A model generated the notes under the pieces. The model did not search any database. It saw only the letters and a list, made by a program, of their open reading frames with translations, and was not told where the DNA came from. The position numbers and the translations under genes were made by a program. A DNA stretch of 25,234 nucleotides from IMG/VR virus record IMGVR_UViG_3300034066_000648, positions 1 through 25,234 of that record; one strand, given 5' to 3'. Source of the DNA: a virus. This document shows, one piece after another, positions 1 through 25,234 of this stretch (positions are counted from its first letter, which is position 1; each line of letters starts with the position of its first letter).

Positions 1-2
1 TC

Positions 3-506
3 TGGCCGCACCGCTACGATGAATACCGCGCGAGCGGGAAACCCTGGGGCGACTTCGTCTTCGGCCTTTTCCCCGAGTTCGCCCAGCTGAACCAGCGGCC
101 GGAGTTCGACCTGATCGATGAGCAGCCGCCGCTGGAGGACTACGGCTTCAGCCGCGAGATCTGCCTGCTCGCGCCGTTCGGCTACTCGCAGGGCAAGCAG
201 TACCACGCCGGGCCTCTGATGGAAGCCTGCCGGCGGGTCGCCAAGCGGCCGATTGTCTTCCTCGCGGACGAGGCGCAGGAGGCGAAGCTCCTGACTTGGC
301 GCGTGCCGCAGACGATGATCCTTCGGGCGAAGTCTCCAGCGCACTTGCCGCGGATCATCCGCGACGCGGAGGAGATGTTCACGATCAACTCCTCCCCGTG
401 CATCATCGCCGGCGCGGTGCGGAAGGAGTTCTGGCACGTCTCGTCTGGCGTCGCACAGGATGATGCCTTCTCGCCGGCCTCGCGCGTTGTGACAGTTGGA
501 GATTAA
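3..506 (+). CDS. 5'-truncated protein, glycosyltransferase (GT-B)-like C-terminal domain
   Basis: The reading frame is open from the first bases of the window to the stop at 504-506, so the gene starts upstream and only the last 167 residues are seen. The visible part has a Rossmann-like alternation: a strand 'EICLLAPFGYSQGKQYHAG', a helix, a strand 'RPIVFLADE', then 'HLPRIIRDAEEMFTINSSP' followed by a small-residue helix and 'FWHVSS'. This order resembles the C-terminal nucleotide-sugar-binding half of GT-B enzymes such as heptosyltransferases, where a helix-strand-N-[DS]-S segment contacts the donor. That is a pattern match by eye, not a confirmed family. It sits just before head-tail connector genes, where a capsid-modifying enzyme or an unknown virion protein would both fit. 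The function stays tentative. Confidence 0.45.
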   Translation, partial: WPHRYDEYRASGKPWGDFVFGLFPEFAQLNQRPEFDLIDEQPPLEDYGFSREICLLAPFGYSQGKQYHAGPLMEACRRVAKRPIVFLADEAQEAKLLTWRVPQTMILRAKSPAHLPRIIRDAEEMFTINSSPCIIAGAVRKEFWHVSSGVAQDDAFSPASRVVTVGD

Positions 507-508
507 GT

Positions 509-829
509 ATGGCCGCAGTCCGCGACTTCGATCCCGTGCAGCTGGCGCTCGACCAGGGCGCCATTCTGGAGCAAGCCGGCATTACGTTCTCCTACCTCGG
601 CAGCACGATCACCGGCGTCTGGTCTTCAAGCCGGAACCTTTTTGACGAGTTCGAGGACCAACGCCGGGACGACGTGAAGTTCACGGTCTTCTTCACGACC
701 TCCTCGGTCACGGGCACGCCGGCGCAGAGTCAGACGCTAGTGCGGGCCGGCACGACCTACTTCGTGGAGCAGGTGCGGTTCGACGCGGAGGGCGCGGGCT
801 GTGAGATCGACGTCTGCAAGGTGATATGA
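509..829 (+). CDS. Head-tail connector (lambda FII-like)
   Basis: A 106-aa protein starting two bases after the previous stop. Its layout follows the lambda FII-type joining proteins, which seat the tail on the head-completion ring: an N-terminal helix (about residues 7-22), then beta strands 'ITFSYLGSTITGVW', a variable loop, 'KFTVFFTTSS', a turn 'LVRAGTTYFVEQVR' and a final strand 'GCEIDVCKV'. The segment resembling 'rrGdtltig...f.Vdrv' is the best landmark. Length is close to the family (FII is about 117 aa). The position before a Z-like and a U-like gene repeats the lambda order FII-Z-U-V. No Shine-Dalgarno is evident and translation is probably coupled to the upstream gene. An alternative is a generic head-tail adaptor of the HK97 gp7 type. 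Confidence 0.55.
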   Translation: MAAVRDFDPVQLALDQGAILEQAGITFSYLGSTITGVWSSSRNLFDEFEDQRRDDVKFTVFFTTSSVTGTPAQSQTLVRAGTTYFVEQVRFDAEGAGCEIDVCKVI

Positions 830-1647
830 TCGCGATCACAATCGAGAATGAACGCTTGTCCGCGGCGCTGACTGAGCTCGCGCGCGCCTCGCAGTTCGGC
901 CTTGGCCCAATCATCAAGGAAGAGGGCCGGTATCTCACGCAATTATTCATCAAGTTCACTCCTCCAAAAAGCAAGAAGCAGGGCGTTAACGCGGTCCGCA
1001 AGGACATCGGCAAGATGACCGCGGTGCTGGATTACAACACTCTAAAGGCCAAGGCTGCACCGGGAAGCATCTATGAATCGATGGCGCGGATGGTTCGTCG
1101 GCGCGAGACTGAGAAGCTGAACAACTTACTGCGAAACCCCAAGATCTCCTACTGGGGCGGCCGGCGCGTCCTATCGGATATCACTCAGGTCGCAGAAGTT
1201 CATTTGCGCGCGCGCAACAAGTACGGCCGAATCCCGAAGGATCAGAACGTGGCGGCCTACAAGACCGACGCGAGACGCTATCGTAAGGCAATCGAGGACC
1301 GCGTGGGCTGGACCGTTGCCGGATGGATTCCAGCGGCGAAGGCGACGAGGGCTCGCTACAAGAAATTTGCGGAGCCTTTAGCTGAGAAGGCCGGCGACGT
1401 TGCGTTTTGGTTTGGTAGGGCAAACGAGCGCCCAGTTTTTATCGCAGCTCGAAATCGCAATGTTAAGATTCCGAATTACCAGCGGATGATCGACGGCGCG
1501 TTTAACTCCCGCGTATCTACAACGATGAAAAAGGTGAAGCGGCTCTTAGCTGGCAAGGCCGTCAACCTAGGATTCACTCGTGTTCAAGGCGCCCAACCTA
1601 TCCCAGAACTGGGCGAACAAACGATGCCACAACTTCTTGCCGCGTGA
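826..1647 (+). CDS. Tail completion protein (gpZ / HK97 gp10-like)
   Basis: A 273-aa basic protein that overlaps the preceding gene by ATGA (826-829). Helical and rich in Lys/Arg, it begins with an amphipathic helix (residues 7-32) and a stretch 'GRYLTQLFIKFTPPKSKKQG', a pattern typical of phage tail-completion or gp10-like proteins that act where the tail tube meets the neck. The middle (about 140-200) is specific to this phage, with 'VGWTVAGWIPAAKATRARY', often seen in this class. It is longer than lambda gpZ (192 aa). Placement between the connector and the gpU-like terminator supports the role. The third-position base use is less GC-biased than in its neighbours, which may indicate a different history. 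Family assignment rests mostly on gene order. Confidence 0.5.
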   Translation: MIAITIENERLSAALTELARASQFGLGPIIKEEGRYLTQLFIKFTPPKSKKQGVNAVRKDIGKMTAVLDYNTLKAKAAPGSIYESMARMVRRRETEKLNNLLRNPKISYWGGRRVLSDITQVAEVHLRARNKYGRIPKDQNVAAYKTDARRYRKAIEDRVGWTVAGWIPAAKATRARYKKFAEPLAEKAGDVAFWFGRANERPVFIAARNRNVKIPNYQRMIDGAFNSRVSTTMKKVKRLLAGKAVNLGFTRVQGAQPIPELGEQTMPQLLAA

Positions 1648-2081
1648 GCACCCGCACCAACATCCGCAACGCCATCGGGCTAAAGCTGACGCAGGCTAGC
1701 GTCGTGCCCACCGCGAATCTACTCAAGGGCCGGAACAACACGCTTGCCTCAACGAGCTTCCCGTCTGCCGCCGTTTACGCCGTCAGCGAGCAGATTGAGG
1801 TTCGCACGCTGTCGCCGTCAAATCGGACGCAGTACCGCACTCTGCAAGTGATGGTAGATTATTTCACCGCGGAGGTGGCCGGCTCGACGACGATCATCGA
1901 CGACCTATTCGATACGGGCTCGGCCGCGGTCGAGGCCGCGGTGCTCGCTGACGTGACTCTGGGCGGCGTCTGTGATGACCTACTTCTGACGTCCGTCGAT
2001 TATGTGATCGAGCCTGACGAAGAGCGTCGCTGGGGCGTCGCTCGTCACACCTTCTCCTGCATCTATTTAACCACCGACTAA
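1644..2081 (+). CDS. Tail terminator protein (gpU-like)
   Basis: A 145-aa protein with a GTG start overlapping the previous stop (GTGA, 1644-1647). It shows the gpU pattern: N-terminal helix 'RTNIRNAIGLKLTQ', then 'FPSAAVYAVSEQIEVRTLS', an edge strand 'TLQVMVDYFTAEV', a helical region with a conserved acidic 'DDLFDTGSAAVEAAV', and the C-terminal strand pair 'DYVIEPDEERRWGVARHTF'. In lambda, gpU forms a hexameric ring that stops tail-tube polymerisation and offers the surface to which the head binds. Length matches (gpU is 131 aa). Its position just upstream of the tube gene is the canonical one. Confidence is good for the role, less so for the exact subfamily. Confidence 0.72.
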   Translation: MSTRTNIRNAIGLKLTQASVVPTANLLKGRNNTLASTSFPSAAVYAVSEQIEVRTLSPSNRTQYRTLQVMVDYFTAEVAGSTTIIDDLFDTGSAAVEAAVLADVTLGGVCDDLLLTSVDYVIEPDEERRWGVARHTFSCIYLTTD

Positions 2082-2082
2082 A

Positions 2083-2469
2083 ATGGCGAACCACTTAGGC
2101 CGCGAAGGCACCGTCAAAATCTCGTCGACCACCATCGGCGAGCTCCGCAACTACTCCTTGGCCCACTCCTCCGACGTCGTCGAGGACTCGGTCATCGGCG
2201 ACACCTACCGCACGCGGAAGGCCACGCTGAAGACCTGGAGCGTCAACGGCGACCTCTACTGGGACGAGACCGATGCCGGCCAGATCGCGCTGACCATCGG
2301 CTCGACCGTGACCGTGAACCTCTATCCCGAGGGCATCGCGTCGACGTCCATCTATTACTCCGGCAGCGGCATCGTCACGAAGTTCGATATCAGCGCCGCG
2401 TTTGACGGGATGGTCGAGGGCTCGATCAGCATCGAGGGCAACGGCGCGCTGTCCACTTTGACGGTCTGA
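2083..2469 (+). CDS. Major tail tube protein (gpV-like)
   Basis: A 128-aa protein, almost entirely predicted beta structure, with the tube-protein layout: N-terminal 'GREGTVKISSTTIGELRNYS', a loop 'VIGDTYRTRKATLKTWSVNG', the strand 'LYWDETDAGQIALTIGSTVTV', and 'GIVTKFDISAAFDGMVEGSI' before the final strand. These features are shared with siphovirus tube proteins of the lambda V/TP901-1 type, which stack as hexameric rings around the tape measure. No Ig-like C-terminal decoration domain is present, unlike lambda gpV (246 aa). The ATG follows the upstream stop by one base (TAAAATG) and has no Shine-Dalgarno, although this should be one of the most abundant virion proteins; translational coupling or a non-SD mechanism is likely. 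Confidence 0.75.
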   Translation: MANHLGREGTVKISSTTIGELRNYSLAHSSDVVEDSVIGDTYRTRKATLKTWSVNGDLYWDETDAGQIALTIGSTVTVNLYPEGIASTSIYYSGSGIVTKFDISAAFDGMVEGSISIEGNGALSTLTV

Positions 2470-2477
2470 GGTGAAGG

Positions 2478-2801
2478 ATGGACGCTATTGACCTAGTTCG
2501 CGAACACTTCGCTTCCCTCGGGACGAAGAAGATCGAGGTGCCCGAGTGGAAGCTGACGATCCACGCTACTCCCGTCACGCTCGCCGAGAAGGCGCGCCTC
2601 TACAAGAAGAGCCGCGAGAGCGATATGGAGCTCCTCGTCGACATCCTTCTGATGAAGGCGACGAGCGAGGACGGGAAGAAGCTCTTCACCATCGAGGACA
2701 AGGCGGTGCTGCTCAACCGCGCGGACTCCAACGTCCTCGCGCGAGTGGCGAACGCTATCCTGGCCGACGATGCGCCGAAGGCTGAAGAGCTAAAAAACTA
2801 G
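2478..2801 (+). CDS. Tail assembly chaperone, short form (gpG-like)
   Basis: A 107-aa, charged, mostly helical protein between the tube gene and the tape measure, the universal place for tail assembly chaperones. It starts with 'MDAIDLVREHFASLG' and continues with 'WKLTIHATPVTLAEKARLYK', which resembles the beta-then-helix start of many gpG analogues. A purine-rich sequence GAGGTGAAGG lies just upstream of the ATG, one of the few late genes here with a good ribosome binding site. The gene ends ...CTA AAA AAC TAG, embedding a slippery heptamer directly before the stop, so a minor part of the product should be extended (see the G-T fusion). The chaperone coats the tape measure during tail assembly and is not in the virion. 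Confidence 0.75.
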   Translation: MDAIDLVREHFASLGTKKIEVPEWKLTIHATPVTLAEKARLYKKSRESDMELLVDILLMKATSEDGKKLFTIEDKAVLLNRADSNVLARVANAILADDAPKAEELKN

Positions 2802-2959
2802 CCGGCGGCGAGGCTGGTGCCGACCTCCTCGCCGTCTATGCGCTCGCGGATCGTCTCGGCAAGTTCGCTCACGAAGTCCTCCAGATGCCAGCCCACGAGA
2901 TGAACGGCTGGATCGCCTACCTAAACCACCAGCAGCGAACCCAACACCGCAATGGCTAG
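2478..2959 (+). CDS. Tail assembly chaperone, frameshifted long form (gpGT-like)
   Basis: A -1 slip on A AAA AAC (2792-2798) would move ribosomes out of the gpG-like frame just before its TAG and into an open frame that continues to the TAG at 2957-2959, overlapping the tape-measure start by 8 bases. The product is 160 aa: 107 of the G form plus 53 new residues, including 'DLLAVYALADRLGKFAHEVL' and 'HEMNGWIAYLNHQQR'. The 'NGWIAYL' type ending is common in T-domains of such fusions, which in lambda recruit the tube protein. The T frame has no plausible start of its own, which also argues that it is reached by frameshifting. The slip site is canonical; the efficiency cannot be read from sequence. 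Confidence 0.8.
2792..2834 (+). promoter_or_regulatory. -1 programmed frameshift signal with downstream stem-loop
   Basis: Slippery heptamer AAAAAAC at 2792-2798, correctly phased as A AAA AAC relative to the upstream gene, followed directly by its TAG stop. Seven bases further, CGGCGAGG (2806-2813) can pair with CCTCGCCG (2827-2834), an 8-bp stem with a 13-base loop. Slippery site, short spacer and stem-loop are the classic elements of -1 frameshifting in tail chaperone genes. Confidence 0.85.
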
Positions 2960-4301
2960 CGCAACCTTTACCCTACGGGCCGTCGACGCGACGCGGGCTG
3001 CGTTCGCCTCGGTGCAAAATTCGCTGCAACGGGTCGAGAACAGCACCCGCGGTCTCGCGCGCATTACCAAGCTAGCCTTCGGCGGCGAGGCTCTTCTCGG
3101 CACGCTGAATATGATGAAGCAGCGACTGGATAAAGTCGCTATGGCTGGCGAGGAGATGGGCTTCGACGACGAGCAGATCGCGAGCGCCATCAGGATGGAG
3201 CAGGCCGTCGAGGGCATCCTCAATTTCCTGACCAAGATACCAATCGCGCTGGCTCAAGTCGGCATCGACATCGGCAGCGTCTTCGATCCGTCCAAGGTCA
3301 AGGCCACCGGAGACATAATTCGCCAGTTCAAGTTCGAGCGATCCAAGAAGGAGATTGAGTCGATCACCGAGGAGACGCGAAATCTCCAAGTCGAGATGTC
3401 GCGGATGAATATGACCGAGCAGGAGCTTGCGGACACGCTTCTGCAAGATGCTGCCAAGGGGTTTGAGGAGGCGGTAAAAGCTTTTGAGCGTGAGCCGGAA
3501 AAAGGATTCCGACTTCAGAAGGACGCGCTCACAATTCTGGCGCAACGCGAGCAGCTGCTGAAACAGATAGCTAAAGCAGAGGAGCAGGCAAACGAGAAGC
3601 TCGATGCTGCGCGAGACAGCCGTCGTCAAGCGGAACGAGAACTGGAGGGCGTCGGAAAGAAGGCGCTCACTACTGAGCAAGAGCTTAATTTGCTCTACCG
3701 AGATCAAGCCTCGCTGGTTCGTTTCATCAATTCTCTAAAGGGCAACGGGGTCGAGGTTCTCAAACTGGAGACCGATGCAGAGAACAAGCTCAAGGACGTG
3801 ATCGAAAAGATCGTCGCACTAGAGAAGGAGCGCCGCTCTTTTGGAATGGAGTTCGGAGCAACCATTTCCCAGTCATTTGAGGATGCCATTCTCTCCGGCA
3901 CCAAGCTGCGCGAGGTTCTGCGCGCACTCGGCCAGGATCTATTGCGGCTGATCTTCCGCGAGCAAGTTACCAAGCCGATGGCGAGCGGCCTCGGGAACTT
4001 CTTCGCGGATCTCTTCACGGGCCGCGCATCTGGCGGACCCGTCACCGGAGGCACGCCATATCTCGTCGGCGAAAAGGGGCCGGAGCTCTTTATGCCGGCT
4101 TCGTCCGGCAGCATCGTGCCGAACAATCGCCTTGGCTCGAGCGGAGGCGGATCGACTGGCGTGACGATCAATTACCACATCGCCGCCGGCGTCACCCGCG
4201 CCGAGCTCGTGCCGATCCTCGAGACGGAGCGCAAACGCCTCAAGGCCGAGATTCCAGATATGGTGCGCCGCGGTGGCGCTTATCGCGCAGCGTTCGCCTA
4301 A
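2952..4301 (+). CDS. Tail tape measure protein (gpH-like), short
   Basis: A 449-aa protein that sets tail length and lines the tube before ejection. The N-terminus 'ATFTLRAVDATRAAFASVQN' is the usual tape-measure start; a hydrophobic stretch follows at about residues 89-113 ('GILNFLTKIPIALAQVGIDI'), and residues about 130-300 are heptad-rich, Lys/Glu-rich coiled coil. The C-terminus carries the lambda-type signature 'GGPVTGGTPYLVGEKGPELF', then 'PASSGSIVPNNRL' and a Gly-rich linker, typical of this family and probably the part trimmed or bound at the tail tip. By the usual rule of about 1.5 angstrom per residue the tail would be roughly 65-70 nm, short for a siphovirus. The ATG has no Shine-Dalgarno and overlaps the end of the frameshifted chaperone. 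Confidence 0.88.
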   Translation: MASATFTLRAVDATRAAFASVQNSLQRVENSTRGLARITKLAFGGEALLGTLNMMKQRLDKVAMAGEEMGFDDEQIASAIRMEQAVEGILNFLTKIPIALAQVGIDIGSVFDPSKVKATGDIIRQFKFERSKKEIESITEETRNLQVEMSRMNMTEQELADTLLQDAAKGFEEAVKAFEREPEKGFRLQKDALTILAQREQLLKQIAKAEEQANEKLDAARDSRRQAERELEGVGKKALTTEQELNLLYRDQASLVRFINSLKGNGVEVLKLETDAENKLKDVIEKIVALEKERRSFGMEFGATISQSFEDAILSGTKLREVLRALGQDLLRLIFREQVTKPMASGLGNFFADLFTGRASGGPVTGGTPYLVGEKGPELFMPASSGSIVPNNRLGSSGGGSTGVTINYHIAAGVTRAELVPILETERKRLKAEIPDMVRRGGAYRAAFA

Positions 4302-4304
4302 GCT

Positions 4305-4886
4305 ATGGCAATTTCCTACCCACTCACGCCGCCGTCGCCGTTCCGCATCTCGAAGCTGACGCTCTCGGGAATGAGCGCGACTTCGCGCAATGTCTCGCCG
4401 TTCACGTTTCAAACGCAGCAATACAACTGGCCAGGGCAGGCGTGGATGGGCTCGGTCGAGTGCCCGCCGATGACGCGCTCCGCGGCCGAGGAGGTGATTG
4501 GGTTCCTGCTGGCAGCGCAGCGCGGCACGTTCTACTTCCAAGACTACGCCAACACCTCAGCGCGGGGCAACGTGACCGGCACGCTGACCGTCAGCAGCGC
4601 GACGGCCAACACGTCGACGCTTGGCATCTCGGGCGCGACTGGCACCTTCGCGGTCGGAGACTGGCTTCAGATCGGCACGTCGCTCTACAAGGTCGTCCAG
4701 GTCAACTCCTCCAGCAGCGTCGACCTCTTCCCGGTTCTGCGCTCCAGCTACACAGGCGGCACGTCGATCACCTACTCCAACGCAAAGGGCGTCTTCCGGC
4801 TGGCCGAGTCGCGCACCGAGTGGTCGATAGAGCTCGCGAGCATCTACGGCATCACCTTCTCCATCGCGGAGGACGTCGCGCAATGA
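4305..4886 (+). CDS. Distal tail protein (gpM-position)
   Basis: A 193-aa beta-rich protein directly after the tape measure. Landmarks are 'FTFQTQQYNWPGQAWMGSVE', 'EVIGFLLAAQRGTFYFQDY', an inserted Ser/Thr-rich segment (about 86-150) and the ending 'RTEWSIELASIYGITFSIAE'. The arrangement of an outer part that wraps an insertion containing 'GDWLQIGTSLYKVVQV' is common in minor tail proteins after tape measures, where the core adopts a Dit-like ring and the insertion is variable. By position it corresponds to lambda gpM or a Dit protein that connects tube and hub. The start follows the upstream stop by three bases without a Shine-Dalgarno. The family is inferred from position and general layout, not from a decisive motif. 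Confidence 0.6.
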   Translation: MAISYPLTPPSPFRISKLTLSGMSATSRNVSPFTFQTQQYNWPGQAWMGSVECPPMTRSAAEEVIGFLLAAQRGTFYFQDYANTSARGNVTGTLTVSSATANTSTLGISGATGTFAVGDWLQIGTSLYKVVQVNSSSSVDLFPVLRSSYTGGTSITYSNAKGVFRLAESRTEWSIELASIYGITFSIAEDVAQ

Positions 4887-5521
4887 GCATCACAACCGCA
4901 GGCCGCACGCTCTCGGCCGATATGGTGACGGAGGTGACGACGGTGCAGCTGGCGCCGGTCATCCTTGTCTCGCTTAGTTTCCCTTCCGCGTACACGCGCC
5001 TCTGGACCGGCTACGGGACGCTGACCTACGCCGGCGTTCCCTACCTCGGCATCGGCACCTTTGGCAGCATCTCGCCGATTGAGGAGACCACCGATCTCGC
5101 GGCGCGCGGCATCTCGATGCGGCTCTCGGGCGTGCCCACCGCGAACATCGCGCTTGCGCTCACGGAGGATTACCAAGGCCGCGATTGCACGGTGCTCTTC
5201 GGCGCGCTCTCGCCCACCGCCGGCACGCTGATCTCGTCGCCGGTGACCGTCTTCCAGGGGCGAATGGACGTGATGCAGATCTCGGACGACGGCCAGTCCG
5301 CCGACATCACGATGACGGCCGAGAACCGGCTCGTCGATTTCAAGCGGCCGCGCGAAGTGCGCTACACGCACGAGGAGCAGACCGCGCTTTTCCCCGGCGA
5401 CCTCGGGCTGGAGTTCGTGACGGCGATACAGGAGAAGGCCATTTACTGGGGCAACCCGAACCAGACGCAGCAAACCAACTGGAACGGAGGCGACAAGACC
5501 GGGCCGACGGAATACGAATGA
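4883..5521 (+). CDS. Tail hub protein (gpL / DUF2163-like)
   Basis: A 212-aa protein. The open frame extends further upstream, but ATG 4883 overlaps the preceding stop (ATGA) and gives an N-terminus 'MSITTAGRTLSADMVTEV' that fits the family, so that start is chosen. Diagnostic segments are 'RLWTGYGTLTYAGVPYLGIG', 'RGISMRLSGVPTANIALAL', 'YQGRDCTVLFGAL', 'VFQGRMDVMQISD', 'ADITMTAENRLVDFKRPREV' and 'FPGDLGLEFVTAIQEKAIYW'. The 'G.md.m...d..s..i.mtaEnrl' block followed by 'rYt.e.q...fpgD.g' is widespread in phage tail-hub proteins of the DUF2163-like type. In the tail tip it would sit between the Dit-like ring and the J-like protein. It is translationally coupled at both ends. Confidence 0.65.
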   Translation: MSITTAGRTLSADMVTEVTTVQLAPVILVSLSFPSAYTRLWTGYGTLTYAGVPYLGIGTFGSISPIEETTDLAARGISMRLSGVPTANIALALTEDYQGRDCTVLFGALSPTAGTLISSPVTVFQGRMDVMQISDDGQSADITMTAENRLVDFKRPREVRYTHEEQTALFPGDLGLEFVTAIQEKAIYWGNPNQTQQTNWNGGDKTGPTEYE

Positions 5522-5913
5522 AGGCTGCCGACATTCCCGCGGAGCTTGCGCGCTTCATCGAGGAGCGGCGCAGCCAGCCGTTCGCGTGGGGCGCGAATGA
5601 CTGCTGCCTCTTCGCGGCCGACTGGGTGGCGCGGGCAACGGGCCGAGATCCGGCGGCGCATTACCGCGGCACGTACTCAACCGGCATCGGCGCGCAGCGC
5701 ATCATCGATAAGGCCGGAGGGATTCTGGAACTGGCGCGCGAACTTGGGCTTGAGACGACGCAGATCGGCCTTGCTCGCCGCGGCGACGTGATCGCACGCG
5801 ATGTGGGCAACGGAATCGGACTGGGCGTCTGCGTGGGTAACGCTGCCGCCTTCGTGGGCCGCGATGGGCTGGAGTTCCTCGACCTCAACGGCGCCGCCTG
5901 CTGGCGCCTCTAA
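5518..5913 (+). CDS. DUF6950-type tail protein, NlpC/P60-like remnant (gpK-position)
   Basis: A 131-aa protein; the start ATG 5518 overlaps the previous stop by ATGA. The motif 'PFAWGANDCCLFAADW' (residues 21-36) contains the Cys (29/30) typical of NlpC/P60 thiol peptidases, and 'RRGDVIARD' matches the 'GD' loop. The segment where NlpC enzymes carry the catalytic His reads 'GIGLGVCVGNAAAF', and the only His in the protein is at residue 48, before that region. This pattern matches the DUF6950 family as I know it, which accompanies hub and J-like genes. It may be a structural plug that lost peptidase activity or an enzyme with a different catalytic set. The context is the lambda L-K-I-J cluster at the tail tip. 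Confidence 0.72.
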   Translation: MKAADIPAELARFIEERRSQPFAWGANDCCLFAADWVARATGRDPAAHYRGTYSTGIGAQRIIDKAGGILELARELGLETTQIGLARRGDVIARDVGNGIGLGVCVGNAAAFVGRDGLEFLDLNGAACWRL

Positions 5914-5915
5914 CT

Positions 5916-8900
5916 ATGCCGCAAGTCGCCGTCGTCGTCTGGATCGCTTTGATGGATATCGGGCTGAGTGTCGCCGCGGCCAACGCGGTGATGTTCGTGC
6001 TCAAGTTCATCGCGACGACCGCTGCCTCGATGGCGGCCTCTAAGCTGCTCGCACCAAAGGCTCCGAGCTACTCCGACCCGTCGCTCACCGACCGCTCGCA
6101 GATGATCCGCTCGCCGATTGCGGCGCGGCAGATCGTTTACGGCCAGACGAAGACCTCGGGCGTCATCGTCTACATCTCGACGACTGGAACAAAGAACGAG
6201 TATCTGCACCTTGTCGTCGCCCTCGCCGGCCACGAGGTCGAGGAGATCGGCGACGTCTACTTCAACGATGAGCTCGCGCTGACGGGCGCGGGCAGCGCCG
6301 CCCAGGGACGCTTCACGGGCTACGCCGAGATTTACAAGAAGCTCGGCAGCGATACGCAGACGGTTGAAACGAACCTTGAGACGGCGACTTCCGGCCTGAC
6401 CGACGGCAAGTGGACGAGCAACCACCGCCTGCGCGGCATCGCGTACATCTACATTCGCCTCGTCTGGAACCAGGAGGTGTGGACCGGCGGCATCCCGAAC
6501 ATCGCCGCGGTGGTCAAGGGCAAGAAGGTCTACGATCCGCGCACGACGACGACGGCTTACTCGGCTAACCCTGCGCTCTGCCTGCGGGACTACTTGACGA
6601 GTTCGCTCGGGATGGCGATGGACTCGGCCGAGATCGACGATACGGCAATCAACGCCGCGGCGAACATCTGCGACGAGGACGTCGAGATCAAGCCGGTCAC
6701 CTCGCCGGCCACCTACGAGAACCGATACGAGGCCAACGGCGTGCTCTACACGAGCGCCTCGCCGGACGAAAACATCGGCAAGCTTATCACCGCGATGGGC
6801 GGCCTGATCGCCTACTCGGGCGGCAAGGTGGTTGTCTACGCGGCCGGCTATCGGATCCCGACCGTCACGCTGACCGAGAAGCACTTCGCCGGCCAGATGA
6901 CGGTGCAGACCAAGACCTCCGCCCGCGACCGAGTAAACGGAGTCAAGGGCGTCTACGTCTCGCCTGAGAACGACTGGCAACCGTCCGACTTCCCGCAGAT
7001 CACGTCGACGACCTACGTGACCAAGGACGCCGGCATCCGTTACTGGCGCGACGTGGCGCTGCCGTTCACGACCTCGCCTTCGTGCGCCCAGCGGCTGGCC
7101 GTCATCGAGCTTCGCCGCGCCCGCGAGGAGATCACGATGACTGCGCGCTTCCGCCTCGAGGCGATGCAAGTGCGGGCCGGCGATACGGTGATGATCACCA
7201 ACGCGAAGATGGGCTGGAGCCAGAAGGTCTTCGAGGTGATGGAGTGGAACTTCGCGAGCGACGGCAGTCCGCCGCAGCTTGCGATCGAGATGACGCTGCG
7301 CGAGACCGCGTCGACGGTTTATGACTGGACGGTGAGCGACGAGATCTACGTCGACGATGCGCCGAACACGACGCTGCCGAATCCATTCACACTTTCTGCG
7401 CCGACCAACCTCACGCTGACCGCGGACGGCACGACGCAGCAGATCCAGGCCGACGGCACCGCGCTCCCTCGCATCCTCGTCTCGTGGTCTGCGCCGGCGG
7501 AAGAGTTTATCCAGGCCGGCGGGAACGTGGGCATCGAATACAAGGAGAGCACCTCGACGACCTACCTCACGTGGAACACGGTCCCCGGCGATCAGACGAC
7601 GGACTACATATCGAGCGACGTGAAGATCGGGCTGACGTACAACGTTCGCATCTTCGGCGAGAGCTTCTTCAAGGTCTCGACGTCCTACGTCAGCGCCACG
7701 GTCAACGTGCAGAAAGACACGGTCGCGCCCAGCATCCCGACGAACCTCGTCGCGACCATCGGAACCGGCGCCGCGGTTGGCCTCGACTGGGATGATTCGA
7801 CCGCGCCTGACTTCTCCGAGTACGGCATTTACCGCAACACGACGGGCGTGACGCCGGCCAACGCGAACACGAACAAGATCGCCGAGGTCGACGCCTCGCG
7901 CTTCGTCGACGTCGACGTCGCGGTTGGCACGACGTATTATTACTGGGTAAACGCTTACGACGCGCTCGAGAACGTGTCCGGCTTCGCGACCCGCGTGCAG
8001 GCGACGCCCGTCGCGATCACCGCCGGCGCTGTCTCCAACGTCGCGCCGTCGACTCCGAACGCTCCGACCTACGCGAGCGAGACGACGTACCTTGCAACGG
8101 ACGGCACGGCTCTGGCCCGCATCACGGTCACGGCGCCGGCGATGCCGACCGGCGGGGCGCTGCTTCAGATCCTTTACCGGCGCAGCGGGGCCAGCGAATG
8201 GGTCGTCGCCAATGTGCTTTCGTCTGGCTCAATCGCGGCCTCAATCGATGACCTTGCTCCTGGCGTCGCTTACGAGTTCGCGGCCCGCGCGATCTCGTTC
8301 TCGAATACGCCCAGCACGATCTCCTCGACGCTTTCGCGCACGGCGCCCAATTACTCAGGCACGGTGACGACGCCGAGTGGCGGCGCAATCTCCGCGGATG
8401 GCGTGAAGCCTGCCTACGTCACCGGAACCACTACGTTCCTTTTCGGCACGCGCGTCTCTTGGAGTCCGAACACGCAGTCGGACTTTTCTTATTACGAGAT
8501 CAAGGTCACCGGAACCAATTCGGACGGCGCGACCGACTATTCGTGGTCGCCGGCTACCGGATCCAACGCGCCGATCACCACGCGCGACACGGAGTGCTTC
8601 TTCTACAACGCAACCCTAGCCGCTGGCTGGGTTCGCGTTCGAGCAGTCAATCGGACGGGAAGCTTTTCTGCGTGGGCAAGTCTGGGCAACGCGAACGGAG
8701 CAGCCAGCATCGGCACAGGCAGCATCTCAAAATATGCTGACTCGAACGTCACCACGACTGGCATCAAGACCGGCGGCGGAAGCAGCACGCGACAGATAAA
8801 CGTCATCTTTTCGGACTCGGTCGTCGTCACGCTGGCCGGAGGCGCTACCACCGAGAGCTTCAACGTCTCTCTGACCAACCGCGGCTTCGGCGCCAAGCCT

Positions 8901-9071
8901 GACATCGGCACCGCGCAATGCGCTTCCGACGCGAACCTCGTCGCGGCATACGACTTCGATGCGGCGGGCAACTCAAGCACCAACGCCGTGGTGCGCGTGA
9001 CCACGCTCGACGGGACCAACGTGCCAGCCGGCAACGCGCGCTTCTCGGTCGAGTTCACCGAATACACCTGA
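5916..9071 (+). CDS. J-like host-specificity / central tail-fibre protein with FN3 domains
   Basis: A 1051-aa protein, the largest in the window. Residues about 8-46 are hydrophobic, as in J-like hub proteins, then 'IRSPIAARQIVYGQTKTSGV' and 'LHLVVALAGHEVEEIGDVYF' give the family signature. Residues about 60-480 form the hub and tail-associated region, ending with 'RLEAMQVRAGDTVMITN'. From about 490 come three or four fibronectin-type-III-like modules (near 495-600, 604-705, 710-810 and 815-930), each opening with a Pro-rich 'AP..P' boundary and containing strands such as 'YGIYRNT' and 'TTYYYWVNAYD'. The last 100 residues are a separate beta domain, the likely receptor-binding end. It starts two bases after the gpK-like gene. 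It acts at the tail tip in adsorption. The exact FN3 count needs structure prediction. Confidence 0.88.
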   Translation: MPQVAVVVWIALMDIGLSVAAANAVMFVLKFIATTAASMAASKLLAPKAPSYSDPSLTDRSQMIRSPIAARQIVYGQTKTSGVIVYISTTGTKNEYLHLVVALAGHEVEEIGDVYFNDELALTGAGSAAQGRFTGYAEIYKKLGSDTQTVETNLETATSGLTDGKWTSNHRLRGIAYIYIRLVWNQEVWTGGIPNIAAVVKGKKVYDPRTTTTAYSANPALCLRDYLTSSLGMAMDSAEIDDTAINAAANICDEDVEIKPVTSPATYENRYEANGVLYTSASPDENIGKLITAMGGLIAYSGGKVVVYAAGYRIPTVTLTEKHFAGQMTVQTKTSARDRVNGVKGVYVSPENDWQPSDFPQITSTTYVTKDAGIRYWRDVALPFTTSPSCAQRLAVIELRRAREEITMTARFRLEAMQVRAGDTVMITNAKMGWSQKVFEVMEWNFASDGSPPQLAIEMTLRETASTVYDWTVSDEIYVDDAPNTTLPNPFTLSAPTNLTLTADGTTQQIQADGTALPRILVSWSAPAEEFIQAGGNVGIEYKESTSTTYLTWNTVPGDQTTDYISSDVKIGLTYNVRIFGESFFKVSTSYVSATVNVQKDTVAPSIPTNLVATIGTGAAVGLDWDDSTAPDFSEYGIYRNTTGVTPANANTNKIAEVDASRFVDVDVAVGTTYYYWVNAYDALENVSGFATRVQATPVAITAGAVSNVAPSTPNAPTYASETTYLATDGTALARITVTAPAMPTGGALLQILYRRSGASEWVVANVLSSGSIAASIDDLAPGVAYEFAARAISFSNTPSTISSTLSRTAPNYSGTVTTPSGGAISADGVKPAYVTGTTTFLFGTRVSWSPNTQSDFSYYEIKVTGTNSDGATDYSWSPATGSNAPITTRDTECFFYNATLAAGWVRVRAVNRTGSFSAWASLGNANGAASIGTGSISKYADSNVTTTGIKTGGGSSTRQINVIFSDSVVVTLAGGATTESFNVSLTNRGFGAKPDIGTAQCASDANLVAAYDFDAAGNSSTNAVVRVTTLDGTNVPAGNARFSVEFTEYT

Positions 9072-9076
9072 CGACT

Positions 9077-9403
9077 ATGGCTCTCCAGAAAACCTTCACC
9101 CTGCCGAGCGGCGTCTCGGGCAATTACATCCGCCTCGTCGCGCACCGCTGGGATCGCGCGGCGCGGGAGTCGTCTGCGCTGTTCGCGCTCTACGTCGACG
9201 CGGCCGCGGCTCAGTCAGGCAAGGCTCCACTGACGCCGTGGATCGCGAAGCTCTGGCTGCGCGACGCGAAGTTCGACCAGTACTTGAGCAACGCGGAGCT
9301 CTCGACTCCAGGCATCCTCGCGCAGCTTTACGTGGCCGCGAAGGCGGAGCCGCTGTCGTGCGACTTCGGCAGCGATGCGCTCGCGGACGCCGTCGACGTC
9401 TGA
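9077..9403 (+). CDS. Small conserved-looking protein after the J-like gene
   Basis: A 108-aa protein; ATG 9077 lies five bases after the J-like stop and the frame extends upstream only inside the J gene, so this start is preferred. It opens 'MALQKTFTLPSGVSGNYIRL', followed by 'HRWDRAARESSALFALYVDA' and a C-terminal part with many acidic residues. Small proteins with a similar 'lpsGv.gnY.rl' opening follow J-like genes in other siphoviruses and are usually listed without a function; I infer an accessory tail-tip or tail-assembly role from position only. No membrane segment or signal peptide is visible. No Shine-Dalgarno precedes it. Confidence 0.65.
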   Translation: MALQKTFTLPSGVSGNYIRLVAHRWDRAARESSALFALYVDAAAAQSGKAPLTPWIAKLWLRDAKFDQYLSNAELSTPGILAQLYVAAKAEPLSCDFGSDALADAVDV

Positions 9404-9451
9404 CTGTCAGATTCCGCCGGACAGAATTTTGAGAAAAAGATTTGACTAGTG

Positions 9452-9483
9452 CGTTGCGCGTCTCCTTGGTCGAGGGCGCAACG
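9452..9483 (+). promoter_or_regulatory. Hairpin just upstream of the lysozyme start
   Basis: CGTTGCGC (9452-9459) and GCGCAACG (9476-9483) form a perfect 8-bp stem with a 16-base loop; the 3' arm ends three bases before ATG 9487. The only purine-rich stretch that could bind the ribosome (GAGGG, 9472-9476) lies at the loop-stem junction. It could limit translation of the lysozyme until late in infection. A second, weak inverted repeat (CTGTC 9404-9408 / GACAG 9420-9424) precedes it. The stem is visible; the function is inferred. Confidence 0.45.
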
Positions 9484-9486
9484 ATA

Positions 9487-9867
9487 ATGATCCGCTCAAT
9501 AATCCTCCTCACGCTGGCTTCCGCCAGCCACGCCGCGCCGCCGGAGTCCTTCTGGCGGGCGCTCCACCAGGTAGAAACCAGCGGCCGCACCGGCGCCATC
9601 CGAGGCGACAACGGCCGGTCGCTCGGCCCGCTGCAAATCTCGCGCGCCTATCACGCCGACTCGCGCGTCGCCGGATCCTACGAGCAGGTGACCGACCTCG
9701 CCTACGCGCGCCGCGTCGCGACCTCCTACCTTAAGCGCTACGCGCCGCAGGCGTGGGCGCAGGGCGATGTCGAGACGCTGGCTCGGGTGCACAATGGTGG
9801 GCCTGCCGGGGCGCGCAAGCAGGCCACGCTGCCTTATGCCGACAAGGTGCGGAGGGCGATGCGATGA
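9487..9867 (+). CDS. Exported lysozyme, i-type/destabilase-like endolysin
   Basis: A 126-aa protein. Upstream in-frame TTG codons exist, but ATG 9487 gives a clean Sec signal peptide: 'MIRSIILLTLASASHA' with a hydrophobic core and a plausible cut after Ala16. The mature part has a lysozyme-type active site, 'FWRALHQVETSGRTGAIRGD', with Glu30 and Asp41 spaced much like the Glu/Asp pair of invertebrate (i-type) lysozymes, then 'SLGPLQISRAYHADS', matching the '[CL]GP.QI...Y..D' signature, and 'ARVHNGGPAGA' near the C-terminus. It would cleave peptidoglycan glycan strands after Sec export. The Cys residues that stabilise animal i-type enzymes are absent. Its place after the tail genes and before small genes is the normal lysis position. 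A transglycosylase of the same superfamily is the alternative. Confidence 0.75.
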   Translation: MIRSIILLTLASASHAAPPESFWRALHQVETSGRTGAIRGDNGRSLGPLQISRAYHADSRVAGSYEQVTDLAYARRVATSYLKRYAPQAWAQGDVETLARVHNGGPAGARKQATLPYADKVRRAMR

Positions 9868-10058
9868 ACCGCGCGACCAAGGCGCTGTTTGCGTCGGGCC
9901 TTGCTTACTCGCACTACGCGCTCGGCAAGGCGGTCGTCTTCCGCGATCAATCGAAGCGGCAGCACAGCGCGCTCAGCCAGCGGCTCCTGCGCCAGTCGAT
10001 GCGCGATCAGGCACTCGCTTACGCACGGGAGGTCCGCTGGCTCCGCTATGCAAAATGA
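9864..10058 (+). CDS. Small basic protein, unknown
   Basis: A 64-aa protein whose ATG overlaps the lysozyme stop (ATGA, 9864-9867). It is basic and helical: 'MNRATKALFASGLAYSHYAL' followed by 'RQHSALSQRLLRQSMRDQAL'. Residues 7-26 are moderately apolar but contain Ser, His, Tyr and Lys, so a transmembrane segment is doubtful and I do not call it a holin. Its coupling to the lysozyme makes a lysis-related role conceivable, without direct evidence. The C-terminal 11 bases overlap the next gene's start. Confidence 0.55.
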   Translation: MNRATKALFASGLAYSHYALGKAVVFRDQSKRQHSALSQRLLRQSMRDQALAYAREVRWLRYAK

Positions 10059-10284
10059 CTTTAACCGCAGCAACCCGATCAAGAACCTGACCGGCGGCGG
10101 CCACTCCGCTGCGCGATACACGGGCACGCACGGGCATCGCGAGCGCAGCCACTACTGGGTCTTTATCCCCGGCGAGGGCTGGGTCACGTGGCGCGAGATC
10201 CACAAGCAGGTCACCGCCTCCTTCCGCGACTGGGAGATGCGCCACATCCTCGGACTACGTAAACCTAAAGCCAAAACACAATGA
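10048..10284 (+). CDS. Small protein, unknown
   Basis: A 78-aa protein. ATG 10048 overlaps the end of the previous gene by 11 bases; the frame is open further upstream, but earlier starts would deepen the overlap. It is rich in His, Arg and Trp ('HGHRERSHYWVFIPGEGWVT') and ends in a basic tail 'LGLRKPKAKTQ'. The 'YWVFIPGEGWVTWREIHKQV' block reads like a small beta-helix fold, but I do not recognise a family. It sits in a run of overlapping small genes between lysis and recombination functions. Confidence 0.55.
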   Translation: MQNDFNRSNPIKNLTGGGHSAARYTGTHGHRERSHYWVFIPGEGWVTWREIHKQVTASFRDWEMRHILGLRKPKAKTQ

Positions 10285-10691
10285 CCGATCAACAAGCAGA
10301 CCAGATCATCGCCGAGCTCCGCGCAATTCGCGCGCTGCTCGCTACCAAGCCAGCGGCTCCGGCCGCAGCTTCCGCGCCGGCTCCGGCTGGTGCGCCGAAG
10401 GACATCCCTCAGCCCAGCGAGCTCGTCTCGGATCCCGGCAGCGTCGAGGTGCACTTCGGGAAAAACAAGGGCACGCCGCTCCGCTCGCTGGGCGCCAAGT
10501 CCGTCGAGTGGTACGCCCAGGAGCCGGAGCCGCGCATCGGTAACAACGGCAAGCCGTTCCCGCCTCGACCCGAGGACGTCCGCTTGAGGAACGCCGCGCG
10601 CCAGATCGTCCACGGCAACCGCGGCACGCTCGCCGCCGGATCCAAGGTCACGCTCGTCTCCGAGACGCTGACCGAAGAGGTGCCGTTCTAA
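10281..10691 (+). CDS. Protein with exodeoxyribonuclease X C-terminal-like (DUF3820-type) domain
   Basis: A 136-aa protein starting with an ATGA overlap (10281-10284). Residues 1-20 form a helix ('QQADQIIAELRAIRALLATK'), residues 22-43 are an Ala/Pro-rich linker, and the body opens with 'VEVHFGKNKGTPLRSLGAKS' then 'VEWYAQEPEP'. The 'f.fGK.kG..l..l....l.Wy' pattern is that of the small domain at the end of some exodeoxyribonuclease X/PolC-type exonucleases and of DUF3820 proteins, probably a nucleic-acid-binding or scaffold module. No exonuclease motif is present, so it is likely an accessory protein. It lies before the recT/recE genes, which fits a role in DNA processing. The last residues 'VSETLTEEVPF' are acidic, as in some SSB-type tails. 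Confidence 0.55.
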   Translation: MTDQQADQIIAELRAIRALLATKPAAPAAASAPAPAGAPKDIPQPSELVSDPGSVEVHFGKNKGTPLRSLGAKSVEWYAQEPEPRIGNNGKPFPPRPEDVRLRNAARQIVHGNRGTLAAGSKVTLVSETLTEEVPF

Positions 10692-10697
10692 ACTTAA

Positions 10698-10725
10698 AGC
10701 CCGGCCGAGACTTCCCGACCGGGCT
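10698..10725 (+). promoter_or_regulatory. Intergenic hairpin upstream of recT
   Basis: In the 71-base gap before recT, AGCCCGG (10698-10704) and CCGGGCT (10719-10725) form a perfect 7-bp stem with a 14-base loop. No U-run follows, so it is not a standard terminator. The preceding bases (CTTAAA then GCCCGGCC) recur in the gap at 13519-13536, suggesting a repeated regulatory element. The rest of the gap is A-rich and unpaired, with no promoter I can support. Confidence 0.4.
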
Positions 10726-10762
10726 CAACCCAGAAGCAAAACAACACAACAGAAGCCAGACA

Positions 10763-11398
10763 ATGAACACCGAAACCGTCAAAGAAGAGACCCAACTCGC
10801 GGCCAGTCCCGCGGCCAAGATTAACAAGGCGCCGGTCACCTTCGGCGCTCAGGGCGTGCAACTCGCCTCGCTGGAGGATGCGTATCGCTTCGCGAACGCC
10901 ATCGTCGCCTCGGGCTTTGCGCCCAAGGGAATGGAGAAGCCCGAGTCCGTCCTCGTCGCGATTCAGCTGGGCGCCGAGCTTGGGCTGACCCCGATGGCCG
11001 CCTTGCAGAATACGGCCGTGATCAATGGCCGGCCGGCAATCTACGGCGACGCTGCGCTCGCGCTGGTCCGAGCCTCGGGCCTGCTGACGAGCTACAAGGA
11101 GGAGGAGATCGGCGAGGCTGGCAGCGACGCGCACGGCTACCGCGTGACCGCTGCCCGCGGCGACGCCTCCACCGTCGAGACCTTCACGGTCGCTGACGCC
11201 AAGCGCGCGAAGCTCTGGGCGAAGGCTGGTCCCTGGACCGACTACCCGAAGCGGATGCTAAGGTTCCGCGCGCGTGGCTACGTGCTGCGCGATCTCTTCG
11301 GCGACGTCCTCAAGGGGCTCCGCACCGTCGAGGAGGCGCGAGACATCCCAGCCGAGCCGGTCAACGTCACGCCGCGCGGCCTCGGCGACAACCTCTAA
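10763..11398 (+). CDS. recT: RecT-family single-strand annealing protein
   Basis: A 211-aa protein with the RecT-like pattern: 'AYRFANAIVASGFAPKGM' followed by 'ESVLVAIQLGAELGLTPMAA', 'LQNTAVINGRPAIYGDAALA' and, near the C-terminus, 'WTDYPKRMLRFRARGYVLRD' with 'LFGDVLKGL'. The 'GL.P..AL....vi.Grpa.yGD' and 'yP.rMl..RA.....Rd.f.dvl.G' blocks are the family hallmarks. Such proteins form rings and filaments on single-stranded DNA and promote annealing in phage recombination and concatemer formation. A RecE-like exonuclease is encoded two genes downstream, completing a RecET-type pair. The start has no Shine-Dalgarno and follows a structured gap. The N-terminal 25 residues are Ala/Lys-rich and likely disordered. 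Confidence 0.85.
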   Translation: MNTETVKEETQLAASPAAKINKAPVTFGAQGVQLASLEDAYRFANAIVASGFAPKGMEKPESVLVAIQLGAELGLTPMAALQNTAVINGRPAIYGDAALALVRASGLLTSYKEEEIGEAGSDAHGYRVTAARGDASTVETFTVADAKRAKLWAKAGPWTDYPKRMLRFRARGYVLRDLFGDVLKGLRTVEEARDIPAEPVNVTPRGLGDNL

Positions 11399-11410
11399 GC
11401 ACATTCCAAA

Positions 11411-11707
11411 ATGGAAACCACACACGAAATCAAGAAGGCTGCGGTTATCGCGGCTGCTGCGGAGCAAGTTCGCTCGCTCCTCGAAACCCACTACGACGCG
11501 ATGCGGAAGGCCGCGGAGGAGTCCTTCGTGGACGACGAGACGCAGGCCGAGCCCAAGGCCAAGGCCAGCTTCACGATTGAATGGGACGCGCTCGCGATGG
11601 CGCCCACCGTGAGCGTCAAGGTCGGCTGGTCGGTGCGCTTCAAGGACGAGTCCGAAGCCGTCGTCGATCCGCTCCAGGCCAAGCTCGACATCGGAGGTGC
11701 CGAATGA
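11411..11707 (+). CDS. Small acidic protein between recT and recE-like genes
   Basis: A 98-aa protein. It begins with a long helix ('HEIKKAAVIAAAAEQVRSLL') and continues with strands such as 'ASFTIEWDALAMAPTVSVKV' and 'GWSVRFKDESEAVVDPLQAK'. I do not recognise a family. It is 12 bases after recT and overlaps the exonuclease start by four bases, so the three are probably co-translated; a partner protein of the recombinase is possible. No catalytic motif, signal peptide or membrane segment is visible. Confidence 0.65.
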   Translation: METTHEIKKAAVIAAAAEQVRSLLETHYDAMRKAAEESFVDDETQAEPKAKASFTIEWDALAMAPTVSVKVGWSVRFKDESEAVVDPLQAKLDIGGAE

Positions 11708-12543
11708 ACGCCGCGATCAGGGGCGAGCCGTCGGAGGTTTATCACGCGACCGACGCCATCAGCCACAGCAAGCTGGAGGTCTTCCGCCGGCGGCCGGCGC
11801 TCTATCACCGCAAGTACGTCCTGCGTGTCGTGCCTGACGTGGACTCGTCCGCGTTCGTGCTCGGCCGCGCGACGCACGCCGCGGTGCTCGAGCCGATTAC
11901 CTTTGAGCAGCGTTACGCTCAGCGGCCCGAGGGCATCGACCGCCGCACCAAGGAGGGGAAATCCAGCTGGGAGCAATTCGTGAGCGCCAACGCGGGCAAG
12001 GAGATCCTCGACGCGGACGAGATGCGGGTCGTGCATCAGATGCGCGATGCGGTTCGGGCGCATCCAGCGGCCTCGGAGCTCTTGCACCGCGGCGAGCCCG
12101 AGCTCGTCTGGCGGAAGACCTTCGCGACCTTGCGCGTGCAGGCGCGCACCGACTGGTTTAATGAAGCAGGCTGCGCGCTTTGCCCGCGGCCCTACGTCGT
12201 GGATCTCAAAACGGTCGAGTCGCTGGACGACGGCGCCTTTCGGAACTTTGAGAAGGCGTTCGTCAACCTCGGCTACCACCGGCAGGCGGGCTTCTACCTG
12301 CCTCTGCTCTACGACTGCGGCATCGCCTGCACCGACTTCTTCTTTGTCGCCGTCGAGAAGTGCGAGCCATACGGAGTCGCGGTCTACAAGGTTAGCAACG
12401 CGGCCTTGCAACGAGGCCAGGAGGAAACGCTCGCCGACCTCGCGCGGCTCAAGGGCTGCATCGAGTCGAACCGCTGGCCGAATATGCCGGAGGAGGTGCA
12501 GGAGATCGATCTCCCCGAGTGGTACAAAGCAGGCCAGCGATGA
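11704..12543 (+). CDS. RecE-like 5'-3' exonuclease, PD-(D/E)XK superfamily
   Basis: A 279-aa protein; ATG 11704 overlaps the previous stop and has a strong Shine-Dalgarno (GGAGG, six bases upstream), which decides the start. Family landmarks in order: 'EVYHATDAISHSKLEVFRR' near the N-terminus, 'FVLGRATHAAVLEP' (His58), 'ARTDWF' with metal-binding Asp150, 'VVDLKTVES' with Asp167 and Lys169, and 'NLGYHRQAGFY' with Gln194. This is the order of the RecE/exonuclease VIII-type nuclease domain (DUF3799-like). It would resect double-stranded ends to give 3' single strands for the RecT protein encoded just upstream. The long N-terminal part of E. coli RecE is absent, as usual in phages. All key residues are present, so an active enzyme is expected. 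Confidence 0.87.
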   Translation: MNAAIRGEPSEVYHATDAISHSKLEVFRRRPALYHRKYVLRVVPDVDSSAFVLGRATHAAVLEPITFEQRYAQRPEGIDRRTKEGKSSWEQFVSANAGKEILDADEMRVVHQMRDAVRAHPAASELLHRGEPELVWRKTFATLRVQARTDWFNEAGCALCPRPYVVDLKTVESLDDGAFRNFEKAFVNLGYHRQAGFYLPLLYDCGIACTDFFFVAVEKCEPYGVAVYKVSNAALQRGQEETLADLARLKGCIESNRWPNMPEEVQEIDLPEWYKAGQR

Positions 12544-12644
12544 CCATCAACACTCTTGCGTGGGCAACGGTTCTCGTGGTCTTCGTCGTGGCTTATGCCA
12601 TCCTGACGGCTCAAGACGGACAAGGAGGCGACGATGAAAGCTGA
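12540..12644 (+). CDS. Membrane miniprotein A (34 aa)
   Basis: A short gene whose ATG overlaps the exonuclease stop (ATGA, 12540-12543) and whose end overlaps the next gene by 11 bases. The 34 residues are one transmembrane helix ('LAWATVLVVFVVAYAIL', about residues 6-22) followed by an acidic, Gly-rich tail ('DGQGGDDES'). The tail contains no positive charge, so an exterior-facing C-terminus is likely. The function is unknown. The overlap at both ends supports it as a gene in spite of its size. Confidence 0.55.
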   Translation: MTINTLAWATVLVVFVVAYAILTAQDGQGGDDES

Positions 12645-12819
12645 GATCATCGCAGTCTGCGCGATCCTGCTCTCGGCCGGCATCGGCGCCGGCTTTTTCT
12701 GGGGATTGCGCCAAGGCGAGCGCATCGGCCGTGACCGCGAGTGGATGGACTCGTTCTTCCGCTCCATCAAGCGCGACGCCGAACGCCGAGACAAATGCGG
12801 GAGGTTCAAGAAACGATGA
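12634..12819 (+). CDS. Membrane miniprotein B (61 aa)
   Basis: A 61-aa protein with a strong Shine-Dalgarno (GGAGG, six bases before ATG 12634). One transmembrane helix ('EIIAVCAILLSAGIGAGFFW', residues 4-23) is followed by a basic, helical cytoplasmic-type tail ('FFRSIKRDAERRDKCGRFKK'). The charge distribution predicts C-terminus inside, opposite to the miniprotein encoded just upstream. Such pairs occur among phage membrane proteins for lysis, superinfection control or host takeover, but nothing here selects one of these. It lies in the recombination block, away from the lysozyme. Confidence 0.65.
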   Translation: MKAEIIAVCAILLSAGIGAGFFWGLRQGERIGRDREWMDSFFRSIKRDAERRDKCGRFKKR

Positions 12820-13016
12820 GCGCACGACCTAATCCAAAGAGCGAGGTTATCGACGAGATGGTCGCGCGCTTCGCTCCGTTCAAGGAGATCCAGGCCGCCG
12901 TGCGGATGCAGCAGGCTGCCGTTCGGCAGCGGATCTACAACCGAGGCTACCGACGCGAATACATCACGCACGAGGAGCGCGCGCATCTGCTGCGGCGCAG
13001 GGGGGTCAAGCCGTGA
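12816..13016 (+). CDS. Small basic protein, possible HTH
   Basis: A 66-aa protein whose ATG overlaps the previous stop (ATGA, 12816-12819), with GGGAGG further upstream. It is Arg-rich; 'FAPFKEIQAAVRMQQAAVRQ' followed by 'RIYNRGYRREYITHEERAHL' resembles a helix-turn-helix of the type in which a short helix, a turn and a recognition helix are followed by a basic wing. This suggests a DNA-binding protein but is not conclusive. It is coupled to the downstream nuclease by a GTGA overlap. Confidence 0.6.
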   Translation: MSARPNPKSEVIDEMVARFAPFKEIQAAVRMQQAAVRQRIYNRGYRREYITHEERAHLLRRRGVKP

Positions 13017-13480
13017 GCAAGCCGACCATCGCCGACCTACCGGATCGCTACCGCCTGCAGATCGCGCGGCAGCTGGCGCAGGCCAAGCGGCCGAAGACGA
13101 TCTCGCGCGAGCCAGATCCAGCGCCCGAGCCGAAGCTCAAGCGGGCCTTCGACCGCGCGGAGGTCTTCCTGCGCGCGCTGGAGGTGCGGGGGCTGCCGCG
13201 GCCCGAGCGCGAGTGGAAGTTCGACGCCAAGCGGCGCTGGCGCTTCGACTACGCGTGGCCGCAGGAGATGGTCGCGCTCGAGGTCGAGGGCGGCGTCTGG
13301 ACCGGAGGGCGGCACACGCGCGGCTCGGGCTTCGTCAAGGACATCGAGAAATACAACCGCGCGGCCGTCCTCGGCTGGCGCTTGCTTCGAGTCACGCCGG
13401 ACAAGCTCGTCTCGGCCGGCACGTTCGAGATGCTGCGCGAGATTTTCGGCTTGCGGGAGAGCAACGCGGGCGTGGAGTGA
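13013..13480 (+). CDS. PD-(D/E)XK-type endonuclease (Vsr/DUF559-like)
   Basis: A 155-aa protein with a GTG start in a GTGA overlap. The core reads 'WRFDYAWPQEMVALEVEGG', with Asp79, Glu90 and Glu92 in the positions of a PD-(D/E)XK metal site, followed by 'VWTGGRHTRGSGFVKDIEKY' and 'NRAAVLGWRLLRVTP'. This pattern (acidic cluster, 'GGRH.rg.G...D.eKyn.a...GW.vlr.t') is widespread in small phage nucleases related to very-short-patch-repair and DUF559-type enzymes. A role in recombination or branch resolution is likely given the RecE/RecT genes upstream; nicking host DNA is an alternative. The basic N-terminus (1-45) is probably disordered or binds DNA. Confidence 0.72.
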   Translation: MSKPTIADLPDRYRLQIARQLAQAKRPKTISREPDPAPEPKLKRAFDRAEVFLRALEVRGLPRPEREWKFDAKRRWRFDYAWPQEMVALEVEGGVWTGGRHTRGSGFVKDIEKYNRAAVLGWRLLRVTPDKLVSAGTFEMLREIFGLRESNAGVE

Positions 13481-13527
13481 CAGCCAACGGGCCGTGATAA
13501 GCCCACTTCGATGACAACCTTAAATTT

Positions 13528-13598
13528 AGCCCGGCCAGTTCTGCGGAGGCGAGTCGTTGCGCCAATTATCACCCGCGGGACTGGTCGGGTTTTCTTTT
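13528..13598 (+). terminator. Terminator-like long-loop hairpin with U tract
   Basis: CCCGGCCAGT (13530-13539) pairs with ACTGGTCGGG (13580-13589), one G-U included, and the stem can extend by weak pairs on both sides; the 40-base loop has further short pairing. A TTTTCTTTT run (13590-13598) follows, which is the layout of an intrinsic terminator. The replication gene starts at 13603, four bases after the U tract, so this could also be an attenuator or antitermination target. The rest of the 122-base gap shows no coding sequence. Confidence 0.6.
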
Positions 13599-13602
13599 GG
13601 CT

Positions 13603-14259
13603 ATGAACTGGCTTAACATTCAAACGACCACGCTGGACTCCGAGGAGTTCGTCGGGTCCGACCCCGTGGCGCGCGCAACCTGGCTCTGCTTGCTGCGCTA
13701 TTGCGCTGGGCAAGAGAACGGAGGCGCAATCAAGGACTGCAAAGGCTGGCCGGATCGGAAGTGGCAGCAACTGGCGCGCGTGACCAAGGAGGAGGTTCTA
13801 ATTGACTCCGCGCTATGGCGTTGGGAAGGTGACACGCTCGTGCTTTGGTCTTATCCCGGCGAGAAGGAAACCGAGGTGCAGCATCGGCGTGAACGCGCGC
13901 GAACCAACGGCAGAATGGGCGGCAGGCCAAAGGTTAAACCGACGTTGGTTTCCGACGCTGAACCTACGTTGGTTATTTCTGCGAAAGCGGAAGGAGAAGG
14001 AGAAGGAGAAGGAGAAAGGAAAGAGAAGGAGAAACGTAGGGCGGATGCATCCGCCCCGGCGAACGATTCCGAATGGCTTGGAGGGCTCAAGGCGGATCCT
14101 GCCTGGGCTGGAGTCGACATCCACCGCGAGTTCGCACGGATGCGGGCCTGGGCCGAACAGCACCGGAAGCAGCCGACCCGCCGTCGCTTCGTCAACTGGC
14201 TGCTCCGCTGCGAGCGGCCCATCAGCGCAACCAGCACGCCGGTCAAGGCCTACCTATGA
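13603..14259 (+). CDS. Replication protein (primosomal / helicase-loader-like)
   Basis: A 218-aa protein. A TTG two codons upstream is possible, but ATG 13603 is preferred. The N-terminal half looks like the winged-helix domain of phage replication initiators: 'MNWLNIQTTTLDSEEFVGSD', 'ARATWLCLLRYCAGQENGG', then 'RWEGDTLVLWSYPGEKETEV'. 'RRERARTNGRMGGRPK' is a basic linker common in this class. Residues about 130-146 are a Glu/Gly/Lys linker encoded by a GGAGAA tandem repeat. The C-terminus ('ADPAWAGVDIHREFARMRAW', 'QPTRRRFVNWLLRCERP') resembles the helicase-binding end of DnaT/O/DnaD-like proteins. The DnaB-like helicase gene follows by a short overlap, which fits a loader acting on it. No Shine-Dalgarno is seen; the gene starts right after a U tract. 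Confidence 0.72.
   Translation: MNWLNIQTTTLDSEEFVGSDPVARATWLCLLRYCAGQENGGAIKDCKGWPDRKWQQLARVTKEEVLIDSALWRWEGDTLVLWSYPGEKETEVQHRRERARTNGRMGGRPKVKPTLVSDAEPTLVISAKAEGEGEGEGERKEKEKRRADASAPANDSEWLGGLKADPAWAGVDIHREFARMRAWAEQHRKQPTRRRFVNWLLRCERPISATSTPVKAYL
13993..14016 (+). repeat. Tandem hexamer repeat (GGAGAA x4) in coding sequence
   Basis: Four perfect GGAGAA units, followed by related purine-rich sequence to about 14033, encode an acidic/basic linker in the replication protein. The unit length is a multiple of three, so copy-number change would alter linker length without breaking the frame. Confidence 0.9.
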
Positions 14260-15602
14260 TCGCCAACCTTGACCACGAGCGCCTGCTGCTCGCCTCGGCG
14301 CTGCTCGACGACGGTCGCACGATGCAGGCGATGCTCGGCGGGGGCATCACGCGGCGCTCGTTCCACGATTCACGCAACCAGATCGTCTTCGACACGCTCT
14401 CCGAGATGGTGGCGGCCGGAATGGCGACGACGGACGACGTGCTCTACGCCGAACTGATCGCCAAGCAGCGCTTCGAGGCCGCAGGCGGCCACGCCTACAT
14501 CGTCGGGCTGACTAGCGCGGCGCCGACCTCGCTCAATGCGAAATACTACCTCGAGCGCGTGCTGCGCCTTGCCGTGGCGCGCGACGCCGTCCGAATCGCC
14601 CAGCGCATCGCCGAGCGCGTCGAGCAGGAGGCCGAGGCGACTGAACCGCTCGCCGAGTTGATCGCCGGCGGGGCACGCGACCTCCTGAGCATCGCAGCAG
14701 GCTCAGACGCGGACGGAGAGGAGTCCTGGGATCAGCTGGTGGAGCGCGCCACGGTTGAGCTTGAGCAAAAGATCCTAGGCGAGCAGAGGCGCGAGCTAAT
14801 GCCGTTCCCTTGGCCGATCTGCAACCAGCGCTTCGGCGAGATGGAGAGGCAGCAGCTGGTCGTCATCGCCGGCCGCTCCTCCTCGGGCAAATCATCGCTA
14901 GCTCGGCCGATCCTGGCTCACCTCGCGAACCAAGGCCGTCGTTGCTATTACGTGACCCTCGAGGTCGCGCCGCACAAAGTGCCGCTTCAGATCGCGGCTT
15001 CGCTGGCCGGCGTTGGGCTACGGCGCATTTACGCTGAACACCCAGCGTCGCAGGCCGAGATCCGCAAGGCGCTAGTCGAGCTCCGCGGCAAGAACATCAC
15101 GGTCTCGAGCCGCGACTCCTCGCTCGCTCGCATCGAGGCACGCGCCCGCGCGCTGCACGCCGGCGGTGGGCTCGACGTGCTCTTTGTCGATCACGGCGGG
15201 CTCGTGAAGGAGATCTACGAGGCCAAGGGCAGCGGCGAGAAGGTCAACGCCTGCGGAATGGTGACCAAGACCTTCAAACGCCTCGCGCGCGACCTCGACA
15301 TCCTCGTCGTGATGTTGTGGCAGTTGAATCGCGAATCAGCCAAGGACGGCAACCGCGAGCCCAACGTGACCGACCTCAAGGACTCGGGCAGCGTCGAGGA
15401 GGACGCGGACAAGGTCATTCTGATCCACCGACCCAACGAGGACGCCATCACCGGCCAGCAGCAGCGCGACACCGACTTCGAGGCTGACCGGCCGAGGTTC
15501 TTCACGAACGTCATCCAGGCCAAGGGGCGCGACGACGGCACCGCTGCCCAGTCCTTCTATTTCACGCGGGCAACCGCAACCTTCAACCCGGCAACAAGAT
15601 GA
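14256..15602 (+). CDS. dnaB: DnaB-like replicative helicase
   Basis: A 448-aa protein. ATG 14256 overlaps the loader gene by four bases and gives the usual N-terminus 'DHERLLLASALLDDGRTM'. The N-terminal domain (to about 150) has 'FHDSRNQIVFDTLSEM' and 'AYIVGLTSAAPTSLNAKYY'. The RecA-type core shows Walker A 'GRSSSGKSS' (206-214), 'YYVTLEVA' (motif H1a), Walker B 'LDVLFVDHGGLV' (Asp312), 'VMLWQLNRES' and the arginine-finger region 'LKDSGSVEEDADKVILIHRP'. Typical DnaB proteins have an aromatic residue after the Walker B Asp ('DYLQL'); here it is 'DHGGL', a modest divergence. It unwinds DNA at the phage fork, probably loaded by the preceding protein. Length is normal for the family. Confidence 0.88.
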   Translation: MIANLDHERLLLASALLDDGRTMQAMLGGGITRRSFHDSRNQIVFDTLSEMVAAGMATTDDVLYAELIAKQRFEAAGGHAYIVGLTSAAPTSLNAKYYLERVLRLAVARDAVRIAQRIAERVEQEAEATEPLAELIAGGARDLLSIAAGSDADGEESWDQLVERATVELEQKILGEQRRELMPFPWPICNQRFGEMERQQLVVIAGRSSSGKSSLARPILAHLANQGRRCYYVTLEVAPHKVPLQIAASLAGVGLRRIYAEHPASQAEIRKALVELRGKNITVSSRDSSLARIEARARALHAGGGLDVLFVDHGGLVKEIYEAKGSGEKVNACGMVTKTFKRLARDLDILVVMLWQLNRESAKDGNREPNVTDLKDSGSVEEDADKVILIHRPNEDAITGQQQRDTDFEADRPRFFTNVIQAKGRDDGTAAQSFYFTRATATFNPATR

Positions 15603-15844
15603 ACGACACGATCGAACGCCTAGACAACGTCGCAATGCACCTGCTCACCGAAAACGCCACGCTCTCCCGCGTGATCCGCCATTGCAAAGAACGCCAAGAG
15701 GAGGTGATGGCGCGCCTCAAGCACATCGAGGAGCTTCTCGCTAAAGAACGCGATTTGCGGGGCGATCAGCATCCGATGGCTACCCAGACCCTCACCGGGC
15801 AATCGGACAGTCAGAAAACGCACGCAATGGCCGTTTCCGCTTGA
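15599..15844 (+). CDS. Small coiled-coil protein after the helicase
   Basis: An 81-aa protein coupled to the helicase by ATGA (15599-15602). Residues 1-52 are helical and heptad-like ('RHCKERQEEVMARLKHIEEL'), the remainder is Ser/Thr/Gln-rich and probably disordered. I do not recognise a family. A helicase or primase accessory role is only suggested by the coupling. Confidence 0.55.
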   Translation: MNDTIERLDNVAMHLLTENATLSRVIRHCKERQEEVMARLKHIEELLAKERDLRGDQHPMATQTLTGQSDSQKTHAMAVSA

Positions 15845-15879
15845 CGGAGCGGCGACCTGGCACGCCAATTTGGGGCAGA

Positions 15880-16002
15880 GTGGCACGGAAACCTAAAAAC
15901 ATCACGGCGCACGCCTGGGCGAAGCATCAGAAGCTGACGGCTAAGCTCGGTGGCGCGAAACGGAGGACAAGTGAAGCAAGACGCGGATCGGTTGGAACTT
16001 GA
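15880..16002 (+). CDS. Possible 40-aa basic protein
   Basis: A short GTG-started frame with a GGGG stretch four bases upstream. The product is very basic ('MARKPKNITAHAWAKHQKLT', 'AKLGGAKRRTSEARRG') and overlaps the next gene by 32 bases. The composition resembles small phage nucleic-acid-binding proteins, and the gap of about 125 bases would otherwise be empty. With no clear homologue and a GTG start it is uncertain. Confidence 0.33.
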   Translation: MARKPKNITAHAWAKHQKLTAKLGGAKRRTSEARRGSVGT

Positions 16003-16222
16003 GGCGCTACGCCTCGCAAATCGCGCTGCGCGGTCCATCGCGCAGCTGGAATCCCATCGGAAGTCGTTGGTGAAGGAACACGCCGAGCGCATCAAGCGCC
16101 TGCGGCAGATCATCGAGAGCATCCAGCAGCGCGACCAGCTGGGCACGTTGGGGCTCGAGGACGCGGTCGTCCTGAGCGAGTCAGCTGCGGCCCTAGTGCA
16201 TAACCCGCTGGAGGGGCTGTGA
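15971..16222 (+). CDS. Small coiled-coil protein
   Basis: A protein of 83 residues from GTG 15971, which has GGAGG four bases upstream; GTG 15950 would add seven residues ('MARNGGQ') and cannot be excluded. It is a single long helical, charged segment ('LELEALRLANRAARSIAQLE', 'HRKSLVKEHAERIKRLRQII') likely to form a coiled coil, ending in a short apolar tail. No family is recognised. The gene lies between the helicase operon and the packaging region, with GGAGGGG in its last codons acting as ribosome binding site for the next gene. Confidence 0.55.
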   Translation: MKQDADRLELEALRLANRAARSIAQLESHRKSLVKEHAERIKRLRQIIESIQQRDQLGTLGLEDAVVLSESAAALVHNPLEGL

Positions 16223-16225
16223 GCC

Positions 16226-16669
16226 GTGATCACCTACACGCTCAACCGCCAGCCGGTACATAGGCTGCGCTACGACGGGGCGAGCGAGGCGGCGAAGGTT
16301 AGCTGCGAGATGTTCGAGCGGCTGCTCGAGTTGGACACGCTCAAGCACGACAGCGCCGCGAACCTAGTGCGCCGGCTGGCGACCCTGGCTGACCTATCGC
16401 CCAGCGCCTTCCGGCTCGTGCTGCGCGCAGGCTCGGGCGATACGGGCTCGATCCTGGCGTCGTTCGAGCAGCAGGCGGTGGACCGCGGCAAGACGCGGCA
16501 AGCATTACACTGGGAATGGCAGGAGGACGTGCGGCGTATTCGGATGGTTTTCCCCGAGGTTGCCGCCGTGCTCGTCGAGCTTAGGGAAACGATTAAGCAT
16601 CGGGAAGATGCGATGAGCAGCGCGGATGGGCTGCGCGAGGCGATGCGGCAGACGGAGGGCGACGAGTGA
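16226..16669 (+). CDS. Hypothetical helical protein upstream of the packaging region
   Basis: A 147-aa protein with a GTG start and a clear Shine-Dalgarno (GGAGGGG, about nine bases upstream). It opens with a short strand region ('ITYTLNRQPVHRLRYDGASE') followed by helices ('LVRRLATLADLSPSAFRLVL', 'WQEDVRRIRMVFPEVAAVLV'). I do not recognise the fold. By position, just before the terminase block, it could be a late regulator or a DNA-binding packaging factor, but nothing in the sequence shows this. Confidence 0.6.
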   Translation: MITYTLNRQPVHRLRYDGASEAAKVSCEMFERLLELDTLKHDSAANLVRRLATLADLSPSAFRLVLRAGSGDTGSILASFEQQAVDRGKTRQALHWEWQEDVRRIRMVFPEVAAVLVELRETIKHREDAMSSADGLREAMRQTEGDE

Positions 16670-16689
16670 CGCAGGGCAAAACGTCGGAT

Positions 16690-16722
16690 TTCCTTACAGG
16701 AGGGGGGCGGGGGAGTAAGGAA
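16690..16722 (+). repeat. Inverted repeat with G-rich loop upstream of the small terminase gene
   Basis: TTCCTTAC (16690-16697) pairs perfectly with GTAAGGAA (16715-16722) around a 17-base G-rich loop. The TTTCCTTAC/GATTCCTTAC arms could be two inverted copies of a binding site, for example for the terminase small subunit. The gap contains no coding sequence that I can support. Confidence 0.55.
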
Positions 16723-16726
16723 TCTT

Positions 16727-16752
16727 TTACAGGGCGGGGGCGTCCGCGGGTT
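16727..16752 (+). other. Candidate cos site (cosN-like)
   Basis: TTAC-A-GGGCGG (16727-16737), seven further bases, then CGCGGGTT (16745-16752). The lambda cosN core, as I remember it, has TTAC-G-GGGCGG, six bases, then CGCGGGTT, so 18 positions match in order with a one-base length difference in the middle. The site sits 60 bases upstream of the small terminase gene, the same place as lambda cos relative to Nu1. This is a resemblance from memory, not a computed alignment. Confidence 0.5.
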
Positions 16753-16814
16753 GCAAGACCTAGCGCAAAAAAACGGGGCTGGGCTTTGAGGCAATCTTGC
16801 CGGAACGCGACACA

Positions 16815-17276
16815 ATGACACAGGACGCACTCGCTCGGGCGCTTAAGATCACGCGGCCGACGCTGCGCGAATGGCAGAAGCGCGACGACTGGCCGACCGG
16901 GGCGACCCTCGAGCAGTTGATCGCGTGGCGCGACGAGCGCGGGCTCGGTCGAATCAAGGACGGGAGCCTGGGCGCGCTGAAAGCCGAGCTGATGCGGCGC
17001 GACATCGAGTTGCGCGATCTCAAGCTAGGCCGCGAACGCGGCAACGTGGTCGAGCGCGAGGTCGTGCAAGATATGCTCCAGCTGCTCAGCCAAAAGCTCG
17101 ACCTCCTCCTGCGGCTCAAGCTTGAGGTCGAGCTCGGCCCGCGCGTCGCCGGCAAGTCAGCCGCGGAGGCGAACGTCGAAGGCGGGCTAATCCTGGACGA
17201 GATCCGCGAGGTGATCGCGGGCAACTTGGCGCGGTTCGAGACGGAGGCCATCAAGAAGAGCGCAACGGAAGATTAG
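16815..17276 (+). CDS. terS: Terminase small subunit (Nu1-like)
   Basis: A 153-aa protein from ATG 16815 (an upstream TTG at 16797 would add six residues). The N-terminus is a helix-turn-helix ('DALARALKITRPTLREWQKR', residues about 4-23) like the DNA-binding domain of lambda gpNu1, followed by 'EQLIAWRDERGL' and a coiled coil ('LKAELMRRDIELRDLKLGRE'). The C-terminal part is helical with 'QLLSQKLDLLLRLKLEVELG' and is likely the oligomerisation and large-subunit-binding region. It would recognise the packaging site in the preceding gap. Length is in the family range (gpNu1 is 181 aa). Two small genes and a methyltransferase separate it from the large subunit, which is less usual. Confidence 0.68.
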   Translation: MTQDALARALKITRPTLREWQKRDDWPTGATLEQLIAWRDERGLGRIKDGSLGALKAELMRRDIELRDLKLGRERGNVVEREVVQDMLQLLSQKLDLLLRLKLEVELGPRVAGKSAAEANVEGGLILDEIREVIAGNLARFETEAIKKSATED

Positions 17277-17316
17277 GCTTTACATCCGAAGCGGCTTGGG
17301 TTCTGTTGATCGCACG

Positions 17317-17520
17317 ATGAACCGCAACACCAGCCAGTACCTCAAGGGCCAGATTGTCCGCATCCTGCCGCAGTTCCGCGACGTTCCCGTCGACAGCCAC
17401 TACGTCATCGTCGGCGAAGACGAGGGCAAGGGGCGGGTCGACATCTCGCCGGTCGAATGGAATCACGGCCGCATCACGCCGGTCGAAGTCATCCGCGTCG
17501 AAATGATTGAGCTCGTCTGA
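17317..17520 (+). CDS. Small beta-rich protein, unknown
   Basis: A 67-aa protein from ATG 17317, with a possible TTG further upstream. It appears to be a small beta barrel ('YLKGQIVRILPQFRDVPVDS', 'HYVIVGEDEGKGRVDISPVE', 'WNHGRITPVEVIRVEMIELV'), a fold often found in nucleic-acid- or peptide-binding modules. No family is recognised. It ends six bases before the methyltransferase start. Confidence 0.55.
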   Translation: MNRNTSQYLKGQIVRILPQFRDVPVDSHYVIVGEDEGKGRVDISPVEWNHGRITPVEVIRVEMIELV

Positions 17521-17521
17521 T

Positions 17522-18412
17522 ATGGTATGGATCATACCGGAATCACTCACCTCAGTCTGTGCGCCGGCTACGGCGGAATCGACCTCGGACTGCGTCGCTG
17601 CATCCCTAGCCTCCGAACGATTGCTTACTCGGAGATCGAAGCCTTCGCCTGCGAAGTCCTACTTGCGCGAATGGAAGGCGGGCAGATTGACGCGGCTCCG
17701 ATCTGGCCTGATGTCCGGTCTTTCCCGTGGGAACAATTTCGCGAGCGCGTGGATATCCTCTCTGGAGGGTATCCGTGCCAGCCGTTCTCCGCAGCCGGCA
17801 AGCGACTCGGACAAGAAGACCAGCGCCACCTCTGGCCCAGCATCGCAAGAGGAATTTCCATTCTCCGACCGAGACTCTGCTTCTTCGAGAACGTCGAAGG
17901 GCACATCAGCCTGGGGCTGCGAGAAGTCATCGACGACCTGGACGGCCTTGGTTACGCGGCGACGTTCGGAGTATTTAGCGCGGCGGAACTTGGCGCGTGC
18001 CACGAGCGCAAGCGTCTATTCATCCTTGCCTACTCCGTGCGCGAACGAGGATTCCTTTCGCCTAAAGGGCTCCTCGCAGCAGTCGAAGACTTTAGAGGCA
18101 AGAGCACGGCGAGGCGAACTGAAGACGGCTGGATATGCGATCGATGTGGACAGGATATCTTTGACGGCTGCGAATGTGACCATCGAGAATCTCAATGTCC
18201 TTCGTGCTCCGAGTGGACATATCCATTCGTCTACGAGCCAGCGGACGGATGCTCTCAATGCGGACAGTCTTTCCCCAGCTGGTCAGATCACACAAGCTGG
18301 CCCATTGAATCCTGCGTTCGTGGAGGTGATGATGGGGCTGCCAATCGGGTGGACCGATTGCGCCTACTCGGAAACGGCGTCGTCCCCGCAGTCGCCGAGC
18401 GAGCCTTTGTGA
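17522..18412 (+). other. ORF overlapping the methyltransferase in the +1 frame
   Basis: A 296-codon open frame from ATG 17522 (or TTG 17507) to the stop at 18412, lying almost entirely within the methyltransferase gene, one base out of phase. The two starts are five bases apart (ATGGTATGG). The product is Ser/Thr/Arg-rich but contains 'SVYSSLPTPCANEDS' and near the end 'LNPAFVEVMMGLPIGWTDC'. I have seen the [LW]PTP..x..D and LNP.[FW]VE.[LM]MG.P.GWT combination in database proteins next to phage cytosine methyltransferases. It may be a passive shadow, because these strings are what methyltransferase motifs VIII and X give when read +1. Coding status is undecided. Confidence 0.25.
17524..17538 (+). 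promoter_or_regulatory. Short palindrome over the methyltransferase start codon
   Basis: GGTAT (17524-17528) and ATACC (17534-17538) flank GGATC, spanning the start codon ATG 17527. It is long enough to be a protein-binding site for autoregulation but short enough to be chance. Confidence 0.25.
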
Positions 18413-18444
18413 CCTTGCTCGATGAACTGCTTGCCGACGCCTGA
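17527..18444 (+). CDS. dcm: DNA (cytosine-5)-methyltransferase with Zn-binding target-recognition region
   Basis: A 305-aa C5-MTase. Motif I 'LSLCAGYGGIDLGL' (9-22) binds AdoMet, motif IV 'SGGYPCQPFSAAGKR' carries the catalytic Cys84, motif VI is 'ENVEGH' (121-126), motif VIII 'CHERKRLFILAY', and motif X 'RLRLLGNGVVPAVAERAF' (278-294). All are intact, so the enzyme should be active. The target-recognition region (about 195-255) has paired cysteines Cys204/207, 215/217, 224/227 and 242/245 plus His219, which looks like two zinc knuckles, an uncommon insertion. No restriction endonuclease is next to it, so it is probably an orphan that protects phage DNA. Its nucleotides also carry a long +1 ORF. 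Placement between the two terminase genes is notable. The recognised sequence cannot be deduced. Confidence 0.9.
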   Translation: MDHTGITHLSLCAGYGGIDLGLRRCIPSLRTIAYSEIEAFACEVLLARMEGGQIDAAPIWPDVRSFPWEQFRERVDILSGGYPCQPFSAAGKRLGQEDQRHLWPSIARGISILRPRLCFFENVEGHISLGLREVIDDLDGLGYAATFGVFSAAELGACHERKRLFILAYSVRERGFLSPKGLLAAVEDFRGKSTARRTEDGWICDRCGQDIFDGCECDHRESQCPSCSEWTYPFVYEPADGCSQCGQSFPSWSDHTSWPIESCVRGGDDGAANRVDRLRLLGNGVVPAVAERAFVTLLDELLADA

Positions 18445-18445
18445 G

Positions 18446-18565
18446 ATGGTCCGGGACGTAATGGCTGCGCTTGGGCGCCGCGGGGGCCTTGCGCGCTCGG
18501 CGGCGAAAGTGCAGGCCGCGAAGCTCAACGGCAAGAAGGGCGGGAGGCCGCGGAAGAAACGATGA
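18446..18565 (+). CDS. 39-aa Lys/Arg/Gly-rich protein between dcm and terL
   Basis: A short gene from ATG 18446, one base after the methyltransferase stop, to the TGA that overlaps the terL start (18562-18565). The product is 'MVRDVMAALGRRGGLARSAA' continuing to 'AKLNGKKGGRPRKKR'. The 'G..GG.ArS.aK..AAk.NGkKGGRPRK' layout is frequent in very small phage and bacterial basic proteins, probably nucleic-acid binders. It fills the gap exactly with stop-start coupling at the 3' side, which supports it as real. Function unknown. Confidence 0.65.
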   Translation: MVRDVMAALGRRGGLARSAAKVQAAKLNGKKGGRPRKKR

Positions 18566-20340
18566 GCGCCGAGCAACTCCTCGCCGGCTTCCGCCTACCG
18601 CGGCCGGACCGCTCGCCGATCTACGACTGGGCGCGGCGCCACGTCCAGCTGCCGGAATCCTACGCGACGCCGGGGCCGTTCAACGTGCGCTTGTCGCCGT
18701 GGCTCGTGCCGATCTTCGACGCGCTGCAAAATCCGCTGGTCCGGCGCGTTCACTTTAGGAAAGCCGTGCAGATCGGCGGCACGCTGGTCGCCGACGTCTG
18801 GCTGCCGTGGATCATCGCGAACGATCCCGGCCCGATTAGCTGGACGATGCAGACGGACGAGATGGTTGAGAAGCACGCGAAGACGCGCCTCTGGCCGCTC
18901 CTCGAGCGCTGCCGGCCGGTGGCCGCAATGCTGCCGAAGCCGGGGCCGCATCGGACGACGACGGAGATTTTCTTTGGCGGCTTCTTCGTGACGCTCAACG
19001 CGGCGAACCTCTCGACGCAGCAGAGCCAGTCGATCCGCTACAAAATAAACGACGAGCTCTGGCTTCCGCGCTGGCAGGAGATCTACGGGCACGCGGTGGC
19101 GCGCGTCTCGAAGTTCGAGGAGGTCGGGCGCTCGAAGATCTACAACGCGAGCCAAGCGCCGGTGATGGACGCGGAGACGGGCAACGTGGAGGACACAAGC
19201 TTTCGCTCGGGAGACCAAGGCGAGTGGCACGCCGAGTGTCCAGGCTGCCGCAAGATCCTTCCGGTCGCGTTCGAGGTGCTGCACAAGGAGCAGCGCGGCG
19301 GCGTGATCTGGGACCGAGCGGCGCGCCGCGATGACGAGACGTGGGACGTCGGGCGCGCGGTCGAGACGTGCCGCTTTCGCTGCATCGCTTGCGGCCACGA
19401 GTCCGCGGACAGCGACGCGACCCGCGCCGGCTGGGCGAAGACTGGGCGCTTCGTGCCGATGAATCCTGCGGCGCCGCGCGAGGTGCGCTCGTTCCGGCTG
19501 GAGGCAATCGTCACACGCCCGATGCGGCTCCTAGTCGAAGAATTCCTCCAGGCCGAAAACCAGCTGGTCCGCACGGGAGACGAGCAGGCGAAGATCGAGT
19601 TCCGCACCAAGCGGCAGGCGCTGCCGTGGATCGTCGAGAAGAAAGCGGTGAACGTGCTGCTGAAGGACTCGGGCTACAAGTTGGCCGACTACGCGCAGGG
19701 CGAGTCGATCCCCGACGAGGCGATCCGCTTTATAGCAATCGACCGCCAGCAGGACCACTTCTGGGTCGAGGTCGGCGCGTTCAGCACGGCGCAGGGTCCG
19801 CGCTATCGCCAGCTGTGGTTCGGGCGCATCGACACGCGGGATCAGCTGCGGGCGCTCCAGGAGCGGTTCAAGGTATCGTCGGCCTGTGTCGCGCAGGACC
19901 GCGGCTATCGGCCGGCGGACGTGGACCGCGACTGCGCGGAGTTCGGCTGGCGCTCGATGCGCGGCTACGGCCGGCGGACGTGGACGATGCGCGACGAGGC
20001 GACCGGCACGATGGTCAACTTCCCGTTCTCGGATCCGCAGGTGAGCGACTACCGGGGCGGCGACGTCTACTTTTACAATTGGTCCGGCGATTACTTCAAG
20101 GACACGCTGGCGACTGCGCTTGAGGGCAAGGGCGATCTGCGCTGGGAACTGCCGAGCGACGTTAATCCGCTTTACCTTGAGCACCTCAAGGGCGAGGCCA
20201 AGGTCGAGGTGCGGACCGGCGTCTGGCAATGGGTCGAAGTCAGAAGCAATGCGCCGAACCACGGCTTGGACACGAGCGCGATGCTCCTCTGTATGGCGAC
20301 CATCGCGGGAATCATCCGCTTCACCCCGTCAAAGTCGTAG
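18562..20340 (+). CDS. terL: Terminase large subunit (GpA-type)
   Basis: A 592-aa GpA-family terminase, the ATPase and nuclease that cuts and packages DNA. The N-terminal ATPase region has 'PGPFNVRLSPWLVPIFDAL', the adenine/Walker-A-like 'FRKAVQIGGTLVADVW' (65-80; deviant as in lambda gpA), and 'YKINDELWLPRWQEI' at the Walker B position. A zinc-ribbon follows: Cys226/229 and Cys274/277. The C-terminal nuclease domain begins at 'RFIAIDRQQDHFWVEVGAF' (Asp394), with 'ACVAQDRGYRPADVDRD' (Asp446) and 'NHGLDTSAMLLCMA' near the end, the expected acidic residues. GpA enzymes normally recognise cos sites, which agrees with a cosN-like sequence upstream. Start: ATGA overlap with the 39-aa gene. The family is clear. 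Confidence 0.93.
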   Translation: MSAEQLLAGFRLPRPDRSPIYDWARRHVQLPESYATPGPFNVRLSPWLVPIFDALQNPLVRRVHFRKAVQIGGTLVADVWLPWIIANDPGPISWTMQTDEMVEKHAKTRLWPLLERCRPVAAMLPKPGPHRTTTEIFFGGFFVTLNAANLSTQQSQSIRYKINDELWLPRWQEIYGHAVARVSKFEEVGRSKIYNASQAPVMDAETGNVEDTSFRSGDQGEWHAECPGCRKILPVAFEVLHKEQRGGVIWDRAARRDDETWDVGRAVETCRFRCIACGHESADSDATRAGWAKTGRFVPMNPAAPREVRSFRLEAIVTRPMRLLVEEFLQAENQLVRTGDEQAKIEFRTKRQALPWIVEKKAVNVLLKDSGYKLADYAQGESIPDEAIRFIAIDRQQDHFWVEVGAFSTAQGPRYRQLWFGRIDTRDQLRALQERFKVSSACVAQDRGYRPADVDRDCAEFGWRSMRGYGRRTWTMRDEATGTMVNFPFSDPQVSDYRGGDVYFYNWSGDYFKDTLATALEGKGDLRWELPSDVNPLYLEHLKGEAKVEVRTGVWQWVEVRSNAPNHGLDTSAMLLCMATIAGIIRFTPSKS

Positions 20341-20350
20341 CATTACGGGG

Positions 20351-20394
20351 CGTCAAAAAACCTTTTGACGGCTGCCGCTCTTTTATGGCGGCAG
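20351..20394 (+). promoter_or_regulatory. Tandem hairpins before the gpW-like gene
   Basis: CGTCAAAA (20351-20358) pairs perfectly with TTTTGACG (20363-20370), loop AACC. A second stem CTGCCGC (20372-20378) with GCGGCAG (20388-20394) puts the start codon of the next gene (20385) in its nine-base loop. No ribosome binding site is present. This could be a terminator-like or translation-control element between the terminase and the head genes. Confidence 0.5.
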
Positions 20395-20624
20395 ACAATC
20401 CCTTTCTCGACGTCGACGTTGCTACGCTCACGACGCTCAAGACCAAGGTCTTGGACGCGATTCAAGCGTGCCTCCTCAACACGAGCTACTCGCTCAACGG
20501 CAAGAGCGTGACGCGCGCCGATCTTAACACGCTAAATAAGATGCTGGGCGACATCGTCTCGGCGATTGAATACCAAAACGGCGACACGACCGACACGACG
20601 TTCGTGAGCTTCACGGGCAATTGA
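20385..20624 (+). CDS. Head-tail joining protein (gpW-like)
   Basis: A 79-aa protein between terL and the portal, the exact position of lambda gpW (68 aa). The core 'LTTLKTKVLDAIQACLLNTS', 'YSLNGKSVTRADLNTLNKML' and 'GDIVSAIEY' follows the gpW pattern of helix, beta hairpin ('NGKSVTRAD') and helix; gpW has 'RVEFTATSVSDLKKYI' in the same place. gpW acts after packaging to close the portal vertex and create the site for the FII connector. The Thr/Asp-rich C-terminus is a local addition. Start ATG 20385 lies within a hairpin; earlier in-frame starts would run into the terminase region. Confidence 0.75.
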   Translation: MAADNPFLDVDVATLTTLKTKVLDAIQACLLNTSYSLNGKSVTRADLNTLNKMLGDIVSAIEYQNGDTTDTTFVSFTGN

Positions 20625-20626
20625 TT

Positions 20627-22924
20627 ATGCAGACCTTCGACGCGACCGCAGTCATCCGTAATCGGCCGTGGTTCGAGCGGGCGCTCGAGAGCATCGCGCC
20701 GCAGGCCGCGCTGCGCCGGCTCCAGGCTCGCGTCGAGACCGCGCTGTTTTCCTACAACGCCGCGCAGACGAATCGGCTCTACGCTCCGATGCAGTACGGC
20801 CAGCCGAGCGAGTCCTCGCAGACGGTGCGCGAGCGAGTCGTGATGATGTGGGAGGCGCGCAATCTGGTCGAGAATTGTCCCGAGGTTAAGGAGGTGAGCC
20901 GCAAGTTCGGCAATTACCTGACCCCGACCGAATACTCTCCGGCGACTGGCGACCGCGACTACAACGCGACCGTCAACGAGTGGTTCCACTCGTGGTGCAA
21001 GCAGGCCGACGCGACGGGCCGCAATTCGTTCCGCAAGCTAGTGCAGCTCGCCGCGGAGAACCGGCCGGTCGACGGCGACTGCGGCTTCGTCATCCGCCGC
21101 GTGGGCGATGGGCTGAAGCTCCAGCTGGTGCCGGCGACCCGCATCGGCAACCCCAACGAGATGGGGCTCGACTCCGAGAACTACTTCGAAGGCGTGATCA
21201 CTAACGACTTCGGCGTGCCGGTCGCGTATCGCATTTACCGCGTGACGCGCGAGGGCGTTTACTTCGGCGCCGAGGACGTTCCGGCGGGCAACTTCTGCCA
21301 CTACTTTGACCCGTTCCGCGTCGACCAGTACCGCGGCGTGACCGACTTTCACGCGGCGATCCAGACGGCGCGGATGCTGCACGAAATCCTCCAAGCCGAG
21401 AAGGCCGGCGTGCGCTTCGCCTCGCAGCAGGCGGCGTTGGTCTTCACCGACCGCGGCACGGCCAACGCGCGCAACCTCTTCACGCCGACCCCGAGCGCGA
21501 CGCTGCCGAGCGGCCAGCAGCAGAAAAACGAGCTTTCCGAGGTCGGGATGATTAAGTACTTGGGCCAAGCTGACCGCGTCGAGACAATGCCGGCGCGGCC
21601 GAGCACGGCGTTCACGGGCTTCATCGCGCATCTGATGCACGAGCTTTCCATCGCGGTCGGCATCCCGAAGGGCGTCCTCTTCGGCACGCAGGATTACGCC
21701 GGCCCGAGCGTGCGCGCGGAGTTTGCCGCGGCCGACCGCGTGTTCGCGCGGCATCAAGGCGTCCTCGTCGACAAGGTCTTGGATCCGATCAAGAACGCGG
21801 TCATCCTCGACGCCATCGCCCGCGGAGAAATCCCGGCGCCTCCTGCTCGCGCTGGCGAAACGCCGGTGCAGGCGCTCAAGCGCGCGACCCGCGGCGAGTG
21901 GCGCTTCCCGCCCAAGCTCACCATCGACGTTGGTCGCGAGAGCCAAGCCAATCTGAACGAGAACCGCCAGGGCGCGAAATCCTTGCAAGAGATCGCGGCC
22001 GAGCAGGGCACCGATGCCTTTACGCGGCTCGAGCAGATCGCGGCCGAGGCGAGCTACGTCAAGGAGCTCTCGGAGCGCTACGAGATCCCCGAGACGGCGA
22101 TTCGCCTCGTGACCAACTCGCTCCCGAGCACGCCGGCTGCTGCCGCCGCTACGGGCGACAACGTCGCGAGCGCTGCCGCGGAGGCGCAGGCGGAATCGAC
22201 CGCATCTCCCGAGGACGAAACGCCGGACCAACCTCCGACGCCGGCCGAGCTTGCGCGCTTTGCCGCGGTCGACCTCACGCCGACCGATGCAATGGCAGCC
22301 GAGGCCAAGCGCGGCCTCGAGTGGCGCGAGAAGTTCAACCGTGGCGGCACGGCCGTTGGCGTCGCTCGTGCGCGCGACATCTCGAACAAGTCGAATCTCT
22401 CGCCCGACACGGTGCGCCGGATGGTCTCATATTTCGCGCGGCACGAGGTCGACAAGCAGGGCACGGGATTCTCTCCTGGCGAAGACGGCTATCCTTCCGC
22501 CGGCCGCATCGCGTGGGCGCTTTGGGGCGGTGACGCCGGCGCCAGCTGGGCGCGTGCGAAATCGGAAGCGCTCAAGCGCGAGGAACTGAGCCGGCCGACG
22601 AGCGTCGCAGCTGCTCTTGAGGCTGGGCGCAATCGCGCGAAGCGTCCGCTGGAGCGACTGGCAGACAAGGCGACGAAGCTTGCTGCCGTGCGCGAGAAGC
22701 TGGGCCAGAACGCGAAAAGCGAGGCTCAGATCGAGCAGGCGCTGAAGCCGTTCGGATTTCAGCCGAAGCCGGTCGTGGCGCCGCCTCCTCCCGCTCCGAT
22801 CGTCACGCTCTCCGACGCGCGCAAGATGCTCGCCGAGAAGGCCGACGCCGAGGACAAGCTGACCGCGCTCTTCGCGAGCGTGACTGATCGCCGCGCCAAG
22901 ATCAAAAGCCTCCGCACCCATTGA
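20627..22924 (+). CDS. Portal protein (lambda gpB-type) with C-terminal extension
   Basis: A 765-aa protein, two bases after the gpW-like stop. Portal core (about 1-510): 'YNAAQTNRLYAPMQYGQPSE' and 'REVVMMWEARNLVENCPEV'-type region at 40-85, 'AAENRPVDGDCGFVIRR', 'FCHYFDPFRVDQYRGVTDFH' with 'AAIQTARMLHEILQAEKAGV', and 'GIPKGVLFGTQDYAGPSVRA' are strong lambda-portal landmarks. Lambda gpB is 533 aa; here about 230 extra residues follow. Residues about 550-655 contain a distinct domain ('GLEWREKFNRGGTAVGVARA', 'SPDTVRRMVSYFARHEVDKQ', 'PSAGRIAWALWGGDAGASWA') that I know as a module attached to other phage head proteins. Residues about 660-765 are charged and helical, scaffold-like. The ring forms the DNA entry vertex. 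Confidence 0.92.
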   Translation: MQTFDATAVIRNRPWFERALESIAPQAALRRLQARVETALFSYNAAQTNRLYAPMQYGQPSESSQTVRERVVMMWEARNLVENCPEVKEVSRKFGNYLTPTEYSPATGDRDYNATVNEWFHSWCKQADATGRNSFRKLVQLAAENRPVDGDCGFVIRRVGDGLKLQLVPATRIGNPNEMGLDSENYFEGVITNDFGVPVAYRIYRVTREGVYFGAEDVPAGNFCHYFDPFRVDQYRGVTDFHAAIQTARMLHEILQAEKAGVRFASQQAALVFTDRGTANARNLFTPTPSATLPSGQQQKNELSEVGMIKYLGQADRVETMPARPSTAFTGFIAHLMHELSIAVGIPKGVLFGTQDYAGPSVRAEFAAADRVFARHQGVLVDKVLDPIKNAVILDAIARGEIPAPPARAGETPVQALKRATRGEWRFPPKLTIDVGRESQANLNENRQGAKSLQEIAAEQGTDAFTRLEQIAAEASYVKELSERYEIPETAIRLVTNSLPSTPAAAAATGDNVASAAAEAQAESTASPEDETPDQPPTPAELARFAAVDLTPTDAMAAEAKRGLEWREKFNRGGTAVGVARARDISNKSNLSPDTVRRMVSYFARHEVDKQGTGFSPGEDGYPSAGRIAWALWGGDAGASWARAKSEALKREELSRPTSVAAALEAGRNRAKRPLERLADKATKLAAVREKLGQNAKSEAQIEQALKPFGFQPKPVVAPPPPAPIVTLSDARKMLAEKADAEDKLTALFASVTDRRAKIKSLRTH

Positions 22925-22926
22925 CA

Positions 22927-25234
22927 ATGCATAGCGTTCTCGACGCCATCATCACGAGCAACGAGCAGCTGGGCCAGCGGGCCGAGGAGTTCGCGCAGCT
23001 TCTGGTCGAGCACGACAAGACGCTCGACGAACTACTCGAGCGCATCGGCAAGACGGTGCCAGAGATCCGCAAGGAGCTAGAGTCCAAGCTGACCGAGGCG
23101 GTGCCTGGGCTAGTCTCGGACGCCTATGCCAAATACAACGAAGACCTCGAAGGCCGCTGCCGCGCCGCGCTCACCGAGTCGCAGACGAAGCTCGAAGCCG
23201 TCCGCGCTGAGATCGTTGGTCTTGCTGAAGCGCAGTTCTCCGAGGCCGAGAAGCAAATCGGCCTGACCGCGGAACAGATCGAGTCGCGCATCCTAGGCAC
23301 GCTGACGGAGGCCGCGAAAGAGCGCATTACAAAGCTCGAGCGCGGTCTCGTGATCGAGATCCAGCACGCGGTGAACGCGGCGCTGCCGAAGCAGGAACTG
23401 GCCGCTGCGCCGACGCTGATCGACTCATATCGCGGGCAATGGAAAGAAGGGATGGTCGCGCAGCGTGGCGATCTCTTCTCGTGGTACGGCTCCACCTATC
23501 TCGCGCTCGAGGACACGAACGACACGCCGGGGCGGAAGAACATCGCCACCGCTGGCGCAAAGTGGGCGGTCATCGCAGCGCGTGGTGCAGGCGGCGGAGG
23601 TGGAGGCGGCGGCGACTCGCTGCCTTCGCAGGCGGGCAACGCGGGCAAGTTTCTTAAGACTGACGGCGCAACGCCCAGCTGGGAAACGATCCCTGGCGGC
23701 GGCGATATGCTGGGCGCGAACAACCTGACCGACGTCGCGTCGATCACGGCAGCATTCGCGAACATCAAGCAGCCGGCGAGCACGAGCGCCTCGGGCGTCG
23801 TCACGTTCGCGACCTCGGGCGAGAGCGCCGCGCTGAAGGCGGTGCAGGCCAACGACGCGCGCTTGTCCGACTCGCGCACGCCTACCGCGCACGCTTCGAC
23901 GCATCAGACGGGCGGCAGCGACCCAATCGACTTCCCGGTGGATTCGGTCTTTGGCGCGACAAACACGATCACGCAAGTCGACTACTTCGCGCTTAACACG
24001 TCGAGCACCGCGAGCGTGACCACGGCGAAGGCCGTCTGGAACGCGACCGAGGGCGCCATCGAGGTCGGGCTCAACTCGAGCGTCAATGCGCTGCTCGGCG
24101 TCGACGCGCACGTGCAAGTCTACAACCAGAGCGGATCGCCGTTCACCAAGGGCCAAGTCGTGCGACAGGATGGCTCCTCTGGCACGCGGCTCAAGGTGGT
24201 GCTGGCGCTGGGCACCGATGATGCTAATTCGGCGACAACGATCGGCCTCGTCTCGCAGACCATCGGGAACAACTCGTCCGGCTTCATCATCACGAACGGC
24301 CTCCTGCGCGGCATCAACACCAACGCCTTCAACGAGGGCGACACGCTCTGGCTTTCGGCCACGACTCCAGGCGGACTCGTCAACACGCGGCCGACGCAGC
24401 CGAATCACTCGGTGCGGATCGGCTACGTGATCAAGAAGGCTGGCGTCGCGGATGGCATCATCTACGTCGACATTCTCAACGGGTTCGAGCTTGAGGAACT
24501 GCACGACGTCCTCGTGACCACGGTCGCGAATCGCGATTTTCTCTCTTACGATTCCTCGACCACCGTCTGGCGGAATCGGCAGCTTTTCGACTCGACCGCT
24601 CCGGCTGCGCTTGGTGCCTCGGCCACGGCCGGCGTCTCGATCACCGCGGCCCGCGTCGATCACGTCCACGCACGGCCGACGCTCGACCAGCTGGACATCA
24701 GCGGCGCGGCGCAAGGCGACATCCTCTACCGCTCGGCCACCAGCTGGGCGCGGCTGCCCGCGGCAACTGCCGGATACATTCTCCAGACGAACGGCGCCGC
24801 GGCGAACCCCAGCTGGGCGCAGAACACCGGCGGCAGCGGCGCGCCGACCGATGCCGAATACATCGTCGCATCAGCGAACGGATCGCTGAGTGCCGAGCGG
24901 GTCATCAGCAACAGCACCTCGGTCACGGTCAACTTCGCGACCGGCGGACAGGTCTCGCTTGAACGCGCCGCGCTGACTGGCGACGTCACGGCCTCGCAGA
25001 ATAGTAACGCGACCACGATTGCCAACGACGCGGTCTCGAACGCGAAGCTCGCAAATATGGTGGCGAGCACCATTAAAGCGCGGGTCACGGCTTCGACCGG
25101 CGATCCGGAAGATGCCAGCCTGACGCAAGTCCTCGACCTCGTCGGCTCCACGACTTACGGCGACGTCCTCTATCGCGGCAGCACGAGCTGGCAGCGGCTC
25201 GCGCCTTCGGTCTCGGGCTACGTGCTCGCGACGC
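22927..25234 (+). CDS. Fibre-like virion protein, 3'-truncated by the window end
   Basis: A frame that starts two bases after the portal stop and stays open to the last base (769 residues seen). Residues 1-155 are coiled coil ('HDKTLDELLERIGKTVPEIR'); about 167-217 resemble a small carbohydrate-binding module ('SYRGQWKEGMVAQRGDLFSW', 'YGSTYLALEDTND', ending 'KWAVIA'); a run of glycines (about 221-229) acts as hinge. The rest is a beta-rich fibre with repeats of the 'GkfL.TdG..psW' / 'GDilYR..tsW.rL....sGYvL.t' type (235-256, 598-630, 743-769) and 'DARLSDSRTPTAHASTHQTG'. These are features of tail or head fibres. Lambda has the prohead protease here, so the location is unusual. The receptor-binding or assembly end lies beyond the window. 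Confidence 0.75.
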   Translation, partial: MHSVLDAIITSNEQLGQRAEEFAQLLVEHDKTLDELLERIGKTVPEIRKELESKLTEAVPGLVSDAYAKYNEDLEGRCRAALTESQTKLEAVRAEIVGLAEAQFSEAEKQIGLTAEQIESRILGTLTEAAKERITKLERGLVIEIQHAVNAALPKQELAAAPTLIDSYRGQWKEGMVAQRGDLFSWYGSTYLALEDTNDTPGRKNIATAGAKWAVIAARGAGGGGGGGGDSLPSQAGNAGKFLKTDGATPSWETIPGGGDMLGANNLTDVASITAAFANIKQPASTSASGVVTFATSGESAALKAVQANDARLSDSRTPTAHASTHQTGGSDPIDFPVDSVFGATNTITQVDYFALNTSSTASVTTAKAVWNATEGAIEVGLNSSVNALLGVDAHVQVYNQSGSPFTKGQVVRQDGSSGTRLKVVLALGTDDANSATTIGLVSQTIGNNSSGFIITNGLLRGINTNAFNEGDTLWLSATTPGGLVNTRPTQPNHSVRIGYVIKKAGVADGIIYVDILNGFELEELHDVLVTTVANRDFLSYDSSTTVWRNRQLFDSTAPAALGASATAGVSITAARVDHVHARPTLDQLDISGAAQGDILYRSATSWARLPAATAGYILQTNGAAANPSWAQNTGGSGAPTDAEYIVASANGSLSAERVISNSTSVTVNFATGGQVSLERAALTGDVTASQNSNATTIANDAVSNAKLANMVASTIKARVTASTGDPEDASLTQVLDLVGSTTYGDVLYRGSTSWQRLAPSVSGYVLAT

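Follow-up and report, generated by a model that had tools for sequence, protein, structure and literature searches.

The gap at 16670-16814 of the window (the whole stretch of viral DNA analysed here, 25,234 nucleotides) is, with high confidence, the cos site of a tailed phage that is uncultured and of the lambda type (GpA/Nu1), with 12-nt 5' cohesive ends at GGTTGCAAGACC. The gap is non-coding and lies directly 5' of a Nu1-like gene, as originally described: the preceding ORF, which is unassigned, ends at 16669 and the likely terS ATG is at 16815. The features of the site and of the genes that follow it are listed below.

16719-16727, plus strand: cosQ-like element GGAATCTTT, separated by 21 bp from the nick in the top strand
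16728-16748, plus strand: 21-bp spacer of constant length and variable sequence, holding most of the lambda-like letters
16749-16760, plus strand: cosN cohesive end, probable 12-nt 5' overhang GGTTGCAAGACC, from contig starts and ends in relatives; nicks at 16748/16749 (top strand) and 16760/16761 (bottom strand)
16767-16773, plus strand: A-tract (left-end bp 19-25), located where I2 is in lambda
16796-16803, plus strand: R3-like (cosB) candidate CTTGCCGG, bp 48-55 of the left end
16815-17276, plus strand: TerS, Nu1-like (PHROG 57, E = 1.6e-6, searched from the upstream TTG at 16797)
17527-18444, plus strand: C-5 cytosine DNA methyltransferase, left-arm cargo (PF00145, E = 1.6e-31)
18562-20340, plus strand: TerL, of the GpA type as originally described (Pfam GpA_ATPase, PF05876, E = 6e-24; PHROG 15, E = 1.8e-47)
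20229-20624, plus strand: ORF whose 3' part encodes a head-tail adaptor (gpW position) (PHROG 118, E = 2.6e-5, residues 72-106)
20621-22924, plus strand: portal protein, lambda family (PF05136, E = 1e-38; PHROG 21)

Contig limits and the chromosome ends

The original prediction of a cos site with fixed chromosome ends inside the gap, directly 5' of terS, is borne out by the limits of related contigs. A scan of IMG/VR with TerL gave 80 loci (86-100% identical), and 39 of the 80 contigs, from 35 metagenomes as judged by contig name, start at one exact base equivalent to window position 16749. Their first bases are GGTTGCAAGACC or the variants GGTTGCAATACC and GGTTTCGCGACC. In 12 further loci the site is inside the contig or close to its first base (2 bp in, for L014); the remaining loci start elsewhere, and no other start position near cos recurs. 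The off-position starts are L014 at -2, L042 at bp 11, L049 at bp 14, and L017, L059 and L066 near bp 13. These last three carry foreign or adapter-like bases joined to TAGCGC, directly after the 12-nt overhang, and possibly derive from libraries that lose the overhang. The 28-mer GGTTGCAAGACCTAGCGCAAAAAAACGG is contained in 43 contigs, 36 of which begin with its first base, and the exact end is kept despite diverged overhang and flanks in L013, L040, L044, L062, L073 and L078.

Right ends were scanned for using the protein encoded just upstream of the gap (16226-16669), which identified 27 loci; ten of these (L202, L204, L209, L210, L212, L213, L221, L223, L224 and L227) end exactly after the 12-mer. 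Both ends are present in two genomes, G001 (35,496 bp; L013 and L204), with GGTTGCAATACC at each end, and G002 (37,049 bp; L246 and L256), with GGTTGCAAGACC at each end. Since the terminal 12-mers are identical at the two ends of each genome, the variant base matches within a genome. Contigs that read through the site, the window included, carry the 12-mer once each, and because it reads through cos the window's own contig gives no evidence on the terminus.

During library preparation, end repair fills in 5' overhangs and removes 3' ones, and for 5' cos phages the terminal sequence over the cohesive end is common to both ends, with assemblers placing the ends at contig limits (PMC5557969). The 12-mer is found at both contig ends and end repair fills only 5' overhangs; the cohesive end is thus most likely a 12-nt 5' overhang at 16749-16760, its ends and length being given by the contig ends and its polarity deduced from the end-repair rule. 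HK97-type cos sites likewise give fixed unit-length packaging from cos, but their overhangs are 3' (PMC5557969) and removable by end repair, whereas here the 12-mer is kept at both ends.

Two other origins of these contig limits were weighed. Very short blunt direct terminal repeats of 12 bp would give the same contigs, with an identical 12-mer at both ends, but they are very unlikely, given that the smallest direct terminal repeat in the PhageTerm survey is 131 bp, that the threshold between cos and direct terminal repeats is 20 bp (PMC5557969) and that the terminase is of the lambda type, a type making 12-nt 5' ends. Alternatively, assemblies could break at a strain-variation branch or a GC-rich hairpin beside a conserved block, and the upstream spacer is both GC-rich and variable. 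Right-end contigs, however, run on through this spacer and terminate after a further 12 bases, the first of which is where left-end contigs begin. The exact base is constant across divergent lineages and 35 samples, and an overlap of 12 bases is shorter than the usual assembler k-mers. The probability of such an artefact is accordingly negligible. A prophage att site as the source of the common 12-mer was also rejected, as contigs stop there and the site adjoins terS.

Cuts at 16748/16749 and 16760/16761 place the termini close to the 16.73-16.75 kb that had been predicted. The original prediction was therefore correct in the location of cos to within about 17 bp and wrong in its stated basis, the conservation of lambda cosN.

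Lambda-like letters, spacer and cosQ-like element

The lambda-like letters themselves are present. With all lambda letters taken from record NC_001416, TTACAGGGCGGGGGCGTCCGCGGGTT is found verbatim at 16727-16752 and is the sole match at up to three mismatches within the window. The gap scores 25 against lambda cosN in local alignment, which is reached by 4 of 2000 dinucleotide shuffles of the gap; six of 688 overlapping bins on both strands of the window score at least as high (two at 26), and some of the six overlie the gap. The alignment to cosN that had been proposed as a check thus sets the gap apart from most shuffles but not from other window bins, which equal or better it. The likeness is locally unusual, not unique in the GC-rich sequence of the window, and by itself would not be sufficient to carry a cos claim. 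Alignment of the relatives' junctions with lambda cosN gives scores of 11-25. A scan of the collection for the lambda-like pattern returned at least 120 stretches, and every one of those listed has the 6-base spacing of lambda. Comparison of the gap DNA with phage records yielded just short coding-region similarities to Streptomyces phages, which were discarded, and a literature search found no related account of the 12-mer GGTTGCAAGACC.

Were lambda cosN conserved at 16727-16752, the overhang would be the lambda-like GGGCGGGGGCGT at 16732-16743, as originally proposed. This reading would account for the 18 specified lambda letters and for a score that so few shuffles of the gap equal, but it is extremely improbable. 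No contig starts at the equivalent of 16732 and the contig ends lie 17 bp further on, giving GGTTGCAAGACC, about 17 bases downstream, as the cohesive end; a GGGCGG-type (lambda cosN) overhang was tested for at the cut and is absent. Relatives carry, for example, CCGGAACGAGGTCCGCC or AAGGTTTTCCGACGAAACG instead with the terminus kept, and the spacing is seven bases in the window versus six in lambda.

A column-by-column gapless comparison of ten distinct right ends and 15 distinct left ends locates the constraint elsewhere. From -21 to about -3 the sequence varies (for example, TACACCGGAACGAGGTCCGCC in L071 and GTAAGGTTTTCCGACGAAACG in L202) and the length is always 21; the spacer measured exactly 21 bp in 12 of the 12 contigs found when 10-30 bp was allowed. 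GGGCGG and the start of CGCGGGTT fall within this spacer, so that the letters read as a conserved lambda cosN are mostly ones freely replaced among relatives, and the spacer of the window recurs in one other copy only (the contig of L030, L216 and L258). Lying in a variable spacer, the lambda-like letters are lineage-specific. The resemblance to lambda cosN is coincidental; it is the position of the site that is conserved and not this sequence.

Conserved blocks are the G-rich stretch together with GTAAGGAATCTTT, ending at -22, and overhang bases 1-4, 6 and 10-12; other conserved positions are TA at 13-14, the A-tract at 19-25 and TT at 49-50. Columns -30, -28, -27 and -25 to -22 are invariant or nearly so among the ten distinct right ends. 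Here lies GGAATCTTT, which continues upstream into a conserved G-rich stretch (16703-16713) and GTAA, and whose distance from the nick is 21 bp in all distinct right ends, with two base variants of the element. Lambda has GGGTCCTTT 21 bases ahead of its top-strand nick, so that GGAATCTTT lies at an equal distance; the block and its distance from the nick are identical in N15. We take GGGTCCTTT to be lambda cosQ, in keeping with the lambda/N15 identity. It agrees with GGAATCTTT in six of nine bases (p of about 0.01, binomial, in fixed register), which supports, but does not prove, a cosQ role for the element and is at this level suggestive only. Among the termini of other GpA-type phage records, a lambda-like block is present at about the same place in cdtI and absent from PPF1 and nd4. 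The AmM-1 and Lily records were uninformative, and in view of PPF1 and nd4 the cosQ element is not claimed for all GpA phages. In the lineage of the window, an inverted repeat, TTCCTTAC/GTAAGGAA, surrounds a G-rich loop at 16690-16722, upstream of the cosQ-like element; as a part of cos this palindrome was dropped, as it is absent from most relatives.

The left end and the TerS types

The A-tract is conserved in most of the 15 distinct left ends, and TT at bp 49-50 is invariant in all 15. Lambda I2 is AT-rich and occupies about bp 18-50 (PMC4856287). The single R3 site of N15 occupies bp 48-60, the N15 terS begins at bp 89, and in lambda R3 covers bp 50-65 (PMC9026076). In the window the overhang is followed by 54 bp and then by the terS ATG, which is at left-end bp 67, and there is thus room for one R-like site only. 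The candidate for this site, CTTGCCGG, is common to the window and L062 without a gap; the two have the same TerS N-terminus (ITRPTLREWQKRDDWP) and left ends that have otherwise diverged after the A-tract.

The site is a compact, N15-like cos. It shares with N15, whose cos is lambda-like with a single R3 and no IHF site, the 12-nt 5' end, a terS near cos (bp 89 in N15, bp 67 in the window), one R-like element (bp 48-60 in N15, the candidate at bp 48-55 in the window) and an element at the cosQ position 21 bp before the nick, but the overhang is unrelated to GGGCGGCGTCCG. The likeness to lambda lies in the order cosQ, 21 bp, cosN (12-nt 5' overhang), AT-rich I2 position, cosB, nu1, A, W, B and in terminases of the same families (lambda gpNu1 is also PHROG 57 and gpA also PHROG 15), although TerS and TerL of the window are too distant from those of lambda for a clear pairwise alignment. 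The differences are the overhang sequence, the dyad symmetry of cosN (6/16 bp in the window, by eye, versus 10/16 reported for lambda; PMC9026076) and the lack of room for R2-I1-R1 before terS.

TerL cuts the strands around GGTTGCAAGACC at points 12 bp from each other, giving the probable 12-nt 5' cohesive ends. On the model of lambda and N15, TerS would bind the R3-like candidate and position TerL on cosN. Packaging would then start from cosN towards the TerL, portal and head genes, and GGAATCTTT would act as cosQ when the motor cuts the next cos and finishes. The lambda-like letters fall mainly in the spacer from the cosQ-like element to cosN, which is unconstrained.

In lambda, 21 and N15, cosQ, cosN and I2 are conserved and specificity lies in the TerS-cosB interaction (PMC4669245). 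Across the relatives of the window, the C-terminal half of TerS is almost constant and the N-terminal half occurs in several unrelated types. At about the place of bp 48-55, one type (L005, L029 and L030) has ATTGAC and another (L013, L014 and L026) has TTTTCCGA. An element that varies with the TerS N-terminal type fits a candidate site for the TerS DNA-binding domain. On these sequence comparisons it is an evenly balanced proposition that near-identical co-occurring phages swap the R3-like site and the DNA-binding half of TerS jointly as a packaging-specificity cassette, with cosQ, cosN, the A-tract, the C-terminal half of TerS and TerL remaining constant. Physical linkage alone could yield the same association, because the site and the domain are neighbours. 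Between cos and terS, a ParB-like gene is located in L005 (56-1249), L029 and L067, relatives with the second TerS type (that of L005); its C-terminal part, judged by eye, resembles a DNA methyltransferase.

Gene order and extent of the window

From one cos to the next, the genes of the virion DNA run terS, (methyltransferase), terL, adaptor, portal, head, tail, host-specificity protein and replication-type genes; the lambda-type order (terminase, portal, head, tail) rightward from cos is as had been predicted. The interval between terS and terL varies: it holds the C-5 methyltransferase in the window, and in several contigs TerL starts at contig base 525, too close for a methyltransferase gene. 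Contigs named for a variable left arm are L006, L012, L027, L033, L041, L055, L060 and L061. Directly after the portal gene, where lambda has protease and scaffold genes, the window has a fibre-like ORF (22921-25233, 771+ amino acids, open at the window end), and G002 has a 1089-residue ORF at the same place.

Window positions 1-511 match G001 15753-16263 on the minus strand, and positions 1-2458 match G002 18200-20633. In G002 a scaffold-type and a major head protein (L266) precede the point that matches the window start. These genes are absent from the window, which begins among tail genes and closes with the terminase and portal genes. The window is thus a piece of the genome that spans cos and lacks about 10-11 kb between its two ends. 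The proposal that the window is circularly permuted holds in that it crosses cos; it is a fragment of a 35-37 kb genome and not a complete permuted one. A Betaproteobacteria-labelled metagenome-assembled genome (L260; VGHX01000030.1) carries a TerL that is 75% identical, a hint of the host group; this may be a prophage or a binned phage contig.

These results are a warning against identifying cosN in GC-rich gaps from a likeness to lambda. Even without reads, the ends of public metagenome contigs can establish the packaging mode of an uncultured phage group and exactly where its termini lie, and they indicate that the 35-37 kb linear contigs of this cos phage group are complete genomes. The group provides a diverse natural series of cos sites in which cosQ, the 21 bp, the 12-nt overhang, the A-tract and R3 are kept while the spacer and the part recognized by TerS change. 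If the cassette exchange is true, packaging would be incompatible between strains, in a natural parallel to the difference in specificity between lambda and 21.
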